Shown: positions 1-64,000 of the stretch, in pieces | Layout of the letters: every line of letters starts with the position of its first letter | How positions within the stretch are numbered: position 1 is the first letter of the stretch | From: Thiomicrorhabdus immobilis | Lineage (GTDB): Bacteria > Pseudomonadota > Gammaproteobacteria > Thiomicrospirales > Thiomicrospiraceae | Direction: 5' to 3' | Assembly (NCBI RefSeq): GCF_021654855.1 | Contig: NZ_AP024202.1 | Coordinates: 1,240,001 to 1,304,000 of the forward strand | DNA length: 64,000 bases | Notes under the pieces: model-generated | What the model was told of the DNA's origin: nothing | Database searches by the model: none | What the model saw: the letters and a program-made list of their open reading frames with translations, nothing else | Made by a program: the position numbers and the translations under genes

Positions 1-2
1 TA

Positions 3-149
3 AGTGCTTATGCGAGTGCTACTGGTGGAACAACGACAACTTCTTCTGGTGGTTCAGCGAGCTTTGTGAGTCAGTATGGATTTGTTGCGCTATTGTTGGT
101 TTTCCTAGGTTTAGGTGGCTGGATTGTTAGAAACAAAATGTCTAAATAA
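3..149 (+). CDS. C-terminal end of a surface protein with a sorting-like tail (partial)
   Basis: Only the last 48 residues are in the window; the frame is open to the left edge. They form a Gly/Ser/Thr-rich linker, then a hydrophobic helix (GFVALLLVFLGLGGWIV), then a short basic tail ending RNKMSK. This linker-helix-basic-tail order is the general layout of exosortase or rhombosortase recognition tails. The stretch has no PEP, IPTLSEWG or other standard signature that I recognise. An exosortase-like gene begins 131 bp downstream, so this protein is the obvious candidate substrate. The sorting role is inferred from layout and neighbourhood only; a plain C-terminal membrane anchor is the alternative. 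Confidence 0.6.
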   Translation, partial: SAYASATGGTTTTSSGGSASFVSQYGFVALLLVFLGLGGWIVRNKMSK

Positions 150-207
150 TCGTGCGATAAGCAATTAAAAGCGTTGTTCAAGACGTTTTTAAGTCCACCT
201 AATATGA

Positions 208-247
208 AACCCTTACAAATTGTTATTACAGCTGTAAGGGTTTTTTT
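208..247 (+). terminator. Rho-independent terminator
   Basis: Inverted repeat AAACCCTTACA / TGTAAGGGTTT followed by a run of T. It separates the partial surface-protein gene from the exosortase gene. Confidence 0.85.
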
Positions 248-280
248 ATGCTTTTCTTATTAAAAAAGAGGTCTCTTTAA

Positions 281-925
281 GTGTTGTGGTTTGTAGTTCG
301 CTATGTTCTATGGTTAGTACTGCTATTCGCTCTGTTTTTTATTGAATCCATTTCTCCTCTTTATTTTGTGCAAACCTGGCAAACGGATTTAACCATTTAC
401 CTCACCCATTTATGGATTGATGGTTTTGATATTCCCGTCAAGATGGTTGGAAACACCGTTTATTTGGACCATGGATTCAATATCTGGATTTTGGATGGCT
501 GTAATGGTCTAGCCGCCTATTTACTGTTCGGTGTGGCGATATTAGCTTACCCAACCGTTTGGTTGAGTAGATTGATTTGGTTGCTTGAGGGGTATTTCTA
601 TCTAGTTGTTATAAACTCGATACGAATTGATTTTGTAGTGTATTTAACCATGTTTGATGCGGACTACTTTTACTGTGCTCATGATTGTATTGGGCGTTTA
701 TGTATGGTGGCAACGACCTTGTTATTGTTTATGTTGTTTACCTTCCGTGTGCAACTCAGTCGACAGGCTCGTAATCAATACGATCGCAGAAAGGGAGAGC
801 GTGATAGAAGACATGCTCATGCCCATGAATGGCGCGAAGCTAAAGAGGAACGCAGGCATAATAAAGAACCAAGGCGTAAACAGCAAGATAGAAGGGAGAA
901 ACCTCCTGAAAGGTTGAAGCTGTAA
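281..925 (+). CDS. Exosortase / archaeosortase family transpeptidase, XrtH-like
   Basis: This is a 214-residue integral membrane protein. The exosortase catalytic triad is visible: Cys74 in DGCNGL, Arg115 in NSIRI and His134 in CAHD, each at the edge of a hydrophobic helix. Exosortases cut and transfer proteins carrying a C-terminal tripartite signal at the inner membrane. The spacing and the GCNG motif look most like the XrtH subgroup, but the likely partner immediately upstream lacks the IPTLxxWG signal that XrtH uses. After the last helix (about residue 157) there is a tail of some 55 residues that is extremely rich in Arg, Lys, Glu and His, presumably cytoplasmic and not needed for catalysis. 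The start is GTG at 281, supported by an AAGAGG ribosome binding site about nine bases upstream. The family call is firm; subgroup and substrate are inferred. Confidence 0.85.
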   Translation: MLWFVVRYVLWLVLLFALFFIESISPLYFVQTWQTDLTIYLTHLWIDGFDIPVKMVGNTVYLDHGFNIWILDGCNGLAAYLLFGVAILAYPTVWLSRLIWLLEGYFYLVVINSIRIDFVVYLTMFDADYFYCAHDCIGRLCMVATTLLLFMLFTFRVQLSRQARNQYDRRKGERDRRHAHAHEWREAKEERRHNKEPRRKQQDRREKPPERLKL

Positions 926-1014
926 TATTAAAGTATCCATTGCCGATTCTTTTCCAGATTGACAGAGTTTTGTGTGTCTTGTAGACTCCTAGCACTCTTC
1001 AATTTGGATTAGTT

Positions 1015-1746
1015 ATGGCGGCAAATATTCATATCCAGAAAACCGATTTTTCCCTTCCTGTTATTCAACTATCGCAATGTGATGTTGCAGAATTAAAACA
1101 AGAGCTTGAGCAATTTGCATTAAGTGACTCTGATGAAAGCATTGCTGTACCTTGTATTCTCGCAATTGACAATGAGTTTACCGAGCCAACTTTTTTAGCC
1201 CAATCATTGGAGTGTTTTCGACAGCATGGTTTTTTACCTATTGGCCTTAAGACAGAGTTGGATGGCATTATCCAACAGGCTAAGTATGCTGGGCTGGCAG
1301 TGTTTAGTGAGAAATTGAATCAATTAGAACTGTTTGATGCCGTTTTGTTACAGCAGCAGGTTAAAACTCCGATTGCAGAACAGAATGTCAGTCCCAAACC
1401 GTCCGAGAAAAAAATGCCCGTCATTTTGCACCGTAGCATCACCAGTGGCGAACAAATCTACGCTGAACATAACGACTTGGTCGTTTTAGGTGATGTTGCC
1501 GTTGATGCTGAAGTGATTGCGGATGGAAATATCTACATTGGCGGAAGCCTGATGGGCAAAGCGTATGCTGGAAATTCCGGCTTAATGAATGTGGACGAAA
1601 TCAGTGTGCGAGCGACTTCATTTGAACCTCAGTTGATCAGTATTGCAGGTTTCTATCAATTGTATGAAGACATCCCAACTAAATACCTGGGCTTGGCTGT
1701 CAAAGTGAAGTTTGAAGCACAGCGATTCGAATACCGTTTAGAGTAG
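1015..1746 (+). CDS. minC: Septum site-determining protein MinC
   Basis: This is an FtsZ polymerisation inhibitor that keeps division septa away from the poles. The 243-residue length is usual. The N-terminal domain (about 1-110) carries the FtsZ-inhibiting fold. The C-terminal right-handed beta-helix domain (about 140-240) shows the typical GDVAVDAEVIADGNIYI and GGSLMGKAYAG stretches that bind MinD and dimerise. In most gammaproteobacteria minD and minE follow directly. Here a strong terminator and an opposite-strand gene follow, so the gene stands alone in this window and MinDE must be encoded elsewhere if present. A weakly related start further downstream is unlikely because the ORF aligns with MinC from its first residues. 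Confidence 0.93.
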   Translation: MAANIHIQKTDFSLPVIQLSQCDVAELKQELEQFALSDSDESIAVPCILAIDNEFTEPTFLAQSLECFRQHGFLPIGLKTELDGIIQQAKYAGLAVFSEKLNQLELFDAVLLQQQVKTPIAEQNVSPKPSEKKMPVILHRSITSGEQIYAEHNDLVVLGDVAVDAEVIADGNIYIGGSLMGKAYAGNSGLMNVDEISVRATSFEPQLISIAGFYQLYEDIPTKYLGLAVKVKFEAQRFEYRLE

Positions 1747-1794
1747 ATTGAGCTGTAACCTAGCAAAGGGTTAACCGTTGGTTCTATCAGTTAT

Positions 1795-1836
1795 AAAAAA
1801 AACCGTTTAGTCAGAAGATTAAACGGTTTTTTTTAT
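1795..1836. terminator. Bidirectional terminator between minC and csiV
   Basis: AAAACCGTTTA and TAAACGGTTTT form a perfect stem with A-rich sequence on one side and T-rich on the other, so it can stop transcription from both convergent genes. Confidence 0.9.
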
Positions 1837-1868
1837 ATGTGTTGCTTGATTACCAGGCCGGATGGGTT

Positions 1869-2513
1869 TTATTCATTCGGCTCAACCTTAACCAAGATGC
1901 CAAATAATGGGTGGTCGATGTAATGTAGTTCACCCGGTTTGATTTTTCGTGACTCTTTTAGGTTAAAACGCCAATGGGTAGGGTGCTCCCCATTAGATAA
2001 ATTTTGGTTTTGGGCAAATTCATCCATAATTTTTGTCGGAATACGGCGCTCAAACTCTAAGTCGAAGTCTACATGGGCAAAACGAGTTTTGTATAAACGT
2101 ACCGTGCCGATTAAGTTTGAACCTACTTTTTGGTCGTTCTCAATCAGAACGGTCGGGGCATTTTTATTGGCATAAGCCATTTGTGACCAGGCCTGGTGAA
2201 ATAAAACACGATAACCTTTTTTATTAAGCTGGTTTTCGGTTCCCGCTAAGGTTTGATTACGTCGGTCGATCCATAGTGGTTTTTGATTACGAGTGAAAAC
2301 CGATGTACTTCCTCGAGTGCTTGGCAGTTGAATGTCATCTGGCCAATATTCCTCTGTCCATCCTTTTAAACTCAAGTGTTCAAACACAATCACTTCAATC
2401 GTATAAGAGGGTGCTTGTGCCTGCGATTGTGTTGATAGTAATGCTAGATTAGCAAAAGCTAAAATCAATATAAGGCGAGTTTTTAATAAAAATAAACGTG
2501 TTAATATTTGCAT
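1869..2513 (-). CDS. csiV: CsiV-family periplasmic protein
   Basis: A 214-residue protein with a clear signal peptide (basic start, then a hydrophobic core to about residue 32 ending in SQAQA). The mature part begins YTIEVIVFEHLS and contains the GWTEEYWP element typical of the CsiV family, which in Vibrio binds peptidoglycan and supports lipid II-related cell wall synthesis. It lies directly downstream of mfd on the same strand, the location commonly seen for csiV in gammaproteobacteria, so the two are probably co-transcribed. An iterated palindrome (2186-2197) falls inside the gene and encodes HQAW. The family assignment rests on the N-terminal motif and synteny. Confidence 0.8.
   Translation of the reverse strand: MQILTRLFLLKTRLILILAFANLALLSTQSQAQAPSYTIEVIVFEHLSLKGWTEEYWPDDIQLPSTRGSTSVFTRNQKPLWIDRRNQTLAGTENQLNKKGYRVLFHQAWSQMAYANKNAPTVLIENDQKVGSNLIGTVRLYKTRFAHVDFDLEFERRIPTKIMDEFAQNQNLSNGEHPTHWRFNLKESRKIKPGELHYIDHPLFGILVKVEPNE
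2186..2197. repeat. Iterated palindrome ACCAGGCCTGGT, copy 1
   Basis: Perfect 12-base palindrome inside csiV, read there as part of HQAW. See the finding on this repeat. Confidence 0.9.
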
Positions 2514-2569
2514 ATTTTGGCTCGTAAAAATTACTCTGAAATTGCGTTTTCAACAATGGGTCGGTCAGT

Positions 2570-5500
2570 TCACTCGGTGGTTGCAATGCTGCGAATAACC
2601 AGTTCAATCGCCGATATTCTTTGTTCAATAGTGGGCATTGTATCGAAAAAGCTCAGTTCCGTTTGCCCTTTTAGTTGAAATTGCTTAGGTTGTGATTGAA
2701 TTAACTTAATCAGCTTCATTGGGTCAATGTTTGGTTCATTATTGAACTGAATGCGAATCATCGATTCCCCAGCATCAAGCTTGGTGATGCCAATCGGTTC
2801 GATGAGCAGTTTAATCCGGGTCACTGCAAACAATTGTTTAACCGGGTCAGGCAGTAAACCAAAGCGATCAATCATCTCTACTTCCAGTTCACGTAGGTCG
2901 GCTTTGCTGTGAGCGCTGGCAATGCGTTTGTAGAAAACCAAACGGGTGTGCACATCGGGCAAATAGTCTTCGGGAATCAAGGCGGTTACCCCCAAATCAA
3001 CTTCGCTACTACTATGTAATGCGGTATTGAGTTCAGGTTGTTTGCCCGACTTGAGAGCTTTAACGGCACGTTCAAGCAGTTCACTGTACAAGCCAAATCC
3101 AATCTCCTGAATCTGTCCTGATTGCCCATCACCTAAAAGTTCACCCGCACCGCGGATTTCCAAATCATGACTGGCAAGCATAAAGCCCGCTCCTAAGGTA
3201 TCGTGTTTGGCTATCGCAGTGAGGCGTTTTTCGGCGTCCTTGGTCAACATCGATTTTCCAGCGGTAAACATATAAGCGTAAGCTTTGTGATGTGAACGTC
3301 CGACACGGCCTCGTAGCTGGTGTAGCTGAGCTAAACCGAATTTATCGGCACGATGGATGAGGATGGTGTTGGCGGTAGGAATGTCGATACCGGTCTCAAT
3401 GATAGTGGTGCAAACTAGGATGTTATAACGGCGATGATAGAAATTTTCCATCACCGCTTCCAGTTCACGTTCGTGCATTTGCCCGTGGGCGTAAGTCACC
3501 TTGGCTTCGGGAATCAGTGCCTCGATATGTTCAACCATCTTTTCAATCTTATCGACTTGATTATAAAGAATGTAAACCTGGCCGCCTCGACGAATTTCAC
3601 GCAGGGATGCCTCTCTGACCACATCGTCATTCCATTCCTGCACGAAGGTTTGTACCGCAAGGCGTTTGGCGGGCGCAGTGGCGATAATGGATAGGTCTCT
3701 AAGGTCATTCATGGCCATATTCAGCGTTCGTGGGATTGGTGTGGCGGTCATGGTTAAGACATCCACTTCGGTGCGCATCTTTTTAAGTTGCTCTTTTTGC
3801 CTGACCCCGAAACGATGCTCTTCATCAATGATGATTAACCCCAGATGTTTGTAATCGACATTCTTTTGAATCAATTTGTGGGTGCCGATAATGATGTCGA
3901 CTTTGCCGGCCTTAAGGTCTTCTAAAGTAGTTTTTTGCTGTTTTGGCGTTTGAAAACGTGACAGCACTTCAATACGTACCGGCCAATCCGAAAAACGGCT
4001 TCTGAAATTTTCCAGGTGCTGATGCGCCAATAGGGTAGTTGGCACAAGCATGGCGACTTGTTTACCATCGTAGGCGGCAATAAAAGCCGCACGCATGGCG
4101 ACTTCGGTTTTACCGAAACCAACATCACCGCAAACCAGTCGATCCATCGGAAGTTCCGAATGCATATCTTCGATAACGGCTTCTATCGCTTGTTGTTGAT
4201 CGGGGGTTTCTTCAAATGGAAAGCTGGAGGCAAAGCGTTGGTAAGCTTCCTCGGGTGTTTTAAAGGCGTAACCGGGTCTGGCGGCACGTTGTGCGTAAAC
4301 ATCCAATAACTCTGCAGCTACATCGCGGACTTTTTCTGCGGCCTTACGTTTGGCCTTTTCCCATTTATCGCTGCCTAAACGGTGCAGAGGTGCAGTTTCT
4401 GGAGTGGCACCGGTATAACGGCTGATTAGGTGTAGCGATGAAACTGGAACGTAGAGTTTTGCATCACCTGCGTATTCGATCATCAAGAACTCTTTTTTAT
4501 CGCCTTGGATTTCTAGAGTTTCCAGACCTAGATAGCGACCAACACCGTGGTCGATGTGTACGATTGGACTGCCTAAGTCGAGTTCTATCAAGTTACTGAC
4601 AGCGGTATTGAAGTCATCGTGTTTACGCTTACGGCGACGCTTCTGAACGACGGTTTGCCCAAAAATTTGGGTTTCAGAGATTACACTGAATTGCTCGGTA
4701 TGGATTGACGTCTCTAACGGACTAACGACAATGCAGTATGGCTGATTGGATTTGATCGCTTCCTGCCAGGTTCCGACAATTTGAGGGTGTTGTTGATATT
4801 TCCCAAGCAGGGTGAGTAAGGTTTCACGACGACCGGTGGTTTCGGCACTGTATATGACCTTGTGTTTATAGAGGTCTAGGAAGGCGTTGAGTTTGGCTAG
4901 CGGATATTCACTGTTGGATTGGACACCTAAGTCCGGTAGAGGTTGGGTGTCAAATATGGCCGTGGTTTTTTCCGAACAAACCGTTTCCAGAGTGATTCTA
5001 TGATGTTGCTTTAATTCCGTTAAGAACTGGTTTGGCTGTAATAAAATTTCGGCCGGCTTGAGTAACGGAAAGTCTGGATTATGTTGGCCAATTTCATAAC
5101 GTTCACTGTAATCCATCAATGTTTGATCAAGAGTTTGTTCGGTATTGCCAAAATCGAAAAAAAGACTATTTTCGGGCAGATAGTGAAACAGGCTGGTCAG
5201 TTCTTCATGAAATAAGGGTAGGTAATACTCTAGACCGCCAATGTTTTGCGCCTCGGTAACGCTTTTATAAACTTGCGCTTTTCGTGCCTCATCACCAAAA
5301 TAGTCTTTGAATTTATTTCTAAATAAATCAATTCCTTGCTTGGTGAAGTTAAACTCCTTTGCAGGTAGTAATTCAATCTTTTCTATCTGTTCAATAGAGC
5401 GCTGGGTTTCTGGATCAAAACTACGGATGGATTCCACTTCATCATCAAACAAGTCTATTCTGAATGGGGTTTTACTACCCATCGGGAATAGGTCGATAAT

Positions 5501-6016
5501 CGCTCCTCTGACTGCAAATTCACCATGCTCGTATACTTGACCGACTCTTTGATAGCTTCCTGATTCAAGCTGCTGGCTGAATTTTTCTACATCTACCGTG
5601 TCGCCGGTTTTAAGCATAAAAGTAAACTGTTGAATGTAATCATGCGGTACCACTTTTTGCATGAAAGTGGCGATGGGCACAATCAAGACACCATGATCAA
5701 TACTGGGTAGACGATAAAGCGTTTTTAGTCGTTCTGAAACAATGTCTTGATGCGGTGAGAATTGGTCATAGGGCAGGGTTTCCCACTCAGGAAAGGTTAG
5801 GATTTCAGTAGAGTTCGCAAGAAAAAACGCCAAGTTTTCTTGGAGCTGGTTGGCCATTTGTGAGTTTTCAGTAAGAATAATCACCAGGCCTGGTGACGTT
5901 TGAATTCTATTAGCAATTGCCAAAGCGCTTTCAGATTGGGTTAGAGGTGCCCAAAATGAACGGTGGCCTTTAAGGGTGATTTGTTCTGGCGAGAGTAATG
6001 ACGCAAGTTTTTTCAT
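2570..6016 (-). CDS. mfd: Transcription-repair coupling factor Mfd
   Basis: A DNA translocase that displaces RNA polymerase stalled at lesions and recruits UvrA. At 1148 residues it is full length. In order it has the UvrB-like N-terminal module (about 1-330, including VIVPIATFMQKVVPHD), the RNA polymerase interacting domain (about 475-550, IVHIDHGVGRYLGLE), and a superfamily 2 helicase core. The core shows Walker A GDVGFGKTEVAM near residue 630, the DEEH box near 730, TMTATPIPRTL, and the QLRGRVGRSHHKAYAYM motif VI. A C-terminal TRCF domain closes the protein. The start ATG at 6016 gives the expected N-terminus. csiV follows in the same direction with a gap of about 55 bp. Confidence 0.98.
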   Translation of the reverse strand: MKKLASLLSPEQITLKGHRSFWAPLTQSESALAIANRIQTSPGLVIILTENSQMANQLQENLAFFLANSTEILTFPEWETLPYDQFSPHQDIVSERLKTLYRLPSIDHGVLIVPIATFMQKVVPHDYIQQFTFMLKTGDTVDVEKFSQQLESGSYQRVGQVYEHGEFAVRGAIIDLFPMGSKTPFRIDLFDDEVESIRSFDPETQRSIEQIEKIELLPAKEFNFTKQGIDLFRNKFKDYFGDEARKAQVYKSVTEAQNIGGLEYYLPLFHEELTSLFHYLPENSLFFDFGNTEQTLDQTLMDYSERYEIGQHNPDFPLLKPAEILLQPNQFLTELKQHHRITLETVCSEKTTAIFDTQPLPDLGVQSNSEYPLAKLNAFLDLYKHKVIYSAETTGRRETLLTLLGKYQQHPQIVGTWQEAIKSNQPYCIVVSPLETSIHTEQFSVISETQIFGQTVVQKRRRKRKHDDFNTAVSNLIELDLGSPIVHIDHGVGRYLGLETLEIQGDKKEFLMIEYAGDAKLYVPVSSLHLISRYTGATPETAPLHRLGSDKWEKAKRKAAEKVRDVAAELLDVYAQRAARPGYAFKTPEEAYQRFASSFPFEETPDQQQAIEAVIEDMHSELPMDRLVCGDVGFGKTEVAMRAAFIAAYDGKQVAMLVPTTLLAHQHLENFRSRFSDWPVRIEVLSRFQTPKQQKTTLEDLKAGKVDIIIGTHKLIQKNVDYKHLGLIIIDEEHRFGVRQKEQLKKMRTEVDVLTMTATPIPRTLNMAMNDLRDLSIIATAPAKRLAVQTFVQEWNDDVVREASLREIRRGGQVYILYNQVDKIEKMVEHIEALIPEAKVTYAHGQMHERELEAVMENFYHRRYNILVCTTIIETGIDIPTANTILIHRADKFGLAQLHQLRGRVGRSHHKAYAYMFTAGKSMLTKDAEKRLTAIAKHDTLGAGFMLASHDLEIRGAGELLGDGQSGQIQEIGFGLYSELLERAVKALKSGKQPELNTALHSSSEVDLGVTALIPEDYLPDVHTRLVFYKRIASAHSKADLRELEVEMIDRFGLLPDPVKQLFAVTRIKLLIEPIGITKLDAGESMIRIQFNNEPNIDPMKLIKLIQSQPKQFQLKGQTELSFFDTMPTIEQRISAIELVIRSIATTE
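5883..5894. repeat. Iterated palindrome ACCAGGCCTGGT, copy 2
   Basis: Inside mfd; the palindrome extends to 16 bases (5881-5896). In mfd it encodes part of SPGLV. Confidence 0.9.
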
Positions 6017-6108
6017 GCTTATAGTCGATTCTTTGTCAAAAATTTAGCCCAATATTTTAAACTACTGGTACTTTTAAAACTGACTAAATTATTAACTGTG
6101 AGGTAAAT

Positions 6109-7320
6109 GTGGGGAATTGGGCTTTTTCTTGGGTGCAGATAATGGCTCATAACAAATCAAAATTACTTGCTGTTTGGGGTGTAATCAGTGCGTTAAGTTT
6201 GCTTGGAATCTTTAATTTAGATTTTTCAATGGTGTTGCCGGAAATGCTTTTGTTTGCAGCGAGCTTGGTTGTAATGAGTGCCGTTGTGGGATATTTGTTG
6301 GAGTCACCTAAGGTAGCGGTTTTACAATTAGGGCTAAGTGTTTATATTGCCTTGATGACGTTTGGATCTTTAGGTTGGTTGGGGTATGGCTTAACTCAGC
6401 AATCACTTTTGGGTTTGGTGGTTCTAATGACATTGTTAAGCAGTAACTTGGTCCATATTCTAAGTACCTTGTTGCGAGAGATGGCCAGGGGGTTGTTTCA
6501 ATATGATGCCGTTGCGGAAGCTTTGAAATTGAATGCATCACCGATCTTTTTATCCAATCTAACGACTGCGCTAGGGTTTGTGTTTGCTGCATGGATGGAT
6601 CCTCAGTACATGAGCTTGGCATGGTTGGTTGTGATTGGTGTGAGTTTTAGTTTTTTAATGAGTATCAGTTGGTTGCCGATGATGCTTTTAAACTGGTTGT
6701 TGGAGTTTAGGGTGGGGAATCCAGCAGATAGGCACGGCTTGACCTTTTTGGCGAAATGGCTTGAGAAAAATACCTTATATAGAAAAGGCTTTGTTGCGAT
6801 AAGCTTGCTTTTAGGGGTTGTTCTAATCGGTTTGAATTGGAATGTCTTGCAGGGACTTGAACAGTTCATGTGGTTGATGGTTTTGTTTGTAGTGCTGTTT
6901 TGGTGGTTTTGGAAAAGTCTGGGGTTAGCTTTGCTAAATGTGTGGGTTAATTTGCTCGCCTTACTTACAGCGATGACACTGTTCACTTGGTTCTGTGGTG
7001 ACTCTCAATGGGCTTTTTTGTTATGGATGGTGCCATTAGGGTTGATTGTCGATGATGGGATTCACTTTTTCTCACGTTACGCCCGTGCAAAATATACCGT
7101 TTTTTCAGAACCGAAGTCAGCGGTTGTTTTTGCAATGGCAAGTGTCGGTCGACCTATTTGGATCACCTCTTGGGTATTGTTTTCAGGTTTGGCGGTTTTA
7201 TTGTTCAGTGAAAACCAAATGGTATATCAGGCCAGTCTATTGACCATGTTAGCCCTGGTTATCGCCACGATTCTCATATTGACAGTGCTTCCTGCTATTT
7301 TAATGACAAAAAGAAATTAA
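6109..7320 (+). CDS. Compact RND/MMPL-like membrane protein without porter domains
   Basis: This 403-residue protein is almost entirely hydrophobic, with about eleven or twelve helices in two repeats. Each repeat ends in the transmembrane helix 4-5 signature of the RND superfamily. The first is VHILSTLLREMARG followed by NASPIFLSNLTTALGF; the second is DDGIHFFSRYARAKY followed by VGRPIWITSWVLFSGLAVL. Ordinary RND exporters insert a periplasmic domain of 200-300 residues after helix 1 and helix 7 of each half; here those are missing, which explains the short length. The second half keeps an acidic DD pair where proton-relay acids sit in RND pumps; the first half has no acid there. The GTG start at 6109 has GAGG five to six bases upstream; ATG 6142 is an alternative. 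Function and substrate are unknown. Confidence 0.7.
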   Translation: MGNWAFSWVQIMAHNKSKLLAVWGVISALSLLGIFNLDFSMVLPEMLLFAASLVVMSAVVGYLLESPKVAVLQLGLSVYIALMTFGSLGWLGYGLTQQSLLGLVVLMTLLSSNLVHILSTLLREMARGLFQYDAVAEALKLNASPIFLSNLTTALGFVFAAWMDPQYMSLAWLVVIGVSFSFLMSISWLPMMLLNWLLEFRVGNPADRHGLTFLAKWLEKNTLYRKGFVAISLLLGVVLIGLNWNVLQGLEQFMWLMVLFVVLFWWFWKSLGLALLNVWVNLLALLTAMTLFTWFCGDSQWAFLLWMVPLGLIVDDGIHFFSRYARAKYTVFSEPKSAVVFAMASVGRPIWITSWVLFSGLAVLLFSENQMVYQASLLTMLALVIATILILTVLPAILMTKRN

Positions 7321-7444
7321 TAATAAGTTGGAATCTATAGGTGATAAGTATTTGATGCAACTAGAAAATGTTATCAGGTTATTAACTTTGTTGATTTGCC
7401 ATTGATAAATTTTATTTTCTTTTATGGTTGATTTAGTTCAAGAT

Positions 7445-7471
7445 GCCTCATAAACTCAATGTTTGTGAGGC
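7445..7471 (+). other. Hairpin in the leader of the SQR gene
   Basis: GCCTCATAAAC and GTTTGTGAGGC pair over eleven positions (one mismatch) around a five-base loop. No T-run follows, so it is not a standard terminator. It may stabilise or regulate the transcript of the flavoprotein gene that starts 66 bp later. Confidence 0.5.
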
Positions 7472-7537
7472 GAGGAGGTCGTTTTCATAAGTGTTGAAAA
7501 TGGTTTTTCATTAAAAATAATAAGATGAGGCATAAAC

Positions 7538-8854
7538 ATGGCAACAGTTGTTGTAGTTGGTTCAAGTACCGGTGGTTTACCGATGTCTTACGATATTCGT
7601 AAGCATTTAGATAAGGGTCACACAGTAAAGGTAGTAAACGCAGTTGATGAGTTCAGTTTTGTTCCTTCTAACCCTTGGGTAGCAGTGGGTTGGAGAAAGG
7701 CGGAAGATATCTCTTTCAAACTGGAACCTTATTTAACGCGTAAAGGTATTGAATTCTACAACCAGACTTGTGTTGGTTTAGACCCAGAAAACAACAATAT
7801 CACTTTAGATGACGGTACGGTAATGGATTATGACTATCTGATCCTTTCTACTGGTCCAGCACTTGCCTTTGATGAAGTTGAAGGTTTTGGCCCTAAGAGC
7901 CATGGTGGTAACACGGTTTCTGTTTGTACTACTCCACATGCTGTTGAAGCTTATGAGCAATGGGAAGAGTTCTGTAAAGATCCAGGTCCGATTATTATCG
8001 GTGCGGTTCAGGGTGCCTCTTGTTTCGGTCCTGCATATGAGTTTGCCATGATTATGGAAACGGATTTACGTAAGCGTAAGATCCGTAGCCAGGTTCCAAT
8101 GACATTTGTAACGGCCGAACCTTACATCGGTCACTTAGGTTTAGGTGGTGTGGGTGATTCTAAAGGTTTGATGGAATCAGAAATGCGCAACCGTCATATT
8201 GATTGGATTTGTAATGCGAAGACGACAAAAATCGAAGCTGGCATTATGTATGTTGATGAGCATAACAACCAAGGTGAAGTCATCAATTCACACGAATTAC
8301 CATTTAAATATGCAATGATGTTGCCTGCGTTCAAAGGTTCTAAGTTCCTTCAAGAAATGGTTGATGCGGATCCTGAAAAAATGGGTGGTCCATTAGTTAA
8401 CCCTCGTGGATTTGTGAAGGTTGACCAATTTAGCCGTAACCCGACTTATCACAATATTTATGCTTTAGGTGTAGGGATTGCGATTCCTCCTGTTGATACT
8501 AAATGTCCAGTTCCATGTGGTACACCAAAAACCGGTTTGATGATTGAGTCGATGGTTACAGCGATTTGTCATAACATTGAAGCTAACCTGGAAGGTAAAG
8601 AACCGCATGAAATTCCAACTTGGAACACCGTGTGTCTAGCGGATATGGGGGATTCTGGTGCAGCTTTCGTTGCTTTACCACAGATTCCTCCTCGTAACTT
8701 AACTTGGGCGAAGAAAGGTAAGTGGGTTCACTTGGCGAAGATTGCCTTTGAAAAATACTTCATCCGTAATATGAAATCAGGTAATTCAGAACCGATTTAT
8801 CAGAAATACATCATGAAAATGCTAGGTATTACTCGTCTGAAATCAGATAAATAA
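7538..8854 (+). CDS. sqr: Sulfide:quinone oxidoreductase-type flavoprotein
   Basis: Probably oxidises sulfide to polysulfide and passes electrons to membrane quinone. The 438 residues begin with an FAD-binding Rossmann motif (VVVVGSSTGGLPMSYDI) and contain the second FAD motif in YDYLILSTGPAL. Candidate redox cysteines are Cys130, Cys162 (GASCFGPAYEF) and Cys323/Cys327 (KCPVPCGTPKTG). The first two sit where the SQR cysteines Cys128 and Cys160 of the acidithiobacillus enzyme lie; the KTG element after the last pair is the usual isoalloxazine-contact region. A C-terminal segment (about 390-438, WAKKGKWVHLAKIAFEKYF) resembles the amphipathic membrane-binding end of SQR. The gene is monocistronic, with a hairpin leader and its own terminator. 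The subtype is not certain, and a flavocytochrome c-like or related NAD(P)/FAD oxidoreductase is the alternative. Confidence 0.8.
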   Translation: MATVVVVGSSTGGLPMSYDIRKHLDKGHTVKVVNAVDEFSFVPSNPWVAVGWRKAEDISFKLEPYLTRKGIEFYNQTCVGLDPENNNITLDDGTVMDYDYLILSTGPALAFDEVEGFGPKSHGGNTVSVCTTPHAVEAYEQWEEFCKDPGPIIIGAVQGASCFGPAYEFAMIMETDLRKRKIRSQVPMTFVTAEPYIGHLGLGGVGDSKGLMESEMRNRHIDWICNAKTTKIEAGIMYVDEHNNQGEVINSHELPFKYAMMLPAFKGSKFLQEMVDADPEKMGGPLVNPRGFVKVDQFSRNPTYHNIYALGVGIAIPPVDTKCPVPCGTPKTGLMIESMVTAICHNIEANLEGKEPHEIPTWNTVCLADMGDSGAAFVALPQIPPRNLTWAKKGKWVHLAKIAFEKYFIRNMKSGNSEPIYQKYIMKMLGITRLKSDK

Positions 8855-8883
8855 AGTATAAATAATACTTAAGCATTCATAGT

Positions 8884-8919
8884 AAAAAACGCCCTCAATT
8901 AGCAGGGCGTTTTTTTTTG
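8884..8919 (+). terminator. Rho-independent terminator after sqr
   Basis: AAAAACGCCCT / AGGGCGTTTTT stem with an eight-base loop and a T-run. Confidence 0.92.
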
Positions 8920-8942
8920 CCCTCGTTTATAATACGCAAGCT

Positions 8943-9638
8943 ATGACGCTTGCATTCACTCTTCATTATCTAGATTTACTCGGTACGGTGGTATTCGCCA
9001 TTACTGGGCTTTTGGCTGCCCGCAGAAAACAGTTAGACCTTTTCGGGGCGATTGTTATCGCAATGGTTACGGCTATTGGTGGTGGTACATTACGCGACCT
9101 GATTATTGATGTCCCAGTGTTCTGGACTCAGCAAGATATTTATATCTATATCGTTGTTATTTCTGCACTTTTTCTGTTCTTTTTTGCTCGGTTTAAGCGT
9201 CTTCCCGTTAAGCTATTACTGTTTTTAGATGCCTTGGGTTTGGCGGTGTTTACCGTGATTGGCACGCAAAAAGCCATGGCGTTGGGTTTTTCTGATCCGA
9301 TTGCCATTATGACGGGAATCATGACCGGGGTTGTTGGCGGTATCATTCGTGATGTATTGGTGGGTGAGGTGCCTCTGGTGTTCCGAAAAGAGATTTACGC
9401 TACGGCCTCATTTACCGGAGCCAGTATCTTTTTACTTATGGAACAGATTGGTTTTGCAATCGATACTGCGGTGATCGTCTCAATCGTGATTACCTTGTTG
9501 ATGCGTGTTTGGGCAATCATGTACAACATAGAATTACCGGTGTTTATCTCCTATAAGGCCCCTGAGATACAATCGCCTTCCAAAGTGGTTAAGAAAAGCC
9601 ATAAATCCAGTCAAAAAAAACATAAGGCTAAAAAATAG
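8943..9638 (+). CDS. TRIC-type cation channel family protein (YicG/UPF0126)
   Basis: A 231-residue inner-membrane protein with two copies of the family repeat. Each copy has a Gly-rich kinked helix with a conserved basic/acidic pair: GGGTLRDLIIDVPVFW (about 55-70) and GGIIRDVLVGEVPLVF (about 137-152). Seven hydrophobic helices are expected. Bacterial TRIC proteins form trimeric potassium-permeable channels. The C-terminus is a lysine-rich cytoplasmic tail. The gene stops seven bases before the lol operon starts, so it may be co-transcribed with it, which is probably incidental. Confidence 0.88.
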   Translation: MTLAFTLHYLDLLGTVVFAITGLLAARRKQLDLFGAIVIAMVTAIGGGTLRDLIIDVPVFWTQQDIYIYIVVISALFLFFFARFKRLPVKLLLFLDALGLAVFTVIGTQKAMALGFSDPIAIMTGIMTGVVGGIIRDVLVGEVPLVFRKEIYATASFTGASIFLLMEQIGFAIDTAVIVSIVITLLMRVWAIMYNIELPVFISYKAPEIQSPSKVVKKSHKSSQKKHKAKK

Positions 9639-9645
9639 GCTAACT

Positions 9646-10896
9646 ATGATCAAACTTCCATATGAACTTTTATTAGGTTTACGTTACACAAGGGCGAAGC
9701 GACGCAATGGTTTTATCTCATTTATCTCCTTGTCGTCGATGATTGGTATCGCTTTAGGTGTCACCGCTTTAATAACCGTGCTCTCTATTATGAACGGCTT
9801 TCAGGAGGAGTTGCGTGATCGTATTTTAGGTATGACCGCACATATGACCATCAATGAACGAACCGATCGTTTGGATGATTGGCAAACCTTGTATAACCAA
9901 GTGATTAATCAACCTCATGTAGTTGGTGCGGCCCCTAATATAATGGAACAGGGGATGTTAACCAGTGGCAATAAAGTCAATGGCGTCGGCATTAGAGGGA
10001 TATTGCCTGAATTTGAGGGGCAGGTGGCTGATATCGGTGGCAAAATGCTGTTTGGCTCGCTTTCTGATTTACAACCCAAACAATATCATATTATTTTGGG
10101 AAGTGAATTGGCCTTAAGTCTAGGGGTATCAATTGGCGATAAGGTAACGCTGATTGCCCCTCAGGGGAGTGTGTCACCAGTGGGGGTTGTGCCAAGGATT
10201 AAGCGTTTTACCGTAACTGGTATTTTTGAGGCTGGTATGCATGAATATGATAGCGGTCTGGCGCTGGTTCATATTGATGATGCTAAAAAAGTCTTTAAAT
10301 ATGGTGATTCTGTTGGTGCTTTACAATTGAAACTGGATGACTTGTTTAACGTGGGTGAGGTTAAAAGCGAATTGGCTCATGTGGTTGGCAGGATTCTATA
10401 TATGCGTGATTGGCGTCAACAACACAGTAATTTTTTCAAAGCGATTGAGATGGAAAAACGCATGATGTTCATCGTGTTAACCTTAATCATTATGGTTGCG
10501 GCATTCAATATTGTCTCGACTATGGTGATGGTGGTAACGGATAAGCAGAGTGATATTGCCGTATTAAGGACCATCGGTGCAACTCCAATGAGCATCCAGC
10601 TGGTATTTATTATTCAAGGTTTGGTTATTGGTATGCTTGGAGTCATTCTCGGTTTGATTGGCGGATTAAGTTTGGCTCTCAATATAGATGTCATTGTCCC
10701 TTTTATTGAACAGCTACTTGGTTTTAAATTCTTTCCACCTGATGTGTATTACATCAGCTCGGTGCCATCAAAATTAGTTTGGTCAGATGTTTGGTATATT
10801 ACCGGTTTGGCTTTCTTATTAACGTTGCTTGCGACACTTTATCCTGCAAGAAAAGCCTCAAAAGTTAATCCGGCGGAGGCGTTACGTTATGAGTGA
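9646..10896 (+). CDS. lolC: Lipoprotein-releasing ABC transporter permease (LolC/LolE or LolF type)
   Basis: Extracts outer-membrane lipoproteins from the inner membrane and hands them to LolA. The 416 residues have the family N-terminus (LGLRYTRAKRRNGFISFIS), a first helix, a periplasmic domain of about 210 residues, and three C-terminal helices (about 275-300, 320-345, 380-400). The signature SDIAVLRTIGATPMSI sits near residue 305. It overlaps the ATPase gene lolD by eight bases. Only one permease gene is present here; Escherichia has LolC and LolE flanking LolD, while some gammaproteobacteria use a single LolF. I cannot tell whether a second permease lies elsewhere. Confidence 0.92.
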   Translation: MIKLPYELLLGLRYTRAKRRNGFISFISLSSMIGIALGVTALITVLSIMNGFQEELRDRILGMTAHMTINERTDRLDDWQTLYNQVINQPHVVGAAPNIMEQGMLTSGNKVNGVGIRGILPEFEGQVADIGGKMLFGSLSDLQPKQYHIILGSELALSLGVSIGDKVTLIAPQGSVSPVGVVPRIKRFTVTGIFEAGMHEYDSGLALVHIDDAKKVFKYGDSVGALQLKLDDLFNVGEVKSELAHVVGRILYMRDWRQQHSNFFKAIEMEKRMMFIVLTLIIMVAAFNIVSTMVMVVTDKQSDIAVLRTIGATPMSIQLVFIIQGLVIGMLGVILGLIGGLSLALNIDVIVPFIEQLLGFKFFPPDVYYISSVPSKLVWSDVWYITGLAFLLTLLATLYPARKASKVNPAEALRYE

Positions 10897-11605
10897 TGAA
10901 ATGAATAAAACATTGAATGAGGCATTGAAACCAGTGGTTCTAGAAGCCATCGGTTTAGAAAAAACGTATAAAGAAGCTGAAATCGAAACCAAGGTTTTTA
11001 GCGATATCGATTTTCAATTGAATGCGGGTGAAAAAGTTGCGATTGTCGGTGCTTCAGGTTCGGGTAAAAGCACCTTGCTGCACCTTTTGGCAGGGCTGGA
11101 TTCTCCCACTCGTGGTGTTGTGACCTTGAATAACCAATCGTTTTCAGAAGAAAACGATGTTGTAAGAGGTAAGTTGAGAAATCAGTACATGGGGTTTGTT
11201 TATCAGTTCCATCATCTTTTTTCTGAATTAACGGCACTGGAAAATGTCATGATGCCTTTACAGATCAGACGAGTTTCCATTAAAGAGGCCGAGGCTAAAG
11301 CGAGAGGGTTGTTGGATAAGGTTGGGCTTGCAGATAGGGCTTTGCACAAGCCGAGTGAGTTGTCTGGTGGTGAACGCCAACGAGTGGCCATCGCAAGAGC
11401 GTTGATTACCAACCCTGCCTGTATTTTGGCGGATGAGCCGACGGGGAATTTGGATTACCTATCAGCCAATCAGGTATTCGAACTACTGCTAAAATTGAAT
11501 TCAGATCTTGGCACAGCGTTATTGATAGTGACTCATGATCGAAATCTGGCCGCACAAATGGATCGACAGGTAACGTTATTGGACGGCAATCTGATTTCAT
11601 CTTAA
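10889..11605 (+). CDS. lolD: Lipoprotein-releasing ABC transporter ATPase LolD
   Basis: This ATPase drives lipoprotein release with the upstream permease. It is 238 residues if it starts at ATG 10889, which overlaps the permease stop codon and has the GGAGG ribosome binding site at 10874-10878; a longer in-frame start at 10829 lies deep within the permease gene and adds an unrelated N-terminus. Walker A is GASGSGKSTLL, the signature is LSGGERQRVAIARAL, and Walker B is ILADEPTGNLD, with the H-loop in IVTHDRNLA. The FHHLFSELTALENVMMP stretch is typical of LolD. Confidence 0.95.
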   Translation: MSDEMNKTLNEALKPVVLEAIGLEKTYKEAEIETKVFSDIDFQLNAGEKVAIVGASGSGKSTLLHLLAGLDSPTRGVVTLNNQSFSEENDVVRGKLRNQYMGFVYQFHHLFSELTALENVMMPLQIRRVSIKEAEAKARGLLDKVGLADRALHKPSELSGGERQRVAIARALITNPACILADEPTGNLDYLSANQVFELLLKLNSDLGTALLIVTHDRNLAAQMDRQVTLLDGNLISS

Positions 11606-11724
11606 AGCGGATTGCTAAATAGTCTGGCTAAGCAGGTCGGCTACAATAGGGTGAGTGAAATGTAAACTAAGCTTACCTTCAAAATCACCTTTCAATTTTT
11701 ACTCTAATAGATTAATGGAATTCT

Positions 11725-13635
11725 GTGTTAACACTTCAAAACCTTTCAATAAGAGCGGGCGTTAAGCCGCTTTTAGATTCTGCTACTTTAACGGTTCATC
11801 CTGGCCAAAAAATTGGTTTGATTGGCCAAAATGGCGTAGGTAAAACCACCTTGTTCAAAACCATTCTCAATGAAGTCCCCATCGAGTCGGGTAGTGTAGG
11901 GATACCGCAAAATTGGTTGATTGGCAGTGTTGAACAAGAGGTTTCAGCTAAAGATATCAATTCGCTTGAATATGTGACCTATGGCGACTCTTTATATGCA
12001 GAAAGTACCGAGAGGGTAAAGCAGGCTGAACTAGCCAATGACAATGAGGCTTTGGTTTCGGCTTATGATGGTCTAGATAAAATATCAGGTTATCTCGTTC
12101 CCAATAAAGCGAAACAGTTGCTGTATGGTTTGGGGTTTTCCGATGCGGATTTTGAAAAGAATTTGTCTGCATTCTCTGGGGGATGGCAGGTACGATTGAA
12201 GCTGGCTAGAGCGCTTATGCAACGAGCTGATTTACTGCTGTTGGATGAGCCTACTAACCACTTGGACATTGAAGCGGTTGCTTGGTTGGAGCAGTGGTTG
12301 AAGTCTTATGAAGGGGCGGTGTTGATTATCTCCCATGATAGGGATTTTTTAGATCAAGTTGTCCAAGGGATTGCCCATATACACGATCAAAAAATAACCT
12401 ATTATTCAGGTAATTTTGCTGCGTTTGAGCGCCAAAGAAATGAGCAGTTGATGCAGCAGCAGGCTTTGCACGATAAGCAAAAACAGCAGATGCAGCATCT
12501 GAAAAGTTTCATTGAACGTTTTAAAGCAAAGGCGAGTAAGGCTAAGCAGGCGCAAAGCCGTGTCAAAGCTTTGGAGCGTATGGAACAGGTTGCGGCGGTA
12601 CAGGCAATGAATCCGTTTATCTTCAAGTTCCTTTCGCCAGACCATCAGCCTGACCCAATGATGAATATAACGGATTTGTCGTTTGCTTATGGTGATAAGA
12701 GCATATTGAAGTCGGTCGATTTGGTGTTGCGTGCCGGCGATAGAATCGGCTTGGTTGGGGTGAACGGTTCCGGTAAGACCACGCTATTAAAACAATTGGT
12801 GGGTGAATTAAAGCCGCAAACCGGTAAGGTTATTATTAGTAAAGGTGTCAAAATCGGCTATTTTGCTCAGCACCAGATTGATTCATTGAATTTTGACCAA
12901 AGTCCTTTACAGCATATATTGGCTCAAGAAAACGCCCCTTCAGATCAGGAATCCCGAGATTTCTTAGGGCAGTTTGGCTTTTCCAATACCCAGTGTTTAG
13001 AGCCGATAAAAGCGTTTTCAGGTGGTGAAAAAGCACGCTTGGCTTTGGCGATTATCGTTTATCAAAAGCCCAATCTGATTATTTTGGATGAGCCTACCAA
13101 CCATTTGGATATGGAAACACGCGATGCTTTGGATATGGCTATTCAGGAATTTGCCGGCGCGGTGATTTTGGTTACCCATGACAAGCACCTTTTGGCGAGT
13201 ATTTCCGACCAGTATTGGTGGGTTCATCAAGGCAAGGTGACTTTATATCAAGGTGATTTGGATGGTTATCTTCAACAACAATTGAAAGCCATTAAGGAGA
13301 CTCAGTTAGAAAATAAAGTCACCAGGCCTGGTCAGAGTAAAAAAGAATTGCGTCAGCAAAACGCCCAACAAAGAAGGGTGTTGGAAGATAAGATAAAACC
13401 TTATCAAAAAGAGATAAAAGTCTTAGATAAACGTATGGAGCAGTTACAGGCGGATTTAGCGAACTATCATGCAATGATGGAAGATGAAACGCTTTATGAT
13501 GCGGCCAATAAACAAAAGCTCGCGGAGTGTTTAAAGTTGCAGGCTGGTTGCAGCCAGGAACTTGAAGAGGTTGAGATGCGTTGGCTGGAACTTGAAGGGT
13601 TGATTGAGGATATTAAGGCTGAATTGGAGTCGTAA
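11725..13635 (+). CDS. yheS: ABC-F family ATPase, YheS type
   Basis: A soluble ABC protein of 636 residues, matching the length of Escherichia YheS. It has two nucleotide-binding domains: Walker A GQNGVGKTTLF (about 34) and GVNGSGKTTLL (about 347). The signatures are FSGGWQVRLKLARAL and FSGGEKARLALAII, and both Walker B boxes read LDEPTNHLD. The linker between domains contains the KAKASKAKQAQSRVKALERM element, and a C-terminal coiled coil follows residue 540. ABC-F proteins act on the ribosome rather than in transport. The start is GTG 11725. After the stop, GCATCTTGG and CCAAGATGC (13643-13694) form a widely spaced inverted repeat without a T-run. Confidence 0.93.
   Translation: MLTLQNLSIRAGVKPLLDSATLTVHPGQKIGLIGQNGVGKTTLFKTILNEVPIESGSVGIPQNWLIGSVEQEVSAKDINSLEYVTYGDSLYAESTERVKQAELANDNEALVSAYDGLDKISGYLVPNKAKQLLYGLGFSDADFEKNLSAFSGGWQVRLKLARALMQRADLLLLDEPTNHLDIEAVAWLEQWLKSYEGAVLIISHDRDFLDQVVQGIAHIHDQKITYYSGNFAAFERQRNEQLMQQQALHDKQKQQMQHLKSFIERFKAKASKAKQAQSRVKALERMEQVAAVQAMNPFIFKFLSPDHQPDPMMNITDLSFAYGDKSILKSVDLVLRAGDRIGLVGVNGSGKTTLLKQLVGELKPQTGKVIISKGVKIGYFAQHQIDSLNFDQSPLQHILAQENAPSDQESRDFLGQFGFSNTQCLEPIKAFSGGEKARLALAIIVYQKPNLIILDEPTNHLDMETRDALDMAIQEFAGAVILVTHDKHLLASISDQYWWVHQGKVTLYQGDLDGYLQQQLKAIKETQLENKVTRPGQSKKELRQQNAQQRRVLEDKIKPYQKEIKVLDKRMEQLQADLANYHAMMEDETLYDAANKQKLAECLKLQAGCSQELEEVEMRWLELEGLIEDIKAELES
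13321..13332. repeat. Iterated palindrome ACCAGGCCTGGT, copy 3
   Basis: Inside yheS, read as TRPG; it sits in the linker before the C-terminal coiled coil. Confidence 0.9.
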
Positions 13636-13708
13636 ATTCTAGCATCTTGGAGTAATTTGTATACGGTTTGTATGCAGCGGTTATCCCAAGATGCGATGGC
13701 GTTAAAAA

Positions 13709-13912
13709 TTAACGAAAAACAGGCCCGTGTTTTAGACCAAGTTTACGTAAAATCAAAACCATAGGGCAGAAACCTGTGATGGCTGAGAACATCAGGTTCG
13801 CGCCAACAAAACCAGTTAGATATAGCCATTCTGTTGCATGGTAAACACTTAATAATGTACTTAAAAGAACCATTGTTCCAGCTACAAGCAGTACCATTCT
13901 TTCAATTGTCAT
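13709..13912 (-). CDS. DUF2892 (YgaP-like transmembrane) family protein
   Basis: A 67-residue inner-membrane protein with two predicted helices and the family pattern: the start MTIERMVLLVAGTMVLLSTLL, a second helix beginning FVGANLMFSAITGFCPMVLILRKLG, and the GFCPM motif with its cysteine. Proteins of this family occur alone or fused to rhodanese domains as in YgaP. The function of the stand-alone form is not established; a link to sulfur handling would suit a sulfur oxidiser but is only suggested by YgaP. It is monocistronic and convergent with yheS. Confidence 0.8.
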   Translation of the reverse strand: MTIERMVLLVAGTMVLLSTLLSVYHATEWLYLTGFVGANLMFSAITGFCPMVLILRKLGLKHGPVFR

Positions 13913-14225
13913 TTGTTATTCCTTATTCTTTAATTAAATAGTTAAATTCGAATATTAACTTAAAGTATTTTCAGAATACCCATAAAAAATACTTTAGCAT
14001 CAATTAGTCTTGCTGAGAATTCTATCAGTTTTTAACATTTACTCAAGAAAACCACTTTAAATAACGCTTTTCTTCTTGTTTTTACTCGAAATTATCAGTT
14101 TTACTTTAAATATGCGTTCGAAGCCCGTATAATCCCGTCTCAAATTTTTAACGATTATTAGATTCCCAAGTTTATGGGTGTTTTTTAATTAATCTATTGA
14201 AACTATCGAACTTTGAGATTTAAAA
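13913..14225 (+). promoter_or_regulatory. Intergenic region with the tig promoter
   Basis: A 313-bp gap between divergent genes. A perfect -10 box TATAAT lies at 14128-14133, about 95 bp ahead of tig; the matching -35 (near 14105) is poor. No small gene or strong hairpin was seen in the rest, which is simply AT-rich. Confidence 0.55.
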
Positions 14226-15539
14226 ATGCAAGTAACTGTAGAAAAGCCAGAACAAGGTCTTGAGCACAAAATGACGGTAACGTTTCCTTCTGAGAACCTA
14301 AACTCAGCGGTTGATAAGCGTTTAAATGAAATTCGTCGCACGGTAAAAATGGATGGTTTCCGTCCAGGTAAAGTACCTTTAAGCGTAGTGAAAAAACGTC
14401 ACGGTGCACAGGTTCACCAGGAAGTAATGGGCGAAGCACTGCAAAAAGCATTTTACGATGCAACTGAACAAGAAGGGATTCAGGTAGCGGGTTACCCTAT
14501 GTTTGATAGTCTTGATGATAAAGACGGCGAAGTGACTTTTGTTGCTCGTTTTGAGGTTTATCCTGAAATCACGTTACCTGAATTTAGCGGTGTAAAGCTT
14601 GAAACAATCAAAGCTGAAGTAACCGATAAAGATGTTGAAAACATGATTACTCGTCTACGTGAACAGCGTATGGCTTGGAAACCTTCTAAGAGCGCAGCTA
14701 AAAAAGCCAAAGCGGGTGAGCAGGTTATCATCGATTTCACAGGAAAAATCGACGGTGAAGTGTTTGAAGGCGGTTCAGCTGAAAACGTTCCTTTAGAGCT
14801 TGGTTCTGGTCGCATGATCCCTGGTTTTGAAGATGGCATTATCGGTATGAAAAAAGGTGAAGAGAAGGCGATTGAAGTGACTTTCCCTGAAGATTACCAT
14901 GCGGATTCTTTAAAAGGTAAAACAGCGGTATTCGATATCACTGTTCACTCAGTATCAACTAAAGTGCTTCCTGAAGTAGATGAAGAGTTTGTTAAGTCTT
15001 TTGGTGTTGAAGATGGTACCGAAGCTTCTTTGATCAAAGAGATTAAAGACAGCATGGAAAAAGAACTGGCTCGTGCAGTTGAAAGCAAAAACCGCGCTGC
15101 GGCATTGAAAGCATTACAAAGCATCGTTGATGTTGAATTGCCTAAGTCTTTAATCGATCAAGAAGTTAAAAACTTGATGGATCGTGCTGTTCAAAGCATG
15201 CAGCAGCAAGGTGTTAAACCTGAAGATGTTAAAATCGAAGCGGCTCACTTTGAAGATGAAGCTAAAGAACGTGTTAAGTTAGGTTTGGTCTTGGGTGATA
15301 TCATCAAAGCAAACAACTTAGAAGCGTCTAACGAAGAAGTTGAAGCCTACATCACTGAGCAAGCTTCTTCATATGAAGACCCTTCAGAAGTGGTTAACTG
15401 GTATGCTCAAAACCCAGGTGCACGTTCTGAGATTCGTGCCATTTTAGTAGAAGGTAAAGTCGCTGCTAAAATCATTGCTGAAGCAAAAGTAAAAGAAGTT
15501 TCTAAAACTTTTGAAGAAGTTATCAATACACCTGCGTAA
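14226..15539 (+). CDS. tig: Trigger factor, ribosome-associated chaperone
   Basis: Binds the ribosome exit tunnel and shields nascent chains. The 437 residues have the N-terminal ribosome-binding domain with the signature GFRPGKVPLSVV (about residue 45), the FKBP-type prolyl isomerase domain (about 150-245, AKAGEQVIIDFTGKIDGEVF and PGFEDGIIGMKKGEE), and the helical C-terminal chaperone arms. It opens the conserved tig-clpP-clpX-lon-hupB order and has its own strong terminator. Confidence 0.98.
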   Translation: MQVTVEKPEQGLEHKMTVTFPSENLNSAVDKRLNEIRRTVKMDGFRPGKVPLSVVKKRHGAQVHQEVMGEALQKAFYDATEQEGIQVAGYPMFDSLDDKDGEVTFVARFEVYPEITLPEFSGVKLETIKAEVTDKDVENMITRLREQRMAWKPSKSAAKKAKAGEQVIIDFTGKIDGEVFEGGSAENVPLELGSGRMIPGFEDGIIGMKKGEEKAIEVTFPEDYHADSLKGKTAVFDITVHSVSTKVLPEVDEEFVKSFGVEDGTEASLIKEIKDSMEKELARAVESKNRAAALKALQSIVDVELPKSLIDQEVKNLMDRAVQSMQQQGVKPEDVKIEAAHFEDEAKERVKLGLVLGDIIKANNLEASNEEVEAYITEQASSYEDPSEVVNWYAQNPGARSEIRAILVEGKVAAKIIAEAKVKEVSKTFEEVINTPA

Positions 15540-15568
15540 TCCAATTTACAAAGCTGTAGCGACATAAA

Positions 15569-15622
15569 AACTTAACCCTGGGCATAAAATTACTATTTGT
15601 GCCTGGGGTTAAGTTTTTTTTT
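15569..15622 (+). terminator. Rho-independent terminator after tig
   Basis: AACTTAACCC pairs with GGGTTAAGTT, with an inner stem of TGGGCA/TGCCTG type, followed by a nine-base T-run. Confidence 0.93.
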
Positions 15623-15695
15623 GTCTCAGAAAAGGCTAAGATACTCTAAACTACAAATTTAATGAAAATAGAACCTACAGGAAATACAGCGGAAT

Positions 15696-16295
15696 ATGGA
15701 TAACATGATTCACAATGCACTCGTGCCAATGGTGGTTGAACAAACTAGTCGTGGCGAGCGTTCATACGATATTTATTCTAGACTTTTAAAAGAACGCGTT
15801 ATCTTTTTAGTTGGGCAGGTAGAAGACCATATGGCTAACTTGATTGTTGCCCAATTGTTGTTTTTGGAATCAGAGAATCCTGATAAAGATATTCATTTAT
15901 ATATCAATTCTCCTGGGGGTAGTGTGACTGCAGGTATGGCAATTTATGACACGATGCGTTTCATCAAGCCTGATGTAAGCACCATGTGTATTGGTCAAGC
16001 GGCAAGTATGGGTTCATTCCTTCTTTCTGCCGGTGCTAAAGGTAAACGTTTTGCTTTGCCTAATTCACGTGTAATGATTCACCAGCCATTAGGCGGTTTT
16101 CAAGGGCAAGCAAGTGATATTCAGATTCACGCTCAAGAAATCATGCAAATCAAAGATAAACTGAATGCAGCCTTAGCCGAACATACCGGCCAGGACATCA
16201 AAACTATTGAACGAGATACTGATAGAGATAATTTCATGAGCGCCCAGCAAGCTTGTGATTATGGTTTGGTCGATAAAGTATTAACAAATCGTTAG
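15696..16295 (+). CDS. clpP: ATP-dependent Clp protease proteolytic subunit ClpP
   Basis: Serine protease barrel that degrades substrates unfolded by ClpX or ClpA. It has 199 residues. The catalytic triad is Ser104 in [11 protein letters not shown], His129 in [11 protein letters not shown] and Asp178 in ERDTDRDNF, in the standard spacing. The N-terminus ([21 protein letters not shown]) carries the short propeptide usual for the family. It is followed 11 bases later by clpX, so the two form an operon. Confidence 0.98.
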
Positions 16296-16306
16296 GACAG
16301 TAAGAT

Positions 16307-17566
16307 ATGAGTGAAGATAAGACATTGTATTGTTCTTTTTGTGGAAAAGGACAAGATGAAGTTAGAAAGTTAATCGCAGGTCCATCTGTCTATATTTGTG
16401 ACGAGTGTGTTGAGCTTTGTAACGATATATTGCGTGATGAGTTTGGTGAGGAAGATATCAGCCAGTTTGAATTGGAGAACTTGCCGACACCTCATGAAAT
16501 CAGTGCGATTCTGGATGATTATGTCATTGGTCAGTTTAATGCTAAAAAAGTGCTTTCGGTTGCGGTTTACAACCACTACAAGCGTTTGCAGCAGTCGCAT
16601 GTTAAAGATGATGTTGAATTAACCAAGAGTAATATTCTGTTAATTGGGCCGACAGGTTCAGGTAAAACATTACTTGCGCAAACTTTAGCACGTTTATTGG
16701 ATGTGCCTTTTGCCATTGCCGATGCAACCACTTTGACAGAAGCGGGTTATGTTGGGGAAGATGTTGAGAGCATTGTTTTAAAATTGCTACAGCGTTGTGA
16801 TAACGACCCTGAAAAAGCAGAGCGCGGTATTATCTATATCGATGAGATCGACAAGATTACCCGTAAATCTGAAAACCCATCCATCACTCGTGATGTATCG
16901 GGTGAAGGGGTTCAGCAAGCATTATTGAAATTGGTTGAAGGGACTATGGCATCCGTTCCACCGCAAGGCGGGCGTAAGCACCCTAATCAAGATATGATTC
17001 AAGTTGATACTTCAAAGATCCTGTTTATTGTGGGTGGAGCTTTTGAAGGCCTTGATAAGATTATTGACCAGCGTACAGAGACCAATATCGGCATCGGTTT
17101 CTCTGCAGAAGTCAAAACTAAGGACAAGCAGTTAACGGTTACTGAGAAGTTCAAGAAGATTGAACCTGAAGATTTAATCAAATTTGGTTTGATTCCGGAA
17201 TTTGTCGGACGTCTTCCTATGATTGCTTCACTTGAAGAGCTTGATGAAGAGGCGTTGATTCAAATTTTGACCGAGCCGAAAAACGCCTTGGTTAAGCAGT
17301 TCCAGAAGATGTTTGAGCTGGAAGGGGCTGAATTACAGTTTAGAAAAGATGCTTTATCTGAAATTGCCAATTTAGCGATTGAAAGAAAAACGGGAGCTCG
17401 TGGTCTGCGTTCGATTTTGGAGCAATTGTTGCTTGATACGATGTATGACTTGCCAAGCTTGAAAAATGTAGAAAAGGTCGTTATTAATAAAGCAGTGATA
17501 CAAGGCAAGAAGTCACCGTTGCTTGTATATAAGGATGAAACACCTAAAAAAGCTTCGAGTGAGTAA
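16307..17566 (+). CDS. clpX: ATP-dependent Clp protease ATP-binding subunit ClpX
   Basis: Hexameric AAA+ unfoldase feeding ClpP. The 419 residues begin with the zinc-binding dimerisation domain (CSFCGK and CDECVELC pairs, about 9-40). The AAA+ core has Walker [13 protein letters not shown] near residue 119, Walker [11 protein letters not shown] near 182, the pore loop GYVGEDVES, and the ClpP-docking IGF loop (IGIGFSAEV near 263). It is co-transcribed with clpP and ends before a hairpin terminator. Confidence 0.98.
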
Positions 17567-17602
17567 AAAGTTTAAAACAGCCTGTTGTAGTTAATGTTTT
17601 AG

Positions 17603-17626
17603 ACCCAGCTTTATGCTGGGTTTTTT
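17603..17626 (+). terminator. Rho-independent terminator after clpX
   Basis: ACCCAGC / GCTGGGT stem with a five-base loop and six T. Confidence 0.92.
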
Positions 17627-17657
17627 AAAGGTAAAAATTACCTGATAAGGGATGAAA

Positions 17658-20078
17658 ATGGATATTGATCAAGTAAGTATGAAAATGAATGTTCTGATAT
17701 TGCCATTGAGGGATGTGGTGGTTTTTCCTGGGAATGTAATGCCTTTATTTGTGGGTAGAGAAAAATCAATACAAGCTTTAAATGAAGCTATGCAAGGCGA
17801 TAAACAAATATTTTTAGTGACTCAAAAGAGCGCAGAGTTGGATGTGCCAACCCTAGAGGATTTGTATTCTGTGGGTACGATGGCGAATATCTTGCAGCTT
17901 TTGAAACTTCCTGATGGCACTGTCAAGGTGTTGGTTGAAGGGGTTCAGCGTTTTAGATTGACGAGTTTACATGTAGAAGAGAATGTCCTGCTTGGTGATA
18001 TCAGTGAAATCGAAACGAATCCGGAAAATGAAACCGATACGATTGTTTTAATGCGTGCGTTAAGCGAAAGGTTTGGGCTGTTTGCCGAGTTGAAGAAAAA
18101 AATACCTTCCGAAGTCAAAGTGTCTGTGCAAAAGGAGACCGATCCTGACCGTATGGTGGATTTGATCTCGTCCAACCTAAAACTTTCGGTTGATGAGAAG
18201 CAGTCTTTACTTGAACTTACTTCGACCAGCGAAAGATTGGAACGCGTTTTGGCATTGGTCGAGACCGAACTTGAGATGCTCGAATCTGAAAGACGTATTA
18301 CCAGTCGTGTTAAGAAACAGATGGATAAAACTCAGCGTGAGTATTATCTGAATGAAAAAATAAAAGCGATACATAGTGAGTTATCTGGCGGTGATGAAGA
18401 AGCGGTTAATGAATTGGATGAAATCAAGCAGCGTATTGAAAAAGCCGGCTTAACTGATTCAGCTAAAACCAAGGCGAATTCTGAGCTTAAAAAACTCAAA
18501 ATGATGCCGGCTCAATCTTCAGAGGCGACGGTGGTCCGAAACTATTTAGATTGGTTGTTGGATATTCCCTGGAAGAAACGTAGCCGTGTTTCTAAAGACT
18601 TAAATAAAGCCCAAACCATTCTAGATGCACAGCATTATGGACTGGAAAAGGTTAAAGAGCGTATTGTCGAATACCTGGCGGTGCAAAAGCGTGTTGGCAA
18701 GATGAAAGGGCCTATTCTATGTTTGGTTGGGCCTCCTGGTGTGGGTAAAACGTCATTGGCGCGTTCTATCGCCGAGGCGACTAACCGTAAATATGTTCGC
18801 ATGTCGTTAGGTGGGGTACGTGACGAGGCGGAGATAAGAGGGCACCGTAAGACTTATATTGGTGCCTTACCAGGTAAAATCATTCAAAAGATGCATTCTG
18901 CAGGCACTAAAAACCCGCTGTTTTTACTTGATGAAATCGATAAGATGTCGAGTGATATGCGTGGCGATCCGGCATCGGCTCTATTGGAGGTTTTAGATCC
19001 AGAACAAAACAGCACCTTTAACGATCACTATCTAGAAGTGGATTATGATTTGTCCGATGTTATGTTTGTAGCCACCTCAAACTCGATGGACATTCCTGAA
19101 GCCTTGTTGGACCGTATGGAAGTAATTAACCTTTCAGGTTATACCGAACCTGAGAAATTGAATATCGCTAAACAGCATCTATTGCCAAGAGCTTTGAAAG
19201 ACCACGGTTTGAAAGTGGATGAGTTGGAAATTGAAGAGTCGGCTATTTTAGCTATTATCCAGACCTATACGAGAGAAGCGGGTGTGCGCTTATTGGCTCG
19301 TGAGCTTTCGAAGATCTGTCGTAAGGCCGTTAAAAAATTGGTAACCAATGAAGTAGCAGCCGACAAGATTGTCGTGACCGTACAAGATTTAGAGTCGTAT
19401 TTAGGTGTGGCACGTTATCGTGTCGGTCTGGCCGATTCAGAAAACCGTATTGGTCAAGTTTCAGGTCTTGCGTGGACAAAAGTAGGTGGCGATTTATTGC
19501 GTATAGAAGCGACTGCGATGCCAGGTAAGGGCAAATTGTCTAGTACCGGTCAATTGGGTAGCGTCATGCAAGAGTCCGTACAAGCTGCTATGAGTGTGAT
19601 TAGAAGCCGTTCTAAAACCTTAGGTCTCGCCGATGATTTCTATGAAACCAATGATTTGCACCTTCACTTTCCGGAAGGGGCGATCAAAAAGGACGGTCCA
19701 AGTGCAGGTATTGCAATCTGTACGGCCATTACATCGGTTTTAACCAAGATTCCGGTAAGAGCGGATGTGGCAATGACAGGGGAGATTACGTTACGTGGTG
19801 AGGTTTTACCTATTGGCGGTCTAAAAGAGAAGTTGTTGGCTGCTCTGCGTGGTGGAATTAAAACCGTATTGATTCCGCATGATAATGTTCGTGATTTGGC
19901 CGATGTTCCAGATGAGGTTAAAAGTCAGCTGGATATTCATCCTGTGCAGTGGGTCGATGAGGTCTTGCAATTGGCTTTAACAGAGCTGCCAAAGCCTATA
20001 GATAGCTTATCTGAGGGTATAACTTATACTGATGAAAAGCCGCAAAAAACCTCGCAAAAGGCGTCAAATCGACATTAA
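17658..20078 (+). CDS. lon: ATP-dependent protease La (Lon)
   Basis: Cytoplasmic quality-control protease. I place the start at ATG 17658 because AAGGG lies six bases before it; the in-frame ATG at 17652 would sit directly against that ribosome binding site. This gives 806 residues. In order: N-terminal substrate-binding domain ([20 protein letters not shown]), coiled region, AAA+ domain with Walker [14 protein letters not shown] near residue 355 and the LLDEIDKM box, then the serine-lysine protease domain with the catalytic DGPSAGIA motif near residue 675. It sits between clpX and hupB as in many gammaproteobacteria. Confidence 0.97.
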
Positions 20079-20101
20079 TTGGTAAATATACGTTTTTTTG
20101 C

Positions 20102-20131
20102 TTGACACCATTTGGTGATGATTGCTATAAA
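20102..20131 (+). promoter_or_regulatory. Sigma-70 promoter of hupB
   Basis: -35 TTGACA at 20102-20107 and a -10 TATAAA at 20126-20131, 18 bases apart. It lies about 60 bp before the HU start codon and just past the end of lon. Confidence 0.75.
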
Positions 20132-20189
20132 TGCATGAGCCAAAGGTGGTGGATAAAAAAATACATTAAAAAAACTCATGGAGAAAAAA

Positions 20190-20462
20190 ATGAATAAATC
20201 TGAATTAGTAAGTGCAATCGCAGAAGAAGCTGGTTTAACAAAGGCAGATGCAGCTAAAGCATTAGATGCAACAGTAGCTTCTATTACTAAAGCAATGAGC
20301 TCAGGTGATTCTGTTGCTATTATCGGTTTTGGTACTTTCAAAGTTGGTGAGCGTTCTGCACGTACTGGTCGTAACCCACAAACTGGTGCTGAAATGCAAA
20401 TTCCTGCAGCTAAAGTTCCTAAGTTTACTGCTGGTAAAGCACTAAAAGAAGCGGTTAATTAA
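20190..20462 (+). CDS. hupB: DNA-binding protein HU (beta type)
   Basis: Nucleoid protein that bends DNA as a dimer. The true start is ATG 20190, preceded by GGAG; an upstream in-frame ATG at 20178 overlaps that ribosome binding site. The product has 90 residues with the standard [15 protein letters not shown] start, the [13 protein letters not shown] beta-arm entry, the GRNPQTG tip with its intercalating proline, and the [13 protein letters not shown] end. It follows lon behind a consensus promoter, so it can be expressed independently. A weak AT-rich hairpin (20487-20504) lies downstream. Confidence 0.97.
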
Positions 20463-20512
20463 TAACTTAGAAATTAGCTGTCAAAAAAATGTAAAAAAAC
20501 ATTTAAATTTGA

Positions 20513-20540
20513 TTGACAAGCTCTCCCAGAACTCTATAAT
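20513..20540 (+). promoter_or_regulatory. Strong sigma-70 promoter of the tRNA operon
   Basis: Perfect consensus boxes: TTGACA (20513-20518) and TATAAT (20535-20540) with a 16-base spacer, 60 bp ahead of the first tRNA. Confidence 0.9.
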
Positions 20541-20599
20541 ACGCCACATCAATTAAGCACAGCAACACAGGCCACAAGCCATGTAGAGCAAGTTTGATT

Positions 20600-20675
20600 G
20601 GGTGATTAGCTCAGTTGGGAGAGCATCGCCCTTACAAGGCGAGGGTCACTGGTTCGAGCCCAGTATCACCCACCA
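20600..20675 (+). tRNA. tRNA-Val (anticodon TAC), first copy
   Basis: 76 bases with CCA encoded. The acceptor stem GGGTGAT pairs with ATCACCC, the T arm has GGTTCGAGCC, and the anticodon TAC is at 20633-20635. Confidence 0.97.
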
Positions 20676-20676
20676 C

Positions 20677-20753
20677 GGAGCGGTAGTTCAGCTGGTTAGA
20701 ATACCTGCCTGTCACGCAGGGGGTCGCGGGTTCGAATCCCGTCCGCTCCGCCA
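20677..20753 (+). tRNA. tRNA-Asp (anticodon GTC), first copy
   Basis: 77 bases with CCA encoded, one base after tRNA-Val. The acceptor stem GGAGCGG pairs with CCGCTCC and the anticodon GTC is at 20711-20713. Confidence 0.97.
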
Positions 20754-20758
20754 TATTT

Positions 20759-20785
20759 TAAAGCTAGTCTTGACTAGCTTTTTTA
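20759..20785 (+). terminator. Probable terminator between the two tRNA pairs
   Basis: AAGCTAG / CTAGCTT stem with a six-base loop and a T-run. It is short, so read-through to the second pair is plausible; I see no clear promoter for that pair. Confidence 0.7.
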
Positions 20786-20871
20786 TTGCAAATCTTCAGG
20801 AGTTTGCAGTAAACAAAAGTTAAGCTTTAAGCACTTACAAAGTGTCTAAATTAAGACTTAACTTACATCCT

Positions 20872-20947
20872 GGGTGATTAGCTCAGTTGGGAGAGCATCG
20901 CCCTTACAAGGCGAGGGTCACTGGTTCGAGCCCAGTATCACCCACCA
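20872..20947 (+). tRNA. tRNA-Val (anticodon TAC), second copy
   Basis: Identical in sequence to the copy at 20600-20675. The anticodon is at 20905-20907. Confidence 0.97.
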
Positions 20948-20955
20948 TACAATTA

Positions 20956-21032
20956 GGAGCGGTAGTTCAGCTGGTTAGAATACCTGCCTGTCACGCAGGG
21001 GGTCGCGGGTTCGAATCCCGTCCGCTCCGCCA
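20956..21032 (+). tRNA. tRNA-Asp (anticodon GTC), second copy
   Basis: Identical in sequence to the copy at 20677-20753. The spacer to tRNA-Val is eight bases here instead of one. Confidence 0.97.
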
Positions 21033-21038
21033 GTATCT

Positions 21039-21073
21039 AAAAAGCCATTACAGTTCACTGTAGTGGCTTTTTT
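21039..21073 (+). terminator. Rho-independent terminator of the tRNA operon
   Basis: AAAGCCA / TGGCTTT outer stem with an inner TACAG / CTGTA stem, then a T-run. Confidence 0.92.
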
Positions 21074-21383
21074 CATTTCTAGGATTTATTTTCTGCTTTC
21101 CATTGCTTATTTCCATTAATCGAATCGTTGGTTGCATTGCCAATACAACTTGGATCGTAACTTAGACCTTAACTTAGTTTATTACATCTGGTGATAACCT
21201 TGTTTTGATGATTTACTGTGATTATTGTTGGTAGATGTTGTGTAGTTTTGGTTTTAACGCTGGCAAGCTTCAATCTACCAGGCCTGGTGAGCTTTATTTT
21301 CGGGAAGGGGTTATGTTTATGGCTTTAAGCCAGTTTGTCATTGTATGCAGGTTTGTAGAGCAGGTAATGTATTTATTGAATCC
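21074..21383. other. Intergenic region with an iterated palindrome and a doubtful 24-codon ORF
   Basis: No recognisable gene. An ORF at 21313-21387 on the plus strand (MFMALSQF...) has AAGGGG just before its ATG but only a two-base spacing, and its stop codon overlaps the fabI terminator. I regard it as unproven. One copy of the 12-base palindrome is at 21277-21288. Confidence 0.4.
21277..21288. repeat. Iterated palindrome ACCAGGCCTGGT, copy 4
   Basis: Intergenic, between the tRNA operon and fabI. Confidence 0.9.
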
Positions 21384-21416
21384 ATAAAAAAACCGCGCTT
21401 GTGAAGGTGCGGTTTT
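21384..21416 (-). terminator. Rho-independent terminator downstream of fabI
   Basis: AAAACCGC / GCGGTTTT stem flanked by A-run and T-run, so it can work in both directions. Confidence 0.8.
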
Positions 21417-21455
21417 AATTAATCTAGAATGTTTCAACTGCTTACATTCAAACCT

Positions 21456-21467
21456 ACCAGGCCTGGT
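21456..21467. repeat. Iterated palindrome ACCAGGCCTGGT, copy 5
   Basis: Intergenic, 22 bp after the fabI stop; the palindrome extends to 20 bases (21452-21471). Confidence 0.9.
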
Positions 21468-21488
21468 AGGTATTATGAACAGTTTGAA

Positions 21489-22268
21489 TTAGGTTGAAGC
21501 TGTCACGTTGTAACCACCATCAACATAAGTGATTTCACCTGTGATACCTGAAGCTAAATCAGAACATAGGAATGCCGCTGTATTGCCGACCTCTTCAATC
21601 GTTACATTGCGACGTAGTGGGGTAGCTTGTGCTGCTTTGTCCAGCATGCTTCTGAAGTCCTTGATTCCAGCGGCAGCAAGCGTGCGGATAGGGCCTGCTG
21701 AAACGGCGTTTACACGGATTCCGTCTTGTCCTAAGTCTGCGGCCAAATAACGTACCGTTGCTTCTAAAGACGCTTTGGCAATGCCCATGACATTGTAGTT
21801 AGGTACCGCACGTTCAGCACCAAGATAAGAAACCGTCATTACTGAACCATTTTTGGCTTTTAACATATCGTAAGCGGCTTTAGTACAAGCTGTTAAGCTG
21901 TAGGCACTGATGTCATGCGCGATGCTGAAACCTGTGCGGGTAGAGGCGTCAATCATGCGTCCTTCAAGCTCTTCACGCGGAGCAAAAGCAACCGAGTGAA
22001 CCAGAATATCTAAACCATCAGTCCAAGTTTTAGCTAATTCAGCAAAAGTGGCGTCAATTTCAGCGTCGCTGGCGACATCTAAAGGAAGAATAATGGTGGA
22101 TCCTAACTCATCAGCGATTTTTTCCACACGACCTTTAAGTTTTTCGTTTTGGTAAGTTAACGCGATTTCCGCGCCTTGTTCACGCATTTGTTTCGCAATA
22201 CCGTAAGCGATAGATTTATTGTTTGCAACGCCGATGATTAAGGCTTTTTTTCCAGTAAGGAATCCCAT
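21489..22268 (-). CDS. fabI: Enoyl-ACP reductase FabI (NADH)
   Basis: Catalyses the last reduction in each cycle of fatty acid elongation. I choose ATG 22268 ([17 protein letters not shown]) because GGAG lies at the right distance before it and the family starts there; a longer frame to 22304 adds twelve unrelated residues. The product has 259 residues. The NADH-binding [16 protein letters not shown] element and the FabI-type catalytic pair in YNVMGIAK (Tyr and Lys seven apart) are present. It is transcribed divergently from the peptide transporter genes. Confidence 0.95.
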
Positions 22269-22401
22269 ATTGTTCTCCAATAGTGATTTATTAGACAGAG
22301 ACATTCTTGATTTTATCTAAACTGATTGAGTATCTCAGAATCGTTTGTAGAGTAACTTGAATGTCATTAAAATTTATACGCATTATAACGCTAAATTATT
22401 G

Positions 22402-22407
22402 GTTATA
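22402..22407 (+). promoter_or_regulatory. Possible -10 box of the peptide transporter operon
   Basis: TATAAT; no good -35 partner 16-18 bases upstream. If used, transcription would start near 22414, which argues for a translation start at 22420 or later. Confidence 0.4.
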
Positions 22408-22485
22408 ATGCTCGAAGTTATGAATTTTAAATACCTTCAGTCATTGTTTATGGGAAATACCACTTTGTTTAAATCTCAACAGAGC

Positions 22486-24750
22486 ATGATTTACAAAAAC
22501 CGTTGTAAAAACGGGTGTTTAAACCGCTTTAGATGGCTCTTAGTGTTGATTGGTGTTTCTATTGCCACGGCAAATCATGCAGGGAATTTGAATTCTCCTT
22601 ATTCAAACGAACAGGTTCAACAACAAACCCTATTCAGTTCTTTTAGTTCGCCTCCTAAACACTTGGATCCGGTTGTCTCTTACAACTCAAATGAGTGGGC
22701 TTTTTTAAGTCAGATTTATGAGCCTCCCTTGCAATACCATTACTTGAGACGCCCTTATCAAGTAGAGCCGTTAACACTTACCAAAATGCCTGAAATTCGC
22801 TATTTAGACCAAGCGAACAGGGCGGTTTCTGAAAACAGTAAACAAATTAAATTCACCGAGTATCTCTTTGAATTAAAAGAGGATGTTAAGTTCCAAAACC
22901 ACCCGGCTTTTGCTCAAAAAGGAGGCGGGTATCTCTATCATGCTTTAACCGATAATCAGTTGGCATCAATCAATAGTGTTAATGATTTCGCAGAACAGTC
23001 CAGTCGCAACCTACATGCAAAAGACTATGTTTATGCAATCAAACGTATGGCTTTGCGTCAAAATCATTCGCCAATTCTGGATTCGATGCAGGCTTATATT
23101 GTGGGTTTAAAAACATTCTCAGAAACGGTCACAGCGGCGTTTTCCGAACAACTCAAACAAGAAGGTGCGCAGAGCAAATACCGTTATTTCGACTTGAATC
23201 AGTATGAGATTAGTGGTGTTCAAGTTATTGATAAGACACATTTTAAAATCAAGATTAATGGTGTTTACCCACAGTTTTTGTATTGGCTGACCATGAACTT
23301 TTTTGCACCGATACCTTGGGAGGCTGATAAGTTTTATAAACAACCAGGCCTGGTAGAAAAAAATATCACTTTAGATACTTCTCCTGTTGGAACAGGGGCT
23401 TATTATTTGGCTGAGAACAACCCTAATCGTATTATGCGTTTACTGGTTAACCCAAATTATCATCAAGCCTATTATCCAACGGATGGCTTGGCTGATGATG
23501 CCGATCCCGCTTTACTTGCTGACGCTGGCAAGCCTTTACCGTTTATTAAAGAAGTGGTGTATAGCTTAGAAAAAGAGAGTGTGCCTCTATGGAATAAGTT
23601 CTTACAAGGCTATTACGATGCTTCAGGTGTGAGTTCAGATAGTTTTGATCAGGCGGTTTCCGTTTCCGGTTCTGGCAATATGAATTTAACCACTGCGATG
23701 CAACAAAAAGGCATTCAGTTTTTAAGCCAGGTAGAACCGACTATTTACTACTTTGGCTTTAATATGGCTGACCCTGTTGTGGGAGGCTACTCAAAAAAAC
23801 AACAAAAATTACGTCAAGCCATCAGTATTGCCATTAATTTTGAGGAGTATATTTCCATCTTTATGAATGGGCGTGGAATTGCGGCACAAGGGCCGATTCC
23901 TCCAGGAATTGTCGGCTATGAATCGGGGCAAAATGGAATCAATCCATTTATGTATGATTGGCAGGATAATCACCCGCGCCGTAAATCGATTGAATACGCG
24001 AAAAAGTTATTGGCTGAAGCGGGCTATCCCAATGGCCGCAAAAAAAACGGTGAGGTCCTGTCGCTTTATTATGATACCGCGGCAACTGGTCCAGATAGCC
24101 AGTCACAGTTGAATTGGTATCGTAAACAGTTCGCTAAGTTAGGGATAAACTTGATTATTCGTGCCACCGACTACAATCGTTTTCAAGACAAAATCCGCCA
24201 GGCAAAAGGCCAGATGTTTAGTTGGGGTTGGAATGCTGATTATCCAGATCCGGAGAATTTCCTATTCTTGCTTTACGGAGGCAATGCCACCATTAACACC
24301 AAAGGTAGCGGTGTCAACAGTGCGAACTACGATAATAAAAGGTTCAATCAACTGTTTAAACAGATGAAAACCATGCCGAATGGTCCTGAACGATTGGCGA
24401 TTATCCAAAAAATGGTTAAGTTGGTGCAACAAGATGCTCCTTGGGCATGGGGCTTCCACCCCAAATCATTGGCTCTGTACCATAGTTGGTATAAAAACGT
24501 CTGGCCGAATGCGTTAGCCAATAACACCATCAAATACAAACGAATCGATGCACAACAGCGCTATGAAAATCAGAAAAACTGGAATAAACCGGTGATTTGG
24601 CCGATTGTTTTAATGTTGGTTTTAGTCCTTGTTTCTATTTGGCCGCTCAAAAAGGCGTATCAACAACGCCAAAAAACCAAGCTTAAAGCGGAGGGTTCAG
24701 CAATGCTTCAATCAGAAAGCATGACCAGCAAAAATGGCGAGGTCAGTTGA
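22486..24750 (+). CDS. Peptide-type ABC transporter substrate-binding protein with a C-terminal anchor
   Basis: A family 5 extracellular solute-binding protein, probably for oligopeptides. The start is unclear: the frame opens at TTG 22357, with ATGs at 22408, 22420, 22450 and 22486. I favour 22486 because it puts a normal signal peptide (RFRWLLVLIGVSIATANHAG) close to the N-terminus, giving 754 residues. Family features include the early DPVVSYNSNEWAFLSQIYEPP segment, PVGTGAYYLAENNPNRIMRL, and FSWGWNADYPDPENFLFLLYG near the end. Unusually, the last 55 residues contain a hydrophobic helix (IWPIVLMLVLVLVSIWPL) and a basic tail, which would tether the protein to the inner membrane. It is the first gene of a four-gene operon similar in layout to yejABEF. 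Confidence 0.82.
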   Translation: MIYKNRCKNGCLNRFRWLLVLIGVSIATANHAGNLNSPYSNEQVQQQTLFSSFSSPPKHLDPVVSYNSNEWAFLSQIYEPPLQYHYLRRPYQVEPLTLTKMPEIRYLDQANRAVSENSKQIKFTEYLFELKEDVKFQNHPAFAQKGGGYLYHALTDNQLASINSVNDFAEQSSRNLHAKDYVYAIKRMALRQNHSPILDSMQAYIVGLKTFSETVTAAFSEQLKQEGAQSKYRYFDLNQYEISGVQVIDKTHFKIKINGVYPQFLYWLTMNFFAPIPWEADKFYKQPGLVEKNITLDTSPVGTGAYYLAENNPNRIMRLLVNPNYHQAYYPTDGLADDADPALLADAGKPLPFIKEVVYSLEKESVPLWNKFLQGYYDASGVSSDSFDQAVSVSGSGNMNLTTAMQQKGIQFLSQVEPTIYYFGFNMADPVVGGYSKKQQKLRQAISIAINFEEYISIFMNGRGIAAQGPIPPGIVGYESGQNGINPFMYDWQDNHPRRKSIEYAKKLLAEAGYPNGRKKNGEVLSLYYDTAATGPDSQSQLNWYRKQFAKLGINLIIRATDYNRFQDKIRQAKGQMFSWGWNADYPDPENFLFLLYGGNATINTKGSGVNSANYDNKRFNQLFKQMKTMPNGPERLAIIQKMVKLVQQDAPWAWGFHPKSLALYHSWYKNVWPNALANNTIKYKRIDAQQRYENQKNWNKPVIWPIVLMLVLVLVSIWPLKKAYQQRQKTKLKAEGSAMLQSESMTSKNGEVS
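23343..23354. repeat. Iterated palindrome ACCAGGCCTGGT, copy 6
   Basis: Inside the solute-binding protein gene, read as part of QPGLV. Confidence 0.9.
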
Positions 24751-25727
24751 TGTTTGCCTATATTGTTAGACGTCTGTTATTTGCCGTACCGATTCTAATC
24801 GGGGTGAATCTAATCACTTTTGCGCTGTTTTTTATGGTGAATACCCCTGACGATATGGCGCGTGCCCAATTGGGCGCTAAACAGACCACACCAGAGATGA
24901 TTCAGGCCTGGAAGGTAGACCATGGTTACGATAAGCCCTTGTTTGTTAACCAAAGCGCAGAGGGTGCAAGTCTGTTAACCGATACCTTGTTTGTCCAAGA
25001 GTCATTAAAACTTTTCAGTTTTGATTTTGGTCAGTCGGATTCAGGCCGCCAAATCTCATCGGATATCTATGAACGCATGTGGCCAAGTTTGGCCATTGCT
25101 TTGCCGACATTTATTATTGGTTTGGTCACCAATATAGCGATAGCTCTGTTGATAGTGTTGTTTAGAGGGTCAACACTGGACAGTGTTACCATGGGTGTTG
25201 CGGTGGCGATTATGTCGATTTCCGGGCTGTTTTACATTATCGCCGGGCAAGTTTTGTTCAGTAAAACCTGGCATTGGGTGCCCATCTCCGGTTATGCAGA
25301 AGGGCTTGAAGGACTTAAGTTCTTGGTCTTGCCGGTGTTGATTGGTGTGTTTGCTGGAATCGGTGCGGGCATTCGTTGGTATCGCAGCATCTTCTTAGAA
25401 GAGATCAATAAAGACTATGTACGTACTGCACGGGCTAAGGGATTGTCTGAAATTAAGGTGTTGTTTGGTCATGTTCTACAAAACGGACTTTTGCCCATCT
25501 TGACCGGTGTGGTGGTGGTGATTCCCAGCCTATTTATGGGCAGTTTAATCATGGAATCGTTCTTTGGTATACCAGGCCTGGGCAGTTATACGATTGATGC
25601 CATTCAATCCCAGGATTTTGGGATTGTTAAGGCCATGGTTTTCTTAGGTTCGGTGCTTTATATTATTGGTCTGATTTTGACTGATATCTCCTATACCTAT
25701 TTTGATCCAAGGGTGAAACTCTCATGA
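24750..25727 (+). CDS. ABC transporter permease, DppB/YejB type
   Basis: Inner-membrane channel subunit of the peptide importer, 325 residues. The start ATG 24750 overlaps the stop of the binding protein gene by one base and has GAGG seven bases upstream. The family N-terminus (YIVRRLLFAVPILIGVNLITF), about six helices, and the ATPase-docking EAA loop (EINKDYVRTARAKGLSEIKV, about 225-245) are visible. The C-terminus ends SYTYFDPRVKLS as in DppB-like proteins. It overlaps the next permease by four bases. Confidence 0.92.
   Translation: MFAYIVRRLLFAVPILIGVNLITFALFFMVNTPDDMARAQLGAKQTTPEMIQAWKVDHGYDKPLFVNQSAEGASLLTDTLFVQESLKLFSFDFGQSDSGRQISSDIYERMWPSLAIALPTFIIGLVTNIAIALLIVLFRGSTLDSVTMGVAVAIMSISGLFYIIAGQVLFSKTWHWVPISGYAEGLEGLKFLVLPVLIGVFAGIGAGIRWYRSIFLEEINKDYVRTARAKGLSEIKVLFGHVLQNGLLPILTGVVVVIPSLFMGSLIMESFFGIPGLGSYTIDAIQSQDFGIVKAMVFLGSVLYIIGLILTDISYTYFDPRVKLS
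25572..25581. repeat. Iterated palindrome core CCAGGCCTGG
   Basis: Ten-base core inside the DppB-type permease gene (reads IPGLG); the right outer base differs from the 12-base consensus. Confidence 0.8.
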
Positions 25728-27118
25728 TGGATTCCATGATGCCGGTATTTTTATGGACGGATATTATGATTTGGGGGTTATTTATCCTAATCGTGATGGG
25801 TATAGTCCAGATTTTGCATGACCCACAAAAACGCGCACAATGGCACTCTGTATTTCAATCTAAAACCGCCATGGTCTCTGTTTTGGTTCTATTGGTGTAT
25901 TTTTCCATCGCGTTGCTCGATTCAGTTCATTTTAAAAACACCCCAGATGCGCAGGACGTAACCAACAGCAATACACACAAAGAGTTAATCAGTGTTTTGG
26001 ACATGGGCTTGGAGCATCTCATTCAAAATACAGAGAGAACCTATTCAGCGCCTTTTGCCTTACATGAATACAGTTCAACTGTGGTGTATGGCGAAAATGG
26101 CCAAGTTCAACAAGTCTATCTGCCGCTCAAACATGTTGCACAACACATCGATATGGACAAGAGTTTAGTCACTTATGATGTGTTAACTCAAATCGTTTGG
26201 GCATTAATGGGAGCGCTAAGCCTATTGATGGGCATTGCGATTTTCCATAGCTACTTTTATTTGAATTCTCTGGCTCGACAAACCGCCGAGGTTAAACAAC
26301 AAAGACTGCCTTGGGGAATGGCTTACCTAACCTTGTTTTCGATTACCTTTATTGGCCTGGCATTTTATATATTAAGTTTTGATTACCATGTCTTAGGCAC
26401 CAATAAAGTCGGTGAAGACGTGCTTTATCAGTCTTTGAAAAGTATACGCACAGGAGTGTTGATTGGCGGTTTAACTACTGTTGTGATGCTACCTTTGGCC
26501 TTGTTGCTGGGGATCAGTGCTGGCTACTTCAAAGGTTGGATTGATGATGTCATTCAGTATCTGTACACCACCTTAAACTCCATTCCAGGTGTACTATTGA
26601 TTGCTGCGGCGGTGTTGGTGATGCAATCGATTATGAGCACGCATGCCGATTGGTTTGGCAGTACCGAAGAGCGTGCCGACATGCGTTTGCTGTTTTTAAT
26701 CTTGATTTTAGGGATGACCAGTTGGACAGGGCTATGTCGTTTATTACGTGCCGAAACCCTAAAAATCAGTCAAATCGAATATGTGACCGCCGCTAAAGCA
26801 TTTGGTCTAAAACCGTTTACCATTATCCGTAGACATGTTTTTCCTAATCTAGTTCATTTAATCTTAATCGCTTTGGTGCTCGATTTTAGTGGCTTAGTGC
26901 TTGCAGAGGCCGTATTGTCTTATGTAGGTGTAGGGGTCGATCCCACCATGCCAAGCTGGGGGAATATGATTAACCAGGCCAGGTTGGAAATGGCCAGGGA
27001 GCCAATGGTTTGGTGGTCGTTGGTATCGGCGTTTATCTTTATGTTTATTTTAGTGTTAGCGGCGAACTTGTTCGCGGATAGAGTACAGTGGGTATTAAAC
27101 CCAAGGTCTGAAAAATAG
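25724..27118 (+). CDS. ABC transporter permease, DppC/YejE type, with an extended N-terminal half
   Basis: Second channel subunit of the importer. At 464 residues it is well over 100 residues longer than usual DppC proteins (about 300). The normal permease core occupies the C-terminal part (about 225-464), with the EAA loop RAETLKISQIEYVTAAKAFG and the end motif GVDPTMPSWGNMINQARLEM. The N-terminal part has two helices, a soluble loop of about 90 residues (about 65-155) and two further helices. Extra N-terminal material also occurs in YejE, but I do not recognise this loop. It is translationally coupled to the previous gene through ATGA. Confidence 0.87.
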   Translation: MMDSMMPVFLWTDIMIWGLFILIVMGIVQILHDPQKRAQWHSVFQSKTAMVSVLVLLVYFSIALLDSVHFKNTPDAQDVTNSNTHKELISVLDMGLEHLIQNTERTYSAPFALHEYSSTVVYGENGQVQQVYLPLKHVAQHIDMDKSLVTYDVLTQIVWALMGALSLLMGIAIFHSYFYLNSLARQTAEVKQQRLPWGMAYLTLFSITFIGLAFYILSFDYHVLGTNKVGEDVLYQSLKSIRTGVLIGGLTTVVMLPLALLLGISAGYFKGWIDDVIQYLYTTLNSIPGVLLIAAAVLVMQSIMSTHADWFGSTEERADMRLLFLILILGMTSWTGLCRLLRAETLKISQIEYVTAAKAFGLKPFTIIRRHVFPNLVHLILIALVLDFSGLVLAEAVLSYVGVGVDPTMPSWGNMINQARLEMAREPMVWWSLVSAFIFMFILVLAANLFADRVQWVLNPRSEK

Positions 27119-27126
27119 GAATTATC

Positions 27127-28755
27127 ATGTCAGAAGCCAATGTGTTGAATGTACAGAACTTAGTGTTGAAAGTAGGTGAAAACTGCCTTATCGATAACAT
27201 AAGTTTTGCTATCAAACCCGCAGAAATATTTGCATTGGTTGGCGAGTCCGGTAGCGGCAAGTCGCTGACATCCCTAGCCATAATGCGTTTGCTTCCAGAT
27301 GTAATCAGGGTGACTGCAGGTGACATTTTATTGCAGCAACAGAGTTTGTTTGAACTGCCTGAATATCAAATGCAAAAAGTGCGTGGTAAAAAAGTCGCCA
27401 TGATTTTCCAAGAACCGATGACTTCGCTTAACCCTGTGATGAAAGTGGGGGATCAAGTCGCCGAGGTATTGAAACTGCACTTGGGTTTAAGAAACCATGC
27501 CGCAAGGGAAAAGGTGGTCGCGTTGTTTGAAGAGGTCGGTATCCCGGAAGCCAATGTGCGTTTTGATTGGTACCCGCATCAGCTATCGGGTGGTCAAAAA
27601 CAGCGTGTGATGATTGCGATGGCATTGGCTTGTGAACCGGATCTGTTGATTGCCGACGAGCCGACCACCGCTTTGGATGTGACTATTCAAGCTCAAGTAC
27701 TCGATTTACTGAAGTCGATTCGCCAGCAACGCGGCCTGTCGATTTTGTTTATCACTCATGATATGGGAGTGGTCTATGAAATGGCCGATACGGTTGCGGT
27801 AATGAAGCAAGGGAAAATTGTAGAGCAAGCGGATAAAGAGAATTTTTTCAACCATGCCACTCATCCCTATACACGTAAACTACTTGAAGATGCCGTACCT
27901 AAGCAGACCTTGAAACCTCAGCTCAACTCTACAAAGTTATTGGAACTCAATGATTTGAAAGTACATTTCCCTATCAAAAAAGGCCTGTTCCAACGTACGG
28001 TCGGCATGGTAAGGGCGGTAGATGGTGTCAGTCTGATTATTGAAAAAGGTCAGACTTTAGCCCTGGTTGGTGAATCGGGTTCCGGTAAAAGTACCATTGG
28101 GCAAGCCATTTTAAAGCTGGTGAATACCACACAAGGCCAGGTGTCTTATGCGGGCGAAAATGACAATCAAATCAACTTAACCGATTTATCTGAACGCCAG
28201 ATGAAGCCTCTGCGTAAAAAAATCCAAGTCATTTTCCAAGACCCGTTTTCCGCGCTAAATCCAAGAATGACCATTAGCGAAATCATTCGTGAAGGCATGG
28301 TGAGTCTTAAGGTGGGAAGTCAAAACAAGCAAGACCAAGATGAACGAATCGATGAGTTGCTGATGCAAGTGGGGCTATTGGCCGAGCATAAACACCGTTA
28401 TCCGCACGAGTTCTCTGGCGGGCAACGTCAACGTATCGGTATAGCAAGAGCCTTGGCGGTAGAGCCGGAGCTGATTATTTGTGACGAACCTACCAGCGCG
28501 TTGGATGTAACCGTGAGAGCACAGGTATTAAAACTGTTGGAAGACTTACAGCAAAAATATCAGCTTTCTTACCTGTTTATCACCCATGATTTATCCATTA
28601 TCCCAAGCATCGCCCATAAAGTCGCGGTGATGCAAAACGGTAAAGTGGTCGAGCAGGGTACGGTAGAAGAGATAATGCATAACCCACAACAAGACTACAC
28701 CAAACAATTGCTCAACTCAGCGCCAGAGCTGATACGTAAGGTGATGTTTGCTTAA
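27127..28755 (+). CDS. Dual-domain peptide ABC transporter ATPase, YejF type
   Basis: Powers the peptide importer. The 542 residues hold two complete nucleotide-binding domains in one chain, as in YejF and some Dpp systems. Walker A is GESGSGKSLTSLA (about 40) and GESGSGKSTIGQA (about 315). The signatures are LSGGQKQRVMIAMAL and FSGGQRQRIGIARAL, and Walker B is IADEPTTALD and ICDEPTSALD. Each half ends in the oligopeptide-type region (HPYTRKLLEDAVP in the first half). AGGA lies seven bases before the ATG. It ends the operon. Confidence 0.93.
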   Translation: MSEANVLNVQNLVLKVGENCLIDNISFAIKPAEIFALVGESGSGKSLTSLAIMRLLPDVIRVTAGDILLQQQSLFELPEYQMQKVRGKKVAMIFQEPMTSLNPVMKVGDQVAEVLKLHLGLRNHAAREKVVALFEEVGIPEANVRFDWYPHQLSGGQKQRVMIAMALACEPDLLIADEPTTALDVTIQAQVLDLLKSIRQQRGLSILFITHDMGVVYEMADTVAVMKQGKIVEQADKENFFNHATHPYTRKLLEDAVPKQTLKPQLNSTKLLELNDLKVHFPIKKGLFQRTVGMVRAVDGVSLIIEKGQTLALVGESGSGKSTIGQAILKLVNTTQGQVSYAGENDNQINLTDLSERQMKPLRKKIQVIFQDPFSALNPRMTISEIIREGMVSLKVGSQNKQDQDERIDELLMQVGLLAEHKHRYPHEFSGGQRQRIGIARALAVEPELIICDEPTSALDVTVRAQVLKLLEDLQQKYQLSYLFITHDLSIIPSIAHKVAVMQNGKVVEQGTVEEIMHNPQQDYTKQLLNSAPELIRKVMFA

Positions 28756-28863
28756 GATTATTGACTAAAAAGTCTAGACCGTTTTAATTAACGATTTTTC
28801 GTATCGAAAGCTGCCAGGCCTAGTAATATTGGTGAGAGAGCAAATGCATTAAGAGTCCGTTCT

Positions 28864-29852
28864 TTAAAGATTAAGATCATCAAACGGACTCTTAACGCCA
28901 TTTGCCCCCTGTTTTAGAACATGGGTGTAAATCATGGTCGTTTGTAAGCTTGCATGTCCCAATAAGGCTTGAATGGTCCTGATATCAGTACCCGTTTGAA
29001 GTAAATGAGTGGCAAAAGAATGCCGGAAAGTATGGGCACTGACTTTCTTGATTAAACCGCTTTTTTGAACGGCACGTTTAATTGCTTTATTAATGACCGA
29101 CTGATCAATATGATGACGGCGCATTAAACCAGAACGAGGATCTTTAGCTAAGTTTCGACTCGGAAAAACGTATTGCCAGCCGAATTCTTTATCCGTATTA
29201 GGATATTTTCGAGCTAAAGCATAAGGCAAATATACTGAACCATACCCATGCTCTAAATCTTGTTGATGCAGAACTTGTACTTTTTTTAATTGATTTTCTA
29301 ACAACAATACTAAATTATCAGCGAGCGGGGTAACCCTATCTTTTTTACCTTTGCCATCGCGAACCGTAATTTGTCTAAATCCAAAATCGATATCTTGAAC
29401 CCGTAAACGCACCGCTTCGGTAATTCTTAAACCACCGGCATAAAGCAATTTGGTAATTAATCCCGCCGTTCCATCTATTAGTGGTAAAACCTGTGCAACT
29501 TCTTCCTTTGAAAGTACGACTGGAATTCTAGGTTCTTTACGAGATCTACTCGCCTTAACACCTGTAAAGGGTGTCTTTAATACTTTGCTATAACAATAAA
29601 CTAAAGCATTAAGCGCTTGATTTTGAGTAGAAGGGGCTACGCGTTCTGGTGAACGGCTAAATGCGTTAAAAACTGTTCTACCTGCGCAGCAGGGCTATCC
29701 AACATTGCCTCACGGCTTTTAATCGAGTGAAATTTTACAAACCGCTTGACCCAATCGCAATAAGTATTCTCAGTTGAATAAGCATATCCTTCACGACGTA
29801 ATTGACTACGCATTTCTTCTAGTAATGAAGTTCTGTTTGATGTAGTATTCAT
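28864..29852 (-). pseudogene. intI: Integron integrase IntI, broken by one frameshift
   Basis: Tyrosine recombinase that inserts and excises gene cassettes. The N-terminal part (29637-29852) starts MNTTSNRTSLLEEM and runs into a stop (TAG, 29637-29639) right after LAVHQN. A one-base shift at about 29642 restores the frame as VAPSTQNQALNALVYC and continues without a stop to 28864, giving a full-length protein of about 327 residues. Catalytic residues are present: Arg in GGLRITEAVRLR, the HTFRHSFATHLL box, His in LLGHASL and Tyr in TTMIYTHVL. The IntI-specific insertion is also there: YPNTDKEFGWQYVFPSR followed by RRHHID. Either the gene has recently been inactivated, or the base is a sequencing error. 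Confidence 0.9.
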
Positions 29853-29996
29853 TGCATTGATATTTATATCGTATTGAATAGATTTATCGATAATACATGA
29901 TAATCTGTCAAAACAATAGAGACAGATATTTCACTAAAGTTGCCTGAATATCTTTCTAATAAACAATATTAAGGCATATTTGCCTTATACTAAATG
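29853..29996 (+). promoter_or_regulatory. Putative attI and promoter region of the integron
   Basis: The gap between intI and the first cassette, where attI and the cassette promoter normally lie. It has two inverted repeats: ATCTGTC / GACAGAT at 29903-29927 and AAGGCA / TGCCTT near 29971-29986. A weak plus-strand promoter can be drawn (TTGAAT 29874-29879, GATAAT 29899-29904, a long 19-base spacer). The junction with cassette 1 is probably at 29996/29997 (GTTAG). The exact attI limits cannot be set by eye. Confidence 0.55.
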
Positions 29997-30015
29997 TTAG
30001 TTTTGGAGTAGTAAA

Positions 30016-30289
30016 TTGAAGAAGCAGGTTATTACAAAAGCAACAGACAGGTGGCTGGGGATTTTATTTTGGAGTCACTAAAGAGCAAGCCGAAGAAATC
30101 CTAGATGCACCTGATGGAGCTGTAGTTAAGCTTAATGGAGATAGCGAGACTTTAACTGTCGGCAACCCAAGCATGGGGCATTGGAAAAAACAGGGCGCAG
30201 GTGCAACATATGAAGAGCTGGTTGCTTCAGACGTCAGAAAGAAACTCGACAAGCTCATTGAAGAAGACGAATGGGAGTACGAGGAATAA
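30016..30289 (+). pseudogene. Cassette 1: small protein gene with a one-base frameshift
   Basis: A TTG start at 30016 with GGAG seven bases upstream reads MKKQVITKATD, then goes out of frame. One extra A at 30049 is enough to explain it: skipping it joins ATD to GGWGFYFGVTKEQAEEIL and on to the stop at 30287-30289, about 90 residues in total. The restored protein is acidic at the C-terminus (LDKLIEEDEWEYEE) with no helix or signal peptide. I do not recognise the family. As written the gene would make only a 21-residue peptide. Confidence 0.65.
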
Positions 30290-30292
30290 AAC

Positions 30293-30382
30293 TAACAAGT
30301 CAATCAACTTCGCGCCTTTGGCGCCGGACAGCTTACACTGCGCTTCGCTACGTTCCAGCTGCCGGTTATTGAAGCGTTGTGT
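30293..30382 (+). repeat. attC site of cassette 1
   Basis: Begins ACTAACAAGTCAAT and ends ATTGAAGCGTTGTG, with the arms TCAAT / ATTGA, and GCGCC / GGCGC and AGCTG-type stems between. The R' core GTTGTGT departs from GTTRRRY. It is about 90 bases long. Confidence 0.75.
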
Positions 30383-30400
30383 GTAAACTTGGAGAGCTAT

Positions 30401-30955
30401 TTGGATAATCTAGAATCGTTTAAGTTTTTTCATGGAAAAGCAACGAAGCTTCTCAATAGCACTTTTGCTAAAGAAATGTCTAAACCCACAAGTGTCAAAA
30501 TAATCTGGGGTGAAAATGGACATGTATTATTAGACAAGGGTCCAAATCAAGAGCATATCGATGCATATCTTCTAACATTCAGATTTTTTATTCAAAATAA
30601 TGAATTCATTTCTTTTAACCAAATGAGTTTCAGCTTTCGAGAAAAAATAAATGACAATGAACTTTTAAATAAATTTGAAGAAGCTAGGTCTGCACTCAAT
30701 GGTTTCCTTGATAGAAAATCAAACATCAATATAAATCGTTCGTTAACTCATCGTGAAATAATGGAGACTTTTATTTACGGGAATTTAAGTCACGCAAATA
30801 AAAGGCGAGTTGAATATGATTCATGGATGCAGGATGAATTAATCCGTGAACTTATGAGAAATGAGTTTAGAACCATTATCGGCAAAGTTTTAATTGTTAT
30901 TAAACGGGTAGATACATTATGTTTGGAGGCCATTGCGAAATATGACAACACATAA
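30401..30955 (+). CDS. Cassette 2: unrecognised soluble protein
   Basis: I place the start at TTG 30401 because GGAGAG lies at 30391-30396; the same frame is open to TTG 30377, which sits on the recombination junction itself. The product has 184 residues, no signal peptide and no transmembrane helix. It is rich in charged and aromatic residues. Distinctive segments are FFHGKATKLLNSTF near the start, DAYLLTFRFFIQNNEFISFN (about 55-75), and THREIMETFIYGNLSHANK followed by YDSWMQ (about 115-145). The protein looks well formed, so it is probably functional, but I cannot assign a domain. The stop codon overlaps attC2, as is common in cassettes. Confidence 0.75.
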   Translation: MDNLESFKFFHGKATKLLNSTFAKEMSKPTSVKIIWGENGHVLLDKGPNQEHIDAYLLTFRFFIQNNEFISFNQMSFSFREKINDNELLNKFEEARSALNGFLDRKSNININRSLTHREIMETFIYGNLSHANKRRVEYDSWMQDELIRELMRNEFRTIIGKVLIVIKRVDTLCLEAIAKYDNT

Positions 30956-31010
30956 CAATTCACTCAACCTGACCGCGCTCACGCGCGGCCGGTTAGCTTA
31001 AACGTTAAGT
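30950..31010 (+). repeat. attC site of cassette 2
   Basis: From ACATAAC to GTTAAGT, with the nested pairs AACCTGACCG... / CCGGTTAGC and GCGC / GCGC. It is nearly identical to attC4 and related to attC6. Cassette junction at 31004/31005. Confidence 0.88.
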
Positions 31011-31023
31011 GTAAGGAGCACAG

Positions 31024-31461
31024 ATGAACACTAGAGTTCCAATTCCAACAGACAATATATACAAATTTTATGCGTTATTTGGTTTGGCGTTGCTGTTCGC
31101 ATGCATGGTCGCTTTTGTCTCTACTTATAACACTCATCTAGACAGAACATTTGCTGTACATGAAGAGCTTGAAATACTAAAAAAGCTTAAAAAACCAACT
31201 GTTGACCAACAAGTAAGAATAGAAATACTTGAGCGAAAAGCTGAAATAGACCCAGAAAACAAAAAATTCTATATGTCCATAATAAATGGTGGCGTCGGAG
31301 TATCTATTGCAATCATTTCTTTTGGTTTTTTCATGTGGCAATTTAAAGTCCAACCAAAGCAAGATGAACTAATAGAAAAACAACTAAAAAAAATTGACTT
31401 AGAAATAAAGGCACTTAACAAGCAAATTAACAACACGCCTTACAGGCGTCGGACGCACTAA
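31024..31461 (+). CDS. Cassette 3: two-helix membrane protein with coiled-coil tail
   Basis: A 145-residue protein with helix 1 at about 14-34 (FYALFGLALLFACMVAFVST) and helix 2 at about 86-107 (IINGGVGVSIAIISFGFFMW). Between them lies a charged helical stretch (about 45-78), and after helix 2 a lysine-rich coiled coil (about 110-137). ATG 31024 has AGGAG six bases upstream. The last codons run into attC3, so the C-terminus (TPYRRRTH) is made from the recombination site. No family recognised; the layout would suit a small signalling, holin-like or immunity protein but nothing proves any of these. Confidence 0.75.
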   Translation: MNTRVPIPTDNIYKFYALFGLALLFACMVAFVSTYNTHLDRTFAVHEELEILKKLKKPTVDQQVRIEILERKAEIDPENKKFYMSIINGGVGVSIAIISFGFFMWQFKVQPKQDELIEKQLKKIDLEIKALNKQINNTPYRRRTH

Positions 31462-31488
31462 CGTGCGCCGGTTATTTGGGCGTTAAGC
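31413..31488 (+). repeat. attC site of cassette 3
   Basis: R'' ACTTAAC and R' GTTAAGC, with inner arms CAAAT / ATTTG and a central GACGCAC / GTGCGCC stem. It differs in sequence from attC2, attC4 and attC6. Confidence 0.82.
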
Positions 31489-31509
31489 GAATAAATTGAG
31501 AATATACCA

Positions 31510-32121
31510 ATGGACATTTTCACTAGATTTAATAAAAAGAATATTCAAGACCGTCAAATAGACACTTTAATTGGTTTAAGTAAAGGGCTTATTGCTGATG
31601 GTAAAGTTGACCAAACTGAAGCAGAGTTTCTTATGGGCTGGCTTGTCCAGAATAGACAGTCTAGTGAAAACCCTATAATTGTTAACCTTTTAGAAAAAGT
31701 TGGCTCTATGCTCAAGGATGGAGTTTTGGATTCAGAAGAATCCGCTGAGCTTATGAATATCCTGAACACAGTATCAGGAGAAAGTTCTGAAATAGGTGAA
31801 TTAGCAAAAACATCATCCCTGCCAATAAACGAACCAATGCCTCCAATAGTATTTGAAAACAAATCTTTTTTATTCACTGGTACTTGTGCCTTTGGCAATC
31901 GCAAGCAATGCCAGTCGGCGACCGAAAGTTTAGGCGGCGTCAATGCAAAAAGTGTTACCAAAACTCTTGATTACTTAGTGCTTGGAACTTATGTGACAGA
32001 TAGTTGGGCACATGAGACCTTTGGAAGGAAAATTGAAAAAGCTATGGAATACCGTAATTCAGGCATCCAATTAATCATCATCACGGAAGAGCATTGGGCA
32101 AATGAAGGCAAATTCGCTTAA
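31510..32121 (+). CDS. Cassette 4: BRCT-domain protein with a TerB-like N-terminal half
   Basis: A 203-residue soluble protein. The C-terminal part (about 112-200) is a BRCT domain: ENKSFLFTGTCAFGNRKQCQ, then ATESLGGVNAKSVTKTLDYL, as in NAD-dependent DNA ligase and RFC1-type BRCT domains that bind DNA ends or phosphopeptides. The N-terminal part (about 14-90) is helical and contains two acidic repeats, SKGLIADGKVDQTEAEFLMG and LKDGVLDSEESAELM. These look like the Asp/Glu-rich turns of TerB-type domains. No ligase, polymerase or nuclease motif is present. A DNA-damage or phage-response role is only a guess. The ribosome binding site is weak. Confidence 0.78.
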   Translation: MDIFTRFNKKNIQDRQIDTLIGLSKGLIADGKVDQTEAEFLMGWLVQNRQSSENPIIVNLLEKVGSMLKDGVLDSEESAELMNILNTVSGESSEIGELAKTSSLPINEPMPPIVFENKSFLFTGTCAFGNRKQCQSATESLGGVNAKSVTKTLDYLVLGTYVTDSWAHETFGRKIEKAMEYRNSGIQLIIITEEHWANEGKFA

Positions 32122-32176
32122 CAATACACTCAACCTGACCGCGCTAACGCGCGACCGGTTAGCTTAAACGTTAGAA
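32116..32176 (+). repeat. attC site of cassette 4
   Basis: R'' GCTTAAC and R' GTTAGAA, with the body almost identical to attC2 (CACTCAACCTGACCGCGCTA and GACCGGTTAGCTTAAACG). Junction at 32170/32171. Confidence 0.88.
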
Positions 32177-32211
32177 GCCCGCTCAGCATCATCTAAACAT
32201 GGAGAGTAAAA

Positions 32212-33516
32212 TTGGATTCCTACTATGAATTAGCCTATGCATTAGAATCAAAATCGATATGTATGTTTGTAGGGACGGGGTTTTCTATGCATTTAACCGA
32301 TTTGAAAGCACCGTCATGGTTAAGTCTGTTGCAAAAATGTGCGAAAAAAATTGAAAATGGTGACGAACTTATTGAGCAGTTATTTCCCGACAATAAGCCA
32401 GTGATGCCGCTAGAGGAATGCGCTAGCATAATACAAGTAAGGATGCAGTCTGAAGGCAAGTGCCTACACACGGAAATAGCAAAGATTATTCGCAAATTAA
32501 AATTAGGAAAAAGTTCGGACAAGGTAAAAAAGTTCGTTGAAGAATTTTCTGATTTGAAATTCATAACGACTAATTACGATGAGTTGATCGAAAAGGGGCT
32601 GCTAGAAGATAAAGAATCAACATCATACTCTATCGGTTATCCAGTAAATAGACAGCCTAAGGGTGTTCAGATATATCATGTGCATGGTTCAGTTAAACAC
32701 CCAAAGAAAATGGTTGTTACAGCTGATGATTACTTTCGTTTTATAAATCGACCGGATTATTTTTCGAAGAAAATTCAGACTCTGATTGAGGAAAATACTA
32801 CGATAATAATTGGTTACTCCCTCGGAGATATCAATTTTAGAGCCATTTTGAATAACCAAAGATCTAATCGAATTCACGATATAAACAGGCAAAACTTATT
32901 CTTTTTATCGCGGAGTGAGGTAGATCAAAATGTTAAAGACTATTACGATAGAAGCTATGGTCTGCGGGTTATAGATAATACCGAAATCGATGATTTTATA
33001 TCTAAAATTCTAAGCAAACATAGTAGTATTAAAGACCGTGTAGCAAAGTCTAGAAACCTATTAATGCCAGTGCTTGAAGGCACAAAGAAGTTCACCGATG
33101 CTTATTTAAAGAAAAGCGATTCATTCTTCGAGATTGTTGCAACATTATCCTCAAATGGAATTTTAATATCTCATCCTGATGTTGTGAGGTTCCTGAAAGA
33201 TGTTCTGAAGAGAAAAGATAATTTTACTTCTGAAAATGGTGCTTGGAATCAATACGTACATTTGGCTAAGTGGCTGATTCATTTAGGTTCAATTATGGAC
33301 ATAAAGGACACTTCACTAGAAGAAGTCTACTTATCTGCTGTGAGCACATCTTTTGGAAATATGTCAAAAAAACAAATATTCGGTCGTTCATGGCACGCTT
33401 TTACCGCTTGGAAAGAAAGTTGGTACAGTCTTACCTACGACAATAGGCAAATGATAATTGAATATTTCAAAGATAATGAAATCTCGGGTGACGGTGAGGA
33501 AGTGATCAGCCAATGA
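32212..33516 (+). CDS. Cassette 5: SIR2-family protein, probable NAD-consuming defence effector
   Basis: This 434-residue soluble protein carries a SIR2-like NAD-binding domain in the first 270 residues. Visible motifs are MFVGTGFSM (about 18-26, NAD phosphate loop), FITTNYDELIE (about 117-127), YHVHGSVKHP with the likely catalytic His158, and IIIGYSLGDINFRAIL (about 198-213). Bacterial SIR2-like proteins of this type are mostly NADases in abortive-infection systems. The C-terminal 160 residues are helical, tryptophan-rich and unrecognised; they may sense the trigger. The start is TTG 32212 with GGAGAG (32202-32207) upstream. No partner gene (HerA, Argonaute, TIR) lies beside it, so it would act alone or with a distant partner. 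Confidence 0.85.
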   Translation: MDSYYELAYALESKSICMFVGTGFSMHLTDLKAPSWLSLLQKCAKKIENGDELIEQLFPDNKPVMPLEECASIIQVRMQSEGKCLHTEIAKIIRKLKLGKSSDKVKKFVEEFSDLKFITTNYDELIEKGLLEDKESTSYSIGYPVNRQPKGVQIYHVHGSVKHPKKMVVTADDYFRFINRPDYFSKKIQTLIEENTTIIIGYSLGDINFRAILNNQRSNRIHDINRQNLFFLSRSEVDQNVKDYYDRSYGLRVIDNTEIDDFISKILSKHSSIKDRVAKSRNLLMPVLEGTKKFTDAYLKKSDSFFEIVATLSSNGILISHPDVVRFLKDVLKRKDNFTSENGAWNQYVHLAKWLIHLGSIMDIKDTSLEEVYLSAVSTSFGNMSKKQIFGRSWHAFTAWKESWYSLTYDNRQMIIEYFKDNEISGDGEEVISQ

Positions 33517-33521
33517 GGGGG

Positions 33522-33593
33522 TTCTAACAAAGCACTGCTGTCGGACAAATTTTCCGCTGCGCTTCAAATTTGCCGCAGAGCGCGGCGTTAGGT
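33522..33593 (+). repeat. attC site of cassette 5
   Basis: R'' region TTCTAAC, R' GTTAGGT, with a long central pairing CGGACAAATTT / AAATTTGCCG and GCGCTTC / GAGCGCGG arms. A third sequence type among the attC sites here. Junction at 33587/33588. Confidence 0.82.
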
Positions 33594-33630
33594 GTCAATA
33601 ATAAATAATTGATTAAAAGGGTACTTTCCA

Positions 33631-33759
33631 ATGAAAAAAACTATCGTTACTTCATTACTAATTATATTTATTTCAAGCCTTGCCTATGGGCACTCTGGAC
33701 GCACCAATTCAGAAGGATGCCACAATGATACTAAGAACGGTACTTATCACTGCCATTAA
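33631..33759 (+). CDS. Cassette 6: 42-residue secreted YHYH-type protein
   Basis: A signal peptide (MKKTIVTSLLIIFISSLAYG) followed by a mature part of only 22 residues: HSGRTNSEGCH then NDTKNGTYHCH. This matches the short His/Cys element (HSGxTxxxGCHxxxxxGxYHCH) of YHYH-type proteins, which can stand alone or cap larger secreted nucleases. The two Cys and four His suggest metal binding or a disulfide. The ORF is short but the signal peptide and motif are intact. An overlapping longer ORF in another frame (33680-33868) is spurious. Confidence 0.78.
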   Translation: MKKTIVTSLLIIFISSLAYGHSGRTNSEGCHNDTKNGTYHCH

Positions 33760-33834
33760 CTTTACGCGAGTGCTTAGTCTTTGTTCTATGGTGTACCTAA
33801 ACAAGAAATCAATTTCTAATAAAGCAAAACTAGC

Positions 33835-33897
33835 ACACCTAGCAATACACTCAACCCGACCGCGCTAAAGCCCAGCCGCTTAGCTTAAATGTTTAGT
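33835..33897 (+). repeat. attC site of cassette 6 (degenerate)
   Basis: Same family as attC2 and attC4 but decayed: R'' reads CCTAGCA instead of CTTAACA, and R' reads GTTTAGT. The central stem has also lost pairs (AAAGCCCAGCC). It probably marks the old, fixed end of the array. Confidence 0.75.
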
Positions 33898-34183
33898 CAC
33901 AAAAAGATATTCCCATAAATAAGTGAAATGGTGATTTGAAGCACAAGGTATTCTTTAAGCATTTAGATGATTCAGTAGGTGCTGAAGACATAAAAAGAAC
34001 TAGAAAGCTTGGCATTCTGCTCCTGTGTAACGTTTGAATTGGTGTCAAAAATGATGACGTCACACCATGTAAAAAGCTGTAGTTTCATTGATGAAATATG
34101 GCAAACTATATTTTAGTGTTTGGTTTTAACAATGTTGTTTTGCTAAAACATTATTTACGATTTCATCGTTTTTCGAGGCTTGT
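33898..34183. other. Array end: intergenic DNA, possible cassette remnant
   Basis: About 285 bp without a convincing gene. A TTG-initiated 33-codon frame at 33936-34037 (begins LKHKVFFKHLDDSVGAED) has no ribosome binding site; the DNA could be the remains of a lost cassette. Confidence 0.4.
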
Positions 34184-35203
34184 ATGTTTACATCCTTAAC
34201 ACCTAGTATCATCGCTTTTAGTGTGGCTGCATTGGTCATCATCATCGCAGGCACCCAGCTGGCTCGATTGGCTGATAGGCTGGCCGACCAGACAGGTTTG
34301 GGTGAGGCACTCTTTGGCGTTTTACTGTTGGCTGGTGTGACTTCTTTGCCTGACTTTGCCGCGACCTTGAGTGCTGCGGTGGATTCACGTCCTGATTTGG
34401 CAATGAGTAATGTCATGGGTAGTATGGCTGTTAACTTGGTTTTTCTTGGTGTGGCGGATATTGTTTACCGCAAAGCGAATTTGGAGCATGCGGCGGCATC
34501 TTCCGTTAACCTCATGCTGGCGGGACTGCTGATTGTATTATTGACTTTACCGTTGCTTGCCGTCTTTACACCATCCATTACCCTGCTGAATGTACACCCA
34601 ATCACCCCCGTGATTGTGGCAGCTTATCTATTTGGTTTGCACTTAGTGCTTCGTACTCAAACCCGACCTATGTGGTTTCCTAGGCAGACCAATCAGACCG
34701 TTTCGGATGAGCCTGACAAACATCATCATGGGAGTTTGACGACAGTATGGTTGGGTTTTATCAGTATGGCTATTTTGACTGGTGCGGCAGGTTGGGTCCT
34801 GATGGAAGCGGCAAAAGAGATTGCTGATGATACCGGGATGTCCGATACCATTGTAGGGGGCTTGTTGACTGCTCTAGCTACCTCTACACCGGAATTGGTG
34901 ACGACTATAGCAGCAATACGGATTGGAGCCTTAACCCTTGCTGTAAGCAATATTTTTGGTACTAACTGTTTTAATATGTTGGTTGTCGCCGCGGCTGATG
35001 CTGGTTACTCTGAAGGCTCAATCTATCATGATATGGCGCCTGTTCAAATGACATGGGGATTGGTGAGTATTTTGATGGCGGCCATTCTGCTTTTGGGAAT
35101 GGTACGACGAGAGACCTATGGCATTGGCCGAATCGGTTTTGAAAGTGCTTTAATCCTAGCTGTCTACACCATTGCTCTCGGTTTGGTGATGGTAGGTAGC
35201 TGA
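34184..35203 (+). CDS. CaCA-family cation/Ca2+ exchanger
   Basis: A 339-residue membrane antiporter with about ten helices in two inverted repeats. Each repeat shows the alpha-motif: GLGEALFGVLLLAGVTSLPD (about 38-58) and GMSDTIVGGLLTALATSTPE (about 222-242), with the transport acids in TSLPD and TSTPE. The second half of each motif follows as SNVMGSMAVNL and SNIFGTNCFN. Members exchange Ca2+ for Na+ or H+. The central loop (about 165-190) is His- and Asp-rich. It is the first ordinary chromosomal gene after the integron. Confidence 0.88.
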   Translation: MFTSLTPSIIAFSVAALVIIIAGTQLARLADRLADQTGLGEALFGVLLLAGVTSLPDFAATLSAAVDSRPDLAMSNVMGSMAVNLVFLGVADIVYRKANLEHAAASSVNLMLAGLLIVLLTLPLLAVFTPSITLLNVHPITPVIVAAYLFGLHLVLRTQTRPMWFPRQTNQTVSDEPDKHHHGSLTTVWLGFISMAILTGAAGWVLMEAAKEIADDTGMSDTIVGGLLTALATSTPELVTTIAAIRIGALTLAVSNIFGTNCFNMLVVAAADAGYSEGSIYHDMAPVQMTWGLVSILMAAILLLGMVRRETYGIGRIGFESALILAVYTIALGLVMVGS

Positions 35204-35316
35204 TAGGTAAGCAACAAGACTGAAAACTTAATCAAATCAATGTGTTCCGTATCATTAAGCTGGCTGTTTACTTCAGGGTTGTGTTTAATGATTTCTATAT
35301 GCTTGAGGAGTTGAAA

Positions 35317-35940
35317 ATGAACAGAAGTCTTGAACAGCGAACACTTGCTTTGATAGCAGGCATTAGCTACTTGATTATTTTCTTTGCCGCTATCTATGCA
35401 AACTTCTTTGTGATTGCGTCTTTGATTGATGCGCCTCTATCGACCATTCGGCAAAATCCTATTTTGGTACGCTCGGGCATTTTAGCATTTTTGATAACGG
35501 TGGTTTTCGATGTGCTTATCGCGTGGGCTCTTTATGAGTTATACAAACAACATGTTTTGTCTCTTTTGAGTATGCTGTTTAGGATGATGCACGCAGCCAT
35601 TATGGGAGTTGCCATCTTTGCGCTTGCAACGATCTTCACTTCAACTACGAATGATACGATTCTAAGGCAAGTTGATGTTTTCAATACGGTTTGGCTTATC
35701 GGGCTGTTCTTTTTTGGTATTCATCTTATGCTGTTGGGCAATATCATCGGTAAGCCTAAAATCATAGCTTTCTTGCTTGTCATTGCGGGTTTCATGTATA
35801 TGCTGGATACCGCTGCACATTTTATGCTGCCAAATTATCAGATATATGCTTCAGTTTTCTTGGCTTTGGTCGCAATCCCAAGTATTTTGGGAGAGATGTC
35901 ATTTGCTATTTGGCTCCTTGCGAAAGGCGGCAAGCAATAG
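35317..35940 (+). CDS. DUF4386 family membrane protein
   Basis: A 207-residue protein with about six helices. The start at ATG 35317 has GAGGAG seven to nine bases upstream; an in-frame start at 35242 is not supported. The N-terminus (RTLALIAGISYLIIFFAAIYA) and the IRQNPILVRSGILAFLITVV segment match the DUF4386 pattern. The function of the family is unknown. It is followed by a small membrane protein gene on the same strand. Confidence 0.8.
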   Translation: MNRSLEQRTLALIAGISYLIIFFAAIYANFFVIASLIDAPLSTIRQNPILVRSGILAFLITVVFDVLIAWALYELYKQHVLSLLSMLFRMMHAAIMGVAIFALATIFTSTTNDTILRQVDVFNTVWLIGLFFFGIHLMLLGNIIGKPKIIAFLLVIAGFMYMLDTAAHFMLPNYQIYASVFLALVAIPSILGEMSFAIWLLAKGGKQ

Positions 35941-35990
35941 TCACAAAGGTTTGGAAAATAATTGAATTAGAGTCTATTTAGGCAGGTTAT

Positions 35991-36197
35991 ATGGGTGATT
36001 CATCACTACTGGTTTGGGGATTGTTTTTTAGCTCGATAGGGCTGGGATTCTTTCTGTATGGGAAAAAGCAAAAATACCCAGTACCTTTTTTGGCGGGAAT
36101 CATTCTTCTAGTTTTGCCTTTTTTTGTGAACAATCTATATGTACTTGTCATTACAGGCTCGGTTTTGGTTTTATTGCCTTTTTTATTGAAAATATAA
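35991..36197 (+). CDS. Small membrane protein (68 residues)
   Basis: Two or three hydrophobic helices and almost no soluble part: LVWGLFFSSIGLGFFLYGKK, then FLAGIILLVLPFFV and LVITGSVLVLLPFLLKI. A short conserved family with this WGLxFxSIGLGFFxYGKKQ start exists and is sometimes labelled amino acid transport protein, without real evidence for that role. The stop codon (36195-36197) lies inside a 24-base palindrome that may serve as its terminator. Confidence 0.72.
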   Translation: MGDSSLLVWGLFFSSIGLGFFLYGKKQKYPVPFLAGIILLVLPFFVNNLYVLVITGSVLVLLPFLLKI

Positions 36198-36201
36198 ACT
36201 G

Positions 36202-36213
36202 ACCAGGCCTGGT
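36202..36213. repeat. Iterated palindrome ACCAGGCCTGGT, copy 7
   Basis: Lies between two convergent genes. The symmetric sequence extends to 24 bases (36196-36219), AAACTG on the left and CAGTTT on the right, so here it could also act as a transcription terminator. Confidence 0.9.
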
Positions 36214-36224
36214 CAGTTTTCAAA

Positions 36225-36941
36225 TCACAGCTTTTCTACCGTTCCAAAATCCGCTGTTGTAATCATTATGGGTTGGTCAAATACCGAATCCAATATAAAA
36301 CTCGCCATATCTTCTGCAGACGTCAGTTCTGTCGGGTTTTCGCCAGGGAAGAGTCTGCCGCGTGATTCGGTGGCAAAGGTTTCTAATTTGGCGATGTAGC
36401 AATGTGAACTTGTTTGTTTGGTTTCGGCGGCAACGGTTTTGATCAATTGTTCCAAGCCGGCTTTAGCCACCCCGTAAGCCCCATAATAGGCTGGATGTTC
36501 GGTAATGTTGTTATCCGTAATAGCAATGATTTTCCCTTCATTTGAAAGGGATAGTAGCGGTAGGGTTTGTTGGATAAGGTGAAAATTTGCATTTAAATTG
36601 GTATGCAACACTTCATACCATTGCATGTAGTCAAAGTGTTCAATGGGGGTAAAGGCAGGCAGGATCGCGGCATTCAAAAACACTCCATCAATCTGGCCGT
36701 ATTCATTGGCTAGGTTCTCTGTAAGGGCTTTATAGTCATCGATATTGGCACCCAGTAAATCCATTGGATAGAGTGCGACTAAATTGATATCAAATTCAGA
36801 TTGTGCAATTTCATCGTAAAAGGCATTAAGGCGCTTTAATTCTTTATCTAAAAGAATGACTTGATGATTTAATTTAATTAGTTGTCGTGCTAATGCGTTG
36901 CCTAGGCCTTGAGCCGCACCCGTAATTAAATAAGTTTGCAT
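36225..36941 (-). CDS. Short-chain dehydrogenase, YciK-like
   Basis: An NAD(P)-dependent oxidoreductase of 238 residues. The cofactor motif TGAAQGLG is at 7-14, the structural FLNAAIL near 93, the catalytic Tyr and Lys in YGVAKAGL near 159. The protein lies beside mupP and ubiG as in Pseudomonas, where the same order SDR-mupP-ubiG occurs. The substrate is unknown. Confidence 0.85.
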   Translation of the reverse strand: MQTYLITGAAQGLGNALARQLIKLNHQVILLDKELKRLNAFYDEIAQSEFDINLVALYPMDLLGANIDDYKALTENLANEYGQIDGVFLNAAILPAFTPIEHFDYMQWYEVLHTNLNANFHLIQQTLPLLSLSNEGKIIAITDNNITEHPAYYGAYGVAKAGLEQLIKTVAAETKQTSSHCYIAKLETFATESRGRLFPGENPTELTSAEDMASFILDSVFDQPIMITTADFGTVEKL

Positions 36942-37003
36942 AGTTTATCTCTTTTTATCAATCGGTTAGTTGGGTTGTTTATTAAACTTTTTAAAGTGTT
37001 AAT

Positions 37004-37660
37004 TTATAAAGATTCAATGAATTCGGTGACTTCGTACGGGGTATGGAAGAAAAAGTCCGCAGGCCAGTCTTTTGCCGTCGCTTCGGTAGGCAGATAGCCA
37101 TACATGGCCGCAGCGGTTTTCATACCGGAATTAATACCGGCTTCGATATCTCTTGGGTGGTCACCGATATAGATACACTCTTCAGGTTTTACACCACATT
37201 GCTCGGCCGCTAAAAACATCGGCTCTGGGTTGGGCTTTCTTACTGTTAAGGTGTCGCCGCAAACGATACTTAACGGTTCGCTAGCAAAACGGTAGTTTTT
37301 CAATAGCTCTTCGGTCAGATAGGTCGGTTTGTTGGTGACAATGCCCCACGGAATATTCTTCTGGGCAAGCAGCTCAATACCGGCATTTAAACCTGGAAAC
37401 ACTTGAGTATGATGATTGATGCTGTCCATATAATGCGCTAAAAACGTTTGACGACGTGTTTCTAACGCTTCACCTTCAAAGCCCGGAAAGGCGAGTTGCG
37501 TCATCGCTAATCCACCTTTAGATACCGTATTGCGAATATCCTGATAATTAAGAACCGGTTGGTCGAATTCTAAGCAAGTTAATTTCAATGCGTGGGCAAA
37601 GTCGTAGGAGGTATCTAAAAGAGTGCCGTCTAAATCAAATAGAACACATTTTATGGACAT
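37004..37660 (-). CDS. mupP: HAD phosphatase, MupP / Gph family
   Basis: A 218-residue HAD-superfamily hydrolase: the nucleophile Asp9 and Asp11 lie in LFDLDGTLLD, motif II in GIVTNKPTYL, the conserved Lys in TVRKPNPEP, and motif IV in YIGDHPRDIEAG. By sequence alone it could be phosphoglycolate phosphatase (Gph). The position between ubiG and a YciK-like SDR matches MupP of Pseudomonas, which dephosphorylates N-acetylmuramic acid 6-phosphate in cell wall recycling. I therefore favour MupP, at moderate certainty. Confidence 0.8.
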   Translation of the reverse strand: MSIKCVLFDLDGTLLDTSYDFAHALKLTCLEFDQPVLNYQDIRNTVSKGGLAMTQLAFPGFEGEALETRRQTFLAHYMDSINHHTQVFPGLNAGIELLAQKNIPWGIVTNKPTYLTEELLKNYRFASEPLSIVCGDTLTVRKPNPEPMFLAAEQCGVKPEECIYIGDHPRDIEAGINSGMKTAAAMYGYLPTEATAKDWPADFFFHTPYEVTEFIESL

Positions 37661-37713
37661 AAGTTTCTCTAGTAATTGGTAATGGTTTGCTTTTGTTGTA
37701 TGGATAATTGGAG

Positions 37714-38433
37714 TTACAGCGCTTTTTGATAAGCCAACAGATAATTCACACTTAAATCATCGTTCAGCCCATAGCGATTCAGTAGCGGGTTGAATTCAAT
37801 GCCTGCGGCATCTCTTAAATATAAATCTGCCTGACGTGCCATGGCATCCATTTCCGCAGGGGTGATGAATTTTTCGTGGGTATGTGTGCCTTTAGGCACC
37901 AAGTTTAAAACTTGCTCGGCGGCAAAGATAGCCAACAGATAAGATTTGTAATTGCGGTTTAAGGTTGAGAAAAACACCCAGCCACCAGGTTTAACACATT
38001 GCGCCGCGGCTTGAATGATTGAAGCCGGGTCTGGAACATGCTCCAGCATTTCCATGCAGGTGACGATATCGAATTGCTCAGTGTTCTCATTGGCAAAATC
38101 TTCGGCCGCGATTAACTGGTAATTGACCTTGACGCCAGAATCCAGGCCGTGCAGTTTGGCAACCGTTAACACCTCATTGGCTAAATCAATCCCGGTGACA
38201 TCCGCACCGTTAACCGCAAGCGATTCAGAAAGGATGCCGCCACCGCAGCCAATATCGACAATCTTTTGGTTCTCAATCGGGTGGTGTTTTTGAATGAATT
38301 CTAGACGAAATGGATTGATTTTATGTAAAGCACCGAATTCACCTTCTAAATCCCACCATGTATTGGAAAGACGGTTGAAATTGTCTAATTCATTTTGATC
38401 GGCATTATTCGTTTGGGTGCTTTCTACGGCCAT
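37714..38433 (-). CDS. ubiG: Ubiquinone biosynthesis O-methyltransferase UbiG
   Basis: Catalyses both O-methylations in ubiquinone synthesis. The 239 residues carry the family N-terminus (LDNFNRLSNTWWDLEGEFGA), the SAM-binding motif I VDIGCGGGILSE (about 60-71), the acidic GIDLAN loop, and the EHVPDP segment. It is the first gene of a three-gene operon with mupP and the SDR, divergent from gyrA. Confidence 0.95.
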   Translation of the reverse strand: MAVESTQTNNADQNELDNFNRLSNTWWDLEGEFGALHKINPFRLEFIQKHHPIENQKIVDIGCGGGILSESLAVNGADVTGIDLANEVLTVAKLHGLDSGVKVNYQLIAAEDFANENTEQFDIVTCMEMLEHVPDPASIIQAAAQCVKPGGWVFFSTLNRNYKSYLLAIFAAEQVLNLVPKGTHTHEKFITPAEMDAMARQADLYLRDAAGIEFNPLLNRYGLNDDLSVNYLLAYQKAL

Positions 38434-38616
38434 AATTTGCTCTTAATCTACTCAAGTTTTCGTAAAAAATAAGGTTTAACCGAAAATTATACGAGATTAT
38501 CTATTTTTAATGCGTTTTTAATCGGTCTAAAATTGATAAAAAGCGTTATTTTCAATTTAAATGGCCTTCAGGCGGTTTTTTGCTATTCTCGATAGGGGGA
38601 AAGGTTTGAGATTATG

Positions 38617-38647
38617 TTGGCGTTAAGCGGGTTATTTGCTATATAAT
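38617..38647 (+). promoter_or_regulatory. Probable gyrA promoter
   Basis: TTGGCG (38617-38622) and TATAAT (38642-38647), with a rather long 19-base spacer, 40 bp before the gyrA start. Confidence 0.5.
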
Positions 38648-38686
38648 TGCTGTTTTATAGATTTTACTCAAAAAGATGGATGTTCG

Positions 38687-41329
38687 ATGTCAGAGTTTGC
38701 ACGTGAAATTATTCCAATAGCTTTAGAAGATGAGATGGAGCAATCCTATTTAAGTTATGCGATGAGCGTAATTGTAGGGCGAGCTTTACCGGATGTAAGG
38801 GATGGTTTAAAACCGGTTCACCGTCGTGTTTTATATGCGATGAATGAATTAAGTAACGATTTTAATAAACCGTATAAGAAATCGGCACGTATTGTCGGTG
38901 ATGTAATCGGTAAATATCACCCGCATGGCGATACCGCGGTTTACGACACAATCGTTCGTATGGCCCAGCCTTTCTCGTTACGTTATATGTTGGTTGATGG
39001 TCAAGGTAACTTCGGTTCGGTAGATGGTGACTCTCCGGCGGCCATGCGTTATACGGAAATCCGTATGTCTAAAATCGCACACCAGCTGTTAGCGGATTTG
39101 GAAAAAGAAACGGTTAATTTCTCAGAAAACTACGATGGCTCTGAATCAGAACCAAACGTATTGCCGACACGAATTCCCAATCTTCTAGTGAACGGTTCTT
39201 CGGGGATTGCGGTAGGTATGGCAACCAATATTCCGCCACATAATTTAACTGAAACGGTTAATGCATGCTTGGCCTTTATTGATAATCCTGATATTGATAT
39301 CGATGGTTTGATGGAACACATTCCTGGTCCAGATTTCCCTACACACGGTTTAATCAACGGTACTTCTGGAATTCGCGAAGCTTATGAAACAGGTCGTGGA
39401 CGCGTTAAGATTCGTTCTAAAACGTGTGTTGAAACCGATAAGTCCGGTAAATCGCAAATCATTGTCAACGAACTGCCTTATCAGGTTAACAAGGCCAAGC
39501 TGATTGAGCGTATTGCTGAATTGGTCAAAGAGAAGAAGATTGAAGGCATTACCGGTCTTCGTGACGAGTCGGATAAAGACGGTATGCGTATCGTCATTGA
39601 ATTGCGTCGTGGTGAAGTGCCTGAGGTAATCATCAATAACCTTTACAAGCAAACGTCGATGCAAACGGTGTTTGGTGTGAATATGGTGGCGCTGATTGAT
39701 GGTCAGCCTAAGCTGTTAAACCTTAAACAGGTGGTTGAAGCCTTTGTTAAACACCGTCGCGAAGTTGTGACTCGCCGCACTATCTTTGATTTACGTAAAG
39801 CGCGTGAAAAAGCACATATCTTAGAAGGTCTTGCGGTTGCTCTGAATAACATCGATGAGATGATCGAGTTAATCAAAGCCTCTCCAAGTCCTGCGGTTGC
39901 CAAAGAACGTATGCTTGAAAAAGCTTGGGCGATTGGCAGTGTGGTGGATCTGCTGGAAAACGTAGAGATGAAAGATGTTCGTCCCGAAGATCTTCCTGAA
40001 GGTTTCGGTGCAGAAGGCGCTTTTTATAAATTGTCGCCTGCGCAAGCGCAAGCCATTCTTGAAATGCGCCTACACCGTCTAACCGGTTTAGAGCAAGACA
40101 AAATCATTGAAGAGTACAAAGGGTTAATTCTTAAAATTGCCGAATTCTTAGAGATTTTAAGAAATCCAGATCGTTTGACTGAAGTGGTCAAAGAAGAGTT
40201 GGTTGAAGTGGTTGAAAACTTCGGTGACGCCCGTCGTACTGAAATTGATTACAGCTACCAAGATTTAGATGCAGAAGATTTAATTGCGGTTGAAGACCGT
40301 ATTGTGACCTTGTCGCAAGACGGTTATATCAAAACACAGCCGCTAAGCGACTATCGTGCGCAAAAACGTGGTGGACGTGGTAAGTCGGCAACGGCAATGA
40401 AAGAAGAGGATGAAGTAGGGCAACTGTTTGTTGCGAGTACGCATGATATGTTGTTGTGCTTCTCTAACAAAGGTAAGTTGTACTGGCAGAAAACTTGGCA
40501 GTTACCTTTAGCCAGTCGTGGTAGCCGTGGTAAGCCAATTGTCAACGTCCTACCTTTAGAAGCGAATGAGCACATTACTTCAGTATTGCCGGTCAATGAG
40601 TTTGATGATCGTGTGGTCTTCATGGCAACTCGTAACTCGATTGTTAAGCGTGTTGCGTTAAAAGATTTCTCGCGTCCTCGTGCCAACGGTATTATCGCCG
40701 TTGATTTATTGGATGACGACGAATTGGTGGGTACCGCTTTAACGGATGGCGAACAAGAAGTGATGTTGTTCAGCAATATCGGTAAGGCGATTCGCTTCAA
40801 AGAGAGCGATGTGCGTGTAATGGGTCGTACCGCTCGTGGGGTGCGTGGTATGAAGTTGGCGGGTGATGCAAAAGTCATCAGTATGCAAATTGCCAAACCT
40901 GGCACGTTGATTCTTACTGCCACCGAGCACGGTTTTGGTAAGTGCACGCCGGTTGAAGATTACTCAACCATCAATCGTGGCGGTCAAGGGGTTATCTCGA
41001 TTAAGACGACCGATCGTAATGGTCCAGTGGTTTCTGCGGTTTCGGTCAATACCGATCAAGAAATCGTACTGATTACCAATAAGGCGACTTTGGTGAGAAC
41101 TCGTGTTGCTGAGATTTCGGTAGTGGGTCGTAACACTCAAGGCGTTAAGCTGATTAATGTTGGTAAAGGTGAACAGGTTGTTGGTTTAGCGGTGGTTGAT
41201 ATCGAAGAGGACGAAGAAGTTCAAATCGATTCAGTGGATGAAAATGCCGTAATGGATTTGCCTGCGACCGAAGTGGTAGCAGATGACAATTCACCAGCAG
41301 AAAATTCTGAAGACTCGACCGAAGAGTAA
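38687..41329 (+). CDS. gyrA: DNA gyrase subunit A
   Basis: Cuts and rejoins DNA in gyrase. The start ATG 38687 gives the standard [17 protein letters not shown] opening; a longer frame from 38636 is not conserved. The 880 residues follow Escherichia numbering at the active site: catalytic Tyr122 in [10 protein letters not shown], and in the quinolone region Thr83 (as in Pseudomonas, where Escherichia has Ser) and Asp87. The GyrA box [10 protein letters not shown] lies near 548, and six beta-propeller repeats follow. The C-terminal tail is strongly acidic. Confidence 0.98.
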
Positions 41330-41385
41330 TTGGATTTAATCGATAAAAAGAACAACCGCTGCAATTAACGGTGTGTTCTCTATAT

Positions 41386-41418
41386 GGATACCCTCTTAAT
41401 TTAAGACGGTATCCTTTT
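41386..41418 (+). terminator. Terminator after gyrA
   Basis: GGATACC / GGTATCC stem and a short T-run; a second hairpin (GAACA...TGTTC, 41350-41378) precedes it. Confidence 0.75.
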
Positions 41419-41438
41419 GATATTTAAGGATATAGAAA

Positions 41439-42533
41439 ATGGCGAGAGCATTTAATTTTAGTGCTGGTCCGGCGATGCTTCCAGAAGCGGTCATGCGTAG
41501 AGCGGAATCTGAATTTTTAGATTGGCAGAATACTGGCATGTCGGTTATGGAGATGAGTCATCGTAGTAAAGAATATATGGCGGTAGCGCATCAGATGGAA
41601 GCCGATCTACGTGAAGTGATGGCGATTCCTGATAACTACAAGGTACTGTTTGTGCATGGTGGTGCCTCATTACAGTTTGCCGCGATTCCAATGAACTTGG
41701 CGGAACAAAATGATACGGTTGATTACATCAATACCGGTGTTTGGTCAACCAAGGCGATTAAAGAAGCGTCTCGTTTTGCCAAAGTTAACGTGGTTGCTGG
41801 CGGTGATGAAGAAAACCCAACTGAAATTCCGGCCATCAGTGACTGGAAGTTCTCTGCCGATGCGAAGTATATTCATATTTGTTCAAACGAAACCATTACC
41901 GGTTTAGAGTTTCAGGAAGAGCAATTAGAGGTGGTGTTTGCCCAAGGTAAACCGGTGATTGCCGATATGTCTTCAAATATTATGTGTCGTGAGATTGATG
42001 TGAGCAAATACGCCATGATTTATGCGGGCGCTCAAAAGAATATTGGTCCGGCAGGTTTGGCGATAGTGATTGTGCGTGAGGATCTGTTAGGTAATGCACG
42101 TTCAGATACTCCAACACTGATGAACTGGGATGTTTACGCCAATAACGAATCCATGTTCAATACCCCTGCAACCTACGCTTGGTATTTAGCAGGCTTGGTA
42201 TTTGATTGGATCAAAACCACCGGTGGTGTTAAACACATTGCTGAAGTGAATAAGCGCAAAGCGGCTAAGCTTTATGATTACATTGATGCTTCTGGTTTTT
42301 ACAGCAACAGCATTAAGCTTGAACAGCGTTCTGTGATGAACGTGACCTTCAGTCTTAAAGATAGCGACTTGGATGCGGCTTTTTTAGAGCAATCAAAAGC
42401 AGCAGGCCTGCTAAGTTTGAAAGGTCATAAAGCATTTGGCGGCATGAGAGCGAGTATTTATAATGCCATGCCTGAAGAAGGTGTGGATGCGTTAATCGGC
42501 TTTATGCAAAAATTTGCAACTGAAAACGCGTAA
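41439..42533 (+). CDS. serC: Phosphoserine aminotransferase
   Basis: A PLP enzyme for serine and pyridoxine synthesis, 364 residues. It opens with FNFSAGPAMLPEAVM, binds PLP through Lys in YAGAQKNIGPAGL (about 192-205), and ends GGMRASIYNAMP as expected. It heads the serC-pheA-hisC-tyrA-aroA-cmk-rpsA run also found in Pseudomonas. Confidence 0.97.
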   Translation: MARAFNFSAGPAMLPEAVMRRAESEFLDWQNTGMSVMEMSHRSKEYMAVAHQMEADLREVMAIPDNYKVLFVHGGASLQFAAIPMNLAEQNDTVDYINTGVWSTKAIKEASRFAKVNVVAGGDEENPTEIPAISDWKFSADAKYIHICSNETITGLEFQEEQLEVVFAQGKPVIADMSSNIMCREIDVSKYAMIYAGAQKNIGPAGLAIVIVREDLLGNARSDTPTLMNWDVYANNESMFNTPATYAWYLAGLVFDWIKTTGGVKHIAEVNKRKAAKLYDYIDASGFYSNSIKLEQRSVMNVTFSLKDSDLDAAFLEQSKAAGLLSLKGHKAFGGMRASIYNAMPEEGVDALIGFMQKFATENA

Positions 42534-42573
42534 TCAACCATATTCAGCGATTTGAAATTAAACGGGCTTTTAA

Positions 42574-43665
42574 ATGACAACTGAACAGGCACAACTGACA
42601 GAAATTCGTAATAAAATTGATGCGATTGATGAGCAAATTCAACTCTTGATTGGACAAAGAGCGGAATGCGCTCAGAAAGTAGCTGATATTAAAACCCAGG
42701 GTGGTAATGTCGATGCGGTTTTTTACCGCCCCGAACGTGAAGCCCAGGTTTTAAGAGCGGTGAAAGAGCGTAATAAAAGCTTATTGCCCGATGTTGAAAT
42801 GGCGAAGCTTTTCAGGGAGATCATGTCGGCCTGCTTGGCACTTGAACAACCTGTTTCAGTAGCTTATTTGGGGCCAGAAGGTAGTTATTCGCACGCCAGC
42901 GTGATTAAGCAGTTTGGCTCTTCCGCACAAGCGGTAGCGGTTTCAACCATTGAAGAGGTCTTTGCAACGGTTGAAAAAGGTGAGGCTAACTACGGGATTG
43001 TTCCGGTAGAGAATTCATCGGAAGGTGTGGTTAAGTCGTCTCAAAATGAACTAATCAAAACCAAGCTTAAAATCTCTGGTGAGGTGGAGTTGCCAATTCA
43101 TCACTGTTTGATGTCTAAATCGGTTTCGCATGAGAGTATTAAAAAAGTCGTTGCCCATCAACAAGCTTTGGGGCAGTGTGAAGCCTGGCTTAAGAACAAT
43201 TTGCCTTGGGCTGAGATCGAAGCGGTAGAGTCGAATGCTTTGGCCGCTAAAATGGCACAAGCGGACGAAACTTTGGCGGCAATCGCCTCTGAACAAGCGG
43301 CCCAGTTGTATCAGTTGATTATTCTTGATGCCAATATCGAGGACTACAAAGACAACACCACTAAGTTTTGGGTGATTGGCAAAGAAGATACACAACCTAG
43401 TGGCGAAGACAAAACCGCGTTGATTATTTCTATTCACAACAAAGCGGGCGCCTTATTGGATATTTTAAGCTGTTTCAGCAAGCGCAATATCAATATGACA
43501 CGTATTGTTTCGCGCTTATCAACCGATAAAACTTGGGATTATCTGTTCTTTATTGATGTTCTCGGGCACAAAGACGATGCAAACTTAAAAGAAGCTTTAG
43601 AAGAAGTTCAGTCCAAGGCGGCTTTTTATAAGTTATTAGGTTCTTTTCCGGTCTCTCCGTTGTAG
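42574..43665 (+). CDS. pheA: Bifunctional chorismate mutase / prephenate dehydratase (P-protein)
   Basis: Converts chorismate to phenylpyruvate in phenylalanine synthesis. It has three parts over 363 residues: the AroQ-type chorismate mutase helices (about 1-90, RNKIDAIDEQIQLLIGQRA), prephenate dehydratase (about 95-270, YLGPEGSYSHAS and NYGIVPVENSSEG), and a C-terminal ACT domain (about 285-360, SIHNKAGALLDILSCFSKRN) that senses phenylalanine. A short hairpin (43673-43694) lies between it and hisC. Confidence 0.96.
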   Translation: MTTEQAQLTEIRNKIDAIDEQIQLLIGQRAECAQKVADIKTQGGNVDAVFYRPEREAQVLRAVKERNKSLLPDVEMAKLFREIMSACLALEQPVSVAYLGPEGSYSHASVIKQFGSSAQAVAVSTIEEVFATVEKGEANYGIVPVENSSEGVVKSSQNELIKTKLKISGEVELPIHHCLMSKSVSHESIKKVVAHQQALGQCEAWLKNNLPWAEIEAVESNALAAKMAQADETLAAIASEQAAQLYQLIILDANIEDYKDNTTKFWVIGKEDTQPSGEDKTALIISIHNKAGALLDILSCFSKRNINMTRIVSRLSTDKTWDYLFFIDVLGHKDDANLKEALEEVQSKAAFYKLLGSFPVSPL

Positions 43666-43713
43666 TCTTTATGAGTAATTTATATTCATTACTCTCTTAA
43701 CTAAAGTATTTAT

Positions 43714-44838
43714 ATGAAATCAAAAAATCCGCTGTTTTGTGATCAGGTTCAACCTCAGGTTTTAGGGATTCACCCTTATATTCCTGGTAAACCGGTCAGT
43801 GAATTGCAACGTGAATTAGGTCTGCAAAACATTACTAAACTGGCTTCTAATGAAAATCCGTTAGGTGCGAGTCCAAAGGTCATTGAGGCGATACAGGCTG
43901 AGTTGGTTGATATTGCCCGTTATCCTGATGGCAGTGCTTACGCTTTAAAGCACACTTTAGCTGAGTTCTTAGGTGTGCAGGCTAGTCAGCTGGTCATTGG
44001 TAATGGCTCGAATGAAGTGCTTGAATTGGTGGCGCGCGTTTTTGCCGGGCCAGAAGATGAAATCATCTATTCGCAATATGCTTTTGCGGTTTATCCTATT
44101 TCTGCCCAAGTAGTTGGTGCAACCGGTGTAGAAGTTCCGGCTAAAGATTGGGGGCATGATTTATCGGCCATGTTGGCGGCTGTTACCGACAAAACCAAGG
44201 TTATTTATTTAGCTAACCCTAATAATCCAACAGGTACGTTTTTTAGCAAACAAGCGTGGCAAGCTTTTATTGAAAAGGTTCCGCAAAATATCATTGTGGT
44301 TTTGGATGAGGCGTATGTTGAATATGCGCAATCTTTTTTAGATGCGGATGTTTTCTTTAATGGTGTTGATTACATTGATGACTACCCAAACCTACTGGTT
44401 TCACGTACTTTTTCTAAAGCTTATGGTCTAGCCTCTTTGCGAATTGGTTATATGGTGGGAAACCCAGAAACCATTCAGTATATCAACCAAGTACGTGAGC
44501 CTTTCAATGTGAATCATTATGCGCAAGTGGCCGCGCAATATGCGCTGGCAGACCAAGATTTTGTGAACGAGGCGGTGTTGGTGAACCAACAAGGTATGCG
44601 TCAAGTGATTGAGGTTTTGGAAGAGCTTGATATTCAATACATTCCTTCAATTGGGAATTTTGTGTGCATCGATTTGGGTGAAGCCGCTTTGGAATACAAT
44701 CAGAAATTACTGAAAGAAGGTGTGATTGTGCGACCAGTGGCCAATTACGGTATGACAAATTATTTACGTATCTCGATTGGTACTCAGGTCGAAAACCAAT
44801 ACTTTATCGATGCTTTAAAAAAGGTGTATCAGCCATAA
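43714..44838 (+). CDS. hisC: Histidinol-phosphate aminotransferase (HisC2 type)
   Basis: A PLP aminotransferase of 374 residues. Visible motifs are LASNENPLGASP near 45, NPNNPTG near 170, and the PLP lysine in SRTFSKAYGLASLRIGY near 235. Its place between pheA and tyrA suggests it also or mainly serves as an aromatic aminotransferase, as proposed for HisC2 in Pseudomonas. Its stop codon overlaps the tyrA start (TAATG). Confidence 0.93.
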   Translation: MKSKNPLFCDQVQPQVLGIHPYIPGKPVSELQRELGLQNITKLASNENPLGASPKVIEAIQAELVDIARYPDGSAYALKHTLAEFLGVQASQLVIGNGSNEVLELVARVFAGPEDEIIYSQYAFAVYPISAQVVGATGVEVPAKDWGHDLSAMLAAVTDKTKVIYLANPNNPTGTFFSKQAWQAFIEKVPQNIIVVLDEAYVEYAQSFLDADVFFNGVDYIDDYPNLLVSRTFSKAYGLASLRIGYMVGNPETIQYINQVREPFNVNHYAQVAAQYALADQDFVNEAVLVNQQGMRQVIEVLEELDIQYIPSIGNFVCIDLGEAALEYNQKLLKEGVIVRPVANYGMTNYLRISIGTQVENQYFIDALKKVYQP

Positions 44839-45710
44839 TGAGTGCAATATTAAATAAGGTCACCATTATCGGGGTTGGTTTGATTGGCGGTTCGTTTGCA
44901 AAAGGAATCAAGCAAGCAGGCCTGGTAGAAGAGGTGATTGGGTTTGGTCATAACGATGCCAATTTGCAATTGGCTGTTGAATTAGGGGTAATCGATTCCT
45001 TCACCACCGATATGGCTGAGGCAGTTGATGGCAGTGATTTGGTGTTTCTGGCCGTGCCTTTAGGGGCGATGAAAACCGTACTTGCGGAGATGAAGCCATA
45101 TCTGTCGTCTAAAACGATTATTACCGATGGCGGTAGCGCAAAAAGCAGTGTCATACTCTCGGCTCAAGAGGTATTTGGCGAACTTCCCGAAAACTTTGTT
45201 CCAGGGCATCCGATTGCGGGTAAAGAGAAAAGCGGGGTCGCGGCTGCGGATGAGGCTTTATATGTCAATCATCGTGTAATCCTTACGCCAACAGAAAAAA
45301 CGGCGCTATCGGCTTTAGCGGTTGTTAAGCAGCTTTGGTTGGCTTTAGGTGCTAATGTTGAGGTGATGAATGCCCAACAGCATGATGAAATTTTTGCAGC
45401 GACCAGCCATTTGCCGCACTTATTGGCGTTTGCCTTAGTGGATATGTTGAATGAGCATGAAGAATTGGGCGATGTATTTAAGTATACGGCTGGCGGTTTT
45501 AGGGATTTTACCCGTATCGCTTCGAGTGATGCGGTTATGTGGCGTGATATTGTCATGTATAATTCAACCGCCATTGCAAAATGGCTAAAATATTACGGGC
45601 AGGCCATTACCGAGTTAACCGAATTAGTTGAGAATAAAGATGCCCAGGCTTTATACACTTTATTTGATGAAGCAAAAAAAGCGCGCGATAAACATATTGT
45701 GCAAAAGTAA
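44838..45710 (+). CDS. tyrA: Prephenate dehydrogenase TyrA
   Basis: Oxidative decarboxylation of prephenate in tyrosine synthesis. The 290 residues show the NAD-binding motif GVGLIGGSFAKGIK (12-25), the catalytic-region PGHPIAGKEKSG (about 117-128) and the helical C-terminal dimer domain. Unlike in Pseudomonas, it is a separate protein, not fused to AroA. A one-mismatch relative of the iterated palindrome occurs at about 44916. Confidence 0.93.
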   Translation: MSAILNKVTIIGVGLIGGSFAKGIKQAGLVEEVIGFGHNDANLQLAVELGVIDSFTTDMAEAVDGSDLVFLAVPLGAMKTVLAEMKPYLSSKTIITDGGSAKSSVILSAQEVFGELPENFVPGHPIAGKEKSGVAAADEALYVNHRVILTPTEKTALSALAVVKQLWLALGANVEVMNAQQHDEIFAATSHLPHLLAFALVDMLNEHEELGDVFKYTAGGFRDFTRIASSDAVMWRDIVMYNSTAIAKWLKYYGQAITELTELVENKDAQALYTLFDEAKKARDKHIVQK

Positions 45711-45773
45711 TTCTCCAAGACAAATATATTCAGAATCAAACACGTAATCTAAAAAACGAAAGAACAGTAAATT

Positions 45774-47114
45774 ATGTCAAATGTAAAATTCAAAGTACAA
45801 CCTGGTGGCACAATAAAAGGGCGTATTCGTGTGCCTGGCGACAAATCCATCTCTCACAGAAGCATTATGTTGGGTGCTTTAGCCGAGGGAACAACAACGG
45901 TAACCGGTTTTTTAGAAGGTGCTGATGCGTTGGCGACCCTGCAAGCGTTTCGTGAGATGGGGGTTGAGATCGAAGGCCCAAATAACGGTAATGTGACTAT
46001 TCATGGCGTGGGTTTACGCGGCCTTAAAAAACCGAATAAACCGATGGATATGGGGAATTCAGGTACCTCTACACGTTTATTAGCGGGCATTTTGGCAGGG
46101 CAAAATTTTGATTGCGAGTTGATTGGCGATGCGTCACTTTCTAAACGACCAATGAAACGTGTTACTGATCCATTAAGATTAATGGGTGCAGAGATCGAAA
46201 CTTCAGAAGGCGGTACTTTGCCAATGATAATCAAAGGTACCGGTAAAGCTCTCAAGGCCATCGACTACACCTTGCCGATGGCGAGTGCCCAGGTTAAGTC
46301 TTGTGTATTGTTGGCAGGTTTGTTTGCCGAAGGTCAAACTTGTGCGCTGGAGCCAGCTCCAACACGCGACCATACCGAGCGTATGCTGAACGGCTTTGGT
46401 TATGAGGTGCAGTCTGAGAAGTTGGACAATCAGCGAATGAAAGCTTGTTTGAAAGGTGGAGGCAAGTTAACTGCTCGCCATATAGATGTACCTTCGGACA
46501 TCTCTTCGGCCGCTTTCTTCATGGCGGCTGCAGCAGTTTCTAAAGGCTCAGACCTGGTTATCGAACACGTTGGCATGAATCCGACTCGTGTCGGGATTGT
46601 CGATATATTAAAGTTGATGGGTGCGGACATTCAGCTGGAAAACTTCCATGAAGTGGGCGGCGAGCCCGTTGCTGATGTGCACATTCGTTATGCACCTCTT
46701 AAAGGGATTCACATTCCAGAAGAGTTAGTTGCTTTGGCGATTGACGAGTTTCCGGTTCTATTTGTTGTGGCGGCCACTGCCGAAGGTCAGACAGTGTTAA
46801 CCGGAGCGGAAGAGTTACGTGTCAAAGAATCGGACAGAATCCAGGTTATGGCGGATGCTTTAATTGCGGTCGGTGTGGATGCTCAGCCTACACCAGACGG
46901 TATGATTATCAATGGTGGTGTTCAGCAACCGCAAAATGCAGAGATTCAAAGTCATCATGATCACCGTATCTCAATGGCAATGACGATTGCTGGCTTAAAT
47001 GCGGTTTCTGAAATTGTGATAGACGATTGCGCCAATGTTAATACTTCATTCCCGATTTTTGTTGATTTAATCAATCAAGTAGGCATGACGGTTGACGTCA
47101 TTGAGGAAGCTTAA
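45774..47114 (+). CDS. aroA: 3-phosphoshikimate 1-carboxyvinyltransferase (EPSP synthase)
   Basis: Joins shikimate 3-phosphate and phosphoenolpyruvate. The 446 residues include the two family signatures: PGDKSISHRSIMLGALAEG (about 19-37) and GNSGTSTRLLAGIL, plus RVKESDRI near 350. It ends one base before cmk starts, so the two are tightly coupled. Confidence 0.97.
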   Translation: MSNVKFKVQPGGTIKGRIRVPGDKSISHRSIMLGALAEGTTTVTGFLEGADALATLQAFREMGVEIEGPNNGNVTIHGVGLRGLKKPNKPMDMGNSGTSTRLLAGILAGQNFDCELIGDASLSKRPMKRVTDPLRLMGAEIETSEGGTLPMIIKGTGKALKAIDYTLPMASAQVKSCVLLAGLFAEGQTCALEPAPTRDHTERMLNGFGYEVQSEKLDNQRMKACLKGGGKLTARHIDVPSDISSAAFFMAAAAVSKGSDLVIEHVGMNPTRVGIVDILKLMGADIQLENFHEVGGEPVADVHIRYAPLKGIHIPEELVALAIDEFPVLFVVAATAEGQTVLTGAEELRVKESDRIQVMADALIAVGVDAQPTPDGMIINGGVQQPQNAEIQSHHDHRISMAMTIAGLNAVSEIVIDDCANVNTSFPIFVDLINQVGMTVDVIEEA

Positions 47115-47115
47115 C

Positions 47116-47784
47116 ATGTCAAACGTACCTGTAATTACCATTGATGGTCCTAGTGGTGTAGGTAAAGGCACTTTAGCGCAGTACTTAACATGTAAAACCG
47201 GGTTTCATTTATTGGACAGCGGGGCAATTTACCGTGCTTTAGCGTTTGGCGCGGTTAAAAACGCTATCGCTTTGGATGATGTACCAGGCCTGGTTAAACT
47301 TGCTGAGACGCTTCCAGTAGAATTTAAAGCAACCAGTATTCTTTATGAGGGTGAAGATGTCACCTCAAAAGTCAGAACGGAAGAGGTAGCGGGAGTGGCT
47401 TCAACCGTAGCGGTAATTCCTGAAGTTCGCGCCGCATTATTGCAGCGCCAAAAGGATTTTGCTGAGCTACCAGGCCTGGTAGCGGATGGTCGCGATATGG
47501 GCACCGTTGTCTTTCCAGCTTCGCCTGTTAAACTCTATTTAACTGCTTCAGCCGAAGTACGTGCAGAAAGACGTGTTAAACAGTTGAAAAACCAAGGAAT
47601 TGATGCTAACATTGCCCAGATAACTCAAGACATCAAAGAAAGGGATGAGCGAGATACCGGTCGAAAGACGGCTCCTCTTAGACCTGCAGAGGATGCGATT
47701 GTGATAGATACTTCGGATTTAGATATTCAAGAAGTCTGTCGAAAAGCAGAATCTTTGTTGTGGGAAAGAGGTTTAATGAAATAA
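47116..47784 (+). CDS. cmk: Cytidylate kinase
   Basis: Phosphorylates CMP and dCMP. I take ATG 47116 (MSNVPVITIDGPSGVGKG), the family-like start; an earlier in-frame start at 47092 would overlap aroA. The product has 222 residues: Walker A GPSGVGKGTLAQ near 10-21, LLDSGAIYRALA, and the DGRDMGTVVFP segment. Two complete copies of the iterated palindrome lie in this gene, 186 bp apart. Confidence 0.95.
   Translation: MSNVPVITIDGPSGVGKGTLAQYLTCKTGFHLLDSGAIYRALAFGAVKNAIALDDVPGLVKLAETLPVEFKATSILYEGEDVTSKVRTEEVAGVASTVAVIPEVRAALLQRQKDFAELPGLVADGRDMGTVVFPASPVKLYLTASAEVRAERRVKQLKNQGIDANIAQITQDIKERDERDTGRKTAPLRPAEDAIVIDTSDLDIQEVCRKAESLLWERGLMK
47283..47294. repeat. Iterated palindrome ACCAGGCCTGGT, copy 8
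   Basis: Inside cmk, read as part of VPGLVK. Confidence 0.9.
47469..47480. repeat. Iterated palindrome ACCAGGCCTGGT, copy 9
   Basis: Inside cmk, read as part of LPGLVA; symmetric over 16 bases (47467-47482). Confidence 0.9.
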
Positions 47785-47847
47785 ATCTTAACCCTGAATG
47801 AGTTATAAAAATCTTTTATAGTTAATTGATTTTTAAAAGTTTTTCTA

Positions 47848-47879
47848 AATCCCTGGTCTTTTTTGAGTCCGGGGATTTG
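47848..47879 (+). other. Hairpin in the rpsA leader
   Basis: AAATCCC and GGGATTT pair around an 18-base loop region. The T-run after it is poor. It may be a weak terminator for the aroA-cmk unit or a leader element of rpsA. Confidence 0.45.
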
Positions 47880-47986
47880 TATTTTCTGCTGGCTATGGGA
47901 AGCGAGCAATTATTAACTGACCCGTCTATTTACTTAAACCCCATTTGCGGTAAGTAAGCGGTATGAAAAAATTGGTAATACTATCC

Positions 47987-49645
47987 ATGAGTGAATTATC
48001 TTTCGCTGAATTATTTGAAGAATCATTTCAAGAAAAATTTAACACAGGCTCTCTAATCATCGGTACCGTTGTTGGTATTGATAAAGAAACTGTTCTTGTA
48101 GACGCTGGCATGAAGTCTGAGTCTGCTATTCCTAAGTCTCAATTCCTAGACGCAAACGGTGAACTTGAAGTTGCTGTTGGTGATGAAGTTGAAGTTTACC
48201 TAGAATCATTGGAAGATGGTTTGGGTGAAACTCGTTTATCACGTGAAAAAGCGAAGCGTGCTAAGACTTGGGATCGCCTAGAAACAGCTATGGAAGAGGG
48301 TGAAGTTGTTATCGGTCTTGTTACTGGTAAAGTTAAAGGTGGTCTTACTGTTGACGTTGAAGGCGTTCGTGGTTTCCTACCTGGTTCACTTGTGGATATC
48401 CGTCCAATTCGCGACTTCGGTTTCCTAGAAGGGAAAGAAGTAGAAATGAAACTTGTTAAGCTTGATCGTAAGCGTAACAACGTGGTTGTTTCTCGTCGTG
48501 CAGTTATCGAACAAGAAAGCTCAGCTGAGCGTGAAGCCATTCTTGCTAACATGGAAGAAGGTTCTTCACTTAAAGGTATCGTTAAGAACCTTACTGACTA
48601 CGGTGCATTCATCGATCTTGGTGGTGTTGATGGTCTTCTACACATCACTGATATGGCTTGGCGTCGTGTTAACCACCCATCTGAAATCGTACAAGTTGGT
48701 GATGAAATTGATGTTAAGGTTCTTAAGTTCGACAAAGAACGTAACCGTGTATCTCTAGGTCTTAAGCAGCTTGAAGAAGATCCTTGGGCAGATATGGTTT
48801 CTCGTTACCCAATGGGTTCTGAAGTGGCTGGTAAAGTGGCTAACATCACTGATTACGGTGCTTTCATCGAAATCGAAGATGGTATTGAAGGTTTGGTTCA
48901 CACTTCTGAATTGGATTGGACTAACCGTAACATCCACCCATCTAAAGTGGTTCACCTAGGTCAAGAAGTACGCGTTAAGATCCTTGATGTTGATCAAGAG
49001 CGTCGTCGTATCTCTCTATCTATCAAACAGTGTACTGTTAACCCATGGGAAGGTTTCTCAGCAACTCACGCTAAGGGTGACAAAATCTCTGGTAGCATCA
49101 AGTCTATCACTGATTTCGGTATCTTCATCGGTTTAGAAGGCGGTATTGATGGTCTTGTTCACCTAACTGATATCTCTTGGAATCAGCCTGGTGAAGAAGC
49201 TATCCGTGACTTCAAAAAAGGTGACGAGCTAGAAACGGTTATTCTTTCTATCGATCCAGATCGTGAGCGTATCTCTCTAGGTCTTAAGCAGTTAGAGCAA
49301 GACCCATTCGGTCAGTTCGTTGCAGACAACGGTAAAGGTGCTATTGTTACTGGTACTGTTAAATCTGTTGACGAAAAAGGTGCGGTTATCGATGTAGCTC
49401 CAGAAGTTGAAGGTTACCTTCGCGCTTCTGAGTTGATGGAAGATACTCGTGATGCTTCAAGCGTTCTTAAAGAAGGTGACGAAGTTTCTGCACGTATCAC
49501 TAACATTGATCGCAAAAACCGTTCTTTATCTTTATCTGTTAAAGCTAAAGAAGCTGCTGAAGAAGCAGAAGCAATCAAAGGGTATTCAGAGCAGCAAGCT
49601 GTTGCTGGTACTACTTTAGGTGACCTTTTCAAGGACAAAATGTAA
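47987..49645 (+). CDS. rpsA: 30S ribosomal protein S1
   Basis: Binds mRNA on the ribosome. I choose ATG 47987 ([14 protein letters not shown]), which aligns with the usual S1 start; the frame also holds an ATG at 47963, eight codons earlier. Neither has a strong ribosome binding site, which is normal for rpsA. The 552 residues carry six S1 repeats. Repeats 3-6 show the pattern [17 protein letters not shown]...HITDMAWRR, for example near residues 190 and 275. The gene sits in the usual cmk-rpsA-ihfB order. Confidence 0.96.
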
Positions 49646-49737
49646 TTTAAATTACATTTAGCGTCTTTCTAAAAGGGTAGCCTGTTGAATCGAACAGGCT
49701 ACACCTTGGTCTCTCTAATGTCTCTTTACATTAGATT
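49638..49737 (+). other. Three symmetric elements between rpsA and ihfB
   Basis: A 22-base palindrome spanning the rpsA stop (49638-49659), a ten-pair hairpin GTAGCCTGTT / AACAGGCTAC (49677-49702), and an eight-pair hairpin TCTAATGT / ACATTAGA (about 49716-49737). None has a clear T-run; they may end rpsA or shape the ihfB leader. Confidence 0.55.
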
Positions 49738-49781
49738 TATTGAAACTCTCTACCCAGAGAGATAAATAAGAGCAATACAAA

Positions 49782-50087
49782 ATGACCAAGTCAGAACTTA
49801 TTGAACTCATTGCAAGAAAACAAACTCAATTTGCCCAAAAGGATGTTGAGATTGCGGTGAACCAAATCGTTGATTCTATGATTGATACTTTGTCGCAAGG
49901 TGAGCGTATTGAAATACGTGGCTTTGGAAGTTTCAGTCTACATCATAGAAAGGCAAGAGTAGGTCGTAACCCTAAAACTGGGGAAACGGTTGAATTGGAT
50001 GATAAGCGTGTTCCACACTTTAAGCCTGGTAAGGCTTTAAGGGAACGTGTCGACGAATCCAAAGAGCATACTGATATCTTGCAATAA
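49782..50087 (+). CDS. ihfB: Integration host factor subunit beta
   Basis: A DNA-bending protein that pairs with IHF alpha. The 101 residues start [14 protein letters not shown] and include [20 protein letters not shown], the GRNPKTGE beta-arm tip with the intercalating Pro, and the [11 protein letters not shown] end. Those features and the position after rpsA mark it as IHF-beta rather than HU. Confidence 0.95.
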
Positions 50088-50093
50088 CAGTTA

Positions 50094-50123
50094 AAAGGGG
50101 TGAGTTTTCTCACCCCTTTTTTT
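50094..50123 (+). terminator. Rho-independent terminator after ihfB
   Basis: AAGGGGTGAG / CTCACCCCTT stem with a TTTT loop and a long T-run. Confidence 0.95.
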
Positions 50124-50171
50124 ATTTATTCCTCTATAATCTCTCTATAACTTCTTTGTAGAGATTCTTAC

Positions 50172-50513
50172 ATGTTAAAACTTATCTCGCTTCTGTTTAT
50201 CATTGCATTTCTGATAATCGGTGTTGTTTTGGGGGTATTAAATCCTGTATCTGTAGAATTAAATCTGCTCATTGTCACCTTTAATTTACCGTTAAGTGTC
50301 ATTATGGCCGCTTTGTTCATAATAGGTTTAACTGTGGGTGCGGCAATTATTTCAATGCAAGTTATTCGTTTACGCTGGATCGTTAGACAAAAAACAAAGC
50401 AAAACTTAAAACTTTCCGACCAAATCATTCAATTAAAAAAAGCCAATGTTCAGGTGAAAGAGACTTTAAATAGAGAGTCTAACGCATTGGTACAATTAGA
50501 AAACCAGAGTTAA
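50172..50513 (+). CDS. lapA: LapA-family membrane protein
   Basis: A 113-residue protein with two helices (about 1-23 and 38-64; LISLLFIIAFLIIGVVLGVL and LSVIMAALFIIGLTVGAAI) and a C-terminal coiled coil, the LapA (DUF1049) layout. In Escherichia LapA and LapB together control lipopolysaccharide synthesis through FtsH and LpxC. Here pyrF follows after two bases and lapB is not next to it. Confidence 0.85.
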   Translation: MLKLISLLFIIAFLIIGVVLGVLNPVSVELNLLIVTFNLPLSVIMAALFIIGLTVGAAIISMQVIRLRWIVRQKTKQNLKLSDQIIQLKKANVQVKETLNRESNALVQLENQS

Positions 50514-50515
50514 AT

Positions 50516-51241
50516 ATGAGTTCAAATAATCTTCCTGTTTCTTTAGACCCTAAAGTATTAGTCGCTTTAGATTTTGCTAATGCCGATGCGGCGCTCCAGT
50601 TTGTGAAAACTTTGGATAAATCAGCTTGTCGCTTAAAGGTGGGTAAAGAGTTATTTGCGGTAGCGGGGCCTGAATTTGTCAAAGCCTTAATCGAGCAAGG
50701 CTTCGATGTTTTTCTGGATTTGAAATATCATGATATTCCCAATACAGTGGCGAAAGCGGTGCAAGCTGCCGCCCGCATGGGGGTTTGGATGGTGAATGTC
50801 CATGCGCTGGGTGGCCGCAAAATGATGCAGGCCGCAAAAGATGCATTGGATGAACTAACTGATGTAGAAAGAAAGCCATTGCTTATTGCGGTGACGATTT
50901 TGACCAGCATGGAGCAGCAAGATTTAGCTGAGATTGGCTTGCAAGGCTCACCACAAGACAATGTCTTGCGTTTAGCTAAATTGGCTGAAGACTCGGGGTT
51001 GGACGGGGTTGTCTGTTCTGCTCAAGAGGCACAGCCTTTACGTCAGATTGTGAGTGAACAATTTTGCCTGGTAACGCCTGGGATTCGTCCGGCCGGTAGT
51101 GCGGTGAACGATCAAAAACGGATTATGACGCCTGCAGAGGCTATGGCTGCAGGGTCCAGTTATTTAGTGGTAGGGCGCCCGATCACTCAGTCAGACTCGC
51201 CTTTAGAAGTGTTGAAGCAAATTAATGAGAGTCTGAATTAA
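50516..51241 (+). CDS. pyrF: Orotidine 5'-phosphate decarboxylase
   Basis: The last step of UMP synthesis. The 241 residues show the catalytic DLKYHDIPNTVAKAV motif (about 66-80), VALDFANADAAL at the start, and the phosphate-binding TPGIRPAG and VVGRPIT loops at the end. It follows lapA with almost no spacing and is probably co-transcribed. Confidence 0.96.
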   Translation: MSSNNLPVSLDPKVLVALDFANADAALQFVKTLDKSACRLKVGKELFAVAGPEFVKALIEQGFDVFLDLKYHDIPNTVAKAVQAAARMGVWMVNVHALGGRKMMQAAKDALDELTDVERKPLLIAVTILTSMEQQDLAEIGLQGSPQDNVLRLAKLAEDSGLDGVVCSAQEAQPLRQIVSEQFCLVTPGIRPAGSAVNDQKRIMTPAEAMAAGSSYLVVGRPITQSDSPLEVLKQINESLN

Positions 51242-51381
51242 GCCTTCAGACAAGTCTATCAAGCTATCCGTTTAAGCTAACTTGTTTAGATTCGGTTACC
51301 ACTCTAAATAATCTTAGCTGTAGTTTTTTGGAATGCATTTAAAAAACCACGGCAAAACAAACACTTTCATGTAATTCTTAT

Positions 51382-51410
51382 TTGTATTAATCGGAAAAGT
51401 CGTTTATAAT
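51382..51410 (+). promoter_or_regulatory. Promoter of the rpsF operon
   Basis: TTGTAT (51382-51387) and TATAAT (51405-51410) with a 17-base spacer; the leader before rpsF is about 90 bases. The rest of the pyrF-rpsF gap shows nothing else. Confidence 0.75.
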
Positions 51411-51505
51411 TCGCGCCTTTCAGGCACATGTCTGAATAAATCCTTGTCTCACTGCTTATTTATATATGTCAGGAGACTGTTTTATCATCCATAAGGAGAA
51501 AATGA

Positions 51506-51871
51506 ATGCGTCATTATGAAGTCGTATTTCTAGTGCACCCTGATCAATCTGAACAGGTTCCTGCAATGCTAGAACGTTACCGTGCCCTTATCGAACAGTC
51601 TGGTGGTCAAATTCACCGTTTAGAAGACTGGGGTCGCCGTCAACTTGCTTACCTTATCAATAAGGTACACAAAGCTCATTACATCATGCTTAACATTGAG
51701 TGTACTCAAGAAGCACTTGATGAACTTGAAAATGCTTTCTACTACAACGATGCTGTTTTACGTAGCATGTTCACTAAGCAGAAAACTGCAATTACTGAAC
51801 CTTCAGTAATGGTAGCTAAGAAAGATGATCGTTCTGATAAGCGTCGCGATACTCGCGAAGATAAGGAGTAA
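51506..51871 (+). CDS. rpsF: 30S ribosomal protein S6
   Basis: 121 residues starting [19 protein letters not shown], with the S6 elements [16 protein letters not shown] and [10 protein letters not shown]. The C-terminus is a charged flexible tail. AAGGAG lies before the ATG. It is the first gene of the rpsF-rpsR-DUF2232-rplI cluster. Confidence 0.97.
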
Positions 51872-51874
51872 GAC

Positions 51875-52102
51875 ATGGCTAGAGGATTTGGTAGAAAAAA
51901 ATTCTGTCGTTTTACCGCTGACGGCGTTAAACAAATTGATTACAAAGACTTAGATACTTTGAAAGCATATATTACTGAAACAGGTAAAATTGTTCCTAGT
52001 CGTATTACTGGAACAAGCGCTAAGTATCAGCGTCAATTAGCAACTGCAATCAAACGTGCGCGTTACATTGCATTATTGCCATACACTGATCAACACAAAT
52101 AA
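51875..52102 (+). CDS. rpsR: 30S ribosomal protein S18
   Basis: 75 residues with the S18 signature, [20 protein letters not shown] followed by [20 protein letters not shown]. It begins three bases after rpsF ends. Confidence 0.97.
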
Positions 52103-52137
52103 TTGATTTGTGGTAGATAAGAGATAACAGGAACGCA

Positions 52138-53034
52138 ATGCTAGGAATAGCCAACTACTCAATGAAAGGCCCAATGCAGGCCATTATTGCAGTCGTTTTA
52201 TTTTCAGCGTTAAGTGTTTTTTTAGCACCATTCGGAATACTGGTTGGTGCGATTATCGCCTTGGTTACTTTAAGAATTTCAGTAACAGAAGGCTTTAAAA
52301 CCCTAATTTGGGGTGTGGTTAGCAATGTCGCTCTGACGATTTTGATTTCAGGAAATTATTTTCCTGCAATGATTTCGATTATTGAGTACATGCTTCCGAT
52401 TTGGTTATTGGCGGTTGTCTTAAGACAAACCAATTCTTTAGCCTTAGCACTCCAGTTAGCTATGGTGATTACTGGTTTGAGTGTTGTCCTATTCCATATG
52501 GCAGTACCCAATCCAGTGGATTGGTGGGTCGCACTATTTAACCAATATGTTGCGCCACTATTTGAAGCTTCACAAATACCTTTTGATGCTAAGTTAATCC
52601 CTAATTTAGCAGAAATGGTAACGATGCTAATCGCTATCTTTATGATTATTCTATGGTTCTCCATTTTAATCATTGCTAGATGGTGGCAGAGTGAGCTTTA
52701 TAATCCAGGTCAGTTTAAAATTGACTTTTACCAAATATCGTTACCTAAATCGACTGCTTATACAGCGATTGTTTTAGCGATTCTTGGTCTAGTTAGTGGC
52801 GCTGAGGCAGGTTTGGTTTATGACTTGTCAGGTATCATCATCGCCGGTTTGATGTTTCAAGGCATAGCCATTGCACATCATACGGTGGCGACTAAAGAGC
52901 TTAATAAAGCTTGGTTGGTTGGGTTATATATATTGTTATTCTTATTTCCACAAGCTATGTTGATTTTAGCAACCATCGGTTTGGTAGACACTTGGGTCGA
53001 CTTTAGAAACCGATGGGAAAATGAAGAACTATAG
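52138..53034 (+). CDS. DUF2232 (YybS-like) membrane protein
   Basis: A 298-residue protein with about eight helices, lying between rpsR and rplI. That position and the hydrophobic pattern are typical of the DUF2232 family in gammaproteobacteria. The role is unknown; its conserved place in a ribosomal operon suggests a link to translation or membrane growth, but no motif shows it. Confidence 0.8.
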   Translation: MLGIANYSMKGPMQAIIAVVLFSALSVFLAPFGILVGAIIALVTLRISVTEGFKTLIWGVVSNVALTILISGNYFPAMISIIEYMLPIWLLAVVLRQTNSLALALQLAMVITGLSVVLFHMAVPNPVDWWVALFNQYVAPLFEASQIPFDAKLIPNLAEMVTMLIAIFMIILWFSILIIARWWQSELYNPGQFKIDFYQISLPKSTAYTAIVLAILGLVSGAEAGLVYDLSGIIIAGLMFQGIAIAHHTVATKELNKAWLVGLYILLFLFPQAMLILATIGLVDTWVDFRNRWENEEL

Positions 53035-53045
53035 AGGTTTAAGCT

Positions 53046-53498
53046 ATGAATGTTATTCTGCTTGAAAAAGTACAAAATCTAGGATCTTTAGGTGATCAAG
53101 TTTCAGTTAAATCTGGTTATGCTCGTAACTTTTTGATTCCTCAAGGTAAAGCAAAAGCAGCAACTAAAGAAAACGTTGCAGAATTTGAAGCTATGCGCGC
53201 TGAGCTTGAAAAAGCGGCAGCAGCTGAATTAGCAGTTGCACAAGGTGTTTACGAAAACCTAAACGGTCAAGTAGTAACTATCGAGTCAGTTGCTGGTGAT
53301 GAAGGTAAATTATTCGGTTCTATTGGTACTCAAGACATCGCTGATGCGCTTAAGGCTTCAGGATTTGAAGTTGAGCGTCGCGACGTTCGTATGCCTGAAG
53401 GTGCTCTACGTCACGTAGGTACTTATGAAATTGATGTTCAATTACACTCAGATGTAGTTGCTTCAATCACAGTAGAAATCAAAGCGTCTGCAGAGTAA
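53046..53498 (+). CDS. rplI: 50S ribosomal protein L9
   Basis: 150 residues with the L9 start [20 protein letters not shown] and the [17 protein letters not shown] signature, a long connecting helix, and a C-terminal rRNA-binding domain. It ends the ribosomal operon ahead of a terminator. Confidence 0.97.
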
Positions 53499-53518
53499 TC
53501 TCTACGCTTTATCTGCTT

Positions 53519-53559
53519 AAAAAGCGGGGCGCATTCCTTAGAATGCCTCCGCTTTTTTT
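53519..53559 (+). terminator. Rho-independent terminator after rplI
   Basis: AAAAGCGG / CCGCTTTT stem with inner GCATTC / GAATGC pairing, then a T-run. Confidence 0.93.
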
Positions 53560-53662
53560 ATGTCCCGAATATTTGTTTTCTTCTCGATAAAAAAACATCG
53601 ATTGTCTTTTGTATTACTAACCAGAAGTTATAATAGTCTCTTTAAATTCCAAAATAGACTTA

Positions 53663-55123
53663 ATGACGCTAACTATGGCTAAAAGTAATTCTTCAAATAA
53701 TACTGTCGACGAACTCTTTAAAGTTCCCCCTCATTCAATTGAAGCTGAGCAATCTGTACTCGGTGGTTTAATGCTCTCTAATGATGTGCTCGATGACGTC
53801 GTTGTTATTGTTAATGCCGGTGATTTTTACACTAAACAGCATCAGGTCATCTTTGAGGCTATTTTTGAATTAAGCCGTAACAACAAACCTTTCGATCTTA
53901 TCTCAGTGGTCGCTTATTTAAGCAATGTCGGCTTGCTGGATACCGCAGGTGACAAAAGTTATTTAGCGGAACTGGTTAAAAACACACCCGGTTCAGCCAA
54001 CATCCTTTATTACTCGCAATTGGTTCGTGATAAGTCCATCTTAAGAAAATTAATCCAGGCCAGTAATGAAGTCGCTGAAACCGCTTATTTCCCAAAAGGT
54101 AAGGATATTCGTGATGTGTTGGATATCGCGGAAGCCAAAATCATGGGGATCGCGGAGCATGGTGAAGGTAAAGAGCGTCTGTATAAATCAATGGATGTTT
54201 TACTGGAATCGGCAATCAATAAGATTGATGAGTTATTTAACTCTGAGGGTACGATTACCGGTCAGGAGACCCACCTCACCAAATTCGATGAATTAACCGC
54301 AGGTTTACAAAAGGGCGATTTGATTATCGTCGCCGGCCGTCCTTCGATGGGTAAAACCACCTTCTCGATGAATATGGCGGAGAATATCGCCACCAAAAAT
54401 GGCACCCCGGTTGCCGTATTCAGTATGGAGATGCCGGGTGAGTCCTTGGCTATGCGTATGATCAGTTCGATTGGGCGTATTGACGCTGGTCGCATGCGAA
54501 CAGGAAAACTCGCCCAGGATGATTGGCCTAAACTTAACAAGGCGATTAACATCCTCTCTCAAGCTAAAGTTTATATTGATGATACACCAGCTTTAATGAT
54601 TACCGAATTAAGAGCCCGTGCGCGTCGTATTGATAAAGATGTGCGTGACTTACAACGTAAAGAAGCCACCGAAGCGGGTTTGGAAGATCCGGAAAAAGCC
54701 GTTACCGGTTTGGGCTTGGTTGTGGTGGATTATCTTCAACTGATGCGTGGTTCCGCCAACTCAGAAAACCGTGTAAACGAAATTTCTGAAATCTCTCGAG
54801 GTTTGAAAGCACTCGCTAAAGAATTAAATATCCCCGTCATCGCTTTATCGCAGTTGAACCGAAGTTTGGAGCAGCGCCCGAATAAGCGCCCGGTTATGTC
54901 CGACTTACGTGAATCAGGTGCGATCGAGCAGGATGCCGATTTAATCATCTTTATCTACCGAGATGAAGTGTACAACCCGGATACTGAAGATAAAGGGATG
55001 GCTGAAATCATTTTAGGTAAACACCGTAATGGTTCTTTAGGAACGGTGCCTCTAACCTTTATCGGTCAATACACCCGTTTTGAAAACCATGCGGCATTTG
55101 ATATCCCTGATGAGTCTTACTAG
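53663..55123 (+). CDS. dnaB: Replicative DNA helicase DnaB
   Basis: A hexameric 5'-3' helicase at the replication fork. The 486 residues have the N-terminal DnaG-binding domain (about 20-125, PPHSIEAEQSVLGGLML), a linker, and the RecA-like domain with Walker A GRPSMGKTTFSM near 222, Walker B VVVDYLQLM near 350, and the ALSQLNRSLEQRPNKRP segment. No intein interrupts it. The start may be ATG 53663 or ATG 53675 (MAKSNSSNN). Confidence 0.97.
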   Translation: MTLTMAKSNSSNNTVDELFKVPPHSIEAEQSVLGGLMLSNDVLDDVVVIVNAGDFYTKQHQVIFEAIFELSRNNKPFDLISVVAYLSNVGLLDTAGDKSYLAELVKNTPGSANILYYSQLVRDKSILRKLIQASNEVAETAYFPKGKDIRDVLDIAEAKIMGIAEHGEGKERLYKSMDVLLESAINKIDELFNSEGTITGQETHLTKFDELTAGLQKGDLIIVAGRPSMGKTTFSMNMAENIATKNGTPVAVFSMEMPGESLAMRMISSIGRIDAGRMRTGKLAQDDWPKLNKAINILSQAKVYIDDTPALMITELRARARRIDKDVRDLQRKEATEAGLEDPEKAVTGLGLVVVDYLQLMRGSANSENRVNEISEISRGLKALAKELNIPVIALSQLNRSLEQRPNKRPVMSDLRESGAIEQDADLIIFIYRDEVYNPDTEDKGMAEIILGKHRNGSLGTVPLTFIGQYTRFENHAAFDIPDESY

Positions 55124-55136
55124 AGATGTGTAATTT

Positions 55137-56219
55137 ATGATGTATCGTCCAGCTAAGGCTTACCTGTGTTTGTCGGCTTTAAAAAACAACCTGAAATCGG
55201 TTCAAGCTATGGCTCCTGATAGTAAAGTGTTAGCGGTTATCAAAGCCAATGGCTATGGTCATGGAATAGAACGGGTTGCCCATCAGCTAAGTGGTGCGGA
55301 CGCCTTTGGAGTGGCTTCAATTGATGAGGCTATGTTGTTGCGTCAAAAGGGGTTTCTACATCGTATCCTTCTGTTAGAAGGTTTGTTTTCAGAAGCGGAA
55401 ATTCCAGTTGTGATCCAGAACCGTCTTGACTTAGTCGTGCATTCCCAACACCAGTTGAATTGGCTATTGAATAGTAAGATTAGCAGTCAAATCAGTGTCT
55501 GGGTTAAGGTGGATACCGGTATGCATCGTCTAGGCTTTGAGCCAAAAGAGTTGCCATCGGTCATTTCAAGATTACAAAATTCCGCCAATGAATTTTGCAT
55601 TCATATCATGTCGCACTTTTCTTCCGCTGACGAAAAATCAGCCAGTGCAGAACTGTTCACCCAACAGCAGATTGATACGTTTGAGGATTGTACGGCCGCT
55701 TTTACATTCAATAGAAGCCTAGCCAATTCAGCAGGAATCATGCGTTATCCACTGAGTCATTATGAGTGGGTTCGCCCAGGCATTACTCTATATGGCGCAG
55801 GGGATATACCTGGTTTTGAAAACCACGGTGAAGCAGTTATGCAGCTAGAGTCGGAAATCATCTCCATAAAGAACATTCCAGCAGGTGAGTCCGTAGGATA
55901 TGCCAATACGTGGACCGCACAACGACCCAGTACCATTGGGGTAATCGCGATTGGTTATGGTGATGGCTATCCTCGTCACGCCCCTTCAGGAACACCCGTA
56001 CTGATTAATGGTCAACGTGTGCCACTGGTTGGCAGGGTGTCGATGGATATGATTACCGTAGATTTGACCGATCTAGCCGTCCAGCCCCAAATAGGGGATT
56101 GTGCCGTGCTTTGGGGTAAAGAGTTATCCGTTGATGAGATTGCCCGTTTTTCCGGCACTATTGGCTATGAGTTGCTGTGCGGAATAACCAAGCGAGTACC
56201 GATGATAGAGGTTCAGTAA
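55137..56219 (+). CDS. alr: Alanine racemase
   Basis: Makes D-alanine for peptidoglycan. The 360 residues have the PLP lysine in AVIKANGYGHG (Lys36), the GMHRLGFEP segment, the VGYANTWTA and GDGYPRH elements, and the SMDMITVDL motif. It follows dnaB by 13 bases and overlaps the next gene by one base (TAATG). Confidence 0.96.
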   Translation: MMYRPAKAYLCLSALKNNLKSVQAMAPDSKVLAVIKANGYGHGIERVAHQLSGADAFGVASIDEAMLLRQKGFLHRILLLEGLFSEAEIPVVIQNRLDLVVHSQHQLNWLLNSKISSQISVWVKVDTGMHRLGFEPKELPSVISRLQNSANEFCIHIMSHFSSADEKSASAELFTQQQIDTFEDCTAAFTFNRSLANSAGIMRYPLSHYEWVRPGITLYGAGDIPGFENHGEAVMQLESEIISIKNIPAGESVGYANTWTAQRPSTIGVIAIGYGDGYPRHAPSGTPVLINGQRVPLVGRVSMDMITVDLTDLAVQPQIGDCAVLWGKELSVDEIARFSGTIGYELLCGITKRVPMIEVQ

Positions 56220-56833
56220 TGCCTGATAAGTATCTGAAGATAGAATCTAACCAGCAACTGTTCAACGGTTTTTTTCAAGTTAACCTGCTTAAGTTCAGCC
56301 ATAGTCTGTACCAAGGCGGTAGCAGTCCAATTGTCAATCGTGAGGTTTTCAAACGGGGTGAGGCTGTCGTGGTTCTACTGTATGACCTAGTACGACAACA
56401 GATTGTTTTAGTTGAGCAGTGCCGTGCTGGTGCGGTGGAAAAAGCGTTGCACAATCAAGATTTCAACCAGGCCTGGTTGCTTGAACCGGTCGCGGGCATG
56501 ATTGACCAAGGTGAAACTAAAGAGCAGGCATGTGTTCGCGAGTGCCTAGAGGAAACCGGTATCGCTATTTCAGACATCGAATATATCAGTGAATTTTATC
56601 CTAGTCCTGGTGCTTGTGACGAGGTGCTGTATTTATTTGCCAGCAATATCGATAGCTCTTTGGTCGATACCCATGCTGGTCTGGCAAGTGAAGACGAGGA
56701 TATTCGGGTGGTGCTGTTACCCTTTAGTGAGGCTAAACAACAATTGGCACAAGGTAAGTTTAATGTGGCAACCACCTATATCGCACTTCAATGGTTGATT
56801 TATCAAAAGTTACCAGGCCTGGCCACTTTATAA
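56219..56833 (+). CDS. nudF: Nudix hydrolase, ADP-ribose pyrophosphatase type
   Basis: Hydrolyses ADP-ribose or similar nucleoside diphosphate derivatives. I place the start at ATG 56219, overlapping the alr stop; an upstream in-frame start at 56177 lies inside alr. The product has 204 residues with a complete Nudix box, GMIDQGETKEQACV then RECLEETGI. The N-terminal part, with the segment GEAVVVLLYDLVRQQIVLVEQC, is typical of the NudF/TrgB group, and FYPSPGACDEVLYLFAS follows the box. Two palindrome copies lie in the gene. Confidence 0.9.
   Translation: MPDKYLKIESNQQLFNGFFQVNLLKFSHSLYQGGSSPIVNREVFKRGEAVVVLLYDLVRQQIVLVEQCRAGAVEKALHNQDFNQAWLLEPVAGMIDQGETKEQACVRECLEETGIAISDIEYISEFYPSPGACDEVLYLFASNIDSSLVDTHAGLASEDEDIRVVLLPFSEAKQQLAQGKFNVATTYIALQWLIYQKLPGLATL
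56466..56477. repeat. Iterated palindrome ACCAGGCCTGGT, copy 10
   Basis: Inside nudF, read as NQAWL; symmetric over 16 bases (56464-56479). Confidence 0.9.
56813..56822. repeat. Iterated palindrome core CCAGGCCTGG
   Basis: At the 3' end of nudF, read as part of LPGLATL, the last residues of the protein. Confidence 0.8.
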
Positions 56834-56904
56834 AACCGTATCTAGTTGTTTAAATCCCGTGATTTAATCAATGTAGCCCTAATTTAATGTCTTAAGAGAA
56901 AATT

Positions 56905-57342
56905 ATGCTTTGTCTTTTTAGAAATACCAAACTTCACCCTCAACTCAATCGTTTGGTTGTGTTGATTAGTTTATTCGCTGTGGTCGCCTGGCTATATTTC
57001 ACCTTTATCGAAAAGAGCTTGATGCAGAAATTATTTGAAGGGCAAGCGTTAATTGTCGACTTGGTTTTTGGTTTACCGTTGGTTCTCGCTTTGGCGGTAG
57101 TAGTGTATGCAACCGTTTTCTGGACACTGAAGCTTATTATCATCATTACCATGCCGAGCGCAATCATTCATATAGACCCTGAAGATACAAAAACGGCCTT
57201 GATGGAAGATGACCTTGCGGAGCTGGAAAATCAGCACGGCAAAGCGTATTGGCAACAGTCCGATGCGGAGTACCAACAAACCGGTCATGCTGAAAACAAT
57301 GAAAATCAGATAGCCGCCAAACGCAACCAAGACACCAAATAG
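56905..57342 (+). CDS. Unrecognised two-helix membrane protein
   Basis: 145 residues with helices at about 18-36 ([19 protein letters not shown]) and 48-80 ([20 protein letters not shown] and [15 protein letters not shown]). A charged, Gln/Asn-rich soluble tail (about 90-145) begins [20 protein letters not shown]. No domain recognised. It ends 20 bases before the MATE gene on the same strand and may be co-transcribed with it. Confidence 0.7.
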
Positions 57343-57361
57343 CCATGGGTTTAAGTTATTT

Positions 57362-58723
57362 ATGAGAGTTTCTTGGAGTGCTTTCAAAGGTGAATCGAAT
57401 CAATTAATCAAGCTTGCGTTACCCATCTTGCTCGCCCAACTCGCTTTAACCGGTTTAGGTGTGGTCGATACCATTATGTCCGGTCGTGTGGGCACCAATG
57501 ATTTAGCCGCCGTAGGGTTGGGCACCAATATTATGCTACCGGTGTTTATGTTCGCGACCGGTGTGCTGTTGGCGATTACCCCTATCGTTTCCAAAGCGAA
57601 AGGCCAAAACAACTTGGCCAATATGCAACTCTATTTCTACCAGGGTTTATGGCTGGCTTTGCCTTTGGGGTTGCTTTCATTGGTCATTTTGATGAATTTA
57701 AATTGGTTGCTGGACTTACTCTCGTTAAACCCATCGGTTTACCAACTGACTGAAGAATATCTGTTTTATATCGCATTTGGCATGCCGGGAGTGGCGTTAT
57801 ATCAAGCCTTAAGGTTCTTTTGGGAAGGGTTAGGTAAAACCTTGCCAACGATGTGGATCAGTTTTTTTGCGTTGTTTTTGAATATTCCTTTGAATGCCAT
57901 TTTCATCTATGGCTTTGGGCCTATCGACGCGATGGGAGCTGCAGGTTGTGGGGTGGCGAGTACCATTGTCATGTGGTCCATGCTTATTGTGGCGATGGTC
58001 TATATCATGAAAAGTTCATCTGTAAAACCCTACATTAAAAATGCCAAAAGCTTGGCTTTAGATTGGCACAACGGCGTTAAACCTATTTTGGCTTTGGGTT
58101 TACCGAATTCATTCGCGTTGTTGTTTGAAGTCAGTTTGTTCAGCTTTATCGCACTTTTTATTGCGCCTTTAGGCGCGACTGTTATTGCCGCACATCAAAT
58201 TGCAATCAACTTCACCTCTTTGGCTTTTATGGTTCCTTTAAGTTTTGCGATGGCGCTTACCGTTAGAGTGGGTTATGGCTTTGGAGAATCCAAAAAGAAT
58301 AAAGTTCAAACCACGTTATTTACCGGTTTTTTATGGGCACTAGTGATTGGTGTATTGCTGGCATTGGTTAGTTTCATTTTCAGAGTTGAGATTGTTGAGA
58401 TTTACACGCTAGATAAACAGGTACTGGCACTGGCGACAATCCTGCTATTGTTTGCCGCCATGTATCAAGTGTTTGATGCCATACAAGTATGTGCAGCCGG
58501 CGCATTAAGAGGGTTTCACGATACCAAAGTCACGATGTGGGTCACATTGTTCAGTTATTGGGGGGTTGGCTTAGGTTTGGGTTATATCTTCACCTTTACC
58601 GATTGGTTTGTTCCAGCTTTAGGTGTGCAAGGATTTTGGTTGGGTATTGTGCTGGGACTCACTTTGGCGGCTATATTATTGTCAATACGTTTAAGGGTTG
58701 TTTATCGTGCCAATTTCAAATAA
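57362..58723 (+). CDS. MATE-family multidrug efflux protein
   Basis: A 453-residue antiporter with twelve helices in two bundles. MATE features include KLALPILLAQLALTGLGVVD at the start, the VDTIMSGRVGTNDLAAVGLG segment, and in the second half LGLPNSFALLFEVSLFSFIA followed by HQIAINFTSLAFMVPLS. It resembles the NorM subgroup. Substrates are cationic drugs or metabolites exchanged for Na+ or H+; which of these cannot be told. It overlaps the next gene. Confidence 0.9.
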   Translation: MRVSWSAFKGESNQLIKLALPILLAQLALTGLGVVDTIMSGRVGTNDLAAVGLGTNIMLPVFMFATGVLLAITPIVSKAKGQNNLANMQLYFYQGLWLALPLGLLSLVILMNLNWLLDLLSLNPSVYQLTEEYLFYIAFGMPGVALYQALRFFWEGLGKTLPTMWISFFALFLNIPLNAIFIYGFGPIDAMGAAGCGVASTIVMWSMLIVAMVYIMKSSSVKPYIKNAKSLALDWHNGVKPILALGLPNSFALLFEVSLFSFIALFIAPLGATVIAAHQIAINFTSLAFMVPLSFAMALTVRVGYGFGESKKNKVQTTLFTGFLWALVIGVLLALVSFIFRVEIVEIYTLDKQVLALATILLLFAAMYQVFDAIQVCAAGALRGFHDTKVTMWVTLFSYWGVGLGLGYIFTFTDWFVPALGVQGFWLGIVLGLTLAAILLSIRLRVVYRANFK

Positions 58724-59129
58724 TCAAAGCCATTTGCCCGACAAATCGATGGAGTGTGTTTGCGGCAGTCAAAAATCCTACGCTGAATGTTGTATGCCAT
58801 TCCATCATGGCATAGCCAAACCCGAGACCGCTGAACAACTGATGCGCTCACGTTTTAGTGCCTTTGAATTGCTTTTGGAAGAATACTTGATGGATTCTTG
58901 GGATAAAGTGACCAGGCCTGGCCATATTGATTTTACCCCTGGATTGCATTGGACCAAATTAGTCATTAATGGTCGAAAGCAAGGGCGTAAAAAAGATCAA
59001 CAAGGTTGGGTCACTTTTGTGGCTTATTATCAACTAGGTTCAGAGCAAGGCCATCTACACGAGAAAAGTTTTTTTACACGAAATGAACAAGGCGAGTGGC
59101 AATATGTCGATGGAGAAATTAAAAACTAA
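58707..59129 (+). CDS. YchJ-family protein with SEC-C zinc motif
   Basis: A soluble protein of about 140 residues. The SEC-C motif CVCGSQKSYAECCMPFHHG lies near the start, followed by the YchJ core (TAEQLMRSRFSAFELLLEEY). The start is uncertain: GTG 58707 has AAGGG nine bases upstream and overlaps the MATE gene by 17 bases; TTG 58698 is too close to that site, and ATG 58749 (MECVCGSQ) is a third option. Function of the family is not settled. Confidence 0.85.
   Translation: MPISNNQSHLPDKSMECVCGSQKSYAECCMPFHHGIAKPETAEQLMRSRFSAFELLLEEYLMDSWDKVTRPGHIDFTPGLHWTKLVINGRKQGRKKDQQGWVTFVAYYQLGSEQGHLHEKSFFTRNEQGEWQYVDGEIKN
58912..58921. repeat. Iterated palindrome core CCAGGCCTGG
   Basis: Inside the YchJ-family gene, read as part of TRPGH. 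Confidence 0.8.
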
Positions 59130-59186
59130 TTGAAACATGGTACTTTAGTCTTTGAATTAGCCAGACAGGCTTGCTAACGATTTGAA

Positions 59187-59312
59187 TTATTCATCTTTGT
59201 TTTTAAAAAACTTATAAAGTAACCACATTGAGATGCCGACAACCACTATGCTTACGGTTACAAGCCCAAAAGTAATTAACAGTGCGGAACCGATGCTTTC
59301 CATATCAGGCAT
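59187..59312 (-). CDS. Small single-helix membrane protein (41 residues)
   Basis: A short gene on the minus strand: MPDMESIGSALLITFGLVTV, then SIVVVGISMWLLYKFF and KNKDE. GGAG lies eight bases before the ATG. One hydrophobic helix with a lysine-rich C-terminus is predicted, similar in build to OadG-like or DUF3149-like small subunits, but too short to assign. It fills most of the gap between two plus-strand genes. Confidence 0.6.
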   Translation of the reverse strand: MPDMESIGSALLITFGLVTVSIVVVGISMWLLYKFFKNKDE

Positions 59313-59406
59313 ATTTATAACTCCAAAGGTATGTTTCAGTATCTTTTTCTAGCAAAGCATTTTACAATAATTTTTAATTTCAGCTTAGGTAAATCACTTA
59401 AATATT

Positions 59407-60618
59407 ATGTCGCTTACTATTTCAGAATTAGAATCAGAAAGAGCCAGAATCCTTGAAGAAATCGAATCTAAAGCTAGCAAGATTTCTCAAAACAACCCTT
59501 CACAAGAAAACTCCCTATCTTTAAATGATTGGTTAAATGCCGCAGAGGAAGTTATGCCAGAAAACCCAAAACTTAAGCAAAAGTCTAACTACAGCAACAA
59601 GTTACTATCCAGTCCTAATTCAAATAATAAGGCCTCGTTCTTTGGCGTTATTATTATGCTTTCTCTATTTTTAACCATTTTGGGTGTGATTTATATTGCT
59701 TATACCAGTATCCATAAGGAATTACAGGCTGCCATCATCGCAAAAGAAGAGAATATGGCGCAAATCAAACTACTGCAAAGCGATATGGAAAACTTGAGTG
59801 AGGTAGTGGCGTCTGGTGGAAAATCTGAATTATTTTCCCAGCTAGAGAATAAGGTAATTACCCTAGAGAACAAGGTTGCCGAACTTAACCAAATGCTATC
59901 CAGCCAAGATAAGGTGTCTACGGCGGCTCTTTCTGTTACAAATGCCGAGAGTCAAGATTCTGATTCTGCAACAGTGCCATCGGTAGTGACTGCAGTAAGC
60001 TCTAGCACGGAGAGAAACACCTTAGTGACAGAATCTATTTTGGACGAAAAATTAAAGAGTTATACCGATCAGTTAGAATCAAAAATCGATAAAAAATTGG
60101 AAGTGATTCTGAATCATTTAAGGCAGGGTGGCGATGCTAACTTATTGCCTAATTTAAAATCTGCTGAAGCAAATTCTAGCCAGGCTGATTCAACCGTGCA
60201 AGCATCGGAAATTGAAACACCTACGGTCAATACGGTTGAAACCCCGGTTGTTGAAGAGCCGCTTGTAAAGTTGGTTGCGCCTGTTAGCAAGCCTTTGGCT
60301 CCTAAAGCGCCCGATGCCCCTTTAATCAGTAGTTCTCAAGAAGTGAATTGGTTATTGGAACAGCCTAAAATGCATTATATTTTACAGTTGGCGAGTATGC
60401 CTGATGCGGATTCCCTTAAAAAGATTGCCGCTAAGAATCAGCTAAAAGATGCGAAGATTTTGCCGCAAACACGTAACAACGTTACTAACTACGTTCTGGT
60501 CACAGGTTCGTTTGCCAATAGAGATGCAGCAGATGCCTTGGCAAAAGAGATCAAGTCCAGTACCGGAATCACGCCATGGGTTCGTAAGGTTCGCGATTTA
60601 TCCTCAAGAGTCCAATAA
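59407..60618 (+). CDS. SPOR-domain membrane protein, DamX-like
   Basis: A 403-residue protein with a cytoplasmic N-terminal part (1-75), one helix (about 78-103, FFGVIIMLSLFLTILGVIYI), a periplasmic coiled coil (about 105-165), and a low-complexity Ser/Thr/Pro/Glu-rich linker with a second short coiled coil. A C-terminal SPOR domain (about 320-400) follows, with YILQLASMPDADSLKKIAAK and YVLVTGSFANRDAADALAKE. SPOR domains bind denuded glycan strands at the division septum, so a cell-division role is likely. No close Escherichia equivalent in order. A pair of GCCTG / CAGGC arms (about 60648-60666) lies downstream. Confidence 0.82.
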   Translation: MSLTISELESERARILEEIESKASKISQNNPSQENSLSLNDWLNAAEEVMPENPKLKQKSNYSNKLLSSPNSNNKASFFGVIIMLSLFLTILGVIYIAYTSIHKELQAAIIAKEENMAQIKLLQSDMENLSEVVASGGKSELFSQLENKVITLENKVAELNQMLSSQDKVSTAALSVTNAESQDSDSATVPSVVTAVSSSTERNTLVTESILDEKLKSYTDQLESKIDKKLEVILNHLRQGGDANLLPNLKSAEANSSQADSTVQASEIETPTVNTVETPVVEEPLVKLVAPVSKPLAPKAPDAPLISSSQEVNWLLEQPKMHYILQLASMPDADSLKKIAAKNQLKDAKILPQTRNNVTNYVLVTGSFANRDAADALAKEIKSSTGITPWVRKVRDLSSRVQ

Positions 60619-60794
60619 ACGTAACGTCCAATATCTTATAGGGTCAAGCCTGTCTCTGGCCAGGCCCTTATTTACATCCTCTGAAGATTCACTCCAACCC
60701 AGAAAATACGCCATTCACTACATATGGGTACCTATATCAAAGCGAATTTAGGCGTTTAACCTTTTCAAGCCGGTAATACGTTTGCAAACTTGGG

Positions 60795-62342
60795 TCAACC
60801 CCGATTAACTGGAAGGTTGACCACAAACCTAACCCCTTGAAACGCTTGGTTTTGGTAGCTGTTAACATTCTCAGCGTAAACACTTCCTTTATGAAAGTCG
60901 GCAATCAACTTAACAATATACAAGCCTAGCCCGAGATGGGTTTGCTCATCCTGATTTAAAGTTCTAATCGAAGTCATTCCGTCAAACACTTGTTTTTCAT
61001 AGCCGTCAGGAAGTAGGGGGCCTGAATTCATCACCGAAATCTGCACATTGTCACCTAAAAGCCTACAGTGAATGGTGATAGGGGTTTTATCATCTGAAAA
61101 GTCTGCAGCATTACTTAAGAGTTTGTCCATCAATTGCTCAATCATGAAACCATCACCACAGACTTGAATATCATCTGGAATATTGCAGTTATATTCCAAA
61201 TTCCAATCGGTGTGTAAAGTTTCGGTGTTTTGCAAATAGTGTTTCAGCATTATCCCGATTGGAAAGTTTTCTGGCGCTTGGCTTTGCAGACTGTCTTCTA
61301 TACTTGTGGCTTCTGAAAGTGAACTTATGATTTGCTTTAACTGAGCTAAAGCATGTTGTGCATAGCCCAGTTGAGGGTTATCGCTTTTTTGTTCCAATAA
61401 CGACAGCGCCATTGAAAGACGGTTTAGGGGGTTATGGATTTCATGACGTAGGGTTTTTGGTAGCTGTTTTAAATAGCGTTCATAGGCACCCAACTGCTTT
61501 AACATTTCATAAATATGATGTCTTAAATCCGATAGCTCATCGTGATAGATTCGTGCGCTTCTATCAGGAAATGAGAGTTCGGTAATGCGTCCTTGACTAT
61601 TGAAAGTGCGTTTTACATCATTGTCTAAGCGAATGATTCTATTGGATAAAGAGGCGGTATGGATTAATGCACCTATGATGACAATCAGAAAGATGAAGGC
61701 ACCGATTCCAATCAGTCTGTAGAAGTAGTTTAAGTTATGACTGAACAATGTTTCCATACGCTGTTCTAAAACGATGGCACCAATAATCTTACCTTTGATA
61801 ATCAACGGCGTGGATGACATGAGTGAAATAGGTTGTTTATTTTGATCCATACGGTATTGCTGATGTGTCTTACCTTGCAAAGCCGTGGTGATCAGATTGT
61901 GTTCCGGTGTCGCGCTTTGTGGGTAAGGGTAAGGCAAGGAGTAGGGCAGAAATGCAGCCAGTGTTTTAATCAGGATTTTGCCTGAAGTGGTAAATAGGTC
62001 GACCGGCTTCGGAACTTCTTGATTAGGCAGTTGTCCGACTACATAGGTCGTTTGGCGGCTTTCATTCACCACCCACAAAACAGAATTGGTCAAATTCAAA
62101 TGTGCCAAACGAGTCGGCATGCCCGACTGTATTTGCAGTGCCCAAAGATCGGTTCTGTTCTCAAGGATCAACGCAAGGTTTTCTACGGTCTGCTCTTGAA
62201 CAATCGCCTGATTATTCAACATGATACGGTGTAAATCTATCGCAAAACGATAAGCCAGAAAAGGTAGGATTGTTAATAATAACAATAAGATAAAGAAACG
62301 GGTTCTAATGGATAGCCTTAGGCCATTATGAGCAGTCAGCAT
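60795..62342 (-). CDS. Membrane sensor histidine kinase
   Basis: 515 residues. Helix 1 at about 15-32, a periplasmic sensor domain of about 175 residues (35-208), helix 2 at about 210-229, a HAMP-like linker, then the dimerisation domain with phospho-acceptor His300 in LRHEIHNPLNRLS. The ATPase domain has the N box EQLMDKLLSNAADFS and the G2 box LGLGLYIVKL. The start (IRTRFFILLLLLTILPFLAYRF) resembles the kinase of the proteobacterial dedicated sortase system, though the whole is shorter; this is a tentative likeness. It is co-transcribed with the response regulator 20 bases upstream. Confidence 0.88.
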   Translation of the reverse strand: MLTAHNGLRLSIRTRFFILLLLLTILPFLAYRFAIDLHRIMLNNQAIVQEQTVENLALILENRTDLWALQIQSGMPTRLAHLNLTNSVLWVVNESRQTTYVVGQLPNQEVPKPVDLFTTSGKILIKTLAAFLPYSLPYPYPQSATPEHNLITTALQGKTHQQYRMDQNKQPISLMSSTPLIIKGKIIGAIVLEQRMETLFSHNLNYFYRLIGIGAFIFLIVIIGALIHTASLSNRIIRLDNDVKRTFNSQGRITELSFPDRSARIYHDELSDLRHHIYEMLKQLGAYERYLKQLPKTLRHEIHNPLNRLSMALSLLEQKSDNPQLGYAQHALAQLKQIISSLSEATSIEDSLQSQAPENFPIGIMLKHYLQNTETLHTDWNLEYNCNIPDDIQVCGDGFMIEQLMDKLLSNAADFSDDKTPITIHCRLLGDNVQISVMNSGPLLPDGYEKQVFDGMTSIRTLNQDEQTHLGLGLYIVKLIADFHKGSVYAENVNSYQNQAFQGVRFVVNLPVNRG

Positions 62343-62362
62343 CGGTTTGTATCCTAAAATGA

Positions 62363-63070
62363 TTAGGGTTTATCTTGCCAACTATAACCACGTCCATATT
62401 CATTGTGAATTAAATTGAAGTCAGGGGTAATTTTCTTAAACGCATTACGAATTCTACAAATATGAGTATTGATTGTATTACGCTCAACCACACCTTGAGT
62501 AGAAGATTGCAACGCATCATAGGAAATAACGCTACTTTCTCCTGCAGTAGCAAACTGCTTTAACATTTCAAACTCTGTTGCCGTTAAGTCCAATGGCTTA
62601 TTGTGCCAGTAAGCTTTAAATTGTTCTGGAGCAAGTTCAAGATTGGGGATTTTCGATTTTTCATCATTGGCGTTATTTGATTTAGGAGCGCCGGTAATAC
62701 GAAGAAGGTTTTTAACCTTCACAATAAGTACATTTAAACTAATCGGTTTTGGAAGGTAATCGATTGCACCCAAAGCATGGCCGGTATAAATATCAAATTC
62801 TGATTGGCGTTCTGACAGGAAGATAATCGGGATAGGTTGGTTGTAACTCAGTAAGTGTTTCGCCAAATCAAAACCACCATCGACTTCAGAGCCTAAAATA
62901 ATATCCGAAATGACTAAATCAGGTAAAGACTCCGCAAATGACTTTTCTGCATCCGCACGGTTAGTAAAAGGGGTGATGGTAAAGCCTTGCTGTTTAAGCG
63001 CTTCAACTAAACTATTGAGCTGTAGTTCATCATCTTCAATAACGGCGATTTTATAATCGGTATTTTGCAT
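62363..63070 (-). CDS. Two-component response regulator, OmpR-like
   Basis: 235 residues. The receiver domain (about 6-120) has acid residues Glu12/Asp13/Asp14, phospho-acceptor Asp56 in LVISDIILG and Lys108 in YLPKPIS. A linker is followed by a winged-helix output domain (about 150-232) with LTATEFEMLKQFA and NTINTHICRIRNAFKKI. The GGFDLAKHL segment after Asp56 recalls the regulators paired with dedicated-sortase kinases. Target genes are unknown. Confidence 0.88.
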   Translation of the reverse strand: MQNTDYKIAVIEDDELQLNSLVEALKQQGFTITPFTNRADAEKSFAESLPDLVISDIILGSEVDGGFDLAKHLLSYNQPIPIIFLSERQSEFDIYTGHALGAIDYLPKPISLNVLIVKVKNLLRITGAPKSNNANDEKSKIPNLELAPEQFKAYWHNKPLDLTATEFEMLKQFATAGESSVISYDALQSSTQGVVERNTINTHICRIRNAFKKITPDFNLIHNEYGRGYSWQDKP

Positions 63071-63110
63071 ATCTTTATCCTGATTTAAGGTCTAAGCATA
63101 GTAAACGATA

Positions 63111-64000
63111 TTATCGAATATATTGGAAGTCCAAAACTTGCATGTTCATAATGATTCCAGCATCTTGGATCGGCAATACAATCGCATCTTCACCCGAATC
63201 GTTATGGTGAGAGTGCCACCATCCCGGAGGGGTGATAAAAGCAGAACCTGGAGTCCACATCGCTTTGATTGGGTTAATGATTTCCCCGTTTTCGTCAACC
63301 TCTTTACCGATTAAAGTATAGGTATCAGGCCCCGCATTCACACAGAAGTCCAATGCGATGGAGTTATGGCGATGAGGTTTTTGAACCACACCTGCCGGCA
63401 ATACATTATAAAGCGCCCACAAAGTATGGGTTAATGTCATGGTTTGCGGAAAATGCGGGTTCGACAGCAAGAAACCTGTGCGGTTGCGGCCTTCAGCTAC
63501 TTTACGGACAGCTTCCAATTCACTGCATAAACGTTCTTTGGTATATAAAACAGGCTGAAAGCGTTCACTTGATGGTTTGACACCAAGATAGTTAAGAAGA
63601 GGGGCATCATTTACCCAATAGATAGCCGTATCTTCAGTTGCGGTATGTAAAGCATCCGGAACACCTGGTAAAGTAAATAAGTCACCCGCTTTCCATTCGA
63701 TTGTGCCGTGCTTCATCTGCGTGCGTCCAGAACCACGGATTACATAGAACATCTGAGAAGTTACCGATGCATCGGTTTTAATGGTATCTCCAGCTGAAAT
63801 CTTAATGTAACTGGCCATTAAGTTTGGCGAAGTTGCAAGGTAAGAGGTTTCCAACTGCTTTGAAAGATCAAATGGAATGATTCGTGTTTCGCCACCTTGG
63901 TGTAAAGCACTTGGGTAATCAATAACATCAATTTTAGGCATAGGCGGGTTTACCGCAGACATATACTCTTTAACTTCTGCCTGGTGTTCCCATTGCTGCT
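63111..64000 (-). CDS. Bicupin dioxygenase-like protein (5' end outside the window or at 63962)
   Basis: Two cupin domains: residues about 45-115 from ATG 63962 (AGDTIKTDASVTSQMFYVIR, GRTQMKHGTIEWKAGDLFTL) and about 180-275 (PAGVVQKPHRHNSIALDFCV then GWWHSHHNDSG). Metal-binding His residues are clear in the second cupin (HRHNS and HSHH), while the first lacks an obvious His pair, as in gentisate 1,2-dioxygenase-like enzymes. ATG 63962 has AAGAG four bases ahead, but the frame is open upstream to the window edge (EHQAEVKEYMSAV), so the protein may be longer. The natural substrate is uncertain. Confidence 0.75.
   Translation of the reverse strand, partial: QQWEHQAEVKEYMSAVNPPMPKIDVIDYPSALHQGGETRIIPFDLSKQLETSYLATSPNLMASYIKISAGDTIKTDASVTSQMFYVIRGSGRTQMKHGTIEWKAGDLFTLPGVPDALHTATEDTAIYWVNDAPLLNYLGVKPSSERFQPVLYTKERLCSELEAVRKVAEGRNRTGFLLSNPHFPQTMTLTHTLWALYNVLPAGVVQKPHRHNSIALDFCVNAGPDTYTLIGKEVDENGEIINPIKAMWTPGSAFITPPGWWHSHHNDSGEDAIVLPIQDAGIIMNMQVLDFQYIR

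Follow-up and report, generated by a model that had tools for sequence, protein, structure and literature searches.

A porter-less RND-superfamily protein reduced to its membrane core in one family of sulfur-oxidising bacteria

Introduction

We describe a loop-less RND/MMPL protein of 403 amino acids, encoded at positions 6109..7320 (+) of a 64,000-nucleotide stretch of the Thiomicrorhabdus immobilis genome (the window), which is well supported, in its architecture and in the selection acting on it, as a real, conserved and lineage-limited RND variant reduced to the membrane core. Our leading and still tentative reading is that it is a vertically inherited, functional member of the RND superfamily that works as a proton-driven membrane motor, probably acting on a substrate embedded in the membrane.

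In known RND pumps the substrate is handled by the porter domains, and the energy of protons is supplied by the membrane domain. A two-repeat core that is kept by selection without porters poses the question of what the motor is capable of alone, and such a protein would allow proton coupling to be studied in a small construct, supplied by nature, that lacks the periplasmic half. In the portions of the open-licence literature available to us we found no account of a two-repeat RND protein that lacks periplasmic domains, and none of the mode of transport that a porter-less motor, if true, would represent.

Results

The open reading frame and its sequence matches

The 403-amino acid ORF is open at exactly 6109-7320 on the forward strand, with a GTG start and a TAA stop. 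The GTG start is supported because the orthologs begin at the same position, mostly with ATG, and have in common an N-terminal segment of the type WAFxWVQ. On the reverse strand the interval holds two ORFs of at least 80 amino acids (104 and 127). Residues 254-399 match Pfam MMPL (PF03176) with 27.6 bits, above the curated cut-off of 20.5, while the match to NCBIfam HAE3 (TIGR00921; E 5.5e-13) reaches 47.8 bits and lies below the curated cut-off of 351.9, as does that of the full-length relative L088 (166.8 bits). The match to SecDF by sequence is marginal (NCBIfam, E 0.094). A profile made from 27 orthologs finds solved RND pumps from sequence alone, namely MexK (3.8e-10) and MmpL3 (1.4e-09).

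Predicted fold and absence of the porter domains

An AlphaFold2 model built on 24 sequences (mean pLDDT 89.4, pTM 0.88) has an N-terminal helix (residues 3-14) and 12 predicted membrane helices in two repeats of six, as in the RND fold. The top Foldseek match of the model is MmpL3 (E 4.7e-08), and VIA-align superimposes it on SecDF (3aqp_A; Z 40.0, rmsd 2.7, 378 residues aligned), AcrB (7b5p_C; Z 39.4, rmsd 3.0, 390 aligned), MmpL5 (9mw0_D; Z 39.1, rmsd 2.9, 391 aligned), the sterol transporter NCR1 (Z 38.5, rmsd 3.0, 388 aligned), MmpL3 (Z 38.3) and Patched (Ptch1; Z 37.8, rmsd 3.0, 393 aligned), with the superpositions on the SecDF, AcrB and MmpL structures spanning 378-394 of the 403 residues. 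Because of these matches to RND structures we assign the fold as an RND membrane domain; the predicted fold is that domain and nothing else, not the unrelated fold that the earlier note had named as its refutation, and this likeness of fold says nothing on function.

The earlier note, made from the sequence alone, had also claimed that both periplasmic porter domains are missing, and this is confirmed. When ten full-length relatives are aligned with the protein, their porter domains fall at the TM1-TM2 and TM7-TM8 positions, where the model has only short joins: a TM1-TM2 loop of six residues (37-42; 6217..6234, +) at the site of the first domain and a TM7-TM8 join of eight residues (243-250; 6835..6858, +) at the site of the second. 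The large periplasmic domains otherwise typical of RND proteins are absent from both sites throughout the 27 aligned orthologs (402-442 amino acids), all of which have joins of 5-16 residues at TM1-TM2 and 7-11 residues at TM7-TM8.

Conserved residues and the acidic site

Conservation was counted in 27 loop-less rows and compared with the 10 full-length relatives, one of which (L028) was read from an internal Met, its N-terminal part being absent. TM10 (residues 303-330; 7015..7098, +) carries the signature GLIVDDGIH with the acidic pair D315/D316 (7051-7056) and H319, and TM4 (residues 99-126; 6403..6486, +) carries N113 and H116. D315, H319, N113 and H116 are identical in 27/27 rows and D316 is found in 96% of them. 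Acidic residues of the kind sought in TM4 and/or TM10 of RND proteins are thus present in TM10, a statement of presence only, and none occupies the TM4 positions, where the signature is SSNLVH. The claim that the helix 4-5 signatures are kept in both halves therefore holds for the second half and not for the first, which has no acid. In the ten full-length relatives the first position of the first-half signature is A, and the second is N in 7/10 and D in 3/10. In an alignment with HAE1-type pumps, D315/D316 fall on the VDD of the latter, which we infer to be D407/D408 of AcrB. In our own reading of the alignment with the full-length relatives, no basic counterpart of AcrB K940/R971 was recognised in the first half, and at these positions the full-length relatives resemble the loop-less rows. 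Since no such counterpart is apparent, coupling could differ from that of AcrB.

By mean top frequency over the 27 rows, the most conserved membrane helices are TM5 (0.80), TM10 (0.76), TM4 (0.73) and TM11 (0.71), which, judged by sequence, are the putative proton-relay helices, and the least conserved are TM7 (0.38), TM1 (0.43) and TM2 (0.47). TM5 (residues 131-163; 6499..6597, +) contains Q131, D133, E137, P145, N150 and T152, each identical in 27/27, and TM11 (residues 335-364; 7111..7200, +) contains the motif SVGRPIWxTS. The most conserved segment of all is the N-terminal helix (0.84; residues 3-14; 6115..6150, +), which we read as amphipathic. The TM6-TM7 linker (0.69; residues 196-220; 6694..6768, +) contains the motif EFRVGNxxDRHG, which is fixed among the loop-less rows and not among the ten full-length relatives. 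The conserved residues cluster on the side that RND topology would make cytoplasmic, where the linker would also lie.

Distribution, selection and loss

The carrier family is a small family of sulfur-oxidising bacteria. At E<=1e-30 the protein has a match in 40/62 genomes of the family, spread over five of its seven genera, with named loci in Thiomicrorhabdus, Hydrogenovibrio, Thiomicrospira and Sulfurivirga, and also in unplaced MAGs. Thirty-nine of these matches span the full protein in open frames of 402-573 amino acids without inner stops; the fortieth carrier (G073) has residues 249-401 only, in a frame of 171 amino acids close to a contig end. The order-level search took in the same 62 genomes. 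An even sample of the class (369 genomes) gave matches in 107 genomes at 1e-20; among the matches listed, three are full-span and loop-less, all of the same family. Among the matches listed there are also some half-matches in short frames, each covering one half of the protein and several lying near a contig end (e.g. G288, 418; G246, 413; G256, 422 and 473; G252, 262; G350, 268; and G247, 324 amino acids), so that a short loop-less form among them is not strictly excluded. In a sample of the phylum (398 genomes), 35 match at 1e-19, including the window's own genome; the other 34 account for 53 matches, each of which is limited to one half and lies in an open frame of 767-847 amino acids. Full-span loop-less matches in the two samples thus come from one family only, for the class among the matches listed; these samples score the best five or fewer (class) and four or fewer (phylum) candidates per genome, and weaker loop-less relatives could escape.

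Some members of the family (e.g. G009 and G003, loci L123 and L127) also have a full-length HAE3-like exporter of 803 amino acids. Such an exporter did not stand out in any of 12 carriers of the loop-less gene, the only candidate being an 803-amino acid frame in G021 at E 0.94.

Seven ortholog pairs were computed for dN/dS, of which three were dropped for saturated dS; the four with usable dS gave 0.064, 0.10, 0.116 and 0.097. Because dN/dS is about 0.1, we take the gene to be maintained by selection. It is also dispensable, since 22/62 family genomes (16 of the 50 better ones) have no match at threshold, one of the 22 having a decayed copy. This copy (G027; locus L057, 6740-7092) is interrupted by stops and frame breaks and is flanked by mfd and a sulfide:quinone reductase gene. 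In the stretch with mfd and the reductase of four further genomes that have no match (G003, G016, G029 and G058; L131-L134) no clear remnant was found, with a best E of 0.057. The intact relatives at the locus are loop-less too, so that the copy in the window is not an isolated deletion remnant, the case that the earlier note had set against its own reading; a deletion remnant is contradicted by the 39 full-span loop-less copies together with dN/dS of about 0.1.

The locus

Gene order was compared in 26 loci carrying the gene, plus the window. The earlier note had proposed looking for fixed neighbours, and the gene has two. The first is mfd, for the transcription-repair coupling factor (1148 amino acids; 2570..6016, -), which is the divergent neighbour in 39/40 carriers; in the remaining one (G073) mfd and the loop-less gene are on different contigs. 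The second is a sulfide:quinone reductase gene (438 amino acids; 7538..8854, +), which follows in the window after a gap of 217 b and lies downstream on the same strand in 39/39 carriers whose contig reaches it, that of G010 ending before. The reductase matches solved sulfide:quinone reductases (3sz0 and others; E 9.4e-149), which we take to be of type I. It is at least 80% identical in 48/53 family genomes having one, and is missing from 8/9 genomes of one genus (g5). Tcr_1170 of T. crunogena is mentioned as a putative SQR in the available portions of two papers (PMC2958825, PMC4891895).

The reductase is present in 40/40 carriers and in 53/62 family genomes, and the loop-less gene occurs in none of the nine reductase-free genomes, a co-occurrence that is confounded by ancestry. 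In 9/13 genomes with the reductase and without a loop-less match, among them all four of one genus (g2), mfd and the reductase gene adjoin without an intact loop-less gene, and for this reason the association of the two genes may reflect lineage synteny only. The loop-less protein is far less conserved than the reductase, whose gene lies 104-525 b downstream in the loci measured and so probably has its own promoter. An operon of the two genes is not supported, given these gaps. A promoter-like site is present at 7494-7521, and such sites are no commoner than in shuffled sequence.

Elsewhere in the window, a CsiV-like protein (Pfam PF10972, E 3.4e-32; 1869-2513, -) adjoins mfd and is one of 27 sequences that clustered together when gene order was compared. 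An exosortase/archaeosortase family protein with a charged C-terminal tail is encoded beside MinC at 281-925 (+); its XrtH-like match (E 3.2e-13) is below the model cut-off and its exo_archaeo signature is above (35.7 vs 23).

Discussion

A proposed porter-less motor

In AcrB the acids D407/D408 lie at the interface of the two repeats, where they are faced by the basic residues K940 and R971, and protonation of the acids is proposed to toggle the repeats between engaged and disengaged states (PMC4359379). For the loop-less protein we infer proton coupling, a rocking motion and its direction. The parts of the motor would be the two six-helix repeats, the TM10 acidic site, the N-terminal helix and the conserved TM6-TM7 linker. 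D315/D316, facing N113/H116 across the repeat interface, would be protonated and deprotonated in turn, and this cycling would shift one repeat relative to the other, in the manner of AcrB. Since there is no porter to drive, the motion may instead move or flip a hydrophobic molecule that lies in the bilayer between the two repeats. A more specific version, in which this is a natural RND motor without a porter, whose repeats form the path and whose protons move a lipid, a quinone or a sulfur-linked hydrophobe within or across the bilayer, we consider doubtful.

Possible roles as a sensor or a transducer

Slightly less probable again is that the protein is a sensor or regulator, in which an SSD-like domain would bind a lipid or quinone and report through cytoplasmic elements, perhaps tied to sulfide oxidation. 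The presence of the reductase in all 40 carriers, and directly downstream in all 39 where the contig reaches it, would fit such a role, as would the clustering of conserved residues on the putative cytoplasmic side, which could equally mean a regulatory or a partner-binding function. However, the co-occurrence with the reductase is confounded by ancestry, the nine genomes in which mfd and the reductase adjoin without an intact loop-less gene may point to lineage synteny, and the reductase gene, whose product is much more conserved, lies 104-525 b downstream and probably has its own promoter. The acidic site is, moreover, retained. The earlier note had put forward the movement of lipid-like substrates within the membrane and sensing as conceivable roles; a conserved site of the proton type speaks, as far as sequence goes, rather for a proton-coupled motor than for a passive sensor.

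We give a similarly low weight to an energy transducer, in which the core would spend the proton gradient on driving a separate, non-homologous partner, with the porter function coming from outside. There are analogies in SecDF, which assists Sec, and in TolQR/ExbBD, which drive partners. SecDF heads the VIA-align matches (Z 40.0), with AcrB and MmpL5 tied within 1, and the conserved N-terminal helix and the EFRVGNxxDRHG linker could be docking surfaces. Against this, the periplasmic loops are short, and a periplasmic partner would therefore have little to grip; nor is any periplasmic gene both co-oriented and fixed beside the loop-less gene. A search of 12 genomes with the full-length relative L088 as query (E<=1) gave no match confined to a porter domain: a weak match in G021 (residues 554-636, E 0.16, in a 469-amino acid frame) runs from the tail of the second porter domain into TM8, and another in G024 (residues 6-34, E 0.38) is TM1. 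This search is weak because the HAE1 pumps of the same genomes were found by their membrane parts only, their porters being missed too, and a diverged or non-homologous partner is possible. The earlier note had suggested looking for fixed neighbours or separate periplasmic partners in relatives; the neighbours are fixed and no partner was seen, in the 12 genomes of this weak search or fixed beside the gene.

Remnant or ancestral state as improbable readings

It is very improbable that the protein is a pump stripped of its porter domains and now decaying, as the decayed copy at the locus in G027 and the absence of the gene from related genomes might suggest, since the protein is full-span, loop-less and without inner stops in 39/62 family genomes, its site residues are invariant in 27/27 rows, and purifying selection (dN/dS about 0.1) contradicts decay. 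Equally little credence can be given to the view that the loop-less form predates the porter domains in RND, with no loss, for which a HAE1-rooted tree that sets the loop-less rows outside HAE3/MMPL (with support values of 62 on the loop-less group and 83 on the remaining sequences) may be cited; but this tree has long branches, only two HAE1 sequences, a wrongly included unrelated ORF (L119) and several weak nodes (52-71) inside the loop-less group, and loss of the porters is the simpler account because full-span loop-less matches come from one family only (in the class sample among the matches listed, and in the phylum sample) and the RND structures matched possess porter domains.

Comparison with known systems

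Outside the family, this putative motor is matched best in sequence by full-length RND exporters of the HAE3/MMPL type from Pseudomonadota (around 760-850 amino acids, e.g. L088). With ten such relatives it has in common the TM10 signature GIxVDDTVHF, a first-half A[N/D]xxH that replaces the acidic VDD, and N-x-x-P in TM5. The two porter domains of these exporters are absent from the loop-less family, which has features of its own in the fixed TM6-TM7 linker, Q131, W268 and R323. The membrane fold is common to MmpL3 and MmpL5 (Foldseek E 4.7e-08 for MmpL3; Z 38.3 and 39.1), but MmpL proteins differ in possessing porter domains as well as a D-Y pair in TM4 and another in TM10, whereas the loop-less protein lacks the porters and is acidic in TM10 only. 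With AcrB and other HAE1 pumps it shares the 12-helix core and an acidic pair aligned with VDD, which is in the second repeat here and in the first repeat there; in comparison with AcrB we recognised, in our own reading, no K940/R971 counterpart, and both porter and docking domains are lacking. The highest VIA-align Z (40.0) is that of SecDF, whose P domains are smaller than those of AcrB; SecDF, which assists the Sec machinery, has kept a functional P1 domain in the periplasm.

Finally, the proteins with a sterol-sensing domain, NPC1/NCR1 and Patched, have the membrane fold in common with the loop-less protein (NCR1 Z 38.5, Ptch1 Z 37.8). An SSD without porter domains exists in Scap and HMG-CoA reductase. 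The SSD, however, comprises a single repeat, while the core of the loop-less protein has two and keeps a conserved acidic site. In AcrB, TM2-4 are the counterpart of the sterol-sensing domain in NPC1 (PMC5719797). The loop-less core may inform the origin of sterol-sensing domains from transporters.
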